A stretch of DNA of 64,000 bases from Mucilaginibacter sp. (GTDB lineage: Bacteria; Bacteroidota; Bacteroidia; Sphingobacteriales; Sphingobacteriaceae), in contig JAQBOA010000065.1 in the NCBI GenBank assembly GCA_028288305.1, positions 1-64,000 on the forward strand, given 5' to 3'. Under the pieces are notes generated by a model. That model made no database searches, was not told the origin of the DNA, and was given only the letters and a program-made list of their open reading frames with translations. The first letter of the stretch is position 1. Every line of letters begins with the position of its first letter. The position numbers and the translations under genes are program-made. Below, piece after piece: positions 1 through 64,000 of the stretch.

Positions 1-86
1 AATTCTGCAACTACCTTCTTTTTGAAGGCCTGGCTGAACCGCGTACGTGGGGTTCGTTTTTCTGATTTAATTGTCTCTGTTTCCAT
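1..86 (-). CDS. IS3-type transposase OrfA, N-terminal fragment (cut by window edge)
   Basis: Only the first 28 codons are inside the window. They start at the ATG at 84-86 and read leftward off the end. The peptide is basic and carries the RFSQAFKKKVVAE motif typical of the helix-turn-helix start of IS3-family OrfA (HTH_Tnp_1-like), which binds the element's ends. The start lies about 40 bp inside a plausible IS terminus. The family call rests on this short motif; another IS family with the same HTH is possible. Confidence 0.6.
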   Translation of the reverse strand, partial: METETIKSEKRTPRTRFSQAFKKKVVAE

Positions 87-127
87 TTGTTGACTTGATT
101 TTAGTCAACTTTTCTTAGGACGAGACA
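1..127 (-). mobile_element. One end of an IS3-like insertion sequence
   Basis: Read on the minus strand, DNA starting at 127 begins TGTCTCGTCCTAAG, the TG-start expected of an IS3-family terminal repeat. A short inverted repeat follows (GTTGACT...AGTCAAC, 89-109), then the OrfA start at 86. The other end, orfB and the target duplication are outside the window, so the boundary at 127 is inferred. Confidence 0.5.
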
Positions 128-136
128 CTCAAAATA

Positions 137-169
137 AAAGCCCCCTTGCACTCGCTGCTTGGGGGCTTT
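137..169 (-). terminator. Rho-independent terminator or attenuator hairpin
   Basis: A perfect 9-bp stem (AAAGCCCCC at 137-145 pairs with GGGGGCTTT at 161-169) encloses a 15-nt loop. On the minus strand it is followed by TTTATTTT, so it would end leftward transcripts. No normal-sized gene ends just upstream on that strand, which suggests it belongs to a leader region whose downstream gene has been displaced by the IS at 1-127. Confidence 0.6.
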
Positions 170-211
170 CAACCTAAACCTTATCACAATTTATAAATGC
201 TAAGAATGCAT

Positions 212-256
212 TTACAAAATAAATAAACGCAAAATATTGCCTTTAAGTTTTATCAT
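212..256 (-). CDS. Possible 14-residue leader peptide rich in Leu/Ile
   Basis: A very short minus-strand ORF (ATG at 254-256, stop at 212-214) reads MIKLKGNILRLFIL, with seven Leu/Ile residues of 14. It ends about 43 nt before the terminator hairpin at 137-169, the spacing of an amino-acid biosynthesis attenuator. There is no clear ribosome binding site and no downstream biosynthetic gene; the IS end follows instead. An ilv/leu-type leader orphaned by the insertion is one reading and chance is another. Confidence 0.25.
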   Translation of the reverse strand: MIKLKGNILRLFIL

Positions 257-441
257 CGTAAAAAAAATTAAACTAATTAATAAATTTTGAATGTGCACAC
301 CCAATAATTGTCATAGGATTGTTGCATAAGAAACTATAAAGCAATATTTTTGTTTATTATTTAAAATAGAATTAATTTTTATACAGCTGTTACAATTTTC
401 AAATTGTCACGTATACATTATAAATACTAAAAAAGGAAGAG

Positions 442-597
442 ATGGGCCGAAAAATTAAACAAAACTATTTAGAGGAATATAAAACAACTTTAATCCTACT
501 TTCAATTTTAATAGCAATTATGAGCCTGGTAATTTTTATGCCACTAAAAAACGATGCAAAAGCTGATAATGATATAATCCTTACTCATAATAAATAA
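442..597 (+). CDS. Small single-pass membrane protein, 51 aa, unknown function
   Basis: ATG at 442 is preceded by AAAGGAAGAG, a good Shine-Dalgarno sequence at the right distance, which is unusual in this AT-rich region. The product has a basic N-terminus (MGRKIKQ), one hydrophobic helix at about residues 16-34, and a short polar tail. It stands alone, with an IS end to the left and a convergent Nudix gene to the right. No family is recognised. The call rests on the RBS plus a credible membrane segment. Confidence 0.5.
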   Translation: MGRKIKQNYLEEYKTTLILLSILIAIMSLVIFMPLKNDAKADNDIILTHNK

Positions 598-726
598 TTG
601 AGGCGTAATACAAGAGCTGAATATTGGGTATATTAAAGTGTTACTCGGTTTTTTTATGCTTAATTAAAAAGATATAATTATAAATAACGGGAATAGATGT
701 GAGGTGATAATAATTTAGATTGGGAT

Positions 727-1503
727 CTAACTTAAAACAACACCTTCCTTTATAGCCATATTATATTTTTCCTTATCGAACATGTATAAGTGAGGGGATC
801 GGTGTGGTCCGATGCTGCGTTTTTCATCTAATTTTTTCAAAAGACCCAGGGCTATCAGTTTCTTTGGAAAATTACTGATGTCGAGCTTTTTCCCAAGCAG
901 CGTTTCGTAGAGGGCATGTATCTCGGTAAGTGTAAACTTTTCGGGCAGCATGTTATACCCAATGGGATAATGGTAAAGTTGTACGCGCATGGTATGTAAT
1001 GCTTCTTTAACCATTTCTTCATGGTCAAATTCCAGTTTTGGCAAGTTATCAATGTCAAACCATTTACACTTTTCAGACATCATATCTGGCTGCGGTTCTG
1101 CCTTTGAAAAGTCGGTTATCGCATAAAAGCCAATGGAAATAGTCTGGTCTATCAGCCAGTTATCCTTGCTTACCTTAACGCCGGTTGCTTTAAACCATAA
1201 TTCCTCGTCAAACTCATTAATTCTCGCACGATTCGGATCGCCAAAAGTTTTAAACTGCTGCAAAAACAAATTGCCGATGCCGGTACGTTCCATTACAATA
1301 CGATTAGCAGCTTCAACTAAAGTCTCTGTTCTTTTAATATAACCGCCAGGCAAACACCAGCCATCAATGAATTTTAGCTTGATCAGTAATAGTTTTAGTT
1401 GTTGTTCATGATAACCGAAAATAGCACAATCTATGGATACATGCGGTACATATTCCCTGTATCCATTCAATATAAAATCCTTAACCTCATCGTCGGTTTT
1501 CAT
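727..1503 (-). CDS. Nudix-domain transcriptional regulator (NrtR/AraR-like)
   Basis: The 258-aa protein has an N-terminal Nudix fold (about residues 20-150) and a C-terminal winged-helix region (about 160-258), the NrtR architecture. The Nudix box runs from G54 through E60 to G75, but the catalytic REUxEE element reads RIVMER: the expected Glu are replaced by I69 and R73, and only E72 remains. Loss of these metal-binding Glu fits a ligand-sensing regulator rather than a pyrophosphatase. Bacteroidota members of this family control sugar-use genes. It is divergent from the sugar oxidation genes at 1642-5053, and the gap holds two matching palindromes, so local and auto-regulation are likely. 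The ligand is unknown. Confidence 0.85.
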   Translation of the reverse strand: MKTDDEVKDFILNGYREYVPHVSIDCAIFGYHEQQLKLLLIKLKFIDGWCLPGGYIKRTETLVEAANRIVMERTGIGNLFLQQFKTFGDPNRARINEFDEELWFKATGVKVSKDNWLIDQTISIGFYAITDFSKAEPQPDMMSEKCKWFDIDNLPKLEFDHEEMVKEALHTMRVQLYHYPIGYNMLPEKFTLTEIHALYETLLGKKLDISNFPKKLIALGLLKKLDEKRSIGPHRSPHLYMFDKEKYNMAIKEGVVLS

Positions 1504-1551
1504 GCCATAAAATTAACATTCCTGTGTTGGTTTTAAAGCAGTAAAAATTTA

Positions 1552-1614
1552 TTTAGTGAAATTAACTAAATATCAAATATTTATTTATACCTTCATTTTG
1601 TAAATTTCACTAAA
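1552..1614. promoter_or_regulatory. Two-site candidate operator for the Nudix regulator
   Basis: Two 19-bp sites, TTTAGTGAAATTAACTAAA (1552-1570) and TTTTGTAAATTTCACTAAA (1596-1614), agree at 15 of 19 positions and are 44 bp apart. The first is a palindrome with TTTAGT/ACTAAA arms. They fill the gap between the divergent regulator (start 1503) and the isomerase (start 1642). Site 2 overlaps a TCATTTTG promoter-like box (593-600). Binding by the neighbouring regulator is inferred. Confidence 0.6.
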
Positions 1615-1641
1615 TAGGAATTATCCATTAATCCAATTATA

Positions 1642-2634
1642 ATGACATCAAACAGAAGAGACTTTATTAAAAAGGCTGCAATGGGAGCGGCCGGTTTAGG
1701 GTTGGCGGTCACAATGCCACAATATTTATATGCTGATGCAGATAAAGAACTGTTTTTTAAGCTTGCCATTTCGCAATTTTCCTTTGCCAGTCAGTTTTGG
1801 ACAAAGCAGCTGGACCCGCTTGATTTTGCTGCAAAATCAAAAGAACTTGGCATAACAGGCCTGGATTATTGTTCAATGTTTTTTGCAGACAAAGCGAAAG
1901 ACCAGCAATTTTTAAATGAATTGAAAAAAAGAGCTTCAGATTCCGGCAGCTATAACCTGCGGATTATGATTGACGGAGAAGGTGTGCTGGGCGATTTAAA
2001 TGAGGCTACACGCCTTAAAGCGGTTGATAATCATTTTAAATGGATAGACGCGGCTTCAACACTTGGTTGCCAAATGATCAGAGTAAATGTAGAGGGTGAT
2101 GGCGATAAGAGTGATGTGGCAAAGGCGGCCGTTGACAGCCTTGGGCGTTTAATAGAATATGGCAGCAAGCAGCACATTGATGTAATTGTTGAAAACCATG
2201 TGGGCATATCGTGTAATGGTGACTGGCTTGCAGGTGTAATGAAACAGGTAAACAATAAGCACTGCGGCACGCTTGCGGACTTTGGTAATTTTTGTATAAA
2301 CCGTACAAAACCCGAAACCCAGGATATTGCAGGTTATATGAAAACAAAATGCCTTGAAGAATATGACCGCTATAAAGGAATTACCGAACTAATGCCTTAT
2401 GCAAAGGGTGTGCATGCTAAATCACATATTTTCGATGGAACCGGTAATGATGTGGAGACTGATTTTTATCGCATGTTTAAAATAATCAAAAATTCCGGCT
2501 TTAACGGATGGGTAAGTATTGAATATGAAGGCGGCCTTTTAAAAATGTATACAAAGGATAGCAAATACCTTGACGATTACGCCGGTGTTACCGCTACAAA
2601 AAATTTAGTTGAAAAAGCAGGACGTATGGCCTGA
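1642..2634 (+). CDS. Tat-exported sugar phosphate isomerase/epimerase-family TIM barrel protein
   Basis: The 330-aa protein begins with a Tat signal (NRRDFIKKA, residues 4-12, then a hydrophobic stretch to about residue 31), so it works outside the cytoplasm. The rest is a xylose-isomerase-like TIM barrel. Likely metal ligands are E184 (VENHVG), D213 (LADFGNF), H258 or H262 (GVHAKSH) and E294 (SIEYEGG). It is 26 bp upstream of the GMC oxidoreductase, clearly one operon. Exported barrels of this group can isomerise or eliminate from 3-keto-sugars made by such oxidoreductases; that role is inferred, since the family covers many reactions. Two palindromes lie upstream. Confidence 0.85.
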   Translation: MTSNRRDFIKKAAMGAAGLGLAVTMPQYLYADADKELFFKLAISQFSFASQFWTKQLDPLDFAAKSKELGITGLDYCSMFFADKAKDQQFLNELKKRASDSGSYNLRIMIDGEGVLGDLNEATRLKAVDNHFKWIDAASTLGCQMIRVNVEGDGDKSDVAKAAVDSLGRLIEYGSKQHIDVIVENHVGISCNGDWLAGVMKQVNNKHCGTLADFGNFCINRTKPETQDIAGYMKTKCLEEYDRYKGITELMPYAKGVHAKSHIFDGTGNDVETDFYRMFKIIKNSGFNGWVSIEYEGGLLKMYTKDSKYLDDYAGVTATKNLVEKAGRMA

Positions 2635-2660
2635 TAATATTTAAATCCAAAACTTAAGAT

Positions 2661-4409
2661 ATGCAGATAAAAAAATCGTCATCCGTTTACGATGTGGTTA
2701 TCATCGGCTCGGGTGCAGGGGGCGGTATGTCTGGCTATGTGCTGGCAAACGCTGGTATTAAGGTGCTGATGCTGGAGGCAGGTCCATTTTTTGATCCTGC
2801 CAAAGATTCTCTCCAATTAAAATGGCCATATGAATCCCTGCGCAGAGGAGGTAATGCCACAAGGCCAATGGGCGATTTTGATGCCGCTTATGGCGGATGG
2901 GAGATAGAAGGCGAGCCTTACACTCAAAAGGATGGTTCGGAATTTCAATGGTTCCGTGCAAAAATGCTTGGTGGCAGAACCAATCATTGGGGCCGTATTT
3001 CCCTGCGTATGGGGCCTAAAGATTTTAAATGTAAAACCGCCTATGGCGTTGGCGACGATTGGCCAATTACCTATGACGAAATAAAGCCCTACTATGATAA
3101 AGTGGATCGCTTATTAGGTGTTTACGGATCTATGGAAGGGATGGAAAACGATCCCGACGGTATATTCCTTCCTCCGCCAAAGCCCCGCCTAAATGAACTC
3201 TTTGTAAAGAAGGCGGCTACTGGCTTGGGTATTAAGGTTATTGCCGGGAGGGGCTCAATACTTACTGCTCCGCTGCCTGGCAATAATGATAGGAAAGCCT
3301 GTTTTTATTGCGCGCAATGTAACCGCGGCTGTAAAATATACGGCGATTTTTCATCATCGTCATGCCTGGTAATACCTGCACTAAAAACTGGTAATCTTAC
3401 CCTTATAACTAATGCGGTTGTTCGTGAGATATTAACCGGCGCTGATGGACTGGCCAATGGAGTATCATATATTTCTAAAGATGATATGCAGGAATACCAG
3501 GTTATGGCTAAAACTGTAATACTGGCCGCAAGTACTTGCGAATCGGCAAGAATATTATTAAACTCAAAATCGGCGATGCATCCTAACGGTTTGGCTAATA
3601 GTAGTAATGTAGTTGGAAAATATCTTCATGATTCTACACAGGGAGGTGCCGCAGCTATTTTACCGCAATTGATGGATAGAAAAAGATTTAATGAAGATGG
3701 CGTTGGCAGTCTGCATCTTTATGCCCCATGGTGGCTTGATAATAAAAAGCTTGATTTTCCGCGCGGCTATCATCTTGAAATATTTGGCGGTATGATGATG
3801 CCCGGATATGGTGGATATTTTGGTTTTGAGGGTGTAACTGTACCTTATTTGAATGGTTATTTACCAGGTCCGGATGGAAAAATGAAACCCGGTGGAGGTT
3901 ATGGCGCGTCATTAAAGAATGATTACCGCCGTTTTTATGGTACCATGGCCGGTTTTGGTTGTCATGGTACGTCTACCGCACGCGAAGATAATTACTGTGA
4001 AATTGACCCGACTGTAGTTGATAAATATGGAATTCCTGTGCTCCGGTTCCGATATAAATGGAATACAGATGAAATTAACCAGGCAAAACATATGCAGGAA
4101 ACATCACAAGCAGTATTAAAGGAAATGGGTGGTATTTCATTAATGCAGCCAAAAGGGCCTGAAAGTAACTACGGTTTGGACAAGCCAGGCAAGGGCATTC
4201 ATGAGGTTGGTACAGTAAGAATGGGTGATGATCAAAAAAGGTCACCGCTTAACAGATGGGGACAGGCGCATGATTGCAAAAATTTGTTTGTAACTGACGG
4301 CTCCGTATTTGTGCAGCAATCTGAAAAAAATCCAACCTGGACAATTCTTGCGCTTGCCATGCGTACAGCTGAATACCTGGTGGATCAGCGTAAAAAACAA
4401 AATGTTTAA
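2661..4409 (+). CDS. FAD-dependent GMC oxidoreductase, glucoside 3-dehydrogenase-like catalytic subunit
   Basis: The 582-aa protein has the GMC FAD motif GSGAGG at residues 16-21 and the C-terminal catalytic pair, H514 (GIHEVGTVRMG) and N557 (NPTW). A cysteine cluster, C214-x2-C217-x2-C220-x3-C224, resembles the iron-sulfur segment of bacterial FAD-linked sugar dehydrogenases. The next gene encodes a gluconate-dehydrogenase-subunit-3-like partner. Together this matches dehydrogenases that oxidise sugars or glycosides, often at C3, and pass electrons to the respiratory chain. It has no own signal peptide, so export as a complex with the Tat-signal-bearing partner is likely. The exact substrate cannot be read from sequence. 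Confidence 0.88.
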   Translation: MQIKKSSSVYDVVIIGSGAGGGMSGYVLANAGIKVLMLEAGPFFDPAKDSLQLKWPYESLRRGGNATRPMGDFDAAYGGWEIEGEPYTQKDGSEFQWFRAKMLGGRTNHWGRISLRMGPKDFKCKTAYGVGDDWPITYDEIKPYYDKVDRLLGVYGSMEGMENDPDGIFLPPPKPRLNELFVKKAATGLGIKVIAGRGSILTAPLPGNNDRKACFYCAQCNRGCKIYGDFSSSSCLVIPALKTGNLTLITNAVVREILTGADGLANGVSYISKDDMQEYQVMAKTVILAASTCESARILLNSKSAMHPNGLANSSNVVGKYLHDSTQGGAAAILPQLMDRKRFNEDGVGSLHLYAPWWLDNKKLDFPRGYHLEIFGGMMMPGYGGYFGFEGVTVPYLNGYLPGPDGKMKPGGGYGASLKNDYRRFYGTMAGFGCHGTSTAREDNYCEIDPTVVDKYGIPVLRFRYKWNTDEINQAKHMQETSQAVLKEMGGISLMQPKGPESNYGLDKPGKGIHEVGTVRMGDDQKRSPLNRWGQAHDCKNLFVTDGSVFVQQSEKNPTWTILALAMRTAEYLVDQRKKQNV

Positions 4410-4426
4410 TTAAAGAACTAACAGAT

Positions 4427-5053
4427 ATGAATAGAAGAGAAAGTTTAAAGGCAATAGGCATCGGTACACTATCTGCTAGTGCACTGATGGCTTCCTGTAA
4501 AATAAAGCCCACAGAGGACAGCAGCACAAATAATGAAAGTGTAAAAGATACAACCGGCAGGCAGGCCTTTGAAATTGTCCGTGATAAAGCATTGTTAAAA
4601 GAAACATTTTTTAATAGCCACGAAATGGCTACCATTACTTTACTGGCTGATATAATTATTCCTAAAGATAGTCATAGTGGCAGCGCTTCGGATGCTAAGG
4701 TGCCGGATTTTATTGAGTTTATTGTAAAGGATGAGCCTGAACACCAACTACCTATGCGCGGTGGCTTGCGCTGGCTGGATGTGCAATGCCTAAACCATTA
4801 TAATAATGATTTTAAAGACTGTACAACGCAGCAGCAAACGGCTATTTTGGATGAGATCGCCTATCCGTTTAAAGCAAGTCCGGCAATGCAGCCGGGGGTG
4901 GCATTTTTTAACAAAATGCGCGAACTAACAGCAATTGGTTTCTTTACCAGCAAAATAGGAATTCAAGACCTTGGCTACATGGGTAATTCACCCGGTAAGT
5001 GGGAAGGAGTGCCGGAAGATGTATTAAAAAAGTATGGCCTGGAAAATGTGTAG
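4427..5053 (+). CDS. Gluconate 2-dehydrogenase subunit 3-family protein (small Tat/lipoprotein subunit)
   Basis: The 208-aa protein starts with a twin-arginine signal (NRRESLKAIG) ending in a lipobox, LMASC, with lipidation expected at C24. The body is an alpha-helical gluconate 2-dehydrogenase subunit 3 domain (about residues 60-200). Such small subunits pair with a GMC flavoprotein, carry it through the Tat pathway and stabilise it. It begins 17 bp after the GMC gene, the normal subunit order. It ends this operon; the next gene is convergent. Confidence 0.85.
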   Translation: MNRRESLKAIGIGTLSASALMASCKIKPTEDSSTNNESVKDTTGRQAFEIVRDKALLKETFFNSHEMATITLLADIIIPKDSHSGSASDAKVPDFIEFIVKDEPEHQLPMRGGLRWLDVQCLNHYNNDFKDCTTQQQTAILDEIAYPFKASPAMQPGVAFFNKMRELTAIGFFTSKIGIQDLGYMGNSPGKWEGVPEDVLKKYGLENV

Positions 5054-5084
5054 ATTGATAACAATATTATCTTAAAAAGTTAAA

Positions 5085-5975
5085 TTATGCCACCTGTACA
5101 TTTTCTTCATCAAAGCTCCGCATAAATTTTTTCCGGTAGTTAAGGGGACTTAAGTGCATTTTTAATTTAAACATTTTATAAAAATGAGATACATCACCAA
5201 AGCCACTTTCGAAAGCGATGTCCGATATAGGTTTATCAGTTTGAACCAGTTGTTGTATAGCGTAATTTAAGCGATAACCAATAATGGTTTCCATAAAAGT
5301 TTTGCGGGTGATTTTTTTAAAGTACTTACAAAACGCATTTGGGGTCATATTTGCTATTCCAGCTGCTACATCCAGGGATACCTGTTGCCTGAAGTTTTCA
5401 ACCAGGTAAGCAAATACAGGGTTTATACGTTCCTGTTCCGCTATCGAACGTTTGGCAATTGTCCCGCTTTGGTCAAGTAAAACATAATTATTGGATGATG
5501 CAAGCCGGTGCAAGGCATCGAGTAAACCAATGAGTAACTTAAAACTGTTCTCTTCTTCACTTAATGTCATTAAGTATTGGTTAACCGAAATCTTTGTGCA
5601 GGAATTAAAATTAATACCACAAACACTTTTTTGAAAAAGATTTTTAACAAACCGCATTTCAGTTTTATTAAAAAAATCATCCCCTAAAAAAGCGGCGCCA
5701 AACTGGATAACAATTGCGGAAGCTTCAGCCTGATCTTTTTCAGGATCTAATTTCCAGCAATGAGGAAGGTTAGGTCCAAGCAGCACAAGGTCTCCTGTTT
5801 CAAAATCTTCCATGTGGTTACCAACAAAGCGCTTTCCACTCCCTTTTAAAATACAGGTCAGTTCATATTCACTATGAAAATGATAAGGTGCGTCAAAAGC
5901 AAACTTATCAAACTTCCTGAATAGAAATGATTGGCCATTTACTGGTTGAAGTATCTCAAGGGATGCTTTTGTCAT
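5085..5975 (-). CDS. AraC-family transcriptional regulator with N-terminal cupin sensor
   Basis: The 296-aa protein has an N-terminal cupin-type effector domain (about residues 20-95, with YHFHSEYELT and GPNLPHCW) and a C-terminal AraC DNA-binding domain with two helix-turn-helix motifs (about 190-285, including FESGFGDVSHFYKMFK). It is divergent from the PhyH dioxygenase gene, with 121 bp between starts, so PhyH is the likeliest target. The convergent sugar-oxidation operon could also be controlled by it. The ligand is unknown; AraC proteins with cupins usually sense sugars. Confidence 0.9.
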   Translation of the reverse strand: MTKASLEILQPVNGQSFLFRKFDKFAFDAPYHFHSEYELTCILKGSGKRFVGNHMEDFETGDLVLLGPNLPHCWKLDPEKDQAEASAIVIQFGAAFLGDDFFNKTEMRFVKNLFQKSVCGINFNSCTKISVNQYLMTLSEEENSFKLLIGLLDALHRLASSNNYVLLDQSGTIAKRSIAEQERINPVFAYLVENFRQQVSLDVAAGIANMTPNAFCKYFKKITRKTFMETIIGYRLNYAIQQLVQTDKPISDIAFESGFGDVSHFYKMFKLKMHLSPLNYRKKFMRSFDEENVQVA

Positions 5976-6007
5976 GGATTATTTTAGCAATTATATTAAA
6001 AAAAAGT

Positions 6008-6079
6008 TATATTTGGATAAAATAGCCCATAATCACACCATTCCCTTCTTTTTTTTTAATTTTAAGTCTGCTAATTTTG
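6008..6079 (+). promoter_or_regulatory. Candidate Bacteroidota promoter boxes upstream of the PhyH gene
   Basis: Two exact TAnnTTTG -7 boxes lie in the divergent gap: TATATTTG at 6008-6015 and TAATTTTG at 6072-6079. Neither has an obvious TTG -33 element, so they may need an activator, perhaps the AraC protein encoded next door. The second would leave a leader of only about ten bases before the ATG at 6097. Confidence 0.4.
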
Positions 6080-6096
6080 GATGAAAACTATATTAT

Positions 6097-6918
6097 ATGC
6101 GTAACCACGTTGCAGACCTACCAGAATTAGAAGACTATAAAATATTATCAAGGGACAATATACAAGAATTTCGTGATAAAGGTCATCTTTTAGTTAAACA
6201 TGTCCTTTCTTCTGACGAAATAAGTGCTTATCGGCCTGTTATTGTAAATGCTGCCGAGGTGTATAATACTGAAAAGCGCAAATTACAGGACCGTGATACT
6301 TATGGCAAAGCTTTTTTACAGATAATGAATTTGTGGCAATGCAATGAAGAAGTAAAAAAGTTTGTATTTGCAAAACGCCTGGCAAAAATTGCTGCCGATT
6401 TAATGGGGGTAGAAAATGTTAGGCTCTATCATGACCAGGCATTGTTTAAAGAATCGGGCGGTGGCCCAACGCCCTGGCACCAGGACCAGTATTACTGGCC
6501 CATTGATACTAATAATACCATTACGATGTGGATGCCGCTTGTTGATATTGATGTGGAAATGGGCATGCTTACTTTTGCATCAGGGTCATTTACAGAGGGG
6601 TCTGTATTTGACTTTGAAATATCAGATGAATCGGAAAGAGCCTTCGAAAATTACGTAAAAGAACAGAAGTTTCCGATAAGTCGGGCAAAAACAATGAAAG
6701 CCGGCGATGCTACCTGGCACCGGGGATTTACCATGCATCATGCCAATGGCAATAACTCAGATAAAATGCGTGAAGTAATGACCATTATTTATATAGCCGA
6801 TGGCGCCCGCGTTTCGCCATTTAAAAACGAATGGCAAAAAAACGATAATCAAAAATGGCTAATGGGAAAACCAATTGGCGAATTGATAGATTCGGAATTA
6901 AATCCTAAATTGTTGTGA
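6097..6918 (+). CDS. Phytanoyl-CoA dioxygenase (PhyH) family Fe(II)/2-oxoglutarate oxygenase
   Basis: The 273-aa protein carries the iron-binding facial triad: H128 and D130 in TPWHQDQYYW, and the distal His at H214 in GFTMHHANGNNS, with R225 placed to bind 2-oxoglutarate. Length and motif order match PhyH enzymes, which hydroxylate small organic molecules. No signal peptide is seen, so it is cytoplasmic. The divergent AraC gene and the nearby sugar enzymes suggest a catabolic substrate, but none can be named. A hairpin terminator follows the stop. Confidence 0.88.
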   Translation: MRNHVADLPELEDYKILSRDNIQEFRDKGHLLVKHVLSSDEISAYRPVIVNAAEVYNTEKRKLQDRDTYGKAFLQIMNLWQCNEEVKKFVFAKRLAKIAADLMGVENVRLYHDQALFKESGGGPTPWHQDQYYWPIDTNNTITMWMPLVDIDVEMGMLTFASGSFTEGSVFDFEISDESERAFENYVKEQKFPISRAKTMKAGDATWHRGFTMHHANGNNSDKMREVMTIIYIADGARVSPFKNEWQKNDNQKWLMGKPIGELIDSELNPKLL

Positions 6919-6928
6919 CAAATTGACC

Positions 6929-6962
6929 AAACTTGCGAAGTTTTTAAAACTTCGCAAGTTTT
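6929..6962. terminator. Bidirectional terminator between convergent PhyH and SDR genes
   Basis: A near-perfect palindrome (AAACTTGCGAAGTTTT against AAAACTTCGCAAGTTT) lies 10 bp after the PhyH stop and 10 bp after the SDR stop on the other strand. It has T-rich flanks on both sides and would end both transcripts. Confidence 0.8.
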
Positions 6963-6971
6963 ATTTATCAT

Positions 6972-7748
6972 CTAAAAAATACTTCTGCTAGCTCCGCCAT
7001 CCACTTGTATGGTTGTACCGGTTATATAAGCAGCCTGTTCCGATGCTAAAAAGGTAACCAATGCAGCCAGCTCTTCGGGTTTGCCTATACGGCCAAGCGG
7101 GATACTTTTAGCTCTTTCTTTTAATGCCTCTTCGGGATCTGCATCTTTTGGCAGGGTGTGTTTTAACCTTTCTGTCAGGATCATGCCAGGAGCAACATTA
7201 TTTACGGTGATGTTATACTGGCCAAATTCATCAGCCATTAATTTAGCCATCCCGACTACACCCATCCGCATACTAGTTGAAAGTACTGAATTACCCAATA
7301 CTGATTTTACCGATCCGCTTATAATGTTGATGATGCGCCCGCTGCTTGTTTTTTGCATATGCGGCAATACCAGGCGACTGGCACGGGCAAAACTAAGCAA
7401 AGTAAGGTCGAATGCCTTTTGCCAGGCCTCATCATCAAAATTTTCGAATTTGTTAAAAGGCGGTCCGCCTCCGTTATTGAGCAAAATATCTATGTGTCCA
7501 AAACGCTCTGCGGCTTTTTGAATAAGATTTTTTATTTGATCAGCATTAGCTACATCAGCAGGTATAGCAATAACCTCATTGCCGGTAAGTTTATATATCT
7601 CAGCGGCAGTTTTATTAAGTTCCATTTCATCACGGGAACTAATGACCACTTTTGCACCCTCGGCTGATAAGGCGGTAGCAACAGCTTTACCTAATCCTTT
7701 ACTGGCTGCTAATACTATAGCTACTTTATTGTTAAGTTTTAAATCCAT
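6972..7748 (-). CDS. SDR-family oxidoreductase with atypical active site
   Basis: The 258-aa protein has a Rossmann fold. Its cofactor loop is AASKGLG (residues 14-20, replacing TGxxxGxG) and NNGG lies at 91-94. S144 fits the catalytic Ser. The usual YxxxK is absent: the aligned stretch reads LSTSMR (156-161) before GVVGMAK. A known SDR subgroup annotated as 3-oxoacyl-ACP reductase has the same L-S-x-S-x-R signature, so this looks like a subfamily trait and not decay. The substrate is unknown. It is 58 bp upstream of GH97 on the same strand and may share its locus role. Confidence 0.85.
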   Translation of the reverse strand: MDLKLNNKVAIVLAASKGLGKAVATALSAEGAKVVISSRDEMELNKTAAEIYKLTGNEVIAIPADVANADQIKNLIQKAAERFGHIDILLNNGGGPPFNKFENFDDEAWQKAFDLTLLSFARASRLVLPHMQKTSSGRIINIISGSVKSVLGNSVLSTSMRMGVVGMAKLMADEFGQYNITVNNVAPGMILTERLKHTLPKDADPEEALKERAKSIPLGRIGKPEELAALVTFLASEQAAYITGTTIQVDGGASRSIF

Positions 7749-7806
7749 GTGATAAATAAAGATGCAACTTGTTTATTTAATATCTGAATTCCTAAATAAA
7801 ATATTA

Positions 7807-9789
7807 CTATTTCTTTACAGGATACAAATGCATTACCTGTCCTCCGCCGGATTCGAGCAGCATAGTTATTACAGTTTTGCGGTTAACTTGTCTGGTTTCC
7901 TTTACTAAATGATTTAAGTTGGGATCGGATGCAGGTGCATCGCTATATGTTTCTGCCATATAGTTACCTTCAGGTAAAAAATCAAGAGCTTTTGTTAAGG
8001 TGCGTGATGTATGATTGGTAATAGTCCCAACATACCAATCATTGCCCTTGCGTCTTGCAATGGCCAGCCATTCACCAGGTTTGGCATCAATTACACGGGT
8101 TTCGTCCCAGGTAGTGGGTACCTGTTGTATAAATTCAAATCCTGGCTGACCTATGTAAGCAGTTGGATCATCACATACCATTCCGAGAGCATTTTCCAAT
8201 ACAACATACATGGCAAGCATATGGCAGCGGGTACCCTGCACAAACGGCCGAGTATAATGTATTTTAAATTTTGAAGGCGACAATGCCCTGAACCCGCCTA
8301 AATGGTAATCAGTTGAACCAGCGAGCAAGCGGGTAAACGCAATATTAATATCATGATCCGGGTTAACCACGTCATTCCATTTATCGTTTTCGTAGTTTAA
8401 GGTGCCTTCGCGGGTAAATTCATTGGGCCATGATCTGCTCATTCCTGTTGGTTTATAAGCTCCATGAAATTGAATATGCAAATGGTGCTGTGCCGCTTTT
8501 TGTAATATTTCTTCCTGCATATTTACCATTTCCTGGTCGTCACGGTCCATAAAATCGCACATCAGACCTTTTATACCCCATTTTTCGTACTGGGCGAATG
8601 TTTCATCAAGTTTAGGATATAAAGCATGAAAATGTACCCATACACGTATGCCTACACCCTTTTTAGCTGCCGAATCGCAAAGTTGCTGCATATCCAAACC
8701 GGGAACAGCCTTTGAAGGATCGGCATGCGGCCCAGGCTGAAAACCGGCGCCATCATTTACATACCATTCATGCAGGCCATATTCAACTACTGAGTGGTAT
8801 TCAATTCCATATTTAGCACAAAAGTCAACATAGTACATATTGGTAACATAATTATTCCCCGGCGCATTGATTGAATCCGGTACTACATCCCCATTCCACC
8901 ATGGAAAAGTTGTTTTTCCTGGCTTTACCCACGATACATCTTTTATTTTACAAGGCTCATTTAAATTGGTCAATATATTTGATTCGATGAATGCACCAGG
9001 CCTGTCGCTTATCATCATTACCCGCCAGGGGCTATTATGTGGCAATGTGGCTTTTACTTTTATATCCGGTTGTCCGGGAAGCGGGGATAAACGGCTTTCA
9101 AGTACATTATTATGTTTTATGAGATACATGCCGGCATAATCGTGCAAAACTGCTTCGGTAATAGCCATGTAAAGGCCTTTGGGAAACTCAAACAATACCG
9201 GCATATCCATTAAAGTATCTGCCTTTAATTGGTTTAAACTTACTTTTGTATATAACCCTTCGTGGGATGTAGTATAGTTTTGACGTAAAAGAGCAGTTAC
9301 TACAGGATTTTGAGTAAGATTAAAGGAGTCAATTTCATCGGTTATGTTAAAACTTGTCCATTGGCGGTGCTGCGGCAAAACGTACCTGAAAGCAAGACCA
9401 TCATTAAACACCCTTACTTCAATACTCAAATTTCTTTTAGCGCCTGTTTGTTCAGTTACCGGGATAATTACCCGATTACAATCGCTGTGTACTTTACTGG
9501 CCTTTCCTGTTATCAGTTCATAATCCTCAGTTAACCTTTCGGGATTTGCGGGTGTTATAACCAGGTTATGGTTAAAAAGGCCACCTTCTTTAAAGCTTAT
9601 ATTTAACCTCGAAACATCAACCATTAAAATTCCTTTATAAGCTACCCGATAATACAAGCCATCTTTATCCGCGCTTAGCCAAAATTTAATTTTTGTATCC
9701 GGAGAAGCAACTGTAATGATCTTTTTTGCAAAAACGTTTGCAGAGATTAACAGAAAAATAAAGAAAAGTAAACGTTGTAATAATGACAT
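7807..9789 (-). CDS. Glycoside hydrolase family 97 (alpha-glucosidase/alpha-galactosidase), exported
   Basis: The 660-aa protein has a signal peptide (about residues 1-21), an N-terminal beta-sandwich, a TIM-barrel catalytic domain and a C-terminal all-beta domain, the SusB/GH97 layout at normal length. GH97 enzymes split alpha-galactosides or alpha-glucosides in the periplasm. The segment KGLMCDFMDRDDQ puts an Asp where retaining GH97 members have their nucleophile, hinting at alpha-galactosidase activity; this is a judgement from motif memory. No SusC/SusD pair is in the window. The start codon lies in a hairpin (9788-9838). Confidence 0.9.
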   Translation of the reverse strand: MSLLQRLLFFIFLLISANVFAKKIITVASPDTKIKFWLSADKDGLYYRVAYKGILMVDVSRLNISFKEGGLFNHNLVITPANPERLTEDYELITGKASKVHSDCNRVIIPVTEQTGAKRNLSIEVRVFNDGLAFRYVLPQHRQWTSFNITDEIDSFNLTQNPVVTALLRQNYTTSHEGLYTKVSLNQLKADTLMDMPVLFEFPKGLYMAITEAVLHDYAGMYLIKHNNVLESRLSPLPGQPDIKVKATLPHNSPWRVMMISDRPGAFIESNILTNLNEPCKIKDVSWVKPGKTTFPWWNGDVVPDSINAPGNNYVTNMYYVDFCAKYGIEYHSVVEYGLHEWYVNDGAGFQPGPHADPSKAVPGLDMQQLCDSAAKKGVGIRVWVHFHALYPKLDETFAQYEKWGIKGLMCDFMDRDDQEMVNMQEEILQKAAQHHLHIQFHGAYKPTGMSRSWPNEFTREGTLNYENDKWNDVVNPDHDINIAFTRLLAGSTDYHLGGFRALSPSKFKIHYTRPFVQGTRCHMLAMYVVLENALGMVCDDPTAYIGQPGFEFIQQVPTTWDETRVIDAKPGEWLAIARRKGNDWYVGTITNHTSRTLTKALDFLPEGNYMAETYSDAPASDPNLNHLVKETRQVNRKTVITMLLESGGGQVMHLYPVKK

Positions 9790-9838
9790 ATCCGCTGGCT
9801 TAATTAGATTGGTTTAAACCATAAATGTAAGCGGATAT
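9788..9838 (-). promoter_or_regulatory. Inverted repeat around the GH97 start codon with inner palindrome
   Basis: Arms ATATCCGCT (9788-9796) and AGCGGATAT (9830-9838) are perfect 9-bp complements, and the start codon (9787-9789) touches the inner end of the transcript hairpin. The loop holds the 10-bp palindrome GGTTTAAACC (9811-9820). Either a translation-controlling hairpin or a protein-binding operator would fit. Confidence 0.4.
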
Positions 9839-9885
9839 TTAGTTAGGTTTATTTTAAAACTAAAAAAAAGAAAATAAATATAATC

Positions 9886-9979
9886 GCGGGGGTACGGGCA
9901 AACTCCTAAAATGCAGATCGTTGCAAGCTGATCACAAATTATTCGCTCTGTAAAGCTTAGAGCTCGCTTCGTACCCCGC
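9886..9979. repeat. Intergenic palindromic repeat, TTCGTACCTCGCAATGACG family (degenerate copy)
   Basis: Outer arms GCGGGGGTACG (9886-9896) and CGTACCCCGC (9970-9979) pair across about 70 nt. The right half (GCTTCGTACCCCGCAATTA) matches the element at 40012-40113 with a few changes. It lies between the DUF1493 gene and the GH97 promoter. Confidence 0.6.
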
Positions 9980-10005
9980 AATTATTAGTTGATAGTGAGG
10001 ATAAA

Positions 10006-10386
10006 TCATAATAACTTACCTGTGTTAACAGCATCCTGCAAATTGCTTACCCTGAATTTGGGTTTATAAATGCGATGTGACAATCGTTTAACCCAGGAAG
10101 ATTTGTAACCAAATACTGTTTTTATAAGCTTAACCCCAGCAGAGCCGGTCGGATAGCCATATTTATACCAACTAAATTTTGACTGGTCGATATGGAATTG
10201 TGCGGCAAACTCAGCTATAAAAAGATCTATCTCAATATCAAAAATATCGAGGTCAAGGTCAATACTGGTATCAAGATTCAGGGCAGACGGATCTACCTCT
10301 TGAATCTTGTACTTGGTACAGTAATCAACTATGAAATCTTTTAATTGCGGATGTATTTCTTCCATCTGACAATGTGTGCTGATCAT
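10006..10386 (-). CDS. DUF1493 family protein
   Basis: The 126-aa acidic protein has the core of DUF1493: a helical region with repeated Leu-Asp pairs (about residues 38-65), then FAAQFHIDQSKFSWYKY (about 64-80) and a hydrophobic C-terminal part. Family members are small, acyl-carrier-like in shape and of unknown function. There is no signal peptide or membrane segment. It may start at the later Met (residue 8), since the first ATG has no clear RBS. It probably forms a separate transcript from the GNAT gene 76 bp upstream. Confidence 0.65.
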   Translation of the reverse strand: MISTHCQMEEIHPQLKDFIVDYCTKYKIQEVDPSALNLDTSIDLDLDIFDIEIDLFIAEFAAQFHIDQSKFSWYKYGYPTGSAGVKLIKTVFGYKSSWVKRLSHRIYKPKFRVSNLQDAVNTGKLL

Positions 10387-10462
10387 TTGATCTATTAGAC
10401 GCCATTATTTCAGGAAGGTTGCACATGAATTATTCTTTTTCTGAAGAAAAACGAGTTTTATA

Positions 10463-10972
10463 TTAAACGTTCTTTTCCATTACAATAAGCTCAATTGGTT
10501 GTTTGGGTATGCCAAATTTTGTACCGTGATGAAAGGGTTCGGTTTCGCCGGTAGCTTTAAACCCTCGCCGTTCATACCAGCTGATCAGTTCAGAACGTGT
10601 GCTGATTACTGTAATAGTTAATGTGTGACAGTTTAATTGTATAGCATAAGTTTCGGCAGCCAGCAGTAAGTCCCTGCCTGTGCCTTTTCCCTGTAAAAGC
10701 GGCGAAACACTAAACATACCTACATATAATTTAGATGCACGAAATTCCAGGTAAACGCAGCCCGTTATTTCGCCACTATTTTCAGTGTTTTTCAGGATGG
10801 TAATTTTAGGATCATCAAAGTAACTTTTTAACGTAGCTTCGTCTATCCTTAATCCATCAAGCAGGTGAGCTTCAGTTGTCCAGCCTTTTTTAGAAGTTTC
10901 GCCACGGTAAGCGCTGTTTACTAAAACGTTAAGTTCGGATACATCGGTAAGAGTAGCTTTTGTTATGGGCAT
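10463..10972 (-). CDS. GNAT-family N-acetyltransferase
   Basis: The 169-aa protein has the GNAT fold, with acetyl-CoA-binding motif A at about residues 87-105 (VSPLLQGKGTGRDLLLAAE, the Q/RxxGxG/A signature as QGKGTG) and a C-terminal WYERRGFKATGE (about 131-142). It acetylates an amine that cannot be identified. Its first 45 bp and upstream DNA recur 672 bp away at 11600-11644, where a second copy is cut off after 15 codons, so this gene is the survivor of a local duplication. Confidence 0.9.
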   Translation of the reverse strand: MPITKATLTDVSELNVLVNSAYRGETSKKGWTTEAHLLDGLRIDEATLKSYFDDPKITILKNTENSGEITGCVYLEFRASKLYVGMFSVSPLLQGKGTGRDLLLAAETYAIQLNCHTLTITVISTRSELISWYERRGFKATGETEPFHHGTKFGIPKQPIELIVMEKNV

Positions 10973-11082
10973 AGATTATTTTTTTGCGGTACAAACCTAA
11001 ACTTTTTAAAATTTAAGGCAAGTATCTATTTGCTAATTATAAGGCTGATAAAATTATCACCGCTAATTGAAATTACTATCTC
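10928..11082. repeat. Direct repeat copy A (GNAT 5' end plus VCBS 3' remnant)
   Basis: About 155 bp here align without long gaps to 11600-11755 with scattered mismatches. Both copies hold a GNAT start (minus strand), a spacer and the 3' end of a VCBS-repeat gene. In copy A the GNAT gene is whole and the VCBS part is a stub; in copy B it is the reverse. This is what remains after tandem duplication of a VCBS-GNAT pair and loss of the middle. Confidence 0.75.
11026..11082 (-). pseudogene. 3' remnant of a VCBS/FG-GAP repeat gene
   Basis: The minus-strand frame ending at 11026-11028 (TAG) reads EIVISISGDNFISLIISK. This matches the C-terminus of the intact VCBS protein at 11698 (DIVVGNSGENFISLIISR). 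Upstream of 11082 the similarity stops, so only the last 18 or so codons survive. Confidence 0.7.
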
Positions 11083-11599
11083 CTTGTTCACGTTCATTTC
11101 ACATTAACACACATATGAACGTTCATAAACGCCTTGTAATCAATAACTTGTGCTTGAAAAATTTTAGATATCTATATCTGCCTGTAAATCAGCTGATTGC
11201 AAATTTGTATGAAAAAAAACATCTTCAGCGTGAAGTAATGTTAATTGATGACGTATAATCCGTTATTCGAACCTTTTTACAGAAAAATGCAGAAAAATGC
11301 AATTATTGCAGGGGTTGGATTCATCGATTTGCATATTTTCGCGATTTTAGCGTTCAAATGCGTTCATGATGAACGGTAGAGGGATCTATTTTTGATCGGC
11401 CCATGCTTGCGTAAAGCAGCGAATAAGGATCATATCATAGAGTCTATTGACGGCCTTATCCAGCATACTAAAACCGGGCTGGCTTATAAATAACAAAGCC
11501 CGGCGCTCGGTGCCAGGCTTCGTTTATTTGCTACTTATCGCTTCCATAGTTACGAGAACCCAAACGCCTTGGTCGACCCGGATTCTTGCGCCGGATTTA
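11083..11599. other. Non-coding filler between duplicated segments; no supported gene
   Basis: No convincing ORF is seen. It holds a 14-bp palindrome TATGAACGTTCATA (11114-11127), several GTTCA words near 11087-11126 and 11350-11375, and a hairpin at 11496-11520 (AAGCCCGGC/GCCAGGCTT, one mismatch) followed on the minus strand by TTTGTTATTT, terminator-like. A 30-codon minus ORF (11524-11616) ends just before that hairpin, but its start lies inside copy B and it matches nothing I recognise. It looks like decayed mobile or recombined DNA. Confidence 0.5.
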
Positions 11600-11644
11600 G
11601 TTAAGTTCGGGTACATCGGTAGTTACTGCTTTTGTTATGGGCAT
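11600..11644 (-). pseudogene. 5' remnant of a second GNAT acetyltransferase gene
   Basis: ATG at 11642-11644 opens MPITKAVTTDVPELN and then stops at once with TAA. The intact gene at 10972 begins MPITKATLTDVSELN. The break falls at the left edge of the direct repeat. Confidence 0.7.
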
Positions 11645-11697
11645 CGATCATTTTTTAGCAATACAAACCTAAACCTTTTAAAACCTCAGGCAGATAT

Positions 11698-12870
11698 CTA
11701 TCTGCTAATTATAAGGCTGATAAAATTCTCACCGCTATTTCCAACCACTATATCTTCTTTTTTATCAACATTAAAGTCGGCAATAGCAACACCATCAGGC
11801 TTTGCTCCAACTGGTATTGTATAGCTCGATGCAACAGTATTTTTATTCATTATGAATACCGTAATGCTGTTACTTTTATAATTAGTAACCACAATATCAG
11901 GAATACCATCGCCATTTAAATCGCCTATGGCAACCCGGCTTGGCGCTTTCCCAGTGGTAAACGGCGATCCAGGCATGGTTGTAAACTTTCCTTTTCCATC
12001 ACCAAGTAAAACAGTTAAGCCATCCTTGCCTTTATTAGACGCAGTTATACTGGGCGAGTTGATTATTGCCAGGTCAGGATTACTGTCGTTATTAATATCT
12101 CCAATAGCAACGCCAAACGGAGAATCACCGCATGGAAATGGTGAGCCTTCGGGCTCATGAAAATTCCCTTTTCCATCGCCCAAAAGTATAGTTGCATTAT
12201 TACCATCAAGATTTGTGGTAACAATATCTAAATTTCCATCTTTGTTTAAATCAGCAGTTCTTATCCGTTGATAAGGGTGCTTGCCAACCTGCAGGTATTT
12301 GGCAATGGTATTAAACCCACGATCACTGTTACCAAACAAAATTGCTAACCGGTTATTTCCCCAACTATCAGTAACCAAGTCTAAATTGCCATCGTTATTA
12401 AAGTCGCCTGCTACTACGCCATGTGTATGAGGAGTAACCTCCACCTTAATTGGCGAACCTTTTATAGGAGTAAATCTTCCATGTCCATCTCCAGTTAGTA
12501 CAGTAAGGTACTTGCGGTCGTGGTTTGCAAAGGCCAGGTCTGGTTTGCCATCTTTATTAAAATCAGCTATAGCAATATCGTTCGGCATGTAACCTGCCTT
12601 AAACGGTGAGCCTTTGGCTTCTCTAAAGTTCGCCTTACCGATCCCAAGTAATATAGTTACACTGCTGTCTTCACCATTAGCAATTACGAGGTCCACAATC
12701 TTATCCCCGTTTAAATCAGCTGCTTCCACGCTATAAGGTTTACTATGTAATTGAATTTTGCTGATAACCCAAGGCGAAGCACTATAGCTTGTTCGGGCAT
12801 AATTCTTTGTGCAGACAATGATAAAAGCGCAAGCTGCAATAGATAAAATAAATACAACAGTTTTTTTCAT
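11698..12870 (-). CDS. FG-GAP/VCBS-repeat beta-propeller protein, exported or membrane-anchored
   Basis: The 390-aa protein (start ATG at 12868-12870; an upstream in-frame ATG would add nine residues) has an N-terminal hydrophobic segment ending near a Cys (AACAFIIVC), so it is secreted or possibly lipid-anchored. The rest is about seven repeats built on D-x-N-x-D-G-x-x-D-L (such as DLNGDKIVDL, DFNKDGKPDL, DLNGDGIPDI), the calcium-binding loops of FG-GAP propellers. Such proteins bind surfaces or partners; no catalytic domain is present. Its 3' end is part of direct repeat copy B. Confidence 0.85.
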   Translation of the reverse strand: MKKTVVFILSIAACAFIIVCTKNYARTSYSASPWVISKIQLHSKPYSVEAADLNGDKIVDLVIANGEDSSVTILLGIGKANFREAKGSPFKAGYMPNDIAIADFNKDGKPDLAFANHDRKYLTVLTGDGHGRFTPIKGSPIKVEVTPHTHGVVAGDFNNDGNLDLVTDSWGNNRLAILFGNSDRGFNTIAKYLQVGKHPYQRIRTADLNKDGNLDIVTTNLDGNNATILLGDGKGNFHEPEGSPFPCGDSPFGVAIGDINNDSNPDLAIINSPSITASNKGKDGLTVLLGDGKGKFTTMPGSPFTTGKAPSRVAIGDLNGDGIPDIVVTNYKSNSITVFIMNKNTVASSYTIPVGAKPDGVAIADFNVDKKEDIVVGNSGENFISLIISR

Positions 12871-13201
12871 GACGATACTTTTAGAGTTACTTATCAAACC
12901 ATTTTATTAAACCATTTAATTTGATTTAATAAACAAGATTACCCGTTTGCCTTATTATTTTAAAATAAAGTAGACTACCTGCAGTATTAATAGATGTACG
13001 GTTTGGTTTAAGATTTATTGAGTTGGATTGAGTTTAAACATTTGAATATTTGATAGTCTATTTAACTTAATTAACTATTCACCCAATCAACTTAATCACC
13101 CACTAACGTTTATCTATTAAATCTGATGTTGGTCGATTGTATTAGCTGTTCATCTTATTTATGCTCATTTTTGAATAATCATTGTTCATAAGATCAAGTG
13201 T
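12871..13201. other. Divergent intergenic region with palindromic word cluster; no gene seen
   Basis: This 331-bp gap separates the VCBS gene and the LytTR gene. Around 13018-13110 it holds the word family TTGAGTTGGATTGAGTTT on one side and its rough complement (CACCCAATCAACTTAATCACCC) on the other. That is the same architecture as the other word-based palindromes in this window. Promoters for both genes must lie here, but I cannot place them. Confidence 0.45.
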
Positions 13202-13987
13202 ATGAAATGGCTCACAGTAAAACGATTATTGAACTTGGGGTTTTGGATACTGATAACCTTTATATTTTTATATGACAGGCGCTACCTTATTCAAAAGTTA
13301 GGATTAGGCCATTTTATCGAATGCATTGCAGTAAGGCTTACCCTTATCATTTCACTAGCTTATTTGCACCTCTATTATCTTATTCCCCGGTACTTTTCTG
13401 GTAAGCGGTATTTTACTTATTTCACCTTACTTATTTTATCATTAGGTGTATATGTAAGTTTGCAAAACCTATACGATATTTATCTTTATGGCTTTGTTAT
13501 AGGCGACGTTAGCCATCGGGGTTTCTGGTTTTCTTTCCCTTATAATTTTTTTAATACCTCGTGGTATGTGCTGATTACGGTAGCTTTTAAATTGAGCCTT
13601 GACTGGTACGAACAAAGAAAAGAAGTTATAAAATTGCAAGAGGAGCTTAGCCGTGTACCGGCCTTTGTTAATACACAAAAAGATGATAAGTATCTGTTTT
13701 TAAAATCTGGTACAAAGAAATTGAAAACACCGATTGCGGCAGTTTCCTATATACAAGGATTAAAAGATTATTCGATCATTTATACCGATGAGGGGAAGAT
13801 CATTGTAAAAGGCTCACTAAAAACTGTTGAAGAATTATTTCCTGAAAAGCATTTTCTTCGCATTCATAAATCTTATCTTGTTACTAATGATAAAATAAAG
13901 CAGATAGAAAGCAATAAAGTGATATTAACCAATGGAACAATTATTCCGGTAGGCCGGAGTTATAAACATTTGCTAAACCTTCTATAA
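13202..13987 (+). CDS. Membrane-anchored LytTR-family DNA-binding regulator
   Basis: The 261-aa protein has four predicted membrane helices (about residues 10-25, 37-58, 68-90, 105-130), a short linker and a C-terminal LytTR domain (about 160-260). The LytTR signature includes FLKSGTKK, YIQGLKDYSIIYTDEGKIIVK, FLRIHKSYLV and IPVGRSYKHLL. There is no receiver domain, so sensing may act straight through the membrane part. Orphan transmembrane LytTR proteins are common in Sphingobacteriaceae. No partner kinase is adjacent; the kinase at 14343 is on the other strand. Confidence 0.88.
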   Translation: MKWLTVKRLLNLGFWILITFIFLYDRRYLIQKLGLGHFIECIAVRLTLIISLAYLHLYYLIPRYFSGKRYFTYFTLLILSLGVYVSLQNLYDIYLYGFVIGDVSHRGFWFSFPYNFFNTSWYVLITVAFKLSLDWYEQRKEVIKLQEELSRVPAFVNTQKDDKYLFLKSGTKKLKTPIAAVSYIQGLKDYSIIYTDEGKIIVKGSLKTVEELFPEKHFLRIHKSYLVTNDKIKQIESNKVILTNGTIIPVGRSYKHLLNLL

Positions 13988-14004
13988 AGGTATTAAAGTA
14001 ATGA

Positions 14005-14346
14005 CTAAAGCAGCTTATAGTCTTCCCGTGCAGGGCTAAAAATATCAATTAATTTACAATCAGTTATGGCTATGCCGCCATGCCACACGTTTGGTGGTAC
14101 AATAGCAAATAAACCTCGGTCAAGTATTTGGGGAATATCATTAACAGTTAGCTCAAACTTACCCTCAATAACAAATGCACATTGTGAATTAATATGTCGG
14201 TGACGAGGTACTGAACAACCAGCCTTCACCTCAATAAAATTTATAGTATTGGTTTCGGTATGGATTAATTTAGAGAAAAAGCCCGGAGCGATTTCTTTTG
14301 TTTGGATATCGTTAAATGAATGGAATATTGAACTATCTATTATCAT
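14005..14346 (-). CDS. Small single-domain cupin protein
   Basis: The 113-aa protein is one cupin barrel. Motif 1 (CSVPRHRHINSQCAFVIEGKFEL, about residues 45-67) keeps the metal-binding His, Gln/Glu and Gly pattern, and motif 2 ends in NVWHGG. Its ATG overlaps the end of the kinase gene by 4 nt, so the two are translationally coupled and the cupin may act as a sensor partner. The ligand is unknown. Confidence 0.8.
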   Translation of the reverse strand: MIIDSSIFHSFNDIQTKEIAPGFFSKLIHTETNTINFIEVKAGCSVPRHRHINSQCAFVIEGKFELTVNDIPQILDRGLFAIVPPNVWHGGIAITDCKLIDIFSPAREDYKLL

Positions 14347-15149
14347 ATCTCAATTTTAAAAGTAGTTCCTTTGTGAACCTCGCTTTCAACTGTCAGCGTG
14401 CCGTTTATACGCTCAATAAACTCTTTTACTAATATCAAACCAAGCCCGCTTCCTTTTTCTTTTTTGGTGCCTAATGTGGAATTATAATTATTATTATTCA
14501 ATAATTCCCTGGCTTGTTTATCAGTCATGCCAACGCCCGTATCTGTTACCTGCAATATTATTTTAGATCCTCTTTGTCGCATAATAACTGTTATGCTACC
14601 GGTTTCGGTAAATTTATTTGCATTGCTTATCAAATTTCGCAAAATAAATTCAATCACCCATGGATCTGAATAAATAATAGCGCCGGGTTCTATCTCATTT
14701 ATAAGATTATTATTTTTAACCGTGCCATTAATTAATTCTGAACTAAATATACGCTCAACAAGTTCGTGAAGATTAAAAGCTTCAAACTGCAAGCCTCCTG
14801 TCTTTAAATGTAACTGACCCCAATTCACTACGTTTTCTACCATCTCGATGGTAGTATTTAGTTGACTGGCCATCATATCCATTATTTCCGGCCAATCTTT
14901 TTTGTCGAGTACGCCGGAGTTTTTAAGTTCGATAATATTTTTTATGGAAGCTAACGGATTACGCAGGTCATGAGCCAATATATATATAATCCGTTTTTGT
15001 GTTTCAATAAGAGAGTTGAGCTCATCATTTTTTGCACTTAGATTACTAATTTTTACAAGCCTGTTTGCAAGTACTTTTAAAATATTTTGTTTGCCAATAA
15101 AACTCCACGGTAGGCTAGTTTCTTTCATTTCGATCATGTAATTTTCCAT
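14343..15149 (-). CDS. Soluble sensor histidine kinase without receiver or recognised sensor domain
   Basis: The 268-aa protein has a short coiled-coil N-terminus (about residues 25-55), a HisKA domain with the phospho-acceptor His in ILAHDLRNPLAS, and a HATPase domain with N-box (NLISNANKF), G1 (DTGVGMTD) and G2 (GSGLGLILVKEF). There is no membrane helix. It overlaps the cupin gene by 4 nt, so the pair is an operon and the cupin may give the input. Other in-frame Met starts (residues 5 and 8) exist. No response regulator lies beside it. Confidence 0.87.
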   Translation of the reverse strand: MENYMIEMKETSLPWSFIGKQNILKVLANRLVKISNLSAKNDELNSLIETQKRIIYILAHDLRNPLASIKNIIELKNSGVLDKKDWPEIMDMMASQLNTTIEMVENVVNWGQLHLKTGGLQFEAFNLHELVERIFSSELINGTVKNNNLINEIEPGAIIYSDPWVIEFILRNLISNANKFTETGSITVIMRQRGSKIILQVTDTGVGMTDKQARELLNNNNYNSTLGTKKEKGSGLGLILVKEFIERINGTLTVESEVHKGTTFKIEI

Positions 15150-15623
15150 TTCTTTCGTGTAAAGTATTTAAATAGTCTACTATGCTTTTAGCAGTTAAAT
15201 TTTAAAAAGTAAAAATGCACTGGTCAATTATCTTGCCATTAATGTTTTTTTAGCTCGGGTATATAAACAAAATTGATGCATTGCTTTAAAGAATTTAAAC
15301 CATAAAAAAAAGTAAAATCTCCGCTAATGTATTGAAATTTATTTTCTATATAATTAAATTTTTAAATTAAAAATATAATCAATTATTTACTGATAATTTA
15401 ACTTAGCATACACTAATGCAAGTTGTTGTATTGATTAGTGTACGGAATGATCTCAATTATTGGCAAAGTTATGACGACCTGAAAATGCTTTTATATCCAC
15501 TTGATACCCAGGATAATGTGCATAGATGAGGTAATAATTATTTAAAGCAGATATATTTTTTAGCGTTAAAAACTAAGTAACTCAATTTAAGTTTAATTTT
15601 ATAAGAATTATTACTTTTTAACT
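15150..15623. other. Intergenic region with one inverted repeat; no gene seen
   Basis: This 474-bp gap is strongly AT-rich and lies between the divergent kinase and cbpA-like genes. An inverted repeat at 15409-15442 (TACACTAAT-G-CAA against TTGATTAGTGTA) has 12-bp arms with one bulge and no T-run, so it reads more like an operator than a terminator. I found no ORF with a credible start. Confidence 0.4.
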
Positions 15624-16538
15624 ATGGCTTTTATTGATTATTACCAAATATTAGGCGTTTCAAAAACCGCATCAGAAAAGGACATTAAAAATGCCTACAG
15701 AAAGCTTGCTCGTAAATATCATCCCGACCTAAATCCTAATGATACGGAATCTAATAAAAAGTTTCAGCAACTTAATGAAGCCAACGAAGTATTAAGTGAT
15801 CCTGAAAAGCGAAAAAAATACGATCAATATGGCGAAAATTGGCAGCGTGGTGAGGAGTACGAAAAATACGAGCAACAAAAGCAAAACAGGCAGCAAGGGG
15901 CATATACAGGCGGCAATACCTCAAGCTTTGAAGGATTTGGCGATGAGAGTTTTTCTGATTTCTTTCAATCCATGTTTGGTGGTGGTGGCGGTTCAAGAGG
16001 CAGGCAAACAAAATATAGGGGGCAGGACTACAATGCCGAGCTTCAACTTACTTTAAAGGAGATAAGCGAAACCCATAAGCAAACGCTTACCGTTAACGGT
16101 AAAAATATACGGATAACCATTCCGGCAGGTGTTGAAAACGGTCAAATCATTAAAATTGCCGGGCATGGCGGACCCGGGGTAAGCGGCGGTCCTGCAGGCG
16201 ATTTGTATATCACCTTTTTAGTAGCTGAGGACCAGCGCTTTAAAAGGGATGGCAGCGATTTGTATTATACCTATAAACTTGACTTATATACTGCCGTGCT
16301 TGGAGGCGAAATAACAGTTGACACCCTGAACAGCAAAGTGAAAGTAAAAGTAAAACCAGAGACGCAAAATGGAACCAAAGTTAAACTGAAAGGCAAGGGC
16401 TTGCTTGTTTATAAAAAAGAAAATCAATTTGGCGACTTTTATATAACCTATGAAGTTCAAATTCCGGTAAATCTTACTGAAAAGCAAAAAAAGCTGTTTG
16501 AAGAATTGCGCGAGATAGCAAACCAAGTAAAGTCCTAA
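15624..16538 (+). CDS. cbpA: DnaJ-class co-chaperone, CbpA-like
   Basis: The 304-aa protein has an N-terminal J domain with HPD at residues 33-35, a Gly/Phe-rich linker (about 85-130, including GGGGGSRG) and the two C-terminal beta domains (about 135-300). It lacks the CxxCxGxG zinc-finger repeats of true DnaJ, which makes it CbpA/type II. It stimulates DnaK ATPase and hands over clients. The next gene encodes a CbpM-like modulator 22 bp downstream, the normal partner pair. Confidence 0.92.
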
Positions 16539-16560
16539 AGAAAAAATGATTTAATGACCA

Positions 16561-16857
16561 ATGACTAAAGTTATGACAGAATTAAATTTAATAGCCACTT
16601 CGGATATTTGCAGGTATCATGAGGTGGAATATACTTTTATCAGTTCACTGGAAGAAGCCGGGCTGATAGAATTAAAGGTAGTGGGTAAAACTACTTACAT
16701 ACCTGACAGCGAACTTCAAAAGCTGGAAAAAATGATCAGGATGCATCACGAGCTGGAAATAAATATTGCCGGAATTGAGGCTATTAGCCATTTATTGCAA
16801 AGGATTGAGCAAATGCAGGAGGAAATGCGCCAGTTAAGAAACAGGCTAAGAAGGTAA
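16561..16857 (+). CDS. cbpM: Chaperone modulator CbpM-like protein
   Basis: The 98-aa protein has a MerR-like helix-turn-helix start (about residues 10-50; ICRYHEVEYTFISSLEEAGLIEL) and a C-terminal coiled coil (about 55-97). CbpM binds the J domain of CbpA and blocks its action on DnaK, and the position directly after cbpA supports this. A second ATG at residue 5 could be the true start. The gene also resembles transcription factors of the MerR type, but the context favours CbpM. Confidence 0.85.
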   Translation: MTKVMTELNLIATSDICRYHEVEYTFISSLEEAGLIELKVVGKTTYIPDSELQKLEKMIRMHHELEINIAGIEAISHLLQRIEQMQEEMRQLRNRLRR

Positions 16858-16896
16858 GTCAAAATATTTCTATTGTATTGTAAATACCTCTGGCTG

Positions 16897-17673
16897 TTAT
16901 TGCTGCTTCTTTAAAAAGCCCCGCAAGGCCTGCTGAGTAAATTCAGAGAGTACCAGTTCGCCGCTAATTGCCGCACGCTGGCTTAATAATTCGTCCCAAT
17001 TTGCTGTTCCTTCCCATAAAATTTGTTTAAGTCCGATAAGTGCTTCAGGGTGATAAGATGCCAGCTTCCGGGCCAGCTCATCCAATGCGGTATCCATGGC
17101 GTTGGTATCCGGATAAACCTCGTTATACAACCCTTTTTCCTTTGCCCATTGCGCCGTTTGAAAATCGACAGCCCGTATGGTCAACTGTGAAAAAGCAGGC
17201 AGTCCGATTTTTCTGATCACAGCAGGTGATATTACAAACGGGCCTATACCAATGGCCAGTTCACTCAATTTAATAGACGCTGCTTCAGTTGCCAGGCAAT
17301 AATCAGCTGCGGCAGCTAATCCGACCCCGCCACCTACCGCCTTGCCCTGCAAACGGGCTATAATAATTTTCGGCGATTTCCGGCAGGCATTAATTACTCT
17401 TGCAAAACCAGAAAAAAATTCAGCACCAGCCTTTTTATCTTTTATCTGTAATAATTCATCAAAACTGGCTCCGGCACAAAAAGTTCTATCACCTTCGCTT
17501 TTTAATATGATTACCCTTGTTTGTCCATTATTACCTGCCTGTGTTATAATGCTAGTCAATTCATCTAACAAACTGGCAGGTAACGAATTTTGTGCAGGAT
17601 GGTAAAAACTGATGACAGCAACACCACTTTCGCTGATGCTTAGGCTTACGTTGCCATTAACCTTAGTTTGCAT
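16897..17673 (-). CDS. Enoyl-CoA hydratase/isomerase family protein
   Basis: The 258-aa protein is a crotonase fold of standard length. The oxyanion-hole segments are FCAGASFDE (about residues 65-73) and GKAVGGGVGLAAAADY (about 110-125), followed by the ELAIGIGPF loop at the second catalytic position. Crotonases hydrate or isomerise acyl-CoA thioesters. The best guess is a methylglutaconyl- or enoyl-CoA hydratase of amino- or fatty-acid breakdown; no pathway neighbours are present to decide. The gene stands alone, with a repeat-filled divergent gap upstream. Confidence 0.85.
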   Translation of the reverse strand: MQTKVNGNVSLSISESGVAVISFYHPAQNSLPASLLDELTSIITQAGNNGQTRVIILKSEGDRTFCAGASFDELLQIKDKKAGAEFFSGFARVINACRKSPKIIIARLQGKAVGGGVGLAAAADYCLATEAASIKLSELAIGIGPFVISPAVIRKIGLPAFSQLTIRAVDFQTAQWAKEKGLYNEVYPDTNAMDTALDELARKLASYHPEALIGLKQILWEGTANWDELLSQRAAISGELVLSEFTQQALRGFLKKQQ

Positions 17674-17755
17674 ATTAACTAATTAATTTGTGTTTAGTGA
17701 TTAAATATTCTGATGTCCATAACGATAACTGATTGAAAATATGATAATTATGACA

Positions 17756-17880
17756 ACTCCCCTCTTGAGAGGGGGCGCGTCGGAATGCGTTGTGGCGGGG
17801 GTGTGTTAGTCGATATGCTCGATAACACACCCCTCCACCCCTCTTCCCGATAGCTATCGGGAGGGAATCGCACCGCCCAC
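17756..17880. repeat. G/C-rich palindromic intergenic element
   Basis: In an AT-rich gap this block is C/G-rich and highly foldable: CCCTCTTGAGAGGG at its start, GGGGTGTGTTA (17797-17807) pairing with TAACACACCCC (17823-17833), and an 18-bp perfect palindrome at 17845-17862 (TCCCGATAGCTATCGGGA). It lies between divergent genes, not at gene ends. It shares style, and partly the CCCCTC core, with the element at 19930-20055. Confidence 0.65.
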
Positions 17881-18019
17881 GCTCTTTTTCATCGTTTTTC
17901 AATCACTAAACACGTTTATTTTTAATATAATAACAGTGCAAACTTAGGTTAAAACTATAAAAAGGCCTAAACATCTGAATATTAAGTATGAATTAATTAT
18001 AAAATTTGCATTTTTATAT

Positions 18020-18490
18020 ATGCAAATGAAACAATATTTAATAGATACTTTTTTGTTTAATGATTTGACCAATAAAAAGCTATTGGAAAAAATAAACACC
18101 TTGCCTGATAAAATAGAAAGTATTAAATTATTCAGTCACCTTATTAATTGCCAGTATAAATGGATGGCGCGGATAGTGCATGATCCAAATGCACCTAAAA
18201 TGAGTTGGTGGGAACCATTATATGAGTTGGATAAAATAGAAGGCGAATGGAATAAAAGCCTGCAGCTTTGGCTGGAATATATTAATGATAAAACAGACGA
18301 TCAACTGGCTGAAGAAGTTACCTTTATTGGTTTAGATGAAAGCACATGGGCAGCCTCGTCTCAGGATATCGCCCTGCAGTTAAATTATCATTCCATTCAC
18401 CATAGGGCGCAAATACAAACTATCATCCGGCAGCAAGGATTTGAACCTGATTTTGTTGATTATATTGGGACAAAGTATCGCAAGTTATAG
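18020..18490 (+). CDS. DinB-superfamily four-helix protein
   Basis: The 156-aa protein is a DinB-like four-helix bundle. The metal-binding His triad is H40 (LFSHLINCQYKWM) and the pair in NYHSIHHRAQ (H124, H128). Related enzymes are thiol transferases or metal-dependent hydrolases with bacillithiol or similar; the exact role is unknown. A second ATG at residue 3 is equally possible. It is followed 19 bp later by a LysE-type exporter gene and a YjbR gene on the same strand, a likely three-gene unit. Confidence 0.82.
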   Translation: MQMKQYLIDTFLFNDLTNKKLLEKINTLPDKIESIKLFSHLINCQYKWMARIVHDPNAPKMSWWEPLYELDKIEGEWNKSLQLWLEYINDKTDDQLAEEVTFIGLDESTWAASSQDIALQLNYHSIHHRAQIQTIIRQQGFEPDFVDYIGTKYRKL

Positions 18491-18509
18491 GCCAGAAGTT
18501 AATTTATAT

Positions 18510-19142
18510 ATGTTCAATTTTCAAAATATTTACCTGTTTTTCATTGCCTCGTTATTATTAAACCTTACTCCGGGCAATGATATGCTTTACGTTGCGTCAA
18601 GAAGTGTTTCACAAGGCATAAAGGCAGGAGTAGCTTCGGCCGCTGGGATTTTTATTGGTTGTTTTGTTCATATTATAGCAGCTGTGCTCGGTCTGTCGCT
18701 AATTATTTCCAAATCTGCATATATTTTTCAATTAATTAAATTTGCAGGGGCAGGTTATTTAATTTACCTCGGTGTTAAAGCACTGCTGTCAAAACCTATT
18801 GTTAATAACTCTATTGAAAAATCAATCAAAGCTAATTATTGGAAATTATTTAAACAGGGAATAATAACTAATGCTTTAAATCCCAAGGTAGCGGTTTTCT
18901 TTTTATCTTTTCTTCCGCAATTTATTGACCCGGCATCGCCTTTTTTTAAGTTTCAATTATTTACACTGGGAATATGGTTTGATCTGCAGGGAACTGCTGT
19001 ACTGATAATCGTTGCTTGCTTACTGGGCAAAACAAAAGATTTTTTTAAAAAGAACCCTAAAGTATGGATGATACAGGAGAAAATTACCGGTATAATTTTG
19101 ATTGGGCTTGGCATTAAGATAGCCCTGGCATCAAAAAAATAA
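18510..19142 (+). CDS. LysE-family amino acid exporter
   Basis: From ATG at 18510 (210 aa) the protein has six hydrophobic helices and the LysE/RhtB signature LNLTPGNDMLYV near the N-terminus, plus the NALNPKVAVFFLSFLPQFI segment. Such proteins export amino acids or similar small metabolites across the inner membrane. An upstream in-frame extension exists but overlaps the DinB gene and lacks family similarity, so the ATG at 18510 is chosen. The substrate is not predictable. Confidence 0.9.
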   Translation: MFNFQNIYLFFIASLLLNLTPGNDMLYVASRSVSQGIKAGVASAAGIFIGCFVHIIAAVLGLSLIISKSAYIFQLIKFAGAGYLIYLGVKALLSKPIVNNSIEKSIKANYWKLFKQGIITNALNPKVAVFFLSFLPQFIDPASPFFKFQLFTLGIWFDLQGTAVLIIVACLLGKTKDFFKKNPKVWMIQEKITGIILIGLGIKIALASKK

Positions 19143-19149
19143 TTGATTT

Positions 19150-19470
19150 ATGATAGATATTGAAACCGCAAGACAAATGGCGCTATCACTACCTGGAACT
19201 GTGGAACAAGACCATTTTGGAATCCCATCGTTCAGGGTAAATAACCACATATTTTCAACGCTGTGGATAAAGGAACAGCGCATGATGGTTAAATTATCAC
19301 CGGTAGATCAGTCTGTTTTTAATTCGTTTGATCCTTCCGTTTTTTATCCGGTGCCTAATAAATGGGGATTAAAAGGAGCCACTTTTGTTGAACTGACTAA
19401 AGTTCGGCGGGATATGTTGGAGGATGCTTTGAATTTAGCCTACCAGGGGGTTGTGGTAAAGAAGAAATAA
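19150..19470 (+). CDS. MmcQ/YjbR-family DNA-binding-fold protein
   Basis: The 106-aa protein matches the CyaY-like fold family MmcQ/YjbR over its full length: DIETARQMALSLPGTVEQDHFGIPSFRV at the start, FSTLWIKEQRMMVKLSP in the middle, and KWGLKGATFVEL near the end. It starts 7 bp after the exporter stop, so it is co-transcribed. Family members are small cytoplasmic proteins of unclear job; some bind DNA in vitro. Confidence 0.85.
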   Translation: MIDIETARQMALSLPGTVEQDHFGIPSFRVNNHIFSTLWIKEQRMMVKLSPVDQSVFNSFDPSVFYPVPNKWGLKGATFVELTKVRRDMLEDALNLAYQGVVVKKK

Positions 19471-19477
19471 TGTTTAG

Positions 19478-19522
19478 TCTTTACCATAGCGATGGGTTTC
19501 AAACCCATCGCTATGGTAAAGA
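19478..19522. repeat. Perfect 22-bp inverted repeat with 1-nt spacer
   Basis: Arms 19478-19499 and 19501-19522 are exact reverse complements around a single C. The core word is ACCATAGCGATGGGTTT. There is no T-tract, so it is not a classical terminator, though it could stop transcription or stabilise the 3' end of the DinB-LysE-YjbR transcript. Confidence 0.85.
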
Positions 19523-19574
19523 TTGATGACCTTTCTTTTTGTTATTTTCAATAGAATAATTAGCTTTGAGCATC

Positions 19575-19895
19575 ATGAAACCGCTTTCATTTTTATTGGT
19601 CATTTTAGTATTTGCATCGGGCTTTATTCAACCGCCGGCCATGCATATGAAGATGAGTGATAAAATGAGCTGCATGATGAATAACCACGCTAATAAGGGT
19701 GGTTGCAATAATAAGAGTAAGCAAAATGCCGATTGCCCCTTCTGCAATTATTGCGTGATATGTATAACTTTTATTGTTCCTGTTAAACCAGGAATTCAAA
19801 GACATTTTGTATCGGGATTGGTAAATTATCCCGAAATGGTACAAAGTAAATTAACTGATTTTAACTCTTCTTTGTGGCGACCGCCAAATGCTTAA
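19575..19895 (+). CDS. Small exported Met/His/Cys-rich protein, possible metal binding
   Basis: From ATG at 19575 the 106-aa protein has a signal peptide (about residues 1-20), then a Met/His-rich stretch (AMHMKMSDKMSCMMNNH) and a Cys cluster (CPFCNYCVIC at about residues 54-63). These are typical soft-metal ligands, so copper or zinc binding is likely but unproven. The C-terminus is ordinary. A TTG nine bases upstream would add three residues. Another small Cys-rich exported protein follows at 20106. No named family is recognised. Confidence 0.65.
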   Translation: MKPLSFLLVILVFASGFIQPPAMHMKMSDKMSCMMNNHANKGGCNNKSKQNADCPFCNYCVICITFIVPVKPGIQRHFVSGLVNYPEMVQSKLTDFNSSLWRPPNA

Positions 19896-19929
19896 ATTTT
19901 ATAGCAGAAACTATCTTGAAATAACCCGC

Positions 19930-20055
19930 TTGCCTCGCCTAATCCTCTCCAAAGGAGGGGACTTGAAGAGCAAGGTTGATATTTAACACCCTCTCATTGC
20001 GCCACCGCTAAAGCTAAAGGCGGCACGCGGTTGGAGAGGGCAGGGGTGAGGCGAA
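19930..20055. repeat. Nested palindromic intergenic element
   Basis: Outer arms TTGCCTCGCC and its complement in GGTGAGGCGAA enclose CCTCTCC...GGAGAGGG and inner hairpins (CCTCTCCAAAGGAGG; GCCACCGCTAAAGCTAAAGGCGGC as nested steps). The same style of element occurs at 17756-17880. It lies between two same-strand small genes. Confidence 0.6.
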
Positions 20056-20105
20056 TATAGGCTTATGCCGAACTAACATTATTAATTTAAGTAAAATCAA
20101 AAATC

Positions 20106-20258
20106 ATGAAAAAAATCATAATGTTCGCTGTTGCGACAATGTTAACCATATCTGCATTTGCAAAACCTGGCGATTGTAAAAAGTGTACAAAGAAAACCTG
20201 TACAACAGAATGCCAATCTCATTGCACAGCTAAATGTGCAGCAGGAACATGTAAATAA
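20106..20258 (+). CDS. 50-aa exported Cys-rich micro-protein
   Basis: ATG at 20106 opens a clear signal peptide (MKKIIMFAVATMLTISAFA). The mature part is about 31 residues with seven Cys (C24, C27, C32, C36, C40, C44, C49) spaced every 3-5 residues and separated by Lys/Thr. A rigid disulfide fold or metal binding is likely. A strong terminator follows 8 bp after the stop, which supports a real transcript. It is probably linked in function with the Met/Cys-rich protein at 19575. No family is recognised. Confidence 0.75.
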   Translation: MKKIIMFAVATMLTISAFAKPGDCKKCTKKTCTTECQSHCTAKCAAGTCK

Positions 20259-20265
20259 ATAATGA

Positions 20266-20298
20266 ACGCCCCTGGAATTTCCCCGGGGGTGTTTTTTT
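20266..20298 (+). terminator. Strong Rho-independent terminator
   Basis: ACGCCCCTGG pairs with CCGGGGGTGT (allowing G-U) around a 7-nt loop and is followed by TTTTTTTAT. It directly follows the stop of the 50-aa Cys-rich gene. Confidence 0.9.
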
Positions 20299-20439
20299 AT
20301 GACCGCAGAGTTTGTAATATTACCGCACACAAACTGTTCATTTCCGCACGTTTTAAAACTAATTATTGTTTGTATATTATTGTTTTACAATAGCTTATGT
20401 TGTTGGCACATCTTTTATATCATATTTGGAAAACTGGTC

Positions 20440-22788
20440 ATGTTAAAAAGTTATATCAAAATCGCTCTGCGTAACCTGCGCAATAAAATTGCTTTTTCAT
20501 TTATAAACATAACCGGACTTGCGGTTGGAATGGCAGGTGCTATACTTATTTTCACCTGGGTACAAAACGAATACAGCTATGATACTTTTCATGCCAATGA
20601 AAAAACACTTTATAAGGTATGGAACCGTTGGGTAACGCCGGGCTACATTGGTACAGGTGATGTTACATGTTCGCCGGTAGGCAAAGCTTTAAAGGACGAG
20701 TACCCTGAAATTAAAAATTCTGCCAGGGTCTACTGGAGTACCGACAGATTATTTAACTATGGGGATAAATTTATTAAAGCAAAAGGCAATGATGTTGATA
20801 AGCCATTTTTAACTATGTTCACTTTCCCGTTGCTGGAAGGTAATGCCGCACACGCGCTTGATGATGTAAATAATATCGTTATCACCAAAAAACTGGCAAC
20901 AAAACTGTTTGGTGATGCACACCCAATAAATAAGCTTGTTAAAATAAATAATAAAGATTTATACAAGGTAAGTGGAGTACTAAAGGACCTGCCAAATAAT
21001 ACCCAATTTGATTTTGAATACCTCGTGCCATTTAGACAAAACGTGTTTAGTGATAATTCGTGGAATACAAATAGTTATTACACTTATGTGCAGCTGCAGC
21101 CAAATGCAAATATAAACAAGGTAAATGTTGAAATAAAGAATATAGCGATCAGGCATGATCCTAAATCTAATGGAGAGGTATTTTTGTATCCATTTAGCAA
21201 AATGCATTTGTATTCAAGGTTTGATAACGGAAAAGCAGTTGGCGGCCGTATTGAAATTGTTCATTTACTGTTGGCTATAGCAGGTATCATACTACTGATT
21301 GCCTGTATCAATTTTATGAACCTGAGTACTGCTCAAAGCCAAAAAAGAGCAAAAGAAGTAGGTGTGCGCAAAGTGGTTGGCGCAAGCCGTATAAGCCTGA
21401 TCAACCAGTTTTTAAGTGAATCTGTTATCATAGCTTTTATAGCTGGGATCATATCGCTTTTAATTGTGACACTATGCTTTCCCTCGTTTAACCAGCTTAC
21501 CGAAAAAAACCTAAGTATAGATTATGCCAGTCCGATATTCTGGCTTGCTTTTATGGGATTTATATTGTTTACAGGTTTGCTGGCAGGCAGCTATCCGGCA
21601 TTTTTATTATCTGGTTTCAGGCCGGTTAAAGTGCTTAAAGGCAGTAACTTGTTTGCAGGAGGCACAAATTGGTTCAACCCGCGCAAAGTGCTCGTTGTCT
21701 TACAATTTTCGGTTGCTATCGTGCTGGTTGTATCAACCATTGTTATTTACCGCCAAATAAAGTTTGCTCAAAACCGGGATGCAGGCTATAACATAACTAA
21801 TTTGATAGAAGTACCTATTGAAGGCAATATTTTAAAAAATTATGGGTCAATTAAAAATGACCTGCTGAACAGCGGCGCTGCCACGGCCATGTGTGAAACC
21901 GGTTATACTGTTACAACCAATGGGGCCACTAATTCAGGTTATAAATGGGAAGGTATGCAAAAGGAACAGGAAAGCCTCACTTTTACTCGGTTCGGTACCG
22001 GCGGCGACTTCGTTAAAACGATGGGCTTAAAACTGATTGAAGGCAGGGATATCGACTTCAATGCTTATCCATCTGACAGTACCGCATGCCTGCTCAATGC
22101 AACTGCCGTTGCACAGATGGGTATTAAAAATCCGGTAGGTAAGTTGATTAACGGATCAATTAAAATTGTTGGGGTCTTTAAAGATTTTATAATTCAGTCG
22201 CCTTATGCCAATGTAGATCCAATGATTGTTTTCGGATCTAAAGACTGGGCTTATAATATGGTTGTCAGACTGAATTCAAAGAATGACATTGCTAAAAATT
22301 TACAGATCGCCGGGCAAATTTTAAAAAAATACAACCCGGCCTATCCTTTTACCTTCCAGTTTATTGACCGCGAATACCAGCAAAAATTTAACGATCAGCA
22401 GCAAACAGGAACACTGGCTTTCATATTTGCAGGCTTAACAATTTTTATTTCGTGCCTTGGCTTATTCGGCCTTGCATCATACATGGCCGAAAACCGGTCA
22501 AAGGAAATTGGTATAAGAAAAGTATTAGGAGCAAGTGTTGCAGGAATTGCACAAATGCTAACCAAAGAGTTTGTGGCCTTGGTAGTAATTGCAATTGTTA
22601 TTGCTACGCCTATAGCATGGTGGGCAATGAGCAAATGGCTGCAGGATTTTACATACCGTATTCATATTGGCTGGTTAACGTTTGTTATTGCCGGTTTGGT
22701 AGCGGTTATTATTGCAGTATTAACTGTATGCACACAATCGGTTAGAGCTGCTATGGCTAACCCTGTTAAAAGCATCAAAATGGAATGA
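20440..22788 (+). CDS. MacB/FtsX-type ABC transporter permease, double-domain
   Basis: From ATG at 20440 (782 aa) the start MLKSYIKIALRNLRNKIAFS is the usual beginning of this family; the longer ORF upstream reads into promoter DNA. It has an N-terminal membrane helix, a large periplasmic MacB-type core, three helices (about residues 280-410), a second periplasmic domain and three final helices with the FtsX segment (RSKEIGIRKVLGASV). No ATPase gene adjoins it. Bacteroidota often carry such lone permeases, probably exporting peptides or moving lipids or lipoproteins. The substrate is unknown. Confidence 0.9.
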   Translation: MLKSYIKIALRNLRNKIAFSFINITGLAVGMAGAILIFTWVQNEYSYDTFHANEKTLYKVWNRWVTPGYIGTGDVTCSPVGKALKDEYPEIKNSARVYWSTDRLFNYGDKFIKAKGNDVDKPFLTMFTFPLLEGNAAHALDDVNNIVITKKLATKLFGDAHPINKLVKINNKDLYKVSGVLKDLPNNTQFDFEYLVPFRQNVFSDNSWNTNSYYTYVQLQPNANINKVNVEIKNIAIRHDPKSNGEVFLYPFSKMHLYSRFDNGKAVGGRIEIVHLLLAIAGIILLIACINFMNLSTAQSQKRAKEVGVRKVVGASRISLINQFLSESVIIAFIAGIISLLIVTLCFPSFNQLTEKNLSIDYASPIFWLAFMGFILFTGLLAGSYPAFLLSGFRPVKVLKGSNLFAGGTNWFNPRKVLVVLQFSVAIVLVVSTIVIYRQIKFAQNRDAGYNITNLIEVPIEGNILKNYGSIKNDLLNSGAATAMCETGYTVTTNGATNSGYKWEGMQKEQESLTFTRFGTGGDFVKTMGLKLIEGRDIDFNAYPSDSTACLLNATAVAQMGIKNPVGKLINGSIKIVGVFKDFIIQSPYANVDPMIVFGSKDWAYNMVVRLNSKNDIAKNLQIAGQILKKYNPAYPFTFQFIDREYQQKFNDQQQTGTLAFIFAGLTIFISCLGLFGLASYMAENRSKEIGIRKVLGASVAGIAQMLTKEFVALVVIAIVIATPIAWWAMSKWLQDFTYRIHIGWLTFVIAGLVAVIIAVLTVCTQSVRAAMANPVKSIKME

Positions 22789-22793
22789 ATTTT

Positions 22794-22946
22794 TGATGTG
22801 CAAATATGCAAATTTGCGGATGTGCAGATGGGGGAATTTGAAAATGTGGTAATTTGAAGAGTTGAAAATGAGCAAAATGCCGAATTGCAGCTTCATTTGC
22901 ACATCTGCACATTCGCACATCGGCACATTTTTTTCACATCTGCACA
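22794..22946. repeat. Word-based palindrome (GATGTGCA / TGCACATC words)
   Basis: Left half: repeated GATGTGCA and ATGCAAATTTGCG words. Right half: the complementary words CATTTGCACATCTGCACATTCGCACATC, repeated again as CACATCTGCACATC. It sits exactly between the convergent permease and LytTR stops and probably works as the shared terminator. Confidence 0.7.
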
Positions 22947-23642
22947 TCATTTAACAATCTGTCCTAAAACTTCTTCCCGCATGTATTTACTTATTGGAAC
23001 CTGGTGTTTTTGAATATGCAATGTATTACCCTCAATACTGTTTACCTTGTTTATTGCGGCTATGTATGATTTATGGGTTTGAATAAATTGTCCGGACGGT
23101 AATTTCTCAAAAAGGGCCTTAATAGTTGTGTGGATAATGATTTTTTTATTTTCGAGATAGATAGCCGCATAATTTTCCATTCCCTCGATAAATAATATTT
23201 CATCAAAAATAATTTTTTCCAGTTTTCCGTTCGACTTGGCAAAAAAATAGGGGATAGGGGAGTTGCTTTTTTCTTCTCTTAAAGCAAAATAATCGCGGGC
23301 TTTCCAGGCTGCCTTTAAAAACCGCTCGTACGATATTGGTTTAAGCAAATAATCAATAACATCCAATTCAAAGCCTTGTAAAGCATATTGCTCAAATGCT
23401 GTGGTAAATATAACTTTAGGAGGTTTTGATAATGCCTTTATAAACTCAATACCTGTAATATGCGGCATTTGTATATCCAAAAAAAGCAGATCAACCGGTT
23501 GTTGCTGCATCAGGTTACTTAATTGTATAGCATCTTCGCAAACGCCTTTTAAATCCAAAAACCCTATCTTTTCCACATAACCATGTAAGCCTTTGCGGGC
23601 AAATGGCTCATCATCAGTTATAATACAGGTTATATTATTCAT
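22947..23642 (-). CDS. LytTR-type response regulator (LytR/AlgR family)
   Basis: The 231-aa protein has a receiver domain with D56 as phospho-acceptor (DLLFLDIQMP), the DD pair at 10-11 and a Lys near 105 (LLKPI), then a LytTR DNA-binding domain (about 130-230, with EGMENYAAIYLENKKIIIHT, FIQTHKSYIAAI). It overlaps its partner kinase by 8 nt. The pair is a classical LytS/LytR-like system of Bacteroidota. Targets are unknown; the acyltransferase gene upstream in the same operon is a candidate to be co-regulated. Confidence 0.93.
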   Translation of the reverse strand: MNNITCIITDDEPFARKGLHGYVEKIGFLDLKGVCEDAIQLSNLMQQQPVDLLFLDIQMPHITGIEFIKALSKPPKVIFTTAFEQYALQGFELDVIDYLLKPISYERFLKAAWKARDYFALREEKSNSPIPYFFAKSNGKLEKIIFDEILFIEGMENYAAIYLENKKIIIHTTIKALFEKLPSGQFIQTHKSYIAAINKVNSIEGNTLHIQKHQVPISKYMREEVLGQIVK

Positions 23643-24663
23643 ATTCCAGTTTTAATTCGGCAATAAAAGTATCGTTCTCTTTTTTTGTGCAAAACGAATA
23701 TTTGCCGGGATATAACAAATCAAGCCTGCGACGTAAATTTTCAAGCCCAATGCCGCCTTTGCGGATTGCCGGCGATTCAAATTCAGGTATTGAATTTTCC
23801 ACCCGGAAGGTTATTTGATTACCAGATAACGTTGCATGAATATCCAGCCGGTAATTACCGCCAATAAATTTAAACGCATTTTCAACCAGCGGCAAAAACA
23901 ATAAAGGATAAACCAATTGTCCGTTTAGTCCGTTATCAAAATTAACTTCCATTTTTAATTTATCGCTGCTCCTTGTTTTTTGCAGGTCAATAAAGTTTTG
24001 AAGGTATTCTATTTCATTGCTCACCTTCACTTGCTGTTGCTGATCATATAGCTGGTATCGCAATAATTCGGATAATTTTTCGATGCTCTTTTTTGCCCCT
24101 TGCAAATCTTCATCCATCTGGAAATAAACTGTATTTAATGCGTTGAATAAAAAATGTGGATGGTATTGTGATTTTAAAAATTTAAGTTCCGTTTGCAAAT
24201 GGTCGTTGGTTACCTTTTCAAGTTGTACCTTATTCTCGACATAAGCCTTTAACCAGGTACTGCTGCGTGTTATGCCATAATAAATAATGGCATATAGTGT
24301 CGGTATCACGTTAATATCAGCAACATCAGCCCATGAAAGGCCGTCGTCTGTAAATGCACACATTGGAATAAATATCACATTCACCAAAACCAGGTTGGCA
24401 AAAACCAGTGTAATTAATTCTCTTACCACCGACTGATAATTTAATTGTAAAGGCCGGCGTTCGTCATAAAACTTAAAAAGCCGCTTAAAAAGATATATAC
24501 CTGCATAACCAACTACCACACTACAGCTCATTTCGAAGATATTTAACCCCCAATCTCTTTTCCAAAATCGAGAGTTGATATCAACGTCATGAAGCAACCT
24601 GATGGTGAAGTACACCATCAGGCCGTACAATGCAGGGAAAATATATTTCCTGAAAAATTTCAT
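23635..24663 (-). CDS. LytS-type sensor histidine kinase (HisKA_7TM-less, His_kinase domain)
   Basis: The 342-aa protein has four membrane helices (about residues 10-25, 43-62, 80-102, 115-132), a coiled linker and a His_kinase domain whose phospho-acceptor is H170 in HPHFLFNALN. A HATPase domain follows, with N-box (PLVENAFKF) and G-box (GIGLENLRRRL). It is 18 bp downstream of the acyltransferase gene and overlaps the response regulator by 8 nt, so the three form an operon. Confidence 0.92.
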   Translation of the reverse strand: MKFFRKYIFPALYGLMVYFTIRLLHDVDINSRFWKRDWGLNIFEMSCSVVVGYAGIYLFKRLFKFYDERRPLQLNYQSVVRELITLVFANLVLVNVIFIPMCAFTDDGLSWADVADINVIPTLYAIIYYGITRSSTWLKAYVENKVQLEKVTNDHLQTELKFLKSQYHPHFLFNALNTVYFQMDEDLQGAKKSIEKLSELLRYQLYDQQQQVKVSNEIEYLQNFIDLQKTRSSDKLKMEVNFDNGLNGQLVYPLLFLPLVENAFKFIGGNYRLDIHATLSGNQITFRVENSIPEFESPAIRKGGIGLENLRRRLDLLYPGKYSFCTKKENDTFIAELKLEYE

Positions 24664-24681
24664 ACATTTAAATTACAAATT

Positions 24682-25896
24682 TCAAGCGGAAACCAACATA
24701 ACTTCATTTATCTTTTCGGGTTGAGGAATAGCAACGGGCTTTTTCTCGCTTTTTGGCTTCATACCAAATAAAAACCTTGTTAATGCATACGGCCTTACCA
24801 AAAGATGATAGATACCTACGGTTATAAAAAAAGTCATCCCAACTGTATAGATGTATTTTGATAAAATACTTTCATTTTGTGTTTGAACAATATAGTAAAC
24901 TAACACAACAATTACTGTTTGATGCAGGATATAAAAAGGGTACACAGCCTGGTTTAAATAATCCAATGCCTTGTGCTTGTAATTTAAATACTTTTTGCCA
25001 TAGCCAACCAACGCTAATACCCAGCTCCAGGCAACTATGGCCCGCAGCGCTAAAAACAAACCCATAAATGAATCGCCGCTAAATGGCCATAGCTCATAAC
25101 CGGGTTCAATTTTATTCCACCTTAAATAGTAAAGAAAAACCAAACTTATAAAGCCAATTCTTAAAGCAAAACGACGGTTGCGTTCCAGGCTATCCATTAA
25201 CAATGGTTGCGTGATGCAGATAAAACCTGCCAGCAGAAAGAATAACCAGTAAACAAAGTAACAACCGTCGTGTGCCAGGTCATTTGTTTCGGGGTGATTA
25301 TAAGCCAGCAATGCATACCATACAATTCCAGGAAGCATAATTATATAGATCCATTTGCCGTTTGCTAATGCAGCAAGCTTGGTCTTAAATCCTATGCTTT
25401 TAGGTGATGCCATCCATGCAAATAATGGTGCGAATAAAATATCATATACAAACAGATAAGCAATAAACCACAGATGGTGCCAGCTAAAGCTGCCTTTAGG
25501 ATAAGGAACAAAATTGAATACAGTTTTATAAAAATCCAAATAGCTGCCTGAAAAACCATGATTTAAGCGTTCCATATAAATTTGGGGTGGCACAATAATG
25601 AACATACCAACCAGCAACGGGATAAACAGCCTGCGGAACCTTAAACCAATAAAATTTAAGCTGCTGCGACGCTGCATCATAAAAAAACTCACCGTGCCCG
25701 AAATAAAGAAAAGCAGCGGCATACGGAATAAATGCAGAAAATAGTTTGATTCCATCATCAGGTTGCTGGTTTCGTGGTTTTTGATGTGCCAGTTATCTTC
25801 CGCCACGTAAGGCATAGCCGAATGAAAGAATAATACACCCAGAATTGATAATATCCTTAACCAGTCCAGGTAAGTTTGACGTTGTGTGGTTTCCAT
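24682..25896 (-). CDS. Acyltransferase family 3 membrane protein (OPGC/OafA-like)
   Basis: The 404-aa protein has about ten membrane helices and the acyltransferase-3 signature: the early YLDWLRILSILGVLFFHSAMP with the active His near residue 25, and FRMPLLFFISG soon after. These enzymes put acyl groups, often acetyl or succinyl, onto sugars of surface polymers or glucans. It is first gene in an operon with a LytTR two-component pair, suggesting that the modification responds to a signal. No polysaccharide genes adjoin. Confidence 0.9.
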   Translation of the reverse strand: METTQRQTYLDWLRILSILGVLFFHSAMPYVAEDNWHIKNHETSNLMMESNYFLHLFRMPLLFFISGTVSFFMMQRRSSLNFIGLRFRRLFIPLLVGMFIIVPPQIYMERLNHGFSGSYLDFYKTVFNFVPYPKGSFSWHHLWFIAYLFVYDILFAPLFAWMASPKSIGFKTKLAALANGKWIYIIMLPGIVWYALLAYNHPETNDLAHDGCYFVYWLFFLLAGFICITQPLLMDSLERNRRFALRIGFISLVFLYYLRWNKIEPGYELWPFSGDSFMGLFLALRAIVAWSWVLALVGYGKKYLNYKHKALDYLNQAVYPFYILHQTVIVVLVYYIVQTQNESILSKYIYTVGMTFFITVGIYHLLVRPYALTRFLFGMKPKSEKKPVAIPQPEKINEVMLVSA

Positions 25897-26046
25897 GATT
25901 TCTTTTTTATATAAAGAAACCTCATAACCATTATTTGCCGAATTTTTTTTGACCAGTAGCTATCTATTGGTGACGAGTGGAATATTTTAGAATTTATGTA
26001 ACAAAACGTTCTTCTTAAAGTCCTTTAAAAAACCTTATAAAAAGAA

Positions 26047-26694
26047 ATGAAACTGAAAAATCTTCCCTGGATACCCTTTGCATTTTTTGCAATTGCAGTT
26101 GGTTTTTACCCATTGGCTTACTATTTTGTTGATATGCATAACAAAGGATTGCTACAAACTAAACCGCTGGAACTTGTAAATAATACGGTTTGGCATTCCC
26201 TGTTTTATACGCATATTACTTTTGGTGGGATAGCCATGTTAACAGGATGGACACAATTCAGCAAAAGATTACGCACCCGATATCTGAATACCCACCGTCT
26301 TATTGGTAAAATATACATTAGCGCAGTTATATTAAGCGGTTGTGCAGCTTTGTATATAGCTTTTTTTGCTTCGGGAGGAATAACTTGTGTTTTAGGATTT
26401 GGATCTCTTGCTATATTATGGCTTATTAGTGTGATTAAAGCTTATACATCTATAATTAAAGGAGACATTATTCAACATGAGAACTGGATGATCCGTAATT
26501 ATGCGCTTACATTCGCAGCTGTTACGTTGAGAATTTGGCTACCGATGATGCAATTTTTAATTCATCTTGACTTTAATACCGCCTATCGTATTGTTTCATG
26601 GTTATGCTGGGTCCCTAATATTATCGTTGCAGAGATCATTATCGGCAAAATAAGATCGGTAAAATTTATCAGTGCAAATGTGGGATTGAATTAA
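26047..26694 (+). CDS. DUF2306 family membrane protein
   Basis: The 215-aa protein has six predicted membrane helices. The His-rich segments (YTHITFGGIAMLTGW, TRYLNTHRLIGKIY, HENWMIRNYALTFA) match DUF2306, which may bind heme or metal. The function is unknown. Its last 26 bp overlap the 3' end of the convergent kinase gene at 26669, so the two messages share sequence in antisense. Confidence 0.85.
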   Translation: MKLKNLPWIPFAFFAIAVGFYPLAYYFVDMHNKGLLQTKPLELVNNTVWHSLFYTHITFGGIAMLTGWTQFSKRLRTRYLNTHRLIGKIYISAVILSGCAALYIAFFASGGITCVLGFGSLAILWLISVIKAYTSIIKGDIIQHENWMIRNYALTFAAVTLRIWLPMMQFLIHLDFNTAYRIVSWLCWVPNIIVAEIIIGKIRSVKFISANVGLN

Positions 26695-28369
26695 TTTGTC
26701 GGGCCTCTAACAGAGGCAGGTCTACATAAAAAGTGGATCCTTTACCTAATGTGCTTTCAACACCAATTTTACCTTTGTGATTTGCAATAATTTCGGCTGA
26801 TATATAAAGCCCCATGCCTAAACCGCTGGTCATATGTTTTTTATCTTCTACCCTGTAAAAACGTTCAAATATGCGTTCTTTTTGATCTTCAGATAAACCA
26901 ATACCAAAATCAATAACAGATACACGTACACAATTACTATGCAAACAGGCTTTCACAATCACCTTTTTATTTTCCTGTGAGTATTTAACGGCATTGTTGA
27001 TCAGGTTCATTAATACCTGTTCCAAACGTTCGCCATTACCTTTTACTATAAATTCTTCCCCGTCCAGGTTTTCAAAGGTATAGGAAGGATAAATGTGCGC
27101 AGCATTCTCTACACAAGTTTTAACTAACTCCGTGATATTTATTGGAATAAATGCATATTCTAACTTACCTGCTTGTATTTTACTTACATCAAGCAAATCG
27201 TTCACCAGGTGCTGCAGCTTGTTTATAGAAATATTTGCTTTAGCTATATACTGTTTTATTATATCCGGCAATTCATTTTTTTTATATGAATTAATAAGCT
27301 GTAAATATCCTTTAAGGCTGGTTAACGGGGTTTTCAACTCATGGCTGGCAATCCCAATAAATTCATCCTTCTTTTCCATTTCCTTTTTTTGGTCTTCAAT
27401 ATCTGTAGCAGTTCCAACCCAAAAAACTATTTCTCCCTGTTCATTCCGTAAAGGAACCGCCCTGTTTAAATGCCATCGGTAAGTGCCGTCTGATCCGCGT
27501 TTATATCTGTTTTCAATTTCAAAAATTTCACCCGATTTTAAGGCTGAAAGAAATTTATCCCATGTATGCTCCAGGTCATTATGATGAATAACTTTTTGCC
27601 AGCCCCATTTTTCAGATTCTTCAATACTTAACCCGGTATAACTATACCACTGTTGGTTATAGTAATTCATTTCACCATCAGGAAGGTTGGTCCAGGTAAT
27701 TTGCGGGATATTGTTAGCCAGGTATTTAAAGTGTTCCCGGCTTAAAAACAGTTCATGTGTCCGGTCTTTTACTATGCTTTCAAGTTCTTCATTCAATTTT
27801 TCAGTTTCAGAGTGCGCGACTGCTAACTGTTCATTTTTTATTTTTAGTTGCTTTTCTGCGTTCTTAAGAATGGTAAGGTCAGTAAGAATAAGACTCAAAG
27901 CGGGTCCTTCGTCCATTTCGAGTGTATTACAGGACAGCAGGCAGGGAATTATTTGTTGCCGGTTATTAACAAGTTCAATTTCTTCTTTGCAATCAACCTC
28001 CCAGCTTCTTTTCATTAATGAATCAAATTTTTTCCGGGATACTTCTGGGATAAAGCTATTGAAAAATAAGCCTATCACTTTTTCCAAAGGCATTTTAACC
28101 ATATTGGCAAACCTTGAGTTACTATATAGAATAATCCCTTCGCGGTTTATAGTAACTGCACCTTCATTCATTTTCTCAATAAAAACCCGGTAAGTCTGAT
28201 CGGCTGTTTTAAGGGTGAATATTTGATGGTTATTCCCGTTATTAACTATTAATGCATCTACCTGTCCGGTGCGTATTGCATCTATTGTATCATTAGCTTC
28301 TTCAAGTTGTATTCTAAGCTCATCATTTTCGCTTAATAACTGTTCATACGTTATTTTTGCCTGTTCCAT
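26669..28369 (-). CDS. PAS-PAS sensor histidine kinase of the kai-like operon
   Basis: The 566-aa soluble protein has an N-terminal coiled coil (about residues 1-35), a PAS domain (about 55-170), another coiled coil (170-210), a second PAS/PAC domain (about 210-330), HisKA with H343 (FIGIASHELKTPLTS) and a HATPase domain (about 445-555; GLGMGLYISAEI). It is 4 bp downstream of kaiB2, so it is co-expressed with kaiC and both kaiB genes. It is the natural output or input kinase of that system, in place of SasA, which uses a KaiB-like sensor domain. No response regulator adjoins. Confidence 0.9.
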   Translation of the reverse strand: MEQAKITYEQLLSENDELRIQLEEANDTIDAIRTGQVDALIVNNGNNHQIFTLKTADQTYRVFIEKMNEGAVTINREGIILYSNSRFANMVKMPLEKVIGLFFNSFIPEVSRKKFDSLMKRSWEVDCKEEIELVNNRQQIIPCLLSCNTLEMDEGPALSLILTDLTILKNAEKQLKIKNEQLAVAHSETEKLNEELESIVKDRTHELFLSREHFKYLANNIPQITWTNLPDGEMNYYNQQWYSYTGLSIEESEKWGWQKVIHHNDLEHTWDKFLSALKSGEIFEIENRYKRGSDGTYRWHLNRAVPLRNEQGEIVFWVGTATDIEDQKKEMEKKDEFIGIASHELKTPLTSLKGYLQLINSYKKNELPDIIKQYIAKANISINKLQHLVNDLLDVSKIQAGKLEYAFIPINITELVKTCVENAAHIYPSYTFENLDGEEFIVKGNGERLEQVLMNLINNAVKYSQENKKVIVKACLHSNCVRVSVIDFGIGLSEDQKERIFERFYRVEDKKHMTSGLGMGLYISAEIIANHKGKIGVESTLGKGSTFYVDLPLLEARQINSIPHLH

Positions 28370-28373
28370 ATTA

Positions 28374-28697
28374 TTAAGTGGCTGCTAAACTAAGTCCCCT
28401 AAGTACTTTTTGTGTATCAGACATATCTCCAATCAATCTTCGTTCGGGGGATGGTGATTTTTTTATAAGTAATGGTAATGCAATAATCTGTTCACCTTCA
28501 GCAATAGTTGGTTGTTGGTAAACATCAATTATCTCCAGTTCATAATTCCCTTTCAGATGTAATTCGCATATTTCCTTCAAATTCGCAATAGCGCGAGTTG
28601 AATTGGGCGTTGCACCTGTTACAAATAAACGCAACAGGTAAATATTTTCTTTATTTAAATTATTATCATTTCCGGGTACTTGTTGTGACTCTGTCAT
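28374..28697 (-). CDS. kaiB: KaiB-like protein 2
   Basis: The 107-aa thioredoxin-like KaiB has the core LRLFVTGATPNSTRAI (about residues 20-35), ELEIIDVYQQP (about 55-65) and the conserved ALPLLIKKSPSPERRLIGDMS (about 73-93). KaiB switches fold to bind KaiC. Its ATG shares one base with the TAA of kaiB1 (TAATG), so translation is coupled. It differs clearly from kaiB1, so this is an old duplication with possibly divided roles. Confidence 0.93.
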   Translation of the reverse strand: MTESQQVPGNDNNLNKENIYLLRLFVTGATPNSTRAIANLKEICELHLKGNYELEIIDVYQQPTIAEGEQIIALPLLIKKSPSPERRLIGDMSDTQKVLRGLSLAAT

Positions 28698-28996
28698 TAT
28701 ATATCTATGCTAACAGGACGTATATTTAAACCTACCAATACTTTTTCTTCGTTTGATAAATCGCCGATAATTTTACGTATAGGTTCAGGTACTTTACGCA
28801 CCAATGTGGGAATAGCAAAAATCTGATCTCCTTCCGCTAATTGGGGTTGTAGCAACAGATCTATCACTTCAATTTTATATTGACCTTTTAAATGTTCTTC
28901 ACAATACCTTTCCAAATTACTTAAAGCGGTAACAGATTTGACTGTTTTCCCCGCAACATATAATCTGAGTTCATATTTTGTTTCCTCGGTTTCCAT
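28697..28996 (-). CDS. kaiB: KaiB-like protein 1
   Basis: The 99-aa KaiB starts [13 protein letters not shown] and has the C-terminal [20 protein letters not shown] typical of the family, at normal length. It begins 4 bp after the kaiC stop. Together with kaiB2 and the PAS kinase it forms one operon. Two kaiB genes beside one kaiC are common in non-cyanobacterial kai loci, where the role is stress or time-of-day related rather than proven circadian. Confidence 0.95.
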
Positions 28997-29000
28997 TGTT

Positions 29001-30743
29001 TTATTTCTCGTTTTTATTTTCTGATGCGTTTTCTCCCCGGCGCATCATTATCATTTTCTGGCGGTTTTCTTCAGCTACTTTTTTAATTAATTCTTCTTCA
29101 ACGTATATTTTATTTAGCTCATCTTCAGCTGATTCAAATTCGCTTTGCAAGCCTGCAATTTTTGATTCCAATATTTTCCGTTTTCTTCCAATTTCGCGAT
29201 CTTTCAAACTTACTGAGTTCTTTCTAATCACTTCCCCTGTTTGCTCCTGCAATTTTTGTGCCTCGCGGGCCGAACCGGTAAGCACACCATCAGGGCCCAG
29301 AAAAACATCAACAATATCTATGCCCTTATCAGTAATAACAAACTCTCTTACCTGGTTTGAATGTTTCATTCCACGCGATTTCATAATATATATGCCCCGG
29401 TTGCGTTCGCCGTTAAATTCTATATCTCTTACTAAAAGCCATGTATCTACTAAAGACGATACACCTTCATCAGTTTGTTCAGTAACCACATTATTTAATG
29501 TAAGCGCGGTAAACATCACTGTTATTTGTTCATCCAGTAAAAAGTCAATCAGCCTTATTAGCATTGCTTTTACTTCACTAACCGAACCAACAGTTACTAA
29601 ATTGGTAATAGGATCCAGAACAACAACGGTTGGTTTAAAATTTTTAATTATTTTATACATCGCCACCAGGTGTTGCTCCAGCCCGTGCAGCGTTGGTCGC
29701 ATAGCATGGAATTGTAATAAACCTTCATCCACTTGTTTTTGAAGGTTTACATTTATAGACTGCATGTTGCGGATGATTTGTTTAGGCGATTCCTCAAAAG
29801 CAAAGTACAGACAACGCTTTTTTTGATTACATGTTTCATTGGCAAAGCAAGCTGCTATACTGGTTTTTCCGGTACCTGCAGTTCCTGAGACAAGGACACT
29901 GGAGCCTTTAAAAAAACCTTTACCTTCCAGCATTTTATCAAGGGCCGGTATACCTGATGATATTCTTTCTGTTGATACTTCCTTTTCCAGCTTTAAGGAA
30001 GTTACCGGCAAAACAGAAATACCATCTTCATCAATTAAAAATGGATATTCATTTGTACCATGCACAGAGCCTCTGTATTTTAATATCCTTAATCGCCTGG
30101 TTGATATTTGGTTTACCACCCGGTGGTCCAGAAGGATAACGCAATCTGAAACATATTCTTCAAGCCCTTGCCGCGTAAATGATGGCCCTTCACCCCGTTC
30201 ACCGGTTATTATAGTGGTAACGCCTTTTACTTTTAACCAATTAAACAACCTGCGCAGTTCGGCACGTAGAATTCCCTGGTTAGTAAGGCCTGCGAAAAGA
30301 CTTTCAATGGTGTCCAAAACCACCCGCTTTGCACCAATGCTGTCAATGGCATAACCTAACCTTATAAATAAACCTTCCAAATCATACTCCCCGGTTTCTT
30401 CAATTTCGCTGCGGTCAATATGTACATAGTCGAGCTTTAGTTTATTTTCGGCCTGCAAGCTATTAAGGTCGAAACCCAGGGATGCAACATTCATGGCAAG
30501 TTCTTCAGTCTTTTCTTCAAAAGCCATGAAAACCCCAGGTTCATCAAATTCAATTGCACCCCGTACAATAAATTCAAGCGACAACAAAGTCTTTCCGCAT
30601 CCTGCTTCCCCGCAGACCAGCGTAGGCCTTCCTTTAGGGATGCCTCCTTCTGTTATTTCATCTAATCCAGTTATTCCTGTTAAGGTTTTTGGTAATTGCG
30701 GTTGATTGTATTTTATATTTTCTTTAATATAATCTTTAGTCAT
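29001..30743 (-). CDS. kaiC: KaiC-like double RecA/AAA ATPase
   Basis: The 580-aa protein has both KaiC domains. CI (about residues 15-250) has Walker A GEAGCGKT (45-52) and the catalytic Glu pair E76-E77. CII (about 255-480) has Walker A GTAGTGKT (287-294) and E317-E318. The phosphorylation loop reads TDEGVSS, aligning T424, S429 and S430 with cyanobacterial T426, S431 and T432; the second site is Ser instead of Thr. An extra C-terminal coiled coil (about 500-570) replaces the A-loop tail that KaiA grips, and no kaiA is present. It heads the operon. Confidence 0.95.
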
Positions 30744-30874
30744 TATGCATAAAAGTTAAATGAATAAAAACAACTTTTTAATATAAGTCATCATTTAAAT
30801 CAAAAAACTATATAATAATAATCGGCATAAAATTGTTTTTTATAGAAATGAAAATCAAATAATTTTTTTAAAAA

Positions 30875-30903
30875 AAACCGGCAAGGGACTATCTTGCCGG
30901 TTT
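30875..30903 (-). terminator. Rho-independent terminator of the DUF4142 gene
   Basis: AAACCGGCAAG (30875-30885) pairs perfectly with CTTGCCGGTTT (30893-30903), with a 7-nt loop. On the minus strand it is followed by a T-run (TTTTTTTT near 30866-30874). It lies 18 bp past the DUF4142 stop and upstream of kaiC, so it isolates the kai operon from readthrough. Confidence 0.88.
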
Positions 30904-30921
30904 AAATAATTCTTCGGTCTG

Positions 30922-31548
30922 CTATTTAATCTTGTTTTTTACTGTTTTTGCCATAACCAGATGTTCTTCTATTTTGGGAAGTGTTTCTTGCGCAAAGGCT
31001 TTTGTGTCGCTAACAGTGAGATGTTTGGCAGCATCCTTGTAATTGCTTACTGATTTTTCGTGCCCGCTTATTATGGTGTTTATATATTTTTTGTCAAACT
31101 CAGTCCCGGTTAATTTAGCCATATCGTTCAAATCTTTTTGATGGTCAGCATTTACGGCAGTAGGCAATACAAAGTTTGCACTGGCTGCTATGGCGCTAAT
31201 TTTTTCGTTTATTGCTGTATGGGCTTTAACTAAATTAACAGCAAGATTTTTTACATCGGCAACAAGTGAATTTGTAGCAGCCAGTTTCGATAATTCAATC
31301 TCGTACATGCCCGATTCATAACTTTTTACAAGAAATTTTGATGCATCATCCTGCAGTGTTTTTTTTGCTTTGAGTGTTGAATCAGAGGATTTGATGTTTG
31401 CCTTATTGGCCGAATCGGTTTGGGCAATTTGTTTTTTGTTCGCTGAGTCAGCAACTTCTGAGCTGTCTTTGTGCGAATGACAAGCTGTTAACAGCATAAG
31501 CATAGCAATAAAAGGAACTGCTAAATAATTTAACATTTTTGTTTTCAT
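30922..31548 (-). CDS. DUF4142 family lipoprotein
   Basis: The 208-aa protein has a lipoprotein signal (MLLTAC; lipid Cys at about residue 23), a low-complexity charged linker (about 25-68) and a DUF4142 ferritin-like helical domain (about 70-205; KSYESGMYEIELSKLAA, SGHEKSVSNYKDAAKH). Function in the periplasm or outer membrane is unknown; the family is often stress-linked. It has its own terminator. Confidence 0.85.
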   Translation of the reverse strand: MKTKMLNYLAVPFIAMLMLLTACHSHKDSSEVADSANKKQIAQTDSANKANIKSSDSTLKAKKTLQDDASKFLVKSYESGMYEIELSKLAATNSLVADVKNLAVNLVKAHTAINEKISAIAASANFVLPTAVNADHQKDLNDMAKLTGTEFDKKYINTIISGHEKSVSNYKDAAKHLTVSDTKAFAQETLPKIEEHLVMAKTVKNKIK

Positions 31549-31679
31549 AGTGATTAAATGATTGGTTTATAATGTGTTTACAAAATTTATCAACAGCATT
31601 TAATCCATAAAGTTTTATCTGAACCTGTTTTAACTTACGGGATGTTTAATTAAAATATTATTAATAATTCAATAAACTA

Positions 31680-32972
31680 CTAAACAAAAATTGTATAAAA
31701 CATGCCTAATGCTGCGGCTCCCATAGCAATAAAAGTGATCCACAAAATGGTTTTTGAGAGCCACCCGCTTTTAAATTCTCCCATTATTTTTTCGTTAGAT
31801 GCGATTTTAAGAATCAAAAATAAAAGTGGTACAGCTGCAACGCCATTTAATACTGCCGCGTAAACTAATGCCTTTACCGGGTCTATACCAATAAAATTGA
31901 GTAGCAACCCCACTGCTGTTGCCGCTATAATTATTAAGTAAAAGGTAGGTGCTTTTTTTAATTTTAAATTTAAGCTCGCTTTCCAATTAAAAGCTTCGCA
32001 TACGGAATAAGCAGCTGAACCCGAAAGTACCGGAATGGCTAATAATCCAAGACAAACTATTCCAAATGAAAATATAAGCTTTGCCAGGAACCCGGCATGC
32101 GGAAAACTATGCACAAGCGGTTCAAGTGCTTTTGCAGCGTCGGCAGCAGTTTTAATGTCTTTTACGCCGCTATTGTGTAAAACAGTTGCACCTACAACAA
32201 TAATGCTCCATGTTGCAAACTCAGAAAACATCATTCCAAATGTATTATCCAGGCGCATTCTGTGTACACTTATCCAGCTTATCCGCGGCTTTCCTTCAGT
32301 TAGCAAATGTTTTTCCTTGTCTTCTTCTACTTCCTGCGATGCTTCCCAAAAAAACATATAAGGCGAAATGGTTGTACCCAAAACTCCAGTAATGATAAAG
32401 AAAAATGCAAATGACATCTCAAAATGCGGCACTATGGTTGCCCGAAAAATGGTTGCCCAGGGTTGGTGTACTATAAATAGGGTTATAGGATAAGCCATTA
32501 AGGTTATTGCCAGCCATTTTAAAATTTTAGAATAGACTTTGTAGCTGGTAAATACCTCCAGCGATAATATAATGGCAGTGAAAATTAAGGTCAACACAAT
32601 AAATGGCGCAGGTATAAGTAATTGGGCAGCAGCAGCCATAGCTCCCAGGTCTGCGCCAATATTTATGGTGTTTGCAATAACAACCAGCCCAACCACAACA
32701 TATAAAACGGTACGGCTATAGCATTCTTTAACTATAGTGGTAATACCCTTGCCCGTAACCAGGCCAATCCTTGCACATGACTCCTGTACGGCTGTCATCA
32801 AAGGCAGCATCCATAACGCAGTCCATAATTGTCCGTACCCAAATTGAGCGCCTGTTTGTGAATAAGTAGCAATGCCGGAGGGATCATCATCTGCTGCACC
32901 TGTAATAAGGCCAGGGCCAAGTACACGCCAGAAACCTTTAATTTTAGCGGCAATCTCAGTACGTAATTTCAT
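31680..32972 (-). CDS. NRAMP-family divalent metal transporter with altered metal site
   Basis: The 430-aa protein has about eleven membrane helices and the NRAMP fold. The TM1 motif, DPGN in true NRAMPs, is DPSG (residues 30-33), and TM6, usually MPH, reads SPY (203-205). Loss of the Met and His that select Mn/Fe recalls NRAMP-related Mg/Mn carriers, so the substrate may be magnesium rather than iron or manganese; this is inference. The gene is alone and followed on the far side by the PAS kinase at 33216. Confidence 0.85.
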   Translation of the reverse strand: MKLRTEIAAKIKGFWRVLGPGLITGAADDDPSGIATYSQTGAQFGYGQLWTALWMLPLMTAVQESCARIGLVTGKGITTIVKECYSRTVLYVVVGLVVIANTINIGADLGAMAAAAQLLIPAPFIVLTLIFTAIILSLEVFTSYKVYSKILKWLAITLMAYPITLFIVHQPWATIFRATIVPHFEMSFAFFFIITGVLGTTISPYMFFWEASQEVEEDKEKHLLTEGKPRISWISVHRMRLDNTFGMMFSEFATWSIIVVGATVLHNSGVKDIKTAADAAKALEPLVHSFPHAGFLAKLIFSFGIVCLGLLAIPVLSGSAAYSVCEAFNWKASLNLKLKKAPTFYLIIIAATAVGLLLNFIGIDPVKALVYAAVLNGVAAVPLLFLILKIASNEKIMGEFKSGWLSKTILWITFIAMGAAALGMFYTIFV

Positions 32973-33215
32973 TTAGTATAGTGTTTGGTTGAAGATAGAA
33001 AGTTTAATGGTTATACTATATAATTTTTAGATGTAATAAAGAGGGCCTAAATTAGTCCCAACTTTAAGGAATTATATTAAATAGCAAAAGTTTCTTTTTG
33101 TTTGATATTTTAATAATTTACCTTAACAAATTAAATATTGATCCGTTAAAAAGGTTATCTGCACCGAAATAAAATTTAATCATTATTAAACTTGAATACC
33201 GTTTTGCTATCATCT

Positions 33216-34703
33216 ATGAACGCTAATTTATCGCCTGGTTTAACCGAAAGTATTTTTCAAACTGTATTTGAAAAATCACCGGGCTCCTTGCTGGTTAAAG
33301 CCGATTGTCCTCGCTTTACAATAATTGCAGCAAGTGATTCTTATTTAGCAATTACATCAAGTAAAAGGGAGGAAGTTATAGGTAAAGGTTTTTTTGAGGT
33401 GTTCCCTGACGATAATATTGCATTGGATAATAGAACAAATGCCTTGGATGAATTTACAAAGGTTATTGAAACCAGGCAAAAAGTTGAAGTTCCCACTTAT
33501 CGTTTTGATGTTTATAACCAGGAAACAAAAAAATATAAAACACACTATTGGTCGTGCTGCAATTCGCCGGTTTTGGACGCTGATGGTAATGTAGCCTATA
33601 TATTGAATACCGTGGTTGATATAACAGGAGAGGTAAAGGCTAAGGAAGCAGCTATAGAAAGCGAAAGCCGCCTGCGTCTAGCTGCAGAAGCCACAGCACT
33701 TGCCATATGGGACCTTAATCTGCAAAATCAAACTTTTATTTATTCGCCACGCCTGGCTGAGATATTTGGGCATTCCTCTGAAAAGTCAGTAACCCTTGAG
33801 GAAATACGAAAGCAGGTTAACGAGGATGATTTGAAAAACATTGTGTTAAATGCTTATTATGAGTCATTAGAAACAGGGAGCTATTTGTACGAGGTAAGAA
33901 TTTATTGGCCTGATGAATCGCTGCACTGGATAAAAGTCCAGGGGATTGTTTTAAGAGATGAAAAGAAGCAGCCGATGAGATTACTGGGAACAATGGTAGA
34001 TATTACTGAAAGTAAACGTGATGAGATAAGGAAAAATGATTTTATAGCCATGGCGAGTCATGAGCTAAAAACACCGCTTACTTCGCTAAAGGCTTACCTG
34101 CAGATACTTTCAAAAAAAGCGACCCCGTCAAATGACAGTTTTATAGATAACGCACTTTTAAAAGCGAATAACCAGGTAAACAGAATGACCAATCTTATTC
34201 ATGGTTTTCTTGATCTCTCAAAACTTGAATCAGGTAAATTGCAGCTTAAAATAAAAGATTTTGAAATTAACAAACTGATTGAAGATATTACCGCTGAAAC
34301 TAACCTCGCAAATCCAGACCGTATCTTTAAATTTGAGTCGGATGAAACGTTAACTATACCAGCTGACAGAGAAAAGATAGGTCAGGTGATGAGCAATTTT
34401 TTAAGTAACGCGATTAAATATTCTGACAAGGGAAGTAAGATAACCATTACTCAAAAACAGATAAACGGCAGTGTCCTGGTATCAGTTACTGATGAAGGTA
34501 TAGGTATTAAGGCTAAAGACCAGGAAAAACTGTTTCAGCGCTTTTACCGTGTAGAGAATGAGAAGATGAAAAATATATCCGGCTTTGGCATTGGTCTTTA
34601 TATTGCAAGCGAGATAGTACAACGCCATAAAGGTAAAATAGGCGTTAACAGCGAGGAAGGTAAAGGAACAACTTTTTATTTCAGTTTGCCATTGAATGAT
34701 TAA
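33216..34703 (+). CDS. PAS-PAS sensor histidine kinase
   Basis: From ATG at 33216 (495 aa; a TTG 24 bp earlier is less likely) the soluble protein has a PAS domain (about residues 10-140), a second PAS/PAC domain (about 150-265), HisKA with H282 (FIAMASHELKTP) and HATPase (about 380-490; GFGIGLYIASEI). Its kinase half closely resembles the kai-operon kinase at 26669, so the two are paralogs about 5 kb apart. It is monocistronic, with no regulator beside it. Confidence 0.9.
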   Translation: MNANLSPGLTESIFQTVFEKSPGSLLVKADCPRFTIIAASDSYLAITSSKREEVIGKGFFEVFPDDNIALDNRTNALDEFTKVIETRQKVEVPTYRFDVYNQETKKYKTHYWSCCNSPVLDADGNVAYILNTVVDITGEVKAKEAAIESESRLRLAAEATALAIWDLNLQNQTFIYSPRLAEIFGHSSEKSVTLEEIRKQVNEDDLKNIVLNAYYESLETGSYLYEVRIYWPDESLHWIKVQGIVLRDEKKQPMRLLGTMVDITESKRDEIRKNDFIAMASHELKTPLTSLKAYLQILSKKATPSNDSFIDNALLKANNQVNRMTNLIHGFLDLSKLESGKLQLKIKDFEINKLIEDITAETNLANPDRIFKFESDETLTIPADREKIGQVMSNFLSNAIKYSDKGSKITITQKQINGSVLVSVTDEGIGIKAKDQEKLFQRFYRVENEKMKNISGFGIGLYIASEIVQRHKGKIGVNSEEGKGTTFYFSLPLND

Positions 34704-34731
34704 AAAGCTTTCTTAAAGGAAAAGCAGCCAA

Positions 34732-34763
34732 AATTCCCCCTTTTGGGGGCTTAGGGGGTTTTC
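34732..34763. repeat. CCCCCTTTAGGGGG-family repeat at the dacB 3' end
   Basis: A variant copy (CCCCCTTTTGGGGG core, then CTTAGGGGGTTTTC). It overlaps the last codons and the stop of dacB (34751-34753), so the protein ends in KTP encoded by the repeat. It also lies 29 bp past the kinase stop and may act as a two-way terminator. Confidence 0.7.
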
Positions 34764-36169
34764 AACTCATCCAAAATCCTGAAAATCTTCTCCTTCATGC
34801 TTCTGCCCGATCCGTTATAATTATTTACCATGATAGAAAAGCAAAGTTCGCGGCCATTGTGCGTTTGATAACCGGCATAAGTAAGCACATTAAGGATGCT
34901 GCCGCTTTTCATTTTCATATTATTATACGTTGGCAAACTCTCATAAAAATCCGGAAACCAGTTTTCTTTTTTAGCTGATTGCAGGATAGTTGCCATGGTT
35001 AAAGTAGTAACCCTGGTGCCCGGCGAAAGGCCGCTTCCATCTACAATATTCAATGAGCGCGGATCGATGCCTTTTGCTTTCCAAAAATTCTGTTCCACTT
35101 CTACGCCATTGGCTGTTGACGGCTCTTTACCGGCTTTCCAGGCAATTGTTTTTAGCACCTGCTCTGCGTATAGGTTAATGCTTTTTTGATTCAGCCAGTA
35201 AACAATCTGACTTAAATATGGAGAAGGGATGGTGGTTAAATTAGTTACAATTTGTGGTGTTTGGAGCCCTTTGGCAATTAAAGAAGTTGTTGATTCAGGT
35301 TCACCGGTTATCAAAATTCCTAAACTTTTTAAGGTATCGCTTAATCGTAAAGCAGCATCATAAGCCGGATCAGGCAGTGCGGCAGAAATACTTTTTTTGG
35401 TTTGATCAATGGCATAAGTCCCCCTTAAATACATTGTTTTACCGTTAACAGGTAAATAGGCATAGGCGTTATCGCCGGTATTGGCCGGCGCATTTATAAG
35501 CTCACTTTTAAAATTAAGGTAGGGTACAGCAGATACTTCATGTGAAATACTTATGGGACTACCAACGCTGCCTGTCTTTAATTTAATATCAAACTGGTTT
35601 TCACGCCAGCAAAGGCCTGACGTACCTGCACCGTAGTAGTTGCCTATGTCTTCCCATATCCATCCATCGGGGATAGCTTGTGTGCCAAAAATGCTATCGT
35701 CACCAATAATACGCCCGTTAATATTTTTTATCCCAGCCTTTCGAAGTGTAGCTACCATTAAGCTGAGTACATGATCTTCATGTGTATTCTCATATCTCCA
35801 GCTGCCCAAAGTCGGGTCGCCGGATCCCTTGATAATTACATCCCCGGTAAGGGTACCATCAGGACCTATTGAACCAATATAACCAAATTGGGTTTGATAT
35901 TGAAAATCTTTCCCCAATAAGTTAAAAGCGGTAATGGTTGTTATGGTTTTGAGTGTCGATGCTGTTGCCAGGCCCATGTTTGGATTAGCAGCAAACACCG
36001 TTTCCCCGGTTTTTGCATCCAGCACTGTTAAAGAAACCGATGCATAGCGGCACTGACTATCAGCCTGCAACCGGTTAAATGCCGAATGCAGTTTTTGCTC
36101 AAGCGGTTGGGCAAAGGTTTGCCCGGAAATAAGAAATAGACTAACTAACCAGATCTGTTTGATCCTCAT
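34751..36169 (-). CDS. dacB: D-alanyl-D-alanine carboxypeptidase/endopeptidase (PBP4)
   Basis: The 472-aa exported protein (signal about residues 1-20) has the penicillin-binding SxxK at S71-K74 (ASTLKTIT), a large inserted domain and a KSG box near the C-terminus (MKSGSIL). It is a class C PBP that trims or cuts peptidoglycan peptides. The 5' end overlaps the upstream permease gene by 29 nt. The last three residues and the stop codon come from an intergenic repeat. Confidence 0.9.
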   Translation of the reverse strand: MRIKQIWLVSLFLISGQTFAQPLEQKLHSAFNRLQADSQCRYASVSLTVLDAKTGETVFAANPNMGLATASTLKTITTITAFNLLGKDFQYQTQFGYIGSIGPDGTLTGDVIIKGSGDPTLGSWRYENTHEDHVLSLMVATLRKAGIKNINGRIIGDDSIFGTQAIPDGWIWEDIGNYYGAGTSGLCWRENQFDIKLKTGSVGSPISISHEVSAVPYLNFKSELINAPANTGDNAYAYLPVNGKTMYLRGTYAIDQTKKSISAALPDPAYDAALRLSDTLKSLGILITGEPESTTSLIAKGLQTPQIVTNLTTIPSPYLSQIVYWLNQKSINLYAEQVLKTIAWKAGKEPSTANGVEVEQNFWKAKGIDPRSLNIVDGSGLSPGTRVTTLTMATILQSAKKENWFPDFYESLPTYNNMKMKSGSILNVLTYAGYQTHNGRELCFSIMVNNYNGSGRSMKEKIFRILDELKTP

Positions 36170-37598
36170 GTTTTGAATAACGTTGTGTCAAGTAATAAAT
36201 TGGAATACCGATAAGAACAATGATTAAACCGGGCCAGGTGAAATTTGGTTTATATATGATTAGTAAAATACAAAATGCAATACCCATTATCATATAAATT
36301 GCGGGTAAAACTGGGTAGCCAAAAGCTTTGTAAGGTCTTTCAGCATCAGGGCGTTTCACCCGAAGGATATATATACCAAATATAGTCAGTACATAAAAGA
36401 TCACTACAACAAACGAAATCATATCTAACAAGTCGCCATATCTTCCGCTAAGGCAAAGAATTGATGCTACTATCGCTTGTACCCACAACCCAAATTCAGG
36501 TACGGCAAATTTATTTAATGTACCTGTACGTTTAAAAAACAAGCCGTCTTTGGCCATGGTATAATAAACCCTGGCACCAGCCATAATCAGGCCATTGTTG
36601 CAGCCAAAGGTTGAGATCATGATCATTAAAGCAATTACCAACGTACCCAGATCGCCGAATATTGCATGAGACGCTGCAACGGCTACTCTGTCTTTATTAG
36701 CTGTAGCAATATCATGCAACGGCAACACACCAGTGTACATAACGTTTGCAGACACGTAAATGATGGTTACAATTAAAGTCCCCAAAAACAAGCTTAAACC
36801 AATATTACGTTTGGGATTATTCATTTCGCCGGCAATAAAGGTTACGTTATTCCATGCATCGCTGCTAAAAATAGAGCCAACCATCGAGGCAGCAATCGCA
36901 CCAAGCGCAGCAGCAAGGGTTAAGCTGCCAATGCCATTATCGGTTCCATCTGCATTTAGCTTATGCATATTCCAGGCATTGCTCCAGTTAGCATGCCATA
37001 CATCGCCTTTTAGGGCAATAAAACCAAATATGATTAACCCGAATAAGCTGAGCAGTTTGGTTAAAGTAAATATGTTTTGTATGATTTTACCGCTTTTAAC
37101 ACCCTTTGTATTGATAAAAGTAAGCAGCAGGATAACCACTATTGAAACCAGTTGGGCTGCACTAACGGTAAAATGCGATGAACCGATTTGTGTGCTGAAT
37201 AAGATATTATCCTCGCTAACGGCAGGAACTAAGTAAGCAGTAAACTTTGAGAAAGCTACACCAACTGCGGCAATGGTGCCGGTTTGTATTACAGCGAAAA
37301 AGCTCCAGCCGTATAAAAAAGCTATCAGTTTATTATAAGCTTCTTTTAAGTAAACGTATTGTCCGCCTGCTTTTGGGAACATCGCGCTTAGCTCGCCATA
37401 GCTTACGGCCGCTGTTATAGTCATAAACCCGGTGATGATCCACACCAAAATGAGCCAGCCTGCTGAACCTACGTTACGGGTAATATCAGCACTTACAATA
37501 AAAATACCCGAGCCGATCATGGAGCCTGCAACCAGCATAGTGCCATCGAGCAAACCCAGTTCATGCTTCATTTTCGGTTGTCCTGAATTATTCTTCAT
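36141..37598 (-). CDS. APC-family amino acid permease
   Basis: The 485-aa protein (ATG at 37596-37598; a TTG just before it is not needed) has about twelve helices and the APC start GTMLVAGSMIGSGIFIV (the GSGIF helix break binds the substrate backbone). It resembles the L-type/serine-threonine exchanger branch. It overlaps dacB by 29 nt on the same strand. One possible link is uptake of amino acids freed from the wall, but the substrate is unproven. Confidence 0.88.
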   Translation of the reverse strand: MKNNSGQPKMKHELGLLDGTMLVAGSMIGSGIFIVSADITRNVGSAGWLILVWIITGFMTITAAVSYGELSAMFPKAGGQYVYLKEAYNKLIAFLYGWSFFAVIQTGTIAAVGVAFSKFTAYLVPAVSEDNILFSTQIGSSHFTVSAAQLVSIVVILLLTFINTKGVKSGKIIQNIFTLTKLLSLFGLIIFGFIALKGDVWHANWSNAWNMHKLNADGTDNGIGSLTLAAALGAIAASMVGSIFSSDAWNNVTFIAGEMNNPKRNIGLSLFLGTLIVTIIYVSANVMYTGVLPLHDIATANKDRVAVAASHAIFGDLGTLVIALMIMISTFGCNNGLIMAGARVYYTMAKDGLFFKRTGTLNKFAVPEFGLWVQAIVASILCLSGRYGDLLDMISFVVVIFYVLTIFGIYILRVKRPDAERPYKAFGYPVLPAIYMIMGIAFCILLIIYKPNFTWPGLIIVLIGIPIYYLTQRYSKHEDQTDLVS

Positions 37599-37743
37599 CA
37601 ATAGTTTATTGTTTAAGGTCCTAAACTATTTAAAAAACTTTAAAATGACAGGCTATTGTAAAGAAATTAATTTACTAATTTGCAGCAGCCAATTATATTT
37701 ACAAACCTTTTATAAAAAATAGTATACAACAACCTAATTTAAT

Positions 37744-39990
37744 ATGGATCTATTGAACAATTACTTAATTTATTTAATTCCTGTTTTCGGCATCATTGGC
37801 ATAATAGCAATGGCCATTAAAGCAGCCTGGGTAACCAAACAGGAAACCGGTGATGCCGGCATGAACCAGCTTGCGGGCTATATTGCGGCAGGCGCTATGG
37901 CTTTTTTAAAGGCGGAATGGAAAGTGCTGAGTTATTTTGTGGTAGTAGCGATGATATTGCTGGCATGGTCTGGCACTACAGTGATCACTTCAAGCCCGGT
38001 AATTGCGATTTCTTTTTTATGTGGCGCTTTCCTGTCGGCTTTTGCCGGATTCTTAGGAATGCGCATCGCAACAAAAGCAAATGTACGTACCACGCAGGCC
38101 GCTAAAACCAGTTTAGCCAAAGCTTTACAAGTATCATTTACCGGCGGTACCGTAATGGGTTTGGGTGTAGCGGGCCTTGCAGTAATAGGATTGGGTTCAT
38201 TATTTATTGTTTTTTATACTGTATATGTAGTAAATACAGGCGGGAACGTTAACGGTGAAGCAATGGCCAAGGCATTGGATGTGCTTGCCGGATTTTCATT
38301 AGGAGCAGAGTCCATTGCCCTGTTTGCACGTGTAGGTGGAGGTATTTATACCAAAGCGGCTGATGTGGGTGCGGATTTGGTAGGTAAAGTTGAAGCCGGT
38401 ATACCTGAAGATGACGTACGTAACCCCGCTACTATTGCCGATAACGTAGGTGATAACGTAGGTGACGTTGCCGGTATGGGCGCAGATTTATTTGGCTCAT
38501 ATGTGGCCACAATGCTGGCAACAATGGTTTTAGGCCGTGAAATAGTATCAAATGATAAATTTGGCGGGATAGCTCCTATACTATTGCCAATGGTAATAGC
38601 AGGTCTTGGGTTACTGTTTTCAATTGTAGGCGCAGCATTTGTTAAGATAAAAAATGAAACTGACAGCGTTCAGAAAGCCTTAAATATAGGTAACTGGACT
38701 TCTATTATTTTAACCGCAATAGCCACTTACTTTATAGTGCAGTGGATGCTGCCTTCGGGTGAGTTTCACATGATTCGCGATGATACAGGCGGTGTATTAA
38801 AAGGCGGCGCGTCTCATTTTACAAAAGATGGTGTGTATATGGCTATCCTTGTAGGATTGGTTGTTGGCACCCTGATGTCCATGATCACTGAATATTACAC
38901 TGCTATGGGCAAACGTCCTGTGCTGGGAATTATCAGGCAGTCATCAACCGGCCATGCTACCAATATTATTGCTGGTTTAGCCGTTGGTATGGAATCAACC
39001 GTATTGCCTATTCTTGTTTTAGCGTCAGGTATATATGGTTCTTACTATTTCGCAGGTTTATACGGCGTTTCAATTGCTGCTGCGGGCATGATGGCAACAA
39101 CCGCTATGCAGTTATCCATTGATGCTTTTGGCCCTATTGCGGATAATGCCGGTGGTATTGCCGAAATGAGCCGCCTGCCAGAAGAAGTAAGGCACCGTAC
39201 AGACAACCTTGATGCTGTTGGCAACACTACCGCAGCAACAGGTAAGGGTTTCGCTATTGCTTCGGCGGCATTAACCTCACTGGCCTTATTTGCGGCCTTT
39301 GTTGGCGTGGCAGGTATAGAGCACATTGATATTTATAAAGCTAATGTTTTAGCCGGGTTGTTTGTCGGCGGTATGATCCCATTCATATTTTCGTCTCTTG
39401 CTATTTCCGCTGTAGGCCGTGCTGCTATGGCAATGGTAGAAGAGGTTCGCCGCCAGTTCCGTGAGATACCTGGGATTATGGAATATACAGGTAAACCTGA
39501 ATACGAAAAATGTGTGGCTATATCTACCCAGGCATCTATCCGCGAAATGGTAGCTCCCGGATTAATCGCACTGCTCACACCTATTATCATTGGTTTTTCA
39601 TTCGGTCCGGAAGTATTGGGCGGTTTGCTGGCTGGTGTAACTGTATCAGGTGTATTAATGGGATTATTTCAAAGCAACGCCGGTGGTGCATGGGACAATG
39701 CTAAAAAGTCATTCGAAAAAGGGGTGATGATTAATGGTGAGATGTTCTACAAAAAATCTGAACCGCACAAAGCGTCTGTAACCGGTGATACCGTTGGCGA
39801 TCCATTTAAAGATACATCGGGCCCGTCAATGAATATTTTGATCAAGCTGATGTCGATAGTTTCCCTGGTAATTGCACCTCATTTAAATATGCATACACCT
39901 AAAAACGAGGGTATGAATCATCCTATACAAAAAGAGATAAGGATGCATGCGATGGTTAGTCCGTTTGTGAAGGTGGATAAGAAAGGTTAA
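37744..39990 (+). CDS. hppA: Membrane-bound ion-translocating pyrophosphatase
   Basis: The 748-aa protein has about sixteen helices and the pyrophosphate-binding signatures [19 protein letters not shown] and [20 protein letters not shown]. It hydrolyses PPi and pumps H+ and/or Na+. The K+-site motif reads [10 protein letters not shown] with Ala at residue 497, the K+-dependent type, which in Bacteroidota often means a Na+ or Na+/H+ pump. The last residues carry an extra hydrophilic tail. It is monocistronic and followed by a palindromic repeat. Confidence 0.95.
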
Positions 39991-40011
39991 TATTAATTGC
40001 TATTCGCCGAG

Positions 40012-40113
40012 CGTCATTGCTGTAAGGCACGAAGCAATCTCTACATAGGACAAGAATGATAATGCAAGTCGTTAATGCACAGTTCAGAGATTGCTTCGTA
40101 CCTCGCAATGACG
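40012..40113. repeat. Palindromic repeat of the TCGCAATGACG family, acting as convergent terminator
   Basis: Left arm CGTCATTGCTGTAAGGCACG-AAGCAATCTC and right arm GAGATTGCTTCGTACCTCGC-AATGACG pair with a few bulges around a 40-nt loop. It fills the gap between convergent hppA and the HAD gene. Related copies are at 9886-9979 and 52866-52961. Confidence 0.75.
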
Positions 40114-40119
40114 TTTTGA

Positions 40120-40725
40120 TTAAAGAACTCCCAATTCCTCCAGTTTTTCCCTCAACTTATCAGCCGATGTAAAATGTATTGATTGTATCCCTAATTTTTC
40201 AGCAGCTAAGATATTCCGGTAATTATCATCAATAAATAAAGCTTCTTCCGGCTTAACCTGGTGACGGTTGAGTAATATTTGATAAAATTCAGGGGTTGGT
40301 TTGCGCATTTTTTCAGCGCCCGATACTACGATCCCATCAAACCAATTTAAAAAATCATAGCGTTCTAAAGCAATTGGAAATGTTTCGGCCGACCAGTTGG
40401 TTAGCGCATATATTTTATATTTATTAGTTTCTTTGAGCTCTTTAAATATTTCAACAGTATCCCAAAACGGATCGCCCAGCATTTCTTCCCAGCGGGAATA
40501 AAAGGCCCTGATATTTGCTTCATGCCCGGGGAATTGTTTAACTAAAATCTCTGTACCTTCCTGAAGTGAGCGGCCGGCATCCTGTTCCTCATTCCAGTCG
40601 GATGTACAAACAGTGGCGAGAAAGTTTTTCATTTCCTGCTCATTATCAAACAAGGTGTTGTACATATAATGCGGGTTCCAATCAATCAAAACCGCGCCAA
40701 GATCGAATATGATCGTGTTTATCAT
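40120..40725 (-). CDS. HAD-superfamily hydrolase (HAD-IA)
   Basis: The 201-aa protein has motif I FDLGAVLIDW (nucleophile D8; the second Asp is replaced, DxGxV type as in HAD-IA dehalogenase-like members), motif II LTNWSAET, motif III Lys in EKMRKPTPEF and motif IV FIDDNYRN. It is likely a small-molecule phosphatase or phosphoglycolate-type enzyme of unknown substrate. It is 3 bp downstream of a lipoprotein gene, so probably one operon. Confidence 0.9.
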   Translation of the reverse strand: MINTIIFDLGAVLIDWNPHYMYNTLFDNEQEMKNFLATVCTSDWNEEQDAGRSLQEGTEILVKQFPGHEANIRAFYSRWEEMLGDPFWDTVEIFKELKETNKYKIYALTNWSAETFPIALERYDFLNWFDGIVVSGAEKMRKPTPEFYQILLNRHQVKPEEALFIDDNYRNILAAEKLGIQSIHFTSADKLREKLEELGVL

Positions 40726-40728
40726 AGA

Positions 40729-41094
40729 TTAATGTTTATGCCATTCCTTTATTTCGGCACTTGTAATTATGGAATCTTTATTGAATTTAATGATCAAATC
40801 CTTACCTGAAACGGGATCGATCAAGTCGTATTTTTCTGAAAGTGTGTAATAAGTTTTTGTTGTGTCTGTTTGGTTCGCGGGTGGGCCTAGTAATTGGAGC
40901 ATTTGTTTATTAGTCAGTCCTACTAATTTATAGTTTTGAAGTAAATCCTCAGCCATTGCCTCTCTTTCAGACCCATCAGGGCCGTCAGTTTCCAGATATT
41001 GTTGCCATCTGGTTGAATTGAATTTTACTTTGTGGCAGCTAAATAAAGTAACAACAAACGAGAAGCATACGATGCCAATCGAGACTTTGAACAT
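40729..41094 (-). CDS. Small SmpA/BamE-like lipoprotein
   Basis: The 121-aa protein has a lipoprotein signal (VVTLFSC, lipid Cys at about residue 20). The mature part contains NYKLVGLTNKQMLQLLGPPANQ, the helix-loop of SmpA/OmlA-type domains, then a beta strand region (TYYTLSEKYDLIDPVSGKDL). Its role is unknown; it is not BamE itself. It is followed at once by the HAD gene. Upstream, 5 bp away, lies the toxin gene at 41100. Confidence 0.6.
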   Translation of the reverse strand: MFKVSIGIVCFSFVVTLFSCHKVKFNSTRWQQYLETDGPDGSEREAMAEDLLQNYKLVGLTNKQMLQLLGPPANQTDTTKTYYTLSEKYDLIDPVSGKDLIIKFNKDSIITSAEIKEWHKH

Positions 41095-41099
41095 GCCGT

Positions 41100-41411
41100 T
41101 TATGATTTATACTTTTTAATCTTTTTGGGATCCTGGCGGTTATCAATAAACAAAACAAGTTCTATTTCTTTTTTGATTTTGCTAACCCTATAGATGAGGG
41201 AAACTGGTTTTATAACAAGCCCTATATGTAAATTTTTACGTCTACCAGGTTTTTTGCCTATAAGTGGTTCTTCGGATAGTGTTTCAAGGTATTCTTTTAC
41301 CCGCTTTCTAAAATTTGAGATCTCTTTTTCCGTCCAGTGTATTTTTAGATATTTTATTCTGTCATCAAAACTTAATAATGCATCAGGAGACCAGATTATG
41401 GTATAGCTCAT
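41100..41411 (-). CDS. RelE/ParE-type toxin 1
   Basis: The 103-aa basic protein has the RelE/ParE fold: an N-terminal helix pair (SPDALLSFDDRIKYLKIHW) and the beta sheet with VSLIYRVSKIKKEIELVLFIDNRQDP. It overlaps its antitoxin gene by 4 nt (ATGA). Toxins of this group cut mRNA or block gyrase; which one is not clear. A second homologous pair lies just upstream. Confidence 0.87.
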   Translation of the reverse strand: MSYTIIWSPDALLSFDDRIKYLKIHWTEKEISNFRKRVKEYLETLSEEPLIGKKPGRRKNLHIGLVIKPVSLIYRVSKIKKEIELVLFIDNRQDPKKIKKYKS

Positions 41412-41629
41412 AGTCCAAGCCTTGCCATTGCTTCTTCGTGGGGAATACCTTCGCCTCTATCCAATTTCTCTAAACTTTTCATTACAGCTTGTTGCTGTTC
41501 GTCACTTAAATCATCGAACCAATCATGACTGCGGCTTTTAAGCAGGTTCTTAATTTCTTTTATCAGGTTAATATCTTCAATAGTTAATACTTCTTTTACT
41601 ATTTTTAATTTTTCTGCCTGTAAATCCAT
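41408..41629 (-). CDS. Antitoxin 1 (paired with RelE/ParE-type toxin)
   Basis: The 73-aa acidic protein has a helix-rich start (MDLQAEKLKIVKEVLTIEDINLIKEI) and a C-terminal toxin-binding stretch (LSDEQQQAVMKSLEKLDRGEGIPHEEAMARLGL), the layout of the addiction-module protein of Bacteroidota. It precedes its toxin with a 4-nt overlap. Such antitoxins usually repress their own promoter, together with the toxin. Confidence 0.85.
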   Translation of the reverse strand: MDLQAEKLKIVKEVLTIEDINLIKEIKNLLKSRSHDWFDDLSDEQQQAVMKSLEKLDRGEGIPHEEAMARLGL

Positions 41630-41672
41630 GTCGTCTATTTATATAATACTAAGTTAGCTATTTTTTGTTGAT

Positions 41673-41984
41673 TTAACTTTTATGTTTCCGGATATACCCG
41701 GAATTTTGGCGATTATCAATAAAGGAGATCAATTGGATTTCTTTGGAAGGAATATTTATCCTATAGATAATTGATACTTGTTTGATAATAAGACAGATAA
41801 ATACACCTTTAAGTTTACAGGGAATAGTATTTCCAATTGGCGGTTTTTCCTCAAATATTTCAAAATATTCGTTTACTCTTTTCTTGAAATTTGTTTTCTT
41901 TTTTTGTCCGATATATTTAAGATACTTAATCCTTTCTTCAAAAGTTGATAATGCTTCGGGAGTCCAGGTTATAGCATACTTCAT
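41673..41984 (-). CDS. RelE/ParE-type toxin 2 (paralog)
   Basis: The 103-aa protein is homologous to toxin 1 through its whole length (PEALSTFEERIKYLKYIG, VSIIYRINIPSKEIQLISFIDNRQ) but is diverged, with a one-residue deletion after YLKY and a changed middle. It overlaps its antitoxin by 4 nt. Whether it is still active is unknown; no frameshift is present. Confidence 0.83.
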   Translation of the reverse strand: MKYAITWTPEALSTFEERIKYLKYIGQKKKTNFKKRVNEYFEIFEEKPPIGNTIPCKLKGVFICLIIKQVSIIYRINIPSKEIQLISFIDNRQNSGYIRKHKS

Positions 41985-42202
41985 AATCCAAGTTTTTCAA
42001 TAGCTTCCTTATGACTAATGAGTTCTCCTTTATCTGCCTGTTCCAAGCCCCTTAATACAGATTGCTGCTGACTTTCACTTAATACATCAAACCAATCAGG
42101 CCCTTCAATTTTCAAAAGAGATTCGATACCCTTTATAAGGTTAATATCATCAATATTTAATATTGCCTGTATCAACTTTAATTTTTCGGTCTGTAAATCC
42201 AT
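41981..42202 (-). CDS. Antitoxin 2 (paralog)
   Basis: This 73-aa protein has the same layout as antitoxin 1: MDLQTEKLKLIQAILNIDDINLIKGIESLLK, then LSESQQQSVLRGLEQADKGELISHKEAIEKLGL. The two pairs are 43 bp apart, in tandem, each with a 4-nt overlap. Cross-talk or promoter sharing between them is possible. Confidence 0.83.
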   Translation of the reverse strand: MDLQTEKLKLIQAILNIDDINLIKGIESLLKIEGPDWFDVLSESQQQSVLRGLEQADKGELISHKEAIEKLGL

Positions 42203-42295
42203 TTAATATTATTGATAGCACTAAGTTAATGAAGAATTCATAAATAAAACTTTTTGAATATAATGTTTTCATTAATTGTGCAGTAAAAACAAGCC

Positions 42296-43606
42296 TTACT
42301 TATTCTCAAGCAAATATTTCTTAAACCCTTCAAAATCCTTACCTAAAGCTACAGACTTCTTATTCTTTTTTGCCAATGCCTTAACCCGTTCAGGAACTAT
42401 TATTTTACCGGCAACACTACGCGGATAAACATCAGGGAATTTGCAGGGATGAGCGGTTGATAAAAAGACTCCTGCAAAATCACCGCGGTAATTATCCTGT
42501 TGCCAATCCTTCAAAGCTTGCCAGGCAATTGCAGTATGCGGACAAGCTACATAGTTATTGTTATCATAAATAAACTTGATAGCGTTAAGTGTTTCATCAT
42601 CATCATAACGATAACCTGTTACCAGCGTTTTTAATTTTTCAATGTCATCCTTAAACAGGTCGGCTATACGTACCCAGTTACTTGGGTCGCCAACATCCAT
42701 AGCATTTGACAGGGTGGCTACCGATGGCTTCGGCTGGTAAACGCCTGTCTTTAAAAATTCAGGAACAGTATCGTTAACATTGGTGGCTGCTATAAAATGT
42801 TCAACTGGTAAGCCCATTTTCCAGGCTAATAAACCGGCCCCAATGTTACCAAAGTTGCCGCTTGGGACAGAAAAAACCACCTTATCAATACCTTGTTTTA
42901 ATAACTGTGCATAGGCGTTAAAATAATAAAAGGTTTGTGGTATCAACCGGGCAATGTTGATAGAGTTGGCCGATGTAAGCCGGAATTTTTCATTCAGTTC
43001 TGCATCAGTAAAGGCTTGTTTAACTAATGCCTGGCAGTCGTCAAATGTACCATCAATCTCAACAGCACGAATGTTTTGGCCGTTTGTGGTGAGTTGAAGT
43101 TCTTGTATATCACTAACTTTTCCTTTAGGGAATAATATAGTGACACGGGTATTCGGCACGCCCAAAAAGCCAAGGGCTACAGCACCGCCGGTATCACCCG
43201 AAGTTGCAACCAATACATCCAGCTGTTTTTCATCTGCCTCTAAAAAGTAACTCATCACCCTGCTCATAAAGCGGGCTCCGAAATCCTTAAATGCCAGCGA
43301 TGGCCCATGAAAAAGCTCCAGTACAAATACGTTCTCTTCCAGCTTAACAACAGGGGCTAAAAAACTTATTGCATCATAAATGATAGCTTTCAGGTCGTCA
43401 TCTGCTATGTCGTCACCCAATAAATTTTTAGCCACATGAAAGGCTATTTCCGGAAGAGAATACTGATCGAGGTTATTTATAAACTTATCATCCAATTGCG
43501 GGATGTTCACCGGCATATAAAGCCCTTTATCTTGCGGCATGCTGTTAAAAACCGCTTCTTTGAATGACACCCTGGTAGAAGGGTTTTTGGTACTATATAG
43601 TTGCAA
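42296..43606 (-). CDS. thrC: Threonine synthase
   Basis: The 436-aa PLP enzyme converts O-phosphohomoserine to threonine. The PLP-lysine segment is LAFKDFGARFM (about residues 106-116), and SGDTGGAVALG binds the phosphate. The length is normal for the family. The first codon is TTG (43604-43606): no ATG fits, because an in-frame stop lies 6 nt upstream, and MQLYSTKNPSTRVSF matches the usual family start. A word-based palindrome abuts it. It is the last gene of thrA-thrB-thrC. Confidence 0.95.
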   Translation of the reverse strand: MQLYSTKNPSTRVSFKEAVFNSMPQDKGLYMPVNIPQLDDKFINNLDQYSLPEIAFHVAKNLLGDDIADDDLKAIIYDAISFLAPVVKLEENVFVLELFHGPSLAFKDFGARFMSRVMSYFLEADEKQLDVLVATSGDTGGAVALGFLGVPNTRVTILFPKGKVSDIQELQLTTNGQNIRAVEIDGTFDDCQALVKQAFTDAELNEKFRLTSANSINIARLIPQTFYYFNAYAQLLKQGIDKVVFSVPSGNFGNIGAGLLAWKMGLPVEHFIAATNVNDTVPEFLKTGVYQPKPSVATLSNAMDVGDPSNWVRIADLFKDDIEKLKTLVTGYRYDDDETLNAIKFIYDNNNYVACPHTAIAWQALKDWQQDNYRGDFAGVFLSTAHPCKFPDVYPRSVAGKIIVPERVKALAKKNKKSVALGKDFEGFKKYLLENK

Positions 43607-43607
43607 T

Positions 43608-43749
43608 TTGATTTACGATTTTAGATTTACGAATTACGATTGATTTTGATTTCTTTTTGTCTGAATCAGGATTTTCAGATGAACAGGATTAATATTTGAT
43701 TTAAAAATGCATCTTGAAAATCCTAAAATCCTGTAAATCTTGATTCAGA
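43608..43749. repeat. Two word-based palindromes between thrB and thrC
   Basis: Part 1 (43608-43650): ATTTACGA/ATTACGAT words directly next to the thrC start, shared with 54895-55005. Part 2: TCTGAATCA (43670-43678) paired with TGATTCAGA (43741-43749), with nested GGATTTTC/GAAAATCC and ACAGGATT/AATCCTGT. The thrB-thrC transcript would fold strongly here, possibly tuning thrC. Confidence 0.7.
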
Positions 43750-43753
43750 ATAA

Positions 43754-44746
43754 TTATAGCACTCGCGGCCCTTTATCATTAATAGTGGATACATAAGTAT
43801 TCGATCCTATTTGTATCCCCGTTAAGTGCTGCTGAAGCTTTTTGGTAATAAGTTTTGCTGTTTCTTCATCCCTGGTAAAGGCAAAAACCGAAGGCCCTGA
43901 ACCGGATATACCAAAACTTACCGCGCCTAAATTCATGGCTATTTCCCGCATCTGGTAAAAATCAGGAATCAGCATGGAGCGTACAGGTTCTACCAGTATA
44001 TCTTTCATACTGCGGCCAATCAGATCTATATCCTGCATGAATAAGCCACTTACAAGGCCTGCAATGTTTCCCCATTGAGTAACGGCGTCTTTCATTAATA
44101 TTTTATTGCGAATAATCTGCCTGGCCTCACGGGTAGGCACATCAACATCCGGGAAAACTATAGCACAATATAAACCGGCAGGGTGGGGCAGGCGCACCAC
44201 ATCAAGCGGGTCGTAACTACGGATCAGCACAAAGCCTCCTAACAGGGCAGGTGCTACATTATCCGCATGACCATGACCGCAGGCCATTTCCTCACCTTTC
44301 ATTGCAAAAGGCAACAGCCTGGCGGGATCAGCATCATCGCCCAGTAAAGTTTTTATAGCAAACAAGCCGGCCACAGTGCTTGCCGAACTGGAGCCCAAGC
44401 CACTGCCGATGGGCATTTTTTTGTGCAGTTCAATATCAAGGCCAATATCGGTACGGCCAACACTTTGAAGATAATGCTGAACACTCACGCTTACCGTATT
44501 TTTGGCAGGATCGAGTGGTAATCGCCCATTATCTCCCGTAATTTTACTAATAGTAATGCCAGGTTTATTGGTGATACGCATCACCACCTCGTCACCAGGT
44601 TCGTTTACAGCAAAACCCAGCACGTCAAAGCCGCAAACTACGTTGGCAACAGTAGCAGGAGCGAAAACTGAGATAGAAGCCCCCCGACCCCCTAAAGAGG
44701 GAGTTTTTTCGGCTGATATTTTTAAATCTTGAATACTATTTTCCAT
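43754..44746 (-). CDS. thrB: Homoserine kinase
   Basis: The 330-aa GHMP kinase has the ATP motif PIGSGLGSSSAS (about residues 105-116) and GISGSGPSVFAF near the C-terminus. It phosphorylates homoserine for ThrC. The true ATG is at 44746; an earlier TTG would add four residues. The first about 23 residues are not family-like: residues 15-23 (TPSLGGRGA) are encoded by the CCCCCTTTAGGGGG-family repeat, and the kinase proper starts at about residue 25 (SVFAPATVANVVCGFD). Confidence 0.93.
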   Translation of the reverse strand: MENSIQDLKISAEKTPSLGGRGASISVFAPATVANVVCGFDVLGFAVNEPGDEVVMRITNKPGITISKITGDNGRLPLDPAKNTVSVSVQHYLQSVGRTDIGLDIELHKKMPIGSGLGSSSASTVAGLFAIKTLLGDDADPARLLPFAMKGEEMACGHGHADNVAPALLGGFVLIRSYDPLDVVRLPHPAGLYCAIVFPDVDVPTREARQIIRNKILMKDAVTQWGNIAGLVSGLFMQDIDLIGRSMKDILVEPVRSMLIPDFYQMREIAMNLGAVSFGISGSGPSVFAFTRDEETAKLITKKLQQHLTGIQIGSNTYVSTINDKGPRVL

Positions 44747-44791
44747 ATAAATTATCAAACTTTAGTTCCCCCTTTAGGGGGTTAGGGGGCT
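44678..44791. repeat. Inverted repeat pair around the thrB start codon
   Basis: Arm 1 (44764-44791) is 28 nt with core CCCCCTTTAGGGGG and lies 3 nt after the thrA stop. Arm 2 (44678-44704) is its inverted, slightly diverged copy, inside the thrB frame. The 59-nt loop holds the thrB start codon. Each arm is also a small palindrome of its own. The first arm is identical to that at 53755-53782. Confidence 0.85.
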
Positions 44792-44794
44792 GAG

Positions 44795-47239
44795 TTACTT
44801 TCCCACATTTATCAAATCAGCAAATACTCCTGCTGCAGTTACTTCGGCACCTGCGCCGGGGCCCTTTACTACCAGCGGGCGTTCTTTATACCTGTCGGTA
44901 GTGAAAGATATGATATTATCACTTCCAGATAAGGTATAAAACGGATGGTTTTCATCTACCGTTTGCAGGGTGATGGCAGCTTTACCGTTTTCCAGCTTGC
45001 CTATATAACGTAAAACTTTGTTCTCATTTTCGGCCCTGGCTTTTAAATTACTAAAAAAAGTATCTTCCGCTTTTAATGCCGCATAAAAATCATCAACAGT
45101 CTGGGCATCTAAACAAGCTTTTGGTAGCATGCTTTCTATCTGAACATCTGCTGCTTCCATAGCGTAGCCTGCATCACGGGCAAGAATCAAAATCTTACGC
45201 ATAAAGTCCGTGCCGCGCAAATCATCACGAGGATCAGGTTCGGTATAGCCCTTTTCCTGGGCCATCTTAACCACATCATGAAAGTTTGCATCACCTTTAA
45301 AATTATTAAAAATAAAGGAAATAGTTCCTGATAGTATGGCTTCAATCTTCATAATCCTGTCGCCGCTATTCATCAGGTCCTTTAAAGTACGTATGATTGG
45401 CAAACCTGCGCCAACATTGGTCTCATAAAAGAAATCAACACCATGCTGTTTGGCTGTATCATGGAAGGTTTTATATTGCTTATAAGATGCAGAATTACCT
45501 ATTTTATTGCAGGTAATTACCGATATGTTCGATTTAAAAACTTCTTCATAAACTTCAACAGGTTTTGGGCTGGCGGTATTATCGATAAACACACAGTTCG
45601 GCAAGTTCATACTGATCATCTTTGCCACAAATTCATTAAGATTAGCTTTATCTTCTGAAGCCTGCAGTTCTTCCTGCCAGCTATCTAAAGATATGCCATC
45701 GGTATCAAATAACATTTTACGGGTGTTGCTTATACCGGCAATTTTAACCTGTATGCCATTATGCTCCTGCAAATAAGCACTATGCGCGTTAAGCTGCTTA
45801 AACAGCGTTTGACCAATATTGCCTGTTCCTAAACAAAAGGCATGCAGCGTTTTTGTAAGCTGAACAAAAAAGCCATCGTGTACAGCATTTAATGCCTTGG
45901 CAAGATCATGACCAGAAATGATCACCGAAATATTGTACTCAGATGAGCCTTGTGCGATGGCCCTTACGTTAACACCGTTACGGCCCAGCGCATAAAACAA
46001 CTTGCCTGATACACCGGGAGTTTGTTTCATATTTTCGCCGACTACGGCTATAATAGCCAGGTTTTGTTCTATAACAACGTGTTCCAGTTTTTTGGCAACC
46101 AGTTCAAGCTCAAATTCCTGTTCAATTAATAGGCGGGCTTTTTCGGAATCGCCGGGCTGAACAGCGAAAGTGATGCTATGTTCTGATGATGACTGTGTTA
46201 TCAGTATAACATTGATCTGCTCACGGGCCAGCAAGGAAAACAATCGCCCGCTAAAGCCCGATTTACCCACCATTCCGCTGCCTTCCAGGTTAAGGATACT
46301 TATATTATTGATGGATGAAATACCTTTTATGGGGAGGTTTGACGGTTTGCAATCATGGCGTATAACAGTCCCTTCAAAATCAGGCTCAAAAGTGTTTTTT
46401 ATTACGATGGGTATCTTCTTTAAAAAAGCCGGGATCATAGTAGGAGGATAGATCACCTTCGCACCAAAATAGGAAAGCTCCATTGCTTCAGTATAAGTAA
46501 GTTCCTCAAGAGAGAAGGCCTTTTTAACCATGCGTGGGTCGGCGGTCATCATTCCGTTAACATCAGTCCAAATCTGTATTTCTTTAGCATTTAATGCCGA
46601 ACCAAAAATTGCTGCAGTATAATCGCTGCCTCCGCGACCAAGGGTGGTGAGCTGTCCTGCTTCGTTAGTTGCGATAAAACCTGTTACCAACAGCATTTTG
46701 TCACTATGTTCTTTGTGAAAACCACATATCAACAGTTCAGTAAGTTCCATATTCACTCTAGCCTGACCAAACGAACTGTCGGTTTTTATCAACTCGGATG
46801 CATCGACACAAAAAGCCTCCGGAAAATGCTGCGCAGCTATTTTACAAATCATTATTGTGGAGCAGCGTTCGCCAAAACTTAATACATGATCGCGTGTTTT
46901 TGGGGTAAGTTCTCTTAAGGTGAGAATGCCTTGTAACAACTCTTCCAGCTGATTAAAATAAAGCTTTAAGCGTGTATAGGCGGGGTTTTGATGTTGTGCA
47001 GTCAGCAGACTTTTTACCACATCATAATGGCGTTTCTCCAGTTCAGCTAATTCAGCGGTGAAATCCTGGCCGTTTGCAGCGCCTTCTGCCATGGAAATTA
47101 GCAGGTTAGTTACCCCGCTCATGGCGGATAATACAACTACTGGCTTTTCGTCTTTAACTTCACCCTTTAAAATATTCAATAAGGTTTGGATACTTTGAAC
47201 TGATCCTACGGAAGTACCGCCAAATTTTAAAATTTTCAT
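44795..47239 (-). CDS. thrA: Bifunctional aspartate kinase/homoserine dehydrogenase I
   Basis: The 814-aa protein has an aspartate kinase domain (about residues 1-300; KFGGTSVGS at 4-12), two ACT domains for threonine feedback (about 310-460), and a homoserine dehydrogenase domain (about 462-814; GTGNIGQTL NAD(P) site and the catalytic GTISFIFNN region). It makes aspartyl phosphate and homoserine, first and third steps to threonine. The upstream thr leader and terminator control it. It is followed by thrB and thrC. Confidence 0.95.
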   Translation of the reverse strand: MKILKFGGTSVGSVQSIQTLLNILKGEVKDEKPVVVLSAMSGVTNLLISMAEGAANGQDFTAELAELEKRHYDVVKSLLTAQHQNPAYTRLKLYFNQLEELLQGILTLRELTPKTRDHVLSFGERCSTIMICKIAAQHFPEAFCVDASELIKTDSSFGQARVNMELTELLICGFHKEHSDKMLLVTGFIATNEAGQLTTLGRGGSDYTAAIFGSALNAKEIQIWTDVNGMMTADPRMVKKAFSLEELTYTEAMELSYFGAKVIYPPTMIPAFLKKIPIVIKNTFEPDFEGTVIRHDCKPSNLPIKGISSINNISILNLEGSGMVGKSGFSGRLFSLLAREQINVILITQSSSEHSITFAVQPGDSEKARLLIEQEFELELVAKKLEHVVIEQNLAIIAVVGENMKQTPGVSGKLFYALGRNGVNVRAIAQGSSEYNISVIISGHDLAKALNAVHDGFFVQLTKTLHAFCLGTGNIGQTLFKQLNAHSAYLQEHNGIQVKIAGISNTRKMLFDTDGISLDSWQEELQASEDKANLNEFVAKMISMNLPNCVFIDNTASPKPVEVYEEVFKSNISVITCNKIGNSASYKQYKTFHDTAKQHGVDFFYETNVGAGLPIIRTLKDLMNSGDRIMKIEAILSGTISFIFNNFKGDANFHDVVKMAQEKGYTEPDPRDDLRGTDFMRKILILARDAGYAMEAADVQIESMLPKACLDAQTVDDFYAALKAEDTFFSNLKARAENENKVLRYIGKLENGKAAITLQTVDENHPFYTLSGSDNIISFTTDRYKERPLVVKGPGAGAEVTAAGVFADLINVGK

Positions 47240-47257
47240 ATTAGCTCTTTAACAAAT

Positions 47258-47285
47258 GCGCCTTCCTCTTTTGGGAGGAAGGCGC
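47258..47285 (-). terminator. Threonine operon attenuator terminator
   Basis: A perfect 11-bp stem: GCGCCTTCCTC (47258-47268) against GAGGAAGGCGC (47275-47285), 6-nt loop. In transcript direction it is followed by ATTTGTT, a weak U-run. It lies 33 nt after the thrL stop and 18 nt before thrA. Ribosome stalling on the Thr codons would favour an alternative fold; I did not identify the antiterminator arm with certainty. Confidence 0.85.
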
Positions 47286-47318
47286 TCATTTGGTTTTTTT
47301 ATGTTTTACACCATACGA

Positions 47319-47384
47319 TTATCTTCCTCCGCGTTTTACCCCGGTGGTAGTTAATGTTGTTGTTATGGTGCTGTAAATTGTCAT
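47319..47384 (-). CDS. thrL: Threonine operon leader peptide, 21 aa
   Basis: The ORF ATG (47382-47384) to TAA (47319-47321) reads MTIYSTITTTLTTTG then VKRGGR. Eight of its 21 residues are Thr and two are Ile, the same logic as in Escherichia coli thrL, with the terminator hairpin 33 nt downstream and thrA after it. A promoter-like pair lies just upstream (47396-47427). Its job is to stall ribosomes when charged tRNA-Thr is low. This is well supported by composition and position. Confidence 0.92.
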   Translation of the reverse strand: MTIYSTITTTLTTTGVKRGGR

Positions 47385-47395
47385 ATATTATGTCT

Positions 47396-47427
47396 GTAAA
47401 GTAAGTAGATATTTTTTTAATAAACAA
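47396..47427 (-). promoter_or_regulatory. Putative thr operon promoter
   Basis: On the minus strand TTG (47425-47427) and TACTTTAC (47396-47403, two mismatches to TAnnTTTG) are 21 nt apart, which fits Bacteroidota promoters. It would start a leader of only a few bases before thrL. This is tentative, since both boxes are short. Confidence 0.4.
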
Positions 47428-47493
47428 GAGTTATTTTAATTTTATATACGTATAAATTAAACTGATTGATTATTTTAAATATTTACGAAGAAT

Positions 47494-48081
47494 ATGAATA
47501 AACTGTTATTAATCGTACTGTTTTTGTTCTTAACAAGGACCTGTTTTGCTCAGAAAGATAAAGATACTTTAATATCTAATTTACCTATGATAAATGGTAG
47601 TTTAGTATATACAGATAGTATTAAAGTAAAAGACCATAGCAGGATTATGTTGGATAGTACTGCAAAAAAATGGCTTAACAGCTATTTTAAATATCATCGG
47701 CCTGACACTTTATCAAAAGATAAAGATCCTGAAAGCAGTGTATTAAGCCAAGGACTTCTTGAATTTCGCATGACCACTACTTCATTGGCGTTAGTCAAGT
47801 ACAATTTCTATGTCGTAATAAAAATTAAGATAAACTGTACCGAAAATAATTATGCATATAGGATTTCTGATATTTATTTTGTGCCAAAGAGTAAATTTTT
47901 CCGTGCAGTAGGTTACTATCAGAGCAGCCCTGAGTATATGATTGGATTACTTAATAAAAAACACTTAGGTATTGTTGATGGGATGAATATGGGCAGAAAA
48001 AAGATTAGAGAATATATTACACGTACAAATGATGCTGTACAGGCTTGTATAACATCTTTAAATACAGCTATGGCAAATTAA
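47494..48081 (+). CDS. Exported protein with DUF4468-like domain
   Basis: The 195-aa protein has a signal peptide (MNKLLLIVLFLFLTRTCFA). The mature part includes KKWLNSYFKYHRP, then QGLLEFRMTTTSLALVKYNFYV and ENNYAYRISDIYFVP, which resembles DUF4468, a TBP-like fold of Bacteroidota periplasmic proteins. The function is unknown. It is divergent from the thr operon and 38 bp before rsgA. Confidence 0.6.
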   Translation: MNKLLLIVLFLFLTRTCFAQKDKDTLISNLPMINGSLVYTDSIKVKDHSRIMLDSTAKKWLNSYFKYHRPDTLSKDKDPESSVLSQGLLEFRMTTTSLALVKYNFYVVIKIKINCTENNYAYRISDIYFVPKSKFFRAVGYYQSSPEYMIGLLNKKHLGIVDGMNMGRKKIREYITRTNDAVQACITSLNTAMAN

Positions 48082-48119
48082 TAAGCAATGTAATTTAGTT
48101 ACTTTTGAAGCTTGTTAAT

Positions 48120-49040
48120 ATGCAGGGACTAATCACAAAATCGACAGGCAGCTGGTACCAGGTACAAACCCCGGACGGACAAAGAATTGATTGCCGCATA
48201 AAGGGTAAGTTTCGTACCAAAGGTATTACTACTACCAATCCCCTGGCTGTAGGCGATGTAGTTGATTTTGACATGGAACCCGAGCAGGAGACAGGGGTGA
48301 TCACTAACTTGCAGCAGCGCAAAAATTATATCATCCGTAAATCAATAAACCTATCCAAACAGGGACAAATCATCGCTGCCAACCTCGACCAGGCAATATT
48401 GGTGGTTACTTTGGCTTCGCCGCGTACTTCTTTAGGTTTTATCGACCGTTTTTTAGTTACGGCTGAAGCATACGATATCCCAGCTAAACTTATTTTTAAT
48501 AAACTCGATTTGTTTAGCGATGAAGGCCTGGAAATTTTGGCCGATTATAAAGCCATTTATGAAAAGGTAGGATACCCTTGTTATGAGGTCTCGGCCCTTG
48601 AGGGTACTAATGTTGAGCAGGTAAAGGCCATTTTGAAGGATAAAGTAACCTTGTTTTCCGGGCATTCAGGAGTTGGGAAATCAAGTTTGATCAACGCTTT
48701 ATTGCCTGATCTTGATCTGCGCACGCACCAGGTATCCGACTGGAGTGATAAAGGCATGCATACCACCACCTTTGCCGAAATGTTTGAACTCCCTTACGGA
48801 GGATTTATTATCGACACCCCCGGTATACGCGAACTGGGTGTGATAGATATTGACAAACAGGAACTCAGCCACTTTTTCCCCGAAATGCGCGAACGCATGC
48901 ACGATTGCCGTTTCCATAACTGTCGCCATATTAACGAACCCGGCTGTGCTGTGCTGGAAGCACTGGAAAATGGTGAAATTGAGCTATCGCGGTATGAGAG
49001 TTATTTGAGTATTTATAATGGGAATGATACGAGGGCTTGA
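48120..49040 (+). CDS. rsgA: Ribosome small subunit-dependent GTPase A
   Basis: From ATG at 48120 (306 aa; the TTG 15 bp earlier is not needed) the protein has an OB-fold N-terminus, a circularly permuted GTPase domain (G4 NKLDLF before G1 GHSGVGKSSLINAL, then G3 DTPG) and a C-terminal zinc-binding segment (C-H-C pattern in CRFHNCRHINEPGC). It helps mature the 30S ribosomal subunit. The normal length and motif order make this secure. Confidence 0.95.
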   Translation: MQGLITKSTGSWYQVQTPDGQRIDCRIKGKFRTKGITTTNPLAVGDVVDFDMEPEQETGVITNLQQRKNYIIRKSINLSKQGQIIAANLDQAILVVTLASPRTSLGFIDRFLVTAEAYDIPAKLIFNKLDLFSDEGLEILADYKAIYEKVGYPCYEVSALEGTNVEQVKAILKDKVTLFSGHSGVGKSSLINALLPDLDLRTHQVSDWSDKGMHTTTFAEMFELPYGGFIIDTPGIRELGVIDIDKQELSHFFPEMRERMHDCRFHNCRHINEPGCAVLEALENGEIELSRYESYLSIYNGNDTRA

Positions 49041-49161
49041 CGTTTAATTAATAAATATAAATGTTCATCGCTGAAATCTCAAAGTGTATTAACTCTGTAA
49101 ATTTACGAATCAAACTTATTTGGTGAAATAGTGTCAATTAATTATATTTGTATAAATCGTT

Positions 49162-49341
49162 ATGTCAACACAAGTAAAAAAGAAACATGCTTCTAAAGGC
49201 GTTAGATTAGGCTGGACACCTTTGAAAGAAGTTAAGTCTGTAAAGTTGACACCTGATTTAGTAAAGGGAAAAAAGGTTACTGCCAATCACTCAACTAATC
49301 AAAATTCTTCCAGTTCTGGAAATTCATATTTAATTCCTTGA
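49162..49341 (+). CDS. 59-aa basic protein, first gene of an unknown overlapping pair
   Basis: ATG at 49162 gives a 59-aa Lys-rich protein: KKKHASKGVRLGWTPLKE, then a Ser/Asn-rich tail. Its TGA overlaps the TTG start of the next gene (TTGA at 49338-49341). Small gene first, larger gene second, with overlap, is the layout of a toxin-antitoxin or regulator-effector pair. No known family is recognised. The ORF could be an artefact, but the exact overlap argues against chance. Confidence 0.55.
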   Translation: MSTQVKKKHASKGVRLGWTPLKEVKSVKLTPDLVKGKKVTANHSTNQNSSSSGNSYLIP

Positions 49342-49892
49342 ATTTCGATTATTCAGGCTATTCTTTAAAGTTTGTTCAAAAAAAGCCATGTAAAGATCAT
49401 AGCAACCATTTATTTAGTTTAATTTATAAGTTTTATTCTCCGGTTACTAAATACATTTACATACTTCACGCTGACTATCATAAAGAAAATGTTTTTGCTA
49501 TAAAGTTTTATGTCAAAAAAGACAGAAATAGCGACTATAAATATTCCAGGCTAACTAATAAAGGTGACGTAGGCAATATTTTAATTACTTGTTTAAAAGC
49601 TGTACCTATAATTTTACAGGATTATCCTGAAGCCTCTTTTGGATTTATAGGCTCCCGCACCATCGATAAAGAATCTTATACAGTTGAAGATTATCGGAAC
49701 AACCAACGATTTAGAATTTATAAAAGAGTAGTTGAACAAAAAATAGGATTTAATGTGTTCGGGCATTACGTATATGAAGACATAAGTGGTTATTTGCTGA
49801 TTAATAAATTAACCAAACAAGATACTGATAGCAAGGAAAAAGCCATTATCAAAATGTTTGAAGAAACTTATCAAAACTTACCAGATTTATAA
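49338..49892 (+). CDS. 184-aa protein of unknown function, second gene of overlapping pair
   Basis: It starts at TTG 49338 (no early ATG exists in frame; the first Met is near the end), coupled to the 59-aa gene by 4 nt. The protein is soluble, aromatic-rich and basic, with FGFIGSRTIDKESYTVEDYRNNQRFRIYKRVVEQ as its most family-like region; it has no signal or membrane helix. I do not recognise a domain. Homologs appear to be confined to Bacteroidota, but this is from memory only. A nuclease or translation-targeting effector cannot be excluded. Confidence 0.65.
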   Translation: MNFDYSGYSLKFVQKKPCKDHSNHLFSLIYKFYSPVTKYIYILHADYHKENVFAIKFYVKKDRNSDYKYSRLTNKGDVGNILITCLKAVPIILQDYPEASFGFIGSRTIDKESYTVEDYRNNQRFRIYKRVVEQKIGFNVFGHYVYEDISGYLLINKLTKQDTDSKEKAIIKMFEETYQNLPDL

Positions 49893-49961
49893 TCTGAAGC
49901 TAATAGCTTAATAAATAGCGGACATTATACGATTCTGCTTTAGCTGATGAAAATTAGTATC

Positions 49962-51215
49962 TCATTTAGGAGATTTAGACTCGCCCAACGCACTCTTAAA
50001 ATCATGCAACAAATCATCAATATCTTCAATACCAATTGAAAGCCTGATCATGGAATCAGATATTCCCATTTCTGCTCTTTTCTGTGGACCTATTTCATTA
50101 AAGATGGTATGTGCTACCGGAATAGCCAATGTGCGGGTATCGCCAAGATTGCTTGATTTTACAACCAGTTTGAGTTTATTTAAAAATTCAAAGCAATCAA
50201 TACTGTTATCAAGCTCGATGCTCATAAGGGCACCGTATTTTAGAAATAAGTGATGAGCTATTTCATGCTGCGGATGAGATTTTAAACCGGGGTAGTATAC
50301 CTTTTTAATATGCGGGTGACCTTCAAAAAAGGTTGCCAGCGAAAAAGCATTTGTGCAGGCTCTTTCCATCCGTAAAGCAAGTGTTTCTGATCCTACGGAA
50401 ATAGAATGGGCAGCTTCAGGGGCAAGTGTACCGCCTGAATCCCTTAATCCTTTTTTCCTTATCTGGGTAATACCCAAAACTTCTGGCTTAACCTGTTTTT
50501 TAAAGCCTTCAAAAATATTCGCAAAGTTTTCCCAATTAAATAAACCCGTATCTGTAACACTTCCGCCAAGGGCGTTGCCGTGGCCTCCGATATATTTTGT
50601 TAAGGAGTTGATTACCAGGCTTGCTTTTACGTCTATCGGTCTGAATATATAGGGAGAGGTCATGGTGTTATCAACCATGTAAATAATATCTTTTTGCTGG
50701 CAAAGATCACCAATTGCTGCGAGGTCAACTATTTGGGTGGCAGGATTAGCTATCGTTTCAACAAATATCATTTTTGTGCTTTCCCTTAGCTCACTACGCA
50801 CATTATCCACAGAAGTAGCATCTACGAAAGTAAAATCAAGACCCATATCTATAAAAGTCTGAAAAACGCTTCTTGTATTTCCAAACAAATATGAACTGGC
50901 AATAATATGATCACCCCTTTTTATTAACGCCATTATAGTGGCAGTTATGGCAGCCATACCTGTAGAAAAAGCAATTGTCGATAAGCCTTTTTCCATTAAG
51001 GTAACTTTGTTTTCTAAAGCTGAAACAGTTGGATTGCCCTGTCTTGAATAAGCGTATCCTTTTTTCTTATTTTGGAAAATATCTACCAGGTCCTGCACAT
51101 CATCATAACCATAAGTTACTGAGGTATGAATAGGTTTATGTAAAGCGCCATGTTCTGGTTTTGTTAAGCGGTCGGCATGTAAAATAGTAGTAGTGAAGCC
51201 CCTTTTTGAATTCAT
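49962..51215 (-). CDS. Cystathionine gamma-synthase-family PLP enzyme
   Basis: The 417-aa Cys/Met-metabolism enzyme has the PLP lysine in INSLTKYIGGHG and the substrate motif YSRQGNPT near residue 55. It may be cystathionine gamma-synthase, O-acetylhomoserine sulfhydrylase or methionine gamma-lyase; the family cannot be split by eye. Homoserine made by ThrA is the shared precursor of methionine and threonine, but this gene lies 4 kb away on the same strand and is not in the thr operon. A palindrome array follows upstream. Confidence 0.85.
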   Translation of the reverse strand: MNSKRGFTTTILHADRLTKPEHGALHKPIHTSVTYGYDDVQDLVDIFQNKKKGYAYSRQGNPTVSALENKVTLMEKGLSTIAFSTGMAAITATIMALIKRGDHIIASSYLFGNTRSVFQTFIDMGLDFTFVDATSVDNVRSELRESTKMIFVETIANPATQIVDLAAIGDLCQQKDIIYMVDNTMTSPYIFRPIDVKASLVINSLTKYIGGHGNALGGSVTDTGLFNWENFANIFEGFKKQVKPEVLGITQIRKKGLRDSGGTLAPEAAHSISVGSETLALRMERACTNAFSLATFFEGHPHIKKVYYPGLKSHPQHEIAHHLFLKYGALMSIELDNSIDCFEFLNKLKLVVKSSNLGDTRTLAIPVAHTIFNEIGPQKRAEMGISDSMIRLSIGIEDIDDLLHDFKSALGESKSPK

Positions 51216-51228
51216 GGCACGAATTACA

Positions 51229-51345
51229 CAAATTTAGACGAATTACACAAATGAATGAACACTAATTACACAAATGTTATAAATACGAATTTTCAGAAAT
51301 AGCACTAATTTTCATGAATGAATTAACACCAATTACACAAATTCA
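51229..51345. repeat. Tandem AATTACACAAAT words with inverted partner
   Basis: GAATTACACAAAT, GAATTACACAAAT, CTAATTACACAAAT, CCAATTACACAAAT occur in series (51230-51342), with CACTAATTTTCATGAAT at 51303-51319 as the inverted form of the word in the direct repeat 51376-51412. It is outside the GxxExxY cassette but of the same word set. Confidence 0.7.
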
Positions 51346-51375
51346 TGCGAATTACTCAAATTGACGCGGGAACTA

Positions 51376-51412
51376 AATTCGTGAAATTCGAAATAATTCG
51401 TGAAAATTAGTG
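51376..51412. repeat. 37-bp direct repeat, left copy
   Basis: It begins AATTCGTGAAATTCG and ends AATTCGTGAAAATTAGTG. It matches the right copy at 51836-51872 in 36 of 37 positions. The two frame the GxxExxY gene, and the unit between them is about 460 bp. Confidence 0.9.
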
Positions 51413-51418
51413 TTCTTC

Positions 51419-51793
51419 TTAAAAGATAACCCGCTGGGATTCTAATGATGGCTTTCCAAAGTTTATGACAATTCCCAAGCGCATTCCCGATGCTTTAAGA
51501 TAATTTAGTGTTTGTTTGATGTAAGGGTCACCAATGTAACTACCGATTTTTATTTCGAGAATAATTGTATCGTATATCACAAAATCAGCTATATAAAAGT
51601 GCTTTAGTTTTTGTTCTTTATAAATTATAGTGAATGCTTTCTCTCTGGCAAAAGGAATTTCAAGTTTAATTAATTCAAGCTCTAAGGCATCCTTATAAAC
51701 AGCTTCTTTAAAACCATGCCCTAATATATTATGTACTTCAAAACATGCTCCGATAATTTTGTATGATTCTTCCTTAAATAATATATCCGACAT
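51419..51793 (-). CDS. GxxExxY protein
   Basis: The 124-aa protein has the family signature GHGFKEAVY (G..E..Y, about residues 25-33) and a PD-(D/E)XK-nuclease-like core (FYIADFVIYDTIILEIK: D and ExK acidic residues, about 65-82), ending in LRLGIVINFGKP-like text. Members are widespread in Bacteroidota genomes, often in many copies between repeats, and have no settled function. Here it is alone and bracketed by direct repeats. Confidence 0.92.
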   Translation of the reverse strand: MSDILFKEESYKIIGACFEVHNILGHGFKEAVYKDALELELIKLEIPFAREKAFTIIYKEQKLKHFYIADFVIYDTIILEIKIGSYIGDPYIKQTLNYLKASGMRLGIVINFGKPSLESQRVIF

Positions 51794-51835
51794 AAAAGTT
51801 ACACGAATTTAACCGAATTTCACAAATTCAATTGT

Positions 51836-51872
51836 TTAATTCGTGTAATTCGAAATAATTCGTGAAAATTAG
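51836..51872. repeat. 37-bp direct repeat, right copy
   Basis: It differs from 51376-51412 at one position. It ends 13 bp before the dtd start. Just left of it, TTACACGAATT (51796-51806) forms an inverted repeat with AATTCGTGTAA (51836-51846), so this copy can fold into a hairpin. Confidence 0.9.
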
Positions 51873-51885
51873 TGCTAAATAACAT

Positions 51886-52344
51886 ATGCGAGCTGTAATA
51901 CTACGCGTTTCTGAAGCAAGCTGCAAGGTGGAAGATAAAATTACCGGTTCAATAAATTCAGGATTTTTAGTTTTATTAGGAATTGAGGATGCAGATACTG
52001 ACGATGACCTGCAATGGCTAGCACAAAAAATTGTGAATTTACGTGTCTTTGGTGATGAAAATGGCCTGATGAATAAAGCGCTTGCCGATATTGACGGCAG
52101 TATATTACTGATCTCGCAGTTTACGCTTTTTGCTCAAACCAAGAAAGGAAACCGTCCGTCATTTATTAGGGCAGCAAGACCTGATAAGGCGATTCCACTT
52201 TATGAGAAAATGATAAGTACCTTAGAAGCTTTGACAAACAAAAAAGTAGCGACAGGAATTTTTGGAGCCGATATGAAAATCAGTTTAATAAATGATGGAC
52301 CGGTTACTATTATTATGGATACTAAGGATAAAGACAATCACTAA
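51886..52344 (+). CDS. dtd: D-aminoacyl-tRNA deacylase
   Basis: The 152-aa protein matches Dtd in length and motifs: MRAVILRVSEASCKVE at the start, LLISQFTLFAQTKKGNRPSF (the SQFTL active-site segment) at about residues 78-97, and the C-terminal MKISLINDGPVTI (GP motif as NDGPVT). It removes D-amino acids from mischarged tRNAs, and glycine from tRNA-Ala. It is followed by a repeat and a MazG-like gene. Confidence 0.95.
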   Translation: MRAVILRVSEASCKVEDKITGSINSGFLVLLGIEDADTDDDLQWLAQKIVNLRVFGDENGLMNKALADIDGSILLISQFTLFAQTKKGNRPSFIRAARPDKAIPLYEKMISTLEALTNKKVATGIFGADMKISLINDGPVTIIMDTKDKDNH

Positions 52345-52367
52345 TACCAACTAAAGACCAAAACCTA

Positions 52368-52496
52368 TGTCATTTCGATCCGCCAAAGGCGGAGAGAAAA
52401 CTTATACGACATGCATAGTCCGCTTTGCATAGTCCGCTTTGCATAGTCCGCTTAAATGTTTTATAAGTTTTCTCCTCGTTCCTCGTCGAAATGACA
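52368..52496. repeat. Palindromic element with triple 14-mer core
   Basis: Outer arms TGTCATTTCGA (52368-52378) and TCGAAATGACA (52486-52496), then GAGAAAACTTAT / ATAAGTTTTCTC nested inside. The loop holds three tandem copies of GCATAGTCCGCTTT (52413-52426, 52427-52440, 52441-52454, last base changed). The word GCATAGTCCGC recurs inverted in the next element at 52866-52961. Confidence 0.85.
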
Positions 52497-52522
52497 TTTT
52501 TTATTTTTACATTGATTTAATT

Positions 52523-52849
52523 ATGACTATTGAAGACGCTCAAAAAGCAGTTGATAACTGGATAAAAACAACCGGTATCCGGTATTTTAATGAATTGACA
52601 AATACTGCCATACTAATGGAAGAGGTAGGGGAGGTTGCCCGTATAATGGCCAGACAATATGGTGAGCAGTCATTCAAAAAATCGGATACTGAAGTGAACC
52701 TTGCCGATGAAATGGCGGATGTGCTTTTTGTATTAATATGCCTGGCAAATCAAACTGGTATTGATCTTACAGATGCCCTCCAAAAAAATATGGAAAAGAA
52801 AAGTATCAGAGATGTTGACAGACATAAGAATAATGAGAAATTGAAATAA
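52523..52849 (+). CDS. MazG-like nucleotide pyrophosphohydrolase
   Basis: From ATG at 52523 (108 aa) the protein is an all-alpha NTP pyrophosphatase with MEEVGEVARIMARQYGEQ (ExxE motif), LADEMADVLFVLICLAN (ExxD motif), the MazG/dCTPase metal sites. The longer ORF to 52439 reads into the repeat and is rejected. It probably cleans the nucleotide pool; the preferred substrate is unknown. Palindromic elements flank it on both sides. Confidence 0.88.
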   Translation: MTIEDAQKAVDNWIKTTGIRYFNELTNTAILMEEVGEVARIMARQYGEQSFKKSDTEVNLADEMADVLFVLICLANQTGIDLTDALQKNMEKKSIRDVDRHKNNEKLK

Positions 52850-52865
52850 CGAAAAATAATAAATT

Positions 52866-52961
52866 GTCATTGCGAGCGATAGCGTGGCAATCGCGGACTA
52901 TGCAAGGCGGTTATGCATGTCGACGAGATTGCTTCTCAGCCTATCGGCGGATCGCAACGAC
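52866..52961. repeat. Palindromic repeat of the GTCATTGCGAGC family
   Basis: Arms GTCATTGCGAGCGATAG and CTATCGGCGGATCGCAACGAC pair imperfectly around a core that contains GCGGACTATGCAA, the reverse complement of the 14-mer of 52413-52454. It lies between convergent MazG-like and comB genes. Confidence 0.75.
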
Positions 52962-52992
52962 AAAAACGAATAAATCACAGTTCCAATTGTTA

Positions 52993-53742
52993 TTACAATT
53001 TAACAAGCTTATCCCCATCCAAAATAGGTATAGCAGTTGTCAAATCTACCTGCAAACAAAACTCTATATCCTTTTCAATGCCAAGTTTTTTAAGGCGTTC
53101 GCTGTGTGATGTTTTTTTGAGGTACTTGTTTATATCGTGTTGGCCTATTTGAAAAAGGTCATTTGCTGCAATGGCGGAATCATCAAGCGTAAAGTTGGCT
53201 TCCTTTAGCTGCTCAACTACCGCTCCAGCAAAGAGGGTGTCTTCCAGGTTAAAATTGTTTTTCCATCCTGCACAAACCAGCAAAATGTTTTCATCCTGTA
53301 TTTTAAGCCAGTTGCTTAATGTTGTAAGATTTAAAAACGAACCGATCACTATTTTTTTTGCTTTGCGTGACAGGTGCAGCGCATGAGTACCATTAGTTGT
53401 GGTTAATACAACCGTTTTGCCTGCGACTTTTTCTTTAGTATAAGAAAATGGCGAATTACCAAAATCAAAACCTTCCACAACTTTGCCATCCCGTTCTGCA
53501 GCTAACAAATGATCCAGGCCTTTTTCACGGTAAGCAGCACATTCTTCTACCAGTGAAACAGGGATTATAGCTGTAGCTCCATTTTCAATCCCATAGCATA
53601 TAGAGGAAGTAGCCCTGAAAATATCAATGATCACCACAATATAATCTTCCACATCATATAGTGGAATAAGGGCAGGGGAAAGGCAAACGTTTAGCCCCCA
53701 ACCCCCTAAAGGGGGCTCTTTTTTATTGATATTATTAGACAT
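52993..53742 (-). CDS. comB: 2-phosphosulfolactate phosphatase family (ComB-like)
   Basis: The 249-aa protein has the ComB signature: YIVVIIDIFRATSSICYGIENGATAIIPV (about residues 34-62) and LTTTNGTHAL, LLVCAGWKNNFNLEDTLFAG. ComB turns 2-phosphosulfolactate to sulfolactate in coenzyme M synthesis. In Bacteroidota, which do not make coenzyme M, a role in sulfonate or sulfonolipid supply is possible but inferred. Residues 9-17 (EPPLGGWGL) are encoded by an intergenic-type repeat, and the family core starts at about residue 18. Confidence 0.87.
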   Translation of the reverse strand: MSNNINKKEPPLGGWGLNVCLSPALIPLYDVEDYIVVIIDIFRATSSICYGIENGATAIIPVSLVEECAAYREKGLDHLLAAERDGKVVEGFDFGNSPFSYTKEKVAGKTVVLTTTNGTHALHLSRKAKKIVIGSFLNLTTLSNWLKIQDENILLVCAGWKNNFNLEDTLFAGAVVEQLKEANFTLDDSAIAANDLFQIGQHDINKYLKKTSHSERLKKLGIEKDIEFCLQVDLTTAIPILDGDKLVKL

Positions 53743-53782
53743 TACATTTTTTTTAGTTCCCCCTTTAGGGGGTTAGGGGGCT
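53693..53782. repeat. Inverted repeat pair around the comB start codon
   Basis: Arm 1 (53755-53782) is 28 nt with the CCCCCTTTAGGGGG core, 4 nt after the gcvT stop. It is identical in all 28 bases, and in 33 with flanks, to the thrA-thrB arm at 44764-44791. Arm 2 (53693-53718) is its inverted copy inside the comB frame. The 36-nt loop contains the comB ATG (53740-53742). Confidence 0.88.
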
Positions 53783-53786
53783 GACT

Positions 53787-54866
53787 TTATTTATTAAAAG
53801 GCGGTTTAACTATTTTGGCTTTTACTTTGTTATCCCTGATGCTGATAAATATTTCTGTGCCTTCTTTTGCAAATTCAGTTTTAACATAGCCCATGCCGAT
53901 GGCTTTTTGTAAAGATGGAGATTGTGTACCGGAGGTTACCTTGCCAATGTTATTTCCATTCGCATCCACAATTTCATAATCATGACGTGGAATGCCCCTG
54001 TCTACCATTTCAAAACCAACAAGCTTACGTTTTATGCCTTCCTGTTTTTGCTGCTGCAATGAAGCTGAATTTGTAAACTCTTTATTGAATTTAGTAACCC
54101 ACCCTAAACCGGCTTCCAATGGTGATGTGGTATCGTCGATATCGTTGCCGTAAAGGCAAAAGCCCATTTCTAAACGCAAAGTATCACGTGCACCCAAGCC
54201 TATCGGCTTTATTCCGAGTGGTTCGCCAGCCTTAAAAATGGCATTCCAAATATGTTCGGCATTTTGATTTTCAAAATATATTTCGAAACCTCCTGCACCG
54301 GTATAGCCCGTTGCAGAAACCAATACATTATCCACACCTGCAAATTTTCCTTTTTTAAAGGTATAATATTCCATCGAAGCAAGGTCGATATCAGTTAAGC
54401 TTTGTAATGCCTCGGCAGCTTTAGGCCCTTGTATAGCGAGAAGGGACGTACGATCTGAAATATTTTTCATTTCAACACCCCATTTATTATATTTTGAAAT
54501 CCAGTTCCAGTCCTTTTCAATGTTTGAGGCATTAACCACCAGCATATATGTTTTTTCGTCGATTCGATAAACCAGCAGGTCATCTACTATCCCGCCATCT
54601 TCATTTGGCAGGCAGGAATATTGTACTTTTCCGTCATACAGTTTTGCGGCATCATTACTGGTAACCTGCTGAATAAGGTTGAGTGCGTTATCTCCTTTTA
54701 TAATGAACTCGCCCATGTGGCTTACATCAAAAACACCAACACCATTGCGTACTGTTTCATGTTCGGCATTAATGCCAACGTATTGTACAGGCATGTTATA
54801 ACCCGCAAATGGTACCATTTTGGCACCTGCTTTTATATGTATATCGGTTAAAGCGGTATTCTTCAT
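53787..54866 (-). CDS. gcvT: Aminomethyltransferase (glycine cleavage T protein)
   Basis: The 359-aa folate enzyme has the T-protein core: [30 protein letters not shown] near the start, [13 protein letters not shown] in the middle and [22 protein letters not shown] for folate. It takes the aminomethyl group from the H protein, releasing NH3 and methylene-THF. Other gcv genes are not in the window. It is probably co-transcribed with comB 44 bp downstream, with a repeat in the gap. Confidence 0.96.
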
Positions 54867-54894
54867 AGAATTTTGTTGGCCGCAAAAGTAGTAA

Positions 54895-55005
54895 TGATTT
54901 ATGAATTACGATTTACGAATTACGATTTACTTGTGCCTAATAAGAATGTATCCATGTTAGAAGTCAAAAATCGTAATTCGTAAATCTAAAATCGTAAATC
55001 AAATC
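54895..55005. repeat. Word-based palindrome (ATTACGATTTACGA words)
   Basis: Left half GATTTATGAATTACGATTTACG then AATTACGATTTAC; right half AAATCGTAATTCGTAAATC then AAAATCGTAAATCAAATC. The right half runs over the stop codon of the next glycosyltransferase (54999-55001), so the repeat supplies the gene end. The same words occur at 43608-43650. Confidence 0.8.
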
Positions 55006-56201
55006 ACTTTCCTGTAAAAGTCAACCAGGTTTTTAGTAACCTTATTCATATCGTGCTGTTCTTCCACTAACTTGCGGGCGTTGAGGCCGATGCTTTTGCA
55101 ATATTCTTCATCTGTTATGCAAAGTTTGATAGCTGCATAAAACTCATCCTGGTTATTGGCAATCAATATATTTACGTCATTTTCAAAACTAATGCCCTCC
55201 GCTCCCAATGAAGTAGAAATGATACATTTTTGCATAGCCATTCCTTCAACAATTTTTACCCGCATGCCTCCGCCCGAAAGTAAGGGGACTATCATTATCG
55301 ACTTGCTGTTTACAAATTCAAGCGCATCATCAACCTCGCCCTGAATAAATATTTTACCCATTACTTCATAATCATCAAATCTTTCCGGAATATCGGTCCC
55401 GGCAACATAAAAACGTACACCCAGGTCGCCTTCGGTGAGTTCTTTATAAAAATTATCCAAAAACCATTCAATGCCTTCGCGGTTAGGCAACCAGTCTAAT
55501 GATCCTAAAAAAAACAGGCTGGGAAATTCAGTTTTATTAAAATCAGGCTTATAGTGATCAAGGTTTATTCCTACAGGCAATATCTCTATGGGTATTTTTG
55601 TACCATACTCCATCAGGGTGCTTTTATCCTGTTCGGTAAAAACAGCAATTCCGTCGAAATTATTTAGTTGTTGTAATTCATAATTTTTAATCCGTTTGGC
55701 ATGCATTTTCAGATATGATTTTTTAAACGGATCAGTTTTTTGCATTGATAGCCTTTCCCAGATCTGGTTCTCAATATTATGTGCCCGGTAGATTAACTTT
55801 GCTTTTGAAAATTTACGTACTGCCGGGAGATATAAAGAAACAAACAACCCTTCAAACTGGATAATATCATAAGCTGTTTTTCTTAATTCGCGCATCAGCA
55901 GCTTCTCAAATTCCGGGTTGTAGTACTTATTAATATTAAACGAAGTTTTACTAAATAAATTAACAGCAACCTCAATTATCGAAACTTTAGTGTCGATATC
56001 ATAAACCCGGTAATTTATTTTGGATAATAAATCTTTGTCATCTTCATTATGTTCATAGTGATGATTTTTTTTGGGGTTAAGTGCTACTAATGAAACTTCG
56101 TGACCCATGGTTACCAAACCCCTAACGGTATTATAAACCACTATTGGATATCCGCCATTTTGTGGGAACGGAACACGATGAGTTAGAATAAGAATTTTCA
56201 A
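54999..56201 (-). CDS. GT4-like glycosyltransferase
   Basis: The 400-aa GT-B fold protein starts MKILILTHRVPFPQNGGYPIVVYNTVRGL (nucleotide-sugar glycosyltransferase N-domain), and has FLGSLDWLPNREGIEWFL and VPLLSGGGMRVKIVEGMAMQKCIISTSLGAEGI (the C-domain donor site with the E-x7-E-like helix). It builds a surface glycan, acceptor unknown. The TGA stop lies in a palindromic repeat. It is not adjacent to other capsule genes. Confidence 0.88.
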   Translation of the reverse strand: MKILILTHRVPFPQNGGYPIVVYNTVRGLVTMGHEVSLVALNPKKNHHYEHNEDDKDLLSKINYRVYDIDTKVSIIEVAVNLFSKTSFNINKYYNPEFEKLLMRELRKTAYDIIQFEGLFVSLYLPAVRKFSKAKLIYRAHNIENQIWERLSMQKTDPFKKSYLKMHAKRIKNYELQQLNNFDGIAVFTEQDKSTLMEYGTKIPIEILPVGINLDHYKPDFNKTEFPSLFFLGSLDWLPNREGIEWFLDNFYKELTEGDLGVRFYVAGTDIPERFDDYEVMGKIFIQGEVDDALEFVNSKSIMIVPLLSGGGMRVKIVEGMAMQKCIISTSLGAEGISFENDVNILIANNQDEFYAAIKLCITDEEYCKSIGLNARKLVEEQHDMNKVTKNLVDFYRKVI

Positions 56202-56234
56202 AGGCTAATTGGTTTTTAACAAAAATAATAATTT

Positions 56235-56325
56235 AATTTAGAGATCAGAGGTTAGAGTTCGGAGATCAGAGGTTAGACAACTACCTAATCTCTAACCTTT
56301 AATCTCAAATCACTAATCACTTTAA
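56235..56325. repeat. Word-based palindrome (GATCAGAGGTTAGA words)
   Basis: GGAGATCAGAGGTTAGA-type words occur twice (56239-56277) and the complementary CTAATCTCTAACCTTTAATCTC follows. It lies between rnhB and the glycosyltransferase, touching the rnhB stop. Confidence 0.65.
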
Positions 56326-56924
56326 TCAGCAAAAAGCTCTAATTGCGGATCGGTTACCCTAAATGTGAGGCGGTGATAAGGGGTATAGCCTATTTTAATT
56401 ATAGTTTCCCGGTGTTTTATAGTTGGATAGCCTTTGTTGGTATGCCAATTATATTCAGGATGTTGGGTTGCTATTTGTTTCATATAATCATCCCGGTAGG
56501 TCTTTGCCAGTATGGAGGCTGCTGCAATGCTGAAATATTTTGCATCACCCTCAACGATACACTGATGCGGAATATTTTTGTATTTATTGAAGCGGTTACC
56601 GTCAATGATCAGAAATTGAGGCATCGATGTCAATTTATCTATCGCACGATGCATAGCCAAAAAAGAAGCATTGAGGATATTAATCGAATCTATCTCCACA
56701 TTATCAACAAATGCTACGGCATAGGCAACTGCCTTTTGCTCAATTTCTACCCTTAATTCGTACCTAATGTCTTCAGGCAATTGCTTGGAATCGTTCAGTA
56801 AGTTATGGTCAAAGTCCTCAGGCAATATTACCGCAGCTGCAAAAACTGGCCCTGCCAAACAACCACGACCGGCCTCGTCACATCCGGCTTCTAAGAACTC
56901 ATATTGATAGCGTGCTAATAACAT
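56322..56924 (-). CDS. rnhB: Ribonuclease HII
   Basis: The 200-aa protein has the RNase HII active-site start [16 protein letters not shown] (D16, E17) and the third Asp in LIIDGNRF, with [17 protein letters not shown] later. It removes RNA from RNA-DNA hybrids and single ribonucleotides. The length and motifs are normal. It sits between two word palindromes. Confidence 0.95.
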
Positions 56925-56934
56925 TTAGTTGGAA

Positions 56935-57070
56935 ACGTTGTAATTGTTATAGTTGTTGCTGGTGTTGAAAAAAGTCGTAAATGTTTATAAAAGTTGCAGA
57001 CGTGAAAAAGTTGTAGTTGTTGAGTTTTAACTTATTCTAACCATTACAACTTTTATAACCCTTCTAACTT
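56935..57070. repeat. Word-based palindrome (GTTGTAATTGTTATAGTTG words)
   Basis: The left half carries GTTGTAATTGTTATAGTTG and relatives; the right half (near 57030-57075) carries CATTACAACTTTTATAACC. The GTTGTA/TACAAC words recur several times. It lies between rnhB and the phosphatase gene. Confidence 0.6.
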
Positions 57071-57077
57071 CCTTCCC

Positions 57078-58340
57078 CTAAAAAATCCTTAAGGTAAGTA
57101 GGGTAATATCATCAATCGGTTTACCTTTTATTACCAAATTAATATGGTCCATAAGTAATTGGTTAAACTTTTCCGGATTAAGATCTCCATGTTTTTTTAC
57201 GAAATCTAAAAGACTTTCCTCATCCCATTTTTTTGAAACATGATGTTCATGATCCATCAGTCCATCGGTATAGTTAACTATTAAGCTGCCTGGTTCAATG
57301 TCAACTTCTCCCTGGGTAATAAAAGGTAATTCATCAAAAACTCCGATCATCGTTGTACCTAATTTAAGGGTTGTAATCTCACCTTTTGAATACAAAACAG
57401 TTGCATTATGGCCAGCATTTATATAATTAAGTTTCCTGGTTTTTTCATTGTATTTAGCCAGGAAAAGGGTAATAAACCGTTCGCCTTTTGTATTATTGAT
57501 CACTATTTTATTTAAGCGGTCAATAACATTAGTCAGGTCATCTTCCACAGCAGACCATGCATGCAAACTGGCCTGAAAATTTGCCATTAATAAAGCTGCG
57601 GATATTCCCTTGCCTGATACATCGGCAATACACCATAAAAATTCATGATCATTAAGCCGGATAAAATCAAAATAGTCGCCACCGATATTTTGATGCGGGA
57701 TATACTTTGCACCAACTTCAACATTTGCATCTTTATATACCTTCAATGGTATAAGCATATTTTGCACCTCTACGGCCAGTTCCATTTCGCGCTGAAAACG
57801 TTCTGATTGAAGTCGTTCCCTGAATAGTTTTTTGTTTTCGAGGGCAACCACTATTACATTAACTACTGTTTGAATAAAGTTAAGATCGTTGTTAAGCAGT
57901 TCAGCCGAAGTATTAAAGTCACCTATTAAGGCAAATGCTAAAGCTTTCTTTTTGTGATAGATAGGAATAAAGTAATCATACTTTTTAAGCAGCTTGTCTT
58001 CATGATCTGCCAGGGGTATAGGTGATTTAATTTTCTTTAATTTCAAACAAGCCTTATGCAATATACTTACAGCCTCAATATCACCTCCATACTTCGAGAT
58101 TAGTATATAGCTGCCATCCTTTTCAATTAAAAAACGGAGCATTCCAACTTGTAGGTAACTTTTTAAAATTACCTGCAGCATTTGGATCAATATAGGCGTA
58201 CCTGTATCCTTGTTTATTGCCTGAGTAACTTCAAGTAATGCGTTTAACTCTGTTTGCCGTTTAAGCAATAAACGTATTAATTCGTCCTCAGCCGAGCTTT
58301 CGTCAATATTTTGCATCATAAAATTAGAAAGGCCGTCCAA
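57078..58340 (-). CDS. SpoIIE-type PP2C protein serine phosphatase with GAF-like domain
   Basis: The 420-aa protein has an N-terminal coiled coil, a GAF-like domain (about residues 30-180) and a C-terminal PP2C/SpoIIE domain (about 200-415). The metal-binding motifs GGDYFDFIRL and ADVSGKGISAALLMANF are clear. Such proteins dephosphorylate anti-sigma antagonists or other regulators. The partner is unknown. It starts 16 bp after the ABC permease stop, so the two are probably co-transcribed. Confidence 0.9.
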   Translation of the reverse strand: MDGLSNFMMQNIDESSAEDELIRLLLKRQTELNALLEVTQAINKDTGTPILIQMLQVILKSYLQVGMLRFLIEKDGSYILISKYGGDIEAVSILHKACLKLKKIKSPIPLADHEDKLLKKYDYFIPIYHKKKALAFALIGDFNTSAELLNNDLNFIQTVVNVIVVALENKKLFRERLQSERFQREMELAVEVQNMLIPLKVYKDANVEVGAKYIPHQNIGGDYFDFIRLNDHEFLWCIADVSGKGISAALLMANFQASLHAWSAVEDDLTNVIDRLNKIVINNTKGERFITLFLAKYNEKTRKLNYINAGHNATVLYSKGEITTLKLGTTMIGVFDELPFITQGEVDIEPGSLIVNYTDGLMDHEHHVSKKWDEESLLDFVKKHGDLNPEKFNQLLMDHINLVIKGKPIDDITLLTLRIF

Positions 58341-58356
58341 AATAAAAATATTTTTT

Positions 58357-59499
58357 TTAAAAGTGGGTACTTTGTGATTTTATATCAAATGCGTCTCTTA
58401 ATCCAACTGTTACTAAGTTAAAAGCATATACCAATAACATAATAGCTAAACCCGGCAAAATTGCAAGATAAGGAGAATCCATAACAATATAGCCATAATG
58501 TTCTTTAATCATACTTCCCCATGTAGGCATCGGTGGTTGCGCACCAAACCCTAAAAAACTAAGCCCAGCTTCTAACAAAATTGCCGAAGCGAAATTTGAT
58601 GACGCAAGTACTAATATTGGTCCTATTATATTAGGTAAAATATGTCTGCTGATAATACGGCTGTTATTAAAACCCAGTGAACGTGCCGCTTCTATATACT
58701 CAACATGTTTTAAACTTAAAACCTGGCCGCGCACCAGGCGAGCTACTTCAACCCACATAGATAAACCTACAGCAATAAAAATTTGCCAAAGCCCCTTACC
58801 TAAAGCAAATGATATAGCTATAACCAGCAATAACGCTGGCAATGCCCATAATATATTCATCAGCCAGCTTAGTGCGGCATCGGCCCAACCGCCAAAATAA
58901 CCTGCTACTGCACCAATTGTAACGCCTAAAAGCATACTGATGATTACAGACATTAAACCTACCGATAAAGAAACCCGTGTGCCCAATATCAGGCGGCTTA
59001 ATAAATCGCGGCCGTAAATATCTGTTCCAAGCCAAAATGTTTTGTGAATAATCATAGCTGAAGGCCCCCGGAGGGTGGGTGGGATCTTATATACTCTCTT
59101 TTCAGGCTTGTCTTCAGCACCAATATATTCATCAACATAAACTGAATCTTTTGTAAAGCGGTAATCAGTAATAGGAATATCCCGGTAAAACGATGGTTGG
59201 CCGTATAGCATTTTAGTAAAAATATTTACTGTATCAATAGGCTCACTTTTGCGAAGCCGGAGCATCATGAATTGGGAACCAGGTTTTTTAATGCTTAATT
59301 GAATAGTCATATTATTAGCCTGCGGTGTTGAATCGGGCATAATTAAATATCCCAATATTGCTACAAGAATGGTAATGATTATAAACACCAGCCCGGCAAC
59401 GGCAATTTTATTGCGTTTAAATATTTTCCAGGTACGGTTTGATGGACTAAGATCAGTCAATTGCTTTCGGGGTCTTTTTGGGTTAAAGATAGTGAGCAA
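58357..59499 (-). CDS. OppC/DppC-type peptide ABC transporter permease
   Basis: The 380-aa permease has the N-terminal OppC helix (about residues 30-50), an unusual about 110-residue periplasmic insert, then five helices and the EAA loop (EAARSLGFNNSRIISRHILPN) that contacts the ATPase. The rest of the peptide transporter is not in the window. The start is TTG at 59499; no ATG is available, and GTGCAGTG/GCACACTG repeat words run up to the start. The insert is typical of Bacteroidota permeases. Confidence 0.88.
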   Translation of the reverse strand: MLTIFNPKRPRKQLTDLSPSNRTWKIFKRNKIAVAGLVFIIITILVAILGYLIMPDSTPQANNMTIQLSIKKPGSQFMMLRLRKSEPIDTVNIFTKMLYGQPSFYRDIPITDYRFTKDSVYVDEYIGAEDKPEKRVYKIPPTLRGPSAMIIHKTFWLGTDIYGRDLLSRLILGTRVSLSVGLMSVIISMLLGVTIGAVAGYFGGWADAALSWLMNILWALPALLLVIAISFALGKGLWQIFIAVGLSMWVEVARLVRGQVLSLKHVEYIEAARSLGFNNSRIISRHILPNIIGPILVLASSNFASAILLEAGLSFLGFGAQPPMPTWGSMIKEHYGYIVMDSPYLAILPGLAIMLLVYAFNLVTVGLRDAFDIKSQSTHF

Positions 59500-59581
59500 C
59501 GTGCAGTTTTCAGTGTGCAGTGTGCAATTTTAGTTGAAGTTGGTAATTTAAGCCAACCCCCTGCTGCCAACTGCGCACTCA

Positions 59582-60712
59582 CTACTTCACCACCCTTTCT
59601 TTCCAGGTATAAGAACCTGTATTGCCCCGTAATCCTATGTAAATTAAATATATTATATATAGCGGAATGGAGATTAAAAGTAATGTAATTAGTTTTTGAC
59701 GTTTAAAAAAGGAGCTTACCGGCAGCAGAAAAACCAGTTCAGAGAGATAGATAATAAAAAATTGTACGGTAAAAAGTTTAAAAAAATAAAAATCGTAAAA
59801 GCCTAAACAAAAATTTAGAAGTACAGAAATATTAAACAGCCATAAGCCCACTACCAGGGCTACCACTTTTTTATCTTTATATTTAACTGATTTTGAAGCC
59901 CAGCGCCGCCTTTGCTGCAAAAATTCTTTCAGTGTATGTTTAGCATGTGTAAATACCACCGCTTCATACAGTTTTAAAAAGCCAATTTTATTAGGGAAAC
60001 GTTCAGCTACTTTTTGCAGCAGCAACTCATCATCGCCTGAGGCAAGATCATCAATGCCTTTAAAACCTCCTACCTCATAAAATACATCTTTACGGTAAGC
60101 AAGGTTGGCCCCATTACAGGTTGATGCATGGCCATTTCCAATAAATGCGCCTCCGGTGCCAATCAGGGAATAAAACTCTAAAGTTTGCATCCGTTCAAAT
60201 AAAGAGTGCTCTTCAAAATAGGTGACCGGCGATGAAATCATTACAAGATTTGCACTTTCATAATAACCAACCATAGACGATAGCCATTTACTGCCCATAC
60301 GGCAATCTGCATCGGTAGCTACCATCAGCTCGCCGGTTGATAGTTTAATTGCTTCTGATATAGCTTTTTTTTTATAAGAATTTAAAGGTTTGTCCTCATT
60401 TAACTTTAACAGCGTTACATTCTGACTGGCATAACTATTAATAATTTCAGAAGTACGGTCGGTAGAATGATCATCAACTATAATTATTTCTGTAAGATGT
60501 TTTGGATAATCTTGTTTTAAAATATCTTCAATAGTTAAATGGATTCTTTCCTCCTCATTGCGGGCTGCTATTAATATGGTGACCTTCGTATTAAATCCTG
60601 AAAGTTTTATTTGAGGGCGCTTTAAAGCATTCCATCCTTTTATAAGATAGATCAATACCGACAGAAATAATACTGTAAGCACTATTGATATTATACTAAT
60701 AAGTACGGTCAA
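59582..60712 (-). CDS. GT2-family membrane glycosyltransferase
   Basis: The 376-aa protein has an N-terminal membrane helix, a GT-A domain with VDDHSTD (nucleotide), ATDADCRM (DxD-like) and QQRRRWASK (Q/RxxRW) and three or so C-terminal helices. This is the processive or lipid-linked GT2 type. It overlaps the flippase-like gene by 17 nt, so the two form a unit for making and perhaps moving a glycolipid or exopolymer. Confidence 0.88.
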   Translation of the reverse strand: MTVLISIISIVLTVLFLSVLIYLIKGWNALKRPQIKLSGFNTKVTILIAARNEEERIHLTIEDILKQDYPKHLTEIIIVDDHSTDRTSEIINSYASQNVTLLKLNEDKPLNSYKKKAISEAIKLSTGELMVATDADCRMGSKWLSSMVGYYESANLVMISSPVTYFEEHSLFERMQTLEFYSLIGTGGAFIGNGHASTCNGANLAYRKDVFYEVGGFKGIDDLASGDDELLLQKVAERFPNKIGFLKLYEAVVFTHAKHTLKEFLQQRRRWASKSVKYKDKKVVALVVGLWLFNISVLLNFCLGFYDFYFFKLFTVQFFIIYLSELVFLLPVSSFFKRQKLITLLLISIPLYIIYLIYIGLRGNTGSYTWKERVVK

Positions 60713-61670
60713 AGAATTTTAATTTTAAAACGAAAACAGAACCTAAAACAGCCGGGATCAAAAGGTTAATTATATATATGAGCGAAACAGCTACCACAAC
60801 CGCAATAGTTTTATCGGTTACATAACCAAATAAGGTAATTGAAATAGAGCTCCTTACACCAATGTCTATTATATCTAACGATGGGATAGCCGATTGAATA
60901 AAGAAAAAAACAAACATCAGTAAAGTCATCTGTAAAAGAGGTATCTGTGGTATTAACAGATGAATGATGAGGTAATATTGAAAAGTAAAAACAAGAAAAC
61001 GGGCGAGGCAGAACCACATAATATTTAAAAGCTCAGCCGCTTTGTATTTACCCATAATAGCGAAAAAACGATGATACTTTTTTAGGAACTTGATGCTGTT
61101 TAATAGCGATACCATCCATTTAATATTAAAATAAAAGGTGAGCATCAATATTATAAACATTAAGGCAATAATGGTTATTCCAAGCATCAGCCAGAGGTTA
61201 AGATGTATAAAGGAATATAAAAACCATACTAAGGCGCCTGCCCCCAAAACATTGGTAATAACATTTTGTCCGAAGGAGCCTACAGCCATAGCGAATATAC
61301 CATGTATGCGTTTTCTGTTTGGTAAAAACATTACCCTGCCTCCATATTCGCCAATACGGTTAGGTGTAAATACCGCCCAGGTTAAACCGCAAAAAACCGA
61401 TTCTATAGCCTTCCATACCGAAATTGGGTACAGTTCCCTGGTTAAATGCCACCACTTTAATGATTCGAGCACCCAATTTAGGATCATCAGTAGTACAATA
61501 AAGGTCATTGTAAAAACTACTTTATTGTAAGGTATATGAATTACCAGGTTATAGAACTCCTGTAAATTATCGTTATTTTTTAATATGCGGTGATAAATAA
61601 AAAAAAACGCAAGCAGTAATATAACAAACTTAAGCAGGTAGGAGAGTAATTTTTTAGCTTTAGTGATCAA
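60696..61670 (-). CDS. Lysylphosphatidylglycerol synthase-like flippase domain protein (UPF0104)
   Basis: The 324-aa protein has eight membrane helices and the UPF0104 segment FTPNRIGEYGGRVMFLPN, followed by LDIIDIGVRSSIS. It is the flippase-like half only, without the aminoacyl-transferase. In Bacteroidota such proteins go with glycosyltransferases, as here. The lipid handled is unknown. It overlaps the GT2 start by 17 nt. Confidence 0.88.
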   Translation of the reverse strand: MITKAKKLLSYLLKFVILLLAFFFIYHRILKNNDNLQEFYNLVIHIPYNKVVFTMTFIVLLMILNWVLESLKWWHLTRELYPISVWKAIESVFCGLTWAVFTPNRIGEYGGRVMFLPNRKRIHGIFAMAVGSFGQNVITNVLGAGALVWFLYSFIHLNLWLMLGITIIALMFIILMLTFYFNIKWMVSLLNSIKFLKKYHRFFAIMGKYKAAELLNIMWFCLARFLVFTFQYYLIIHLLIPQIPLLQMTLLMFVFFFIQSAIPSLDIIDIGVRSSISITLFGYVTDKTIAVVVAVSLIYIINLLIPAVLGSVFVLKLKFFDRTY

Positions 61671-61689
61671 TACCGGATATTTTGTGCAA

Positions 61690-61862
61690 TGTTACAGGAA
61701 TGATTTCGGATTCCGGAATTTCGATTTCGAATTTGTTTTATTTCAGAATTTCAATTCGAATATATGAGAATTAAAAGCTGGAACAACCAGGTTCTTAAAG
61801 ATTTAATTAAATCACTTCTTCCTATCTAATTCCGAAATTGAAAATCCGAAATCCGAAATTTC
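61690..61862. repeat. Word-based palindrome (TTCGGATT / AATCCGAA words)
   Basis: The left half carries TTTCGGATTCCGGAATTTCGA and TTTCAGAATTTC; the right half (61830-61860) TTCCGAAATTGAAAATCCGAA. It lies between the flippase-like and hydrolase genes and meets the stop of the hydrolase at 61866. Confidence 0.7.
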
Positions 61863-61865
61863 TTC

Positions 61866-62711
61866 CTACTTCAACCTCGCTTTCAAAAACTCAATAGTAC
61901 GTGCATAAGCATCTTTGGTTGCTTCGCTGTTATATACAGGGTTACTTGGATTTGCAAAAGCATGATCTGCATCATACTGGTGCAGGTATAGTTTTTTACC
62001 TGCTGCTTTCATATCTTCTGCAAATTTGGCAACAACCTTTGTGTTTATCCATTGATCTTTATTGGCAAAATTACCAAGCACATCGCAATTCAGGGTTTTT
62101 AAACGGTTAATATCCTGCTCGGGCATACCGTAATACATTACACAAGCAACTGCCTGCTTGCCGGCAATCAGGGCAGTCTGCAAGCTCCAGCCGCCGCCAA
62201 AACACCAGCCTAAAGTAGCAATATGTGCTTTGGGCCCTACATAAGCAATAGCTCCATTTATAATAGCTTTAGCCCGGTCTTCTTTTACACCCTGCATCAA
62301 TTTGCCTGCATCTTCGCGGGTAGTAGCAACCTGGCCGTCATAAAGGTCGAGATCAACAATGTTTACATTGCCCAAATCGTTATAGATTTTTTCAGATTCT
62401 TTTTTAACAAAATCGTTAAGCCCCCAATACTCATGTATAACTAAAATATAATTTTCAGTCGGTCTTCTGGCTTTCAGTATGTAAGCATGAGCTTCTTTGC
62501 CATCGGGAGTTTTGTAATCAATGGTTTTACCGATGCTGCTCTGAAAACGCATTTTCAAGGGATTTTTATGCGACATTATAAACTCCTTATTGGATGCCAG
62601 CATTGCAAATTGTTGTGTGGCAGAAGGCTTTGCGCAGCAAGCCATTTTGCTTTGACTAAAAGCAAAAACACTGCAAAAGAGGAGCAGTGTTAAGAATAAA
62701 AACTTTTTCAT
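61866..62711 (-). CDS. Exported dienelactone hydrolase family protein
   Basis: The 281-aa protein has a signal peptide (to about residue 20) and an alpha/beta hydrolase fold with the DLH nucleophile C170 in GWCFGGG, E94 (HEYWG), D219 and H250 (DADHAF). Cys instead of Ser is normal for this family. The substrate, lactone or other ester, is unknown. It is monocistronic. Confidence 0.9.
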   Translation of the reverse strand: MKKFLFLTLLLFCSVFAFSQSKMACCAKPSATQQFAMLASNKEFIMSHKNPLKMRFQSSIGKTIDYKTPDGKEAHAYILKARRPTENYILVIHEYWGLNDFVKKESEKIYNDLGNVNIVDLDLYDGQVATTREDAGKLMQGVKEDRAKAIINGAIAYVGPKAHIATLGWCFGGGWSLQTALIAGKQAVACVMYYGMPEQDINRLKTLNCDVLGNFANKDQWINTKVVAKFAEDMKAAGKKLYLHQYDADHAFANPSNPVYNSEATKDAYARTIEFLKARLK

Positions 62712-62962
62712 GGTAGTGATTTTTAAGTTGAGTTTTTAGTACACCGTTAAGTGTTTCAACAACCAATATTAGGGTATTTTTGTTTGAAAATTTGTAATGG
62801 TTAGGTTATTTTTATCTTGATCGTTGATTAAGCTGATTTATGGATTTGCGTTGATTACTGTGGAAAAGACTTCGGAGTTTTTAAAACATCAAGTCTGATA
62901 GCAATTTTTAAATTTAAATATCGTAATTCGTTAATCTAAAACCAACCCAATCCCTCATTAAC

Positions 62963-63400
62963 TTATAACTTTTTCAATGATACAAACAGCTCTGCCTGTA
63001 TTTTCCATATGCCATCAATTTTTCGCCACATAGCCGAGTAATTTCCTCCTTTGCTATATGAGTTTTTCGCTGTCCATGAACCAGTTTCCCATGCCATTAT
63101 CCCATTATCACCAATTGTAATAGTTACAGGGCTTCTTACATATGACACAATCGCATTAGTTTTAAATAATTCTTTCCAACTGGCAATTATTGCATCCGCG
63201 CCTATTAAAGTTGTTCCCCTGCCTATAGTCTGAGTAAAATCAGCTAACCAATATTTAGACATGCCATCAACATCATGCTTGGCAATTGCGGCATTTGAAG
63301 CTCCTCTTGAAGCTTTAATAGCGTTAATATCCTCCTGTTCGCTGCCTTGGGCAAAAGCAAATTGAGTTAAAAGTAAAAAACCGACTAAATGTTTAAGCAT
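62963..63400 (-). CDS. SnoaL/DUF4440 (NTF2-like) exported protein
   Basis: The 145-aa protein has a signal peptide (about residues 1-17) and an NTF2-like domain (IKASRGASNAAIAKHDVDGMSKYW, then WETGSWTAKNS, WRKIDGIWKIQAELF). The DUF4440/SnoaL fold may be a ketosteroid-isomerase-like enzyme or a binding protein. No partner is visible. Confidence 0.85.
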   Translation of the reverse strand: MLKHLVGFLLLTQFAFAQGSEQEDINAIKASRGASNAAIAKHDVDGMSKYWLADFTQTIGRGTTLIGADAIIASWKELFKTNAIVSYVRSPVTITIGDNGIMAWETGSWTAKNSYSKGGNYSAMWRKIDGIWKIQAELFVSLKKL

Positions 63401-63464
63401 GTCCTAACGGATTTAATGTAGATTTTGAAAGATAACATTAATCAAAGTAAAACTGAAACGGCCT

Positions 63465-63654
63465 GGGTGCAATTCAAATTGTCGCTAATTTGGCTAAAGC
63501 CTCATTTATTTAAAATCTTTTTATCCGTTGGCTGAAGCCAACGGCAATGATAAAAAATTCATTGCCGTCCCATTTATGGGACGGTTAAGGAGAGATGAAG
63601 CGTCAAAGGCTTTAGCCAAATAAACCGAGGTTAGCGACAATTTGGATTGCACCC
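63465..63654. repeat. Large multi-arm palindromic element, 190 bp
   Basis: Outer arms GGGTGCAATTCAAATTG, TCGCTAAT and TTGGCTAAAGCCT pair with the complementary right arm (AGGCTTTAGCCAAAT, TTAGCGACAATTTGG, ATTGCACCC). Inside are two or three further hairpins: CCGTTGGCT-GA-AGCCAACGG (63525-63544), GCAATGA...TCATTGC (63544-63566) and CCGTCCCA-TTTA-TGGGACGG (63566-63585). No ORF is seen. It lies between two minus-strand genes. Confidence 0.85.
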
Positions 63655-63682
63655 AACTGCCTTGATTCTTTCAATCTCCAGC

Positions 63683-64000
63683 CTACCCCAATATTTCCTT
63701 AATATCCTCCACCGAAAGTGATTTAATAAAGCTTTCTTCAGTAGTAATGAGTGAACGGGCTACGCTGAGTTTGCGCTGCTGCAGAGCCAGGATTTTTTCT
63801 TCAACAGTGTCTTTGGTGATGAATTTATAGATAAACACATTTTTGGTTTGGCCTATGCGGTGGGTACGGTCGATGGCTTGCTGTTCAACTGCCGGGTTCC
63901 ACCATGGGTCGAGGATAAAAACATAATCAGCTTCGGTTAAATTGAGCCCTACGCCACCGGCTTTTATTGATATTAGAAACACCCTTGTTTTTACATCTTC
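63683..64000 (-). CDS. SNF2-family DEAD/DEAH helicase, C-terminal end (cut by window edge)
   Basis: The visible 105 residues hold helicase motif V ([15 protein letters not shown]) and motif VI ([21 protein letters not shown]), which are hallmarks of SNF2 ATPases, followed by the short C-terminal tail ([12 protein letters not shown]...). The reading frame is open to the window edge, so the gene continues to the right. These proteins remodel or strip DNA-bound proteins. Confidence 0.93.

Follow-up and report, generated by a model that had tools for sequence, protein, structure and literature searches.

Inverted repeat arms around the thrB start codon of a Mucilaginibacter genome probably represent one copy of a REPIN-like element inserted between genes

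Introduction

Several kinds of short palindromic repeats have been described in bacterial genomes. The REPINs, or REP doublets, of P. fluorescens are high-copy short palindromes, mostly present as inverted pairs that form a hairpin in RNA or single-stranded DNA, with a minority of singletons; their distribution over extragenic space is reported to be random (PMC3116915). The REP Mb of Marinomonas is a 5-bp perfect palindrome with a 4-nt loop, located 2 bases from a GTAG motif (PMC8266576). Among the TnpA-REP proteins, subclass 2.6 is a Bacteroidetes branch with atypical flanking structures (PMC6006769). In E. coli, REPs at most 15 nt from a stop codon reduce translation (PMC12306157). The palindromic elements of Rickettsia are inserted in frame in genes and are translated (PMC10969869), and the TAACTGA motif found near start codons forms direct rather than inverted repeats (PMC4679880). 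CGTC-tagged repeats have also been described (PMC3733652).

We analyzed a stretch of 64,000 nucleotides from Mucilaginibacter sp. (hereafter the window), in which two arms of a repeat that we call C5 surround the start codon of thrB. Each arm is composed of a foot, CCCCC, a linker of 2-3 nt and the palindrome CCCCCTRAAGGGGG, and is thus directional. C5 has in common with the REPINs the inverted pair of short palindromes forming one hairpin, the small share of singletons and the high copy number, with most copies intergenic and some reaching into coding sequences at their ends. It differs by its foot, CCCCC instead of a GTAG-type tetranucleotide, by a very variable loop length, by a placement flush with coding ends instead of random in extragenic space, and by the lack of a linked RAYT carrying the repeat in its flanks (PMC3116915). 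Because the GTAG-type motif, the linked RAYT and the random placement are missing, we call C5 REPIN-like and not a REPIN.

The other systems compare as follows. C5 resembles the Marinomonas REP Mb by its 5-bp palindrome, its 4-nt loop and the short linker to a 5' motif, but this motif is not GTAG and no adjacent tnpA-REP was found (PMC8266576). The genome studied here (own genome) belongs to the same phylum as subclass 2.6 and carries genes that resemble it by a reading of the motif table, one of them with a NF047646 match; the palindromes flanking these genes are nevertheless sequences other than C5 (PMC6006769). As in Rickettsia, a palindromic repeat is translated within a host protein, but in the cases seen at N- or C-terminal ends, in three phases, and with an arm of about 24 nt as compared with about 150 bp (PMC10969869). 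As for the E. coli REPs, a palindrome lies close behind stop codons, but start codons are abutted too, with the opposite arm orientation (PMC12306157). No description of the C5 family or of the flush placement was found in the titles and opening lines of abstracts examined from open-licence papers, and repeat words searched for as letters matched only unrelated papers.

Results

Hairpins at the thrA-thrB and gcvT-comB gaps

The features of both loci are given in Table 1. A sequence-only reading of the window had proposed that inverted arms frame the thrB start codon and that one of them is translated. These arms are real: the second one lies inside thrB, and the region folds far beyond its dinucleotide shuffles (-53.9 kcal/mol, z -4.64; 0/200 as good). 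The outer arm has 22 nt, and its distance to the thrA stop becomes 3 nt if the arm is taken to include the AG before the foot, common to both loci. The inner arm is indeed translated as TPSLGGRGA just ahead of the conserved core. The comB region also folds better than all its dinucleotide shuffles (-49.0 kcal/mol, z -4.80; 0/200 as good).

Table 1. Coordinates of the thrB and comB loci and of a further C5-like arm (positions in the window)
Feature	Position	Strand	Remark
thrA	44795..47239	-	bifunctional aspartokinase/homoserine dehydrogenase; gene upstream of hairpin
outer C5 arm, thrB	44768..44789	-	foot outward, 5 nt past thrA stop codon
thrB hairpin loop	44702..44767	-	66 nt; start codon ATG (44744-44746) and codons MENSIQDLKISAEK
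inner C5 arm, thrB	44680..44701	+	in frame within thrB, codons TPSLGGRGA, directly before conserved core SISVFAPATVANV
thrB	43754..44746	-	GHMP kinase domains; gene downstream of hairpin
gcvT	53787..54866	-	gene upstream of hairpin
outer C5 arm, comB	53759..53780	-	6 nt past gcvT stop codon
comB hairpin loop	53716..53758	-	43 nt; comB start codon (53740-53742)
inner C5 arm, comB	53695..53715	+	in frame within comB, codons PPLGGWGL, just before conserved core VCLSPALIPLY
comB	52993..53742	-	2-phosphosulfolactate phosphatase family; gene downstream of hairpin
third, diverged C5-like arm	34736..34758	-	foot outward; linker takes in stop codon of ORF 34751-36169 (-)

An exact arm, the spacing and the coding phase had been proposed to be common to thrB and comB. 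The outer arms are identical over about 30 nt, but the inner arms are not exact copies, and the loops differ (66 vs 43 nt). The two loci do have the same coding phase, yet this does not extend to the family: the nine arms of the own genome readable as N-terminal residues (among the matches listed) use phases 0, 1 and 2 in three, two and four cases respectively, counting one (L165) with another possible start right behind the arm. A conserved reading phase is thus rejected, and the phase common to thrB and comB is a coincidence. The two gene pairs are not special either, with 22 C5 pairs in 31 stretches of the same genome among the matches listed. Both translated arms lack the in-phase TAG that would be given by a CCCCCTAA-type arm, the commonest type (12/53 own arms among the matches listed).

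In relatives without the repeat, the thrB N-termini are MKESIKVFA, MNENNIKVFA or longer ones lacking the Pro/Gly tag. Since the residues TPSLGGRGA are not kept there, this peptide comes from the repeat. Some of these repeat-free relatives have codons of the loop in common (MENSLQD, MEDNIQELK), which would also fit two separate arm insertions. The outer arm is absent or decayed in some genomes that retain the inner one (L203, L205, L220), and in two others (L199 and L217) the thrA-thrB gap is empty, with 2-3 nt.

Among the 30 genus loci examined, two or more C5 arms are present at thrB in 13 and none is scored in 11; those scored in G021, and the middle one of G001, probably belong to another family (CCCCTCTTGAGAGGGG). 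The conservation in these 13 genomes and the stable fold around the start codon are what one would expect of a dedicated hairpin that holds the start codon in its loop and controls the translation of thrB and comB. We consider this very unlikely in view of the 11 sites without arms, of copies of this element at unrelated genes whose start is not enclosed by the stem, of the non-conserved phase, and of the absence of covariation and of Rfam matches in the window (see below).

C5 is a dispersed family of arms paired with feet outward

The own arms come from 31 stretches, among the matches listed for the arm pattern (160 matches counted, with both strands overlapping); 53 were retained by a stricter pattern and 56 in the pair analysis. 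In about 94% of the 53, the nucleotide just before the CCCCC foot is G or A. The core CCCCCTAAAGGGGG has 34 copies in the 4.9-Mb genome, and exact cores including CCCCCTGAAGGGGG amount to 46. In a phylum sample of 247 genomes the exact C5 core occurs in 9: three genus members, the own genome (46) included, have 46, 24 and 28 copies and the other six one or two. A longer 22-mer matched at least 119 stretches, most of them in Bacteroidota records.

Of the 56 own arms, 44 form 22 neighbouring pairs and 12 are single, among the matches listed. The feet point outward in 22/22 pairs, and the loop between paired arms ranges from 12 to 175 nt. Half of these pairs (11/22) combine the tail types AA and AG; fixed heterotypic ends are not significant by a hand estimate, though the pairing test leans that way.

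The dispersed copies, the constant pair geometry and the empty or differently filled sites in relatives indirectly support the earlier suggestion of a mobile element. The own assembly is made of 109 contigs with 90.7% completeness, so that chance or an assembly artefact has to be considered. This can be practically dismissed: genus members assembled in one or two contigs (G013, G026, G010) also have C5 pairs, both at thrB and at further gaps, and the reversed-core control gives 0 copies in the own genome as in all three genus members of the phylum sample.

C5 feet often abut coding ends

With genes called as ATG-started ORFs and not by homology, a coding boundary lies at most 10 nt from the foot in 32/53 own arms and from the inner side in 0/53, among the matches listed, as compared with 7.3% of 1240 random intergenic points of the same genome. 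At a looser limit of 25 nt these values are 33/53 and 5/53. In the at least 119 stretches of other named genomes, the 10-nt limit gives 106/251 for the foot vs 7/251 for the inner side, and 9.9% of 4760 control points. Among the other arms, many overlap a coding end, and several own arms supply the stop codon at a C-terminus.

The boundaries found within 10 nt of the 53 own feet are stops in 19 cases and starts in 13 (among the matches listed). The link to start codons that had been read from thrB and comB therefore holds in a wider form: the arms are placed non-randomly with respect to coding ends, but they show no preference for start codons. Because both stops and starts are abutted, thrB and comB are instances of a coding-end rule, not of a start-codon rule. 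None of the 19 own pairs with both sides assigned (of 22 among the matches listed) lies between two start codons; L171, a half-assigned pair with a start flush against its left side, may be in a divergent gap, and one of the four pairs labelled stop-stop (L184) reads as an N-terminal case in the reading-phase analysis.

Different repeats at orthologous gaps

We compared six gaps, all chosen for C5 in the own genome: thrA-thrB, gcvT-comB, and those before the folD-like, the Cys/Met-metabolism and the Alpha-E genes and before a 137-aa gene (L187). The search covered 41 genus genomes including the own one, and 30 loci per gap were used of the 36-41 genomes with a match; orthologous sites share ancestry and are not independent. 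Over the 180 genome-sites, 58 have C5, 40 another gap-spanning inverted repeat and 70 neither by the test used, the remaining 12 being unassigned. For the first five gaps (150 genome-sites) these numbers are 57, 40 and 50 respectively, with 3 unassigned. Within the class with neither, 19 gaps of the first five sites have a recognised repeat word that is one-sided or below threshold; gaps behind a different upstream gene are also counted there. The sixth gap has C5 in the own genome only: 0/20 assigned relatives have C5 or another such stem, 9 more being unassigned, and the gaps of these relatives are mostly longer (13-413 nt).

At the five gaps, the first and last arms are foot-outward in 46/46 sites with two or more C5 arms. 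Sites A, B and D have simple starts; over their 25 cases, the stop and the foot behind it are a median of 0 nt apart (-16 to 11), and the other foot and the start a median of 4 nt (1 to 17). Both arms of the other inverted repeats are at most 15 nt from the gap ends in 25/40 cases. By eye, these other families contain GTCATT, TGAGAT, AAGAATCAAGAG, GTCGATAGTCC, AATCCGAAAT and GCGAGGAACGAAGC words, with some one-sided mixtures of families. Evidence for small native gaps is limited to a few sites, such as the empty gap of 5 nt before folD (site A) in L274.

In a tree of 34 genomes, close relatives differ in the repeat family at one gap. In the clearest case, the comB gap is occupied by a GTCATT repeat in G013 and by a C5 pair in G031, and the two gaps match at only 38/104 positions. 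The adjoining 60/60 nt upstream and 39/39 aligned core nt are identical, with a core start that was set by an automatic rule and varies by a few codons, and the more distant flanks are identical at 523/540 and 511/540 positions. Such swaps between close relatives could reflect the exchange of whole intergenic blocks between species by homologous recombination, the flushness being that of the conserved coding flanks. We find this improbable: because the near flanks are no more diverged than the distant ones, no donor footprint is seen at the comB swap. As a separate observation, the start codon of the comB orthologues of L228, L239 and L251-L253 is apparently supplied by the GTCATT repeat, in which AATGAC contains ATG.

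Inverted repeats joining gap ends in general

We then turned to 464 kb of the own genome, made up of the window and 20 stretches picked regardless of C5, and considered the gaps of 60-400 nt. An inverted repeat joins the gap ends in 18/123 codirectional, 9/32 convergent and 5/42 divergent gaps; shuffles, which here as at the orthologous gaps preserve base composition only, give 18/2460, 0/640 and 3/840 for the same gap classes. Both arms are at most 15 nt from coding ends in 13 codirectional, 4 convergent and 3 divergent of these gaps. By these counts, most gaps of the own genome have no end-joining inverted repeat. The E. coli comparison, a small sample of 34 gaps, gives 0/17, 1/8 and 0/9 respectively.

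Such data raise another reading, in which a hairpin is selected independently of its sequence: any repeat family would do, provided that a long stem extends from a stop to the next start (or stop), and it may serve as a terminator, as a barrier to RNase III or exonucleases, or as a stop-start bridge for coupled translation. The occupation of the same gap by different families, all inverted, in different species (the 40 sites beside the 57 of C5 at the five gaps) agrees with it, as do the excess over shuffles in codirectional and convergent gaps, the lack of pairs between two start codons (0/19 among the matches listed) and the effect on translation described for E. coli REPs at most 15 nt from a stop codon (PMC12306157). 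But divergent gaps carry inverted repeats too, 70/180 genome-sites were scored as having neither, and no such stem was found in the 20 assigned relatives of the sixth gap. Taken with the arm comparisons and terminator flags given below, these data lead us to rate it as rather unlikely, though as a serious rival.

Other repeats were seen in the window. An inverted-repeat word different from C5, ATTTACGATTTACGAATTACGA, occurs both in the gap separating thrB from thrC (43606-43641) and in that separating gcvT from ORF 54999-56201 (54895-55004); its copies at 43606-43641 and 54969-55004 are complementary at 36/36 positions. The small ORF 51419-51793, which we take to resemble GxxExxY proteins, is framed on both sides, near the neighbouring genes, by inverted words of the CACGAATTACACAAATT family (51215-51885). 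A convergent gap (39990-40119) is filled by a GTCATTGC..GAAGCAATCT repeat, a word family also found in relatives at the orthologous gaps of comB (L242, L244), folD (L282) and Alpha-E (L355). Finally, a direct repeat of 155 nt, 83% identical, is present at 10928-11754 with 672 nt from start to start.

Tests of function

No compensatory change between partner arms was detected at the five gaps, where 340-859 of 2000 permutations reach the observed match score. In the own genome the partners match worse than permuted ones, 1986/2000 permutations being at or above the observed score. Pairing as such between partner arms is not visibly maintained, in contrast to what a selected, sequence-independent stem would lead one to expect.

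Only one of the four thrB and comB arms, the start-side comB arm (53702-53715, plus strand), is flagged as terminator-like, which may also weigh against that stem and makes an intrinsic terminator a weak candidate as sole explanation. The T content of the tail is 53-64% at each of positions 2-6 in the 53 own arms (among the matches listed). Rfam 15 gives 0 matches in the window at the gathering score.

The suggestion of a translation-control element selected at start codons is not supported by these comparisons: stops are abutted at least as often as starts (19 vs 13 of 53 among the matches listed), three phases are used, many genus orthologues lack one or both arms or have unrelated repeats, and the arms do not covary.

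Search for a mobiliser

The search for Y1 genes gave 7 matches in the own genome, where a true RAYT (NF047646, 93.7 bits; L156) is present. The C5 pattern was not found in the 3-kb loci of the 7 own Y1 genes, and the six that were inspected adjoin palindromes other than C5. With four Y1 queries, no relative was found in the at least 119 C5 loci of other genomes, and a single one in the 31 own C5 stretches (among the matches listed), 1.46 kb from a C5 core. A RAYT linkage of C5 is rejected: the palindromes next to the own RAYT and to the other Y1 genes inspected are not C5. With regard to a possible MITE, C5 pairs have inverted ends, and the empty gaps are too short to display a target-site duplication.

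Two further observations concern Y1 genes. The RAYT-type genes of L154 and L156, of which the latter reaches NF047646, have palindromes of their own in their flanks (GCAAGCGTCCCGCTTG, AAGCGTCCACGCTT). In the window, a perfect 22-nt palindrome with ATAGCGATGGGTTT (19478-19522) is like the palindrome beside an IS200-like Y1 transposase of the same genome (L152, arms 1376-1406 and 1898-1930).

Discussion

We consider it probable that the thrB hairpin is a copy of an interspersed, REPIN-like element inserted in small gaps between genes, and that the translation of its arm is a by-product. The element would consist of two REP-type palindromes in inverted order, feet outward, around an AT-rich loop. 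The pair would insert as one unit, moved by a putative enzyme, into the small gaps between tightly packed genes, and surviving copies would lie exactly between stop and start. At thrB and comB the insert may have removed or blocked the native start codon, leading to translation from the ATG in the loop; the start-side arm would then be read as a Pro/Gly-rich N-terminal tag, for which only an open frame is needed.

Several points speak against this reading: no transposase is tied to C5, the loops of 12-175 nt are unlike a fixed unit, and 12/56 arms are single among the matches listed. In addition, uniform insertion followed by survival does not by itself explain the scarcity of copies in the middle of long intergenic regions.

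A wider proposal can be made only tentatively, and we hold it to be doubtful. The gene gaps of the genus, perhaps of Bacteroidota more widely, would often be filled by interchangeable inverted-repeat cassettes that extend from the last coding base of one gene to the first of the next; unrelated families would be rivals for a given slot, with precise replacement of one by another, the stop-to-start stem being a tolerated or useful form of insert.

C5 stands as a repeat family without known mobiliser. N-termini such as TPSLGGRGA, or tags of the PPLGG-, PFRG- and PLQG-type, come from a repeat and need not reflect the function of the protein. If the placement rule holds, these genomes would offer a natural experiment on operon gaps, in which empty gaps and unrelated hairpins can be compared between close relatives with identical flanks.
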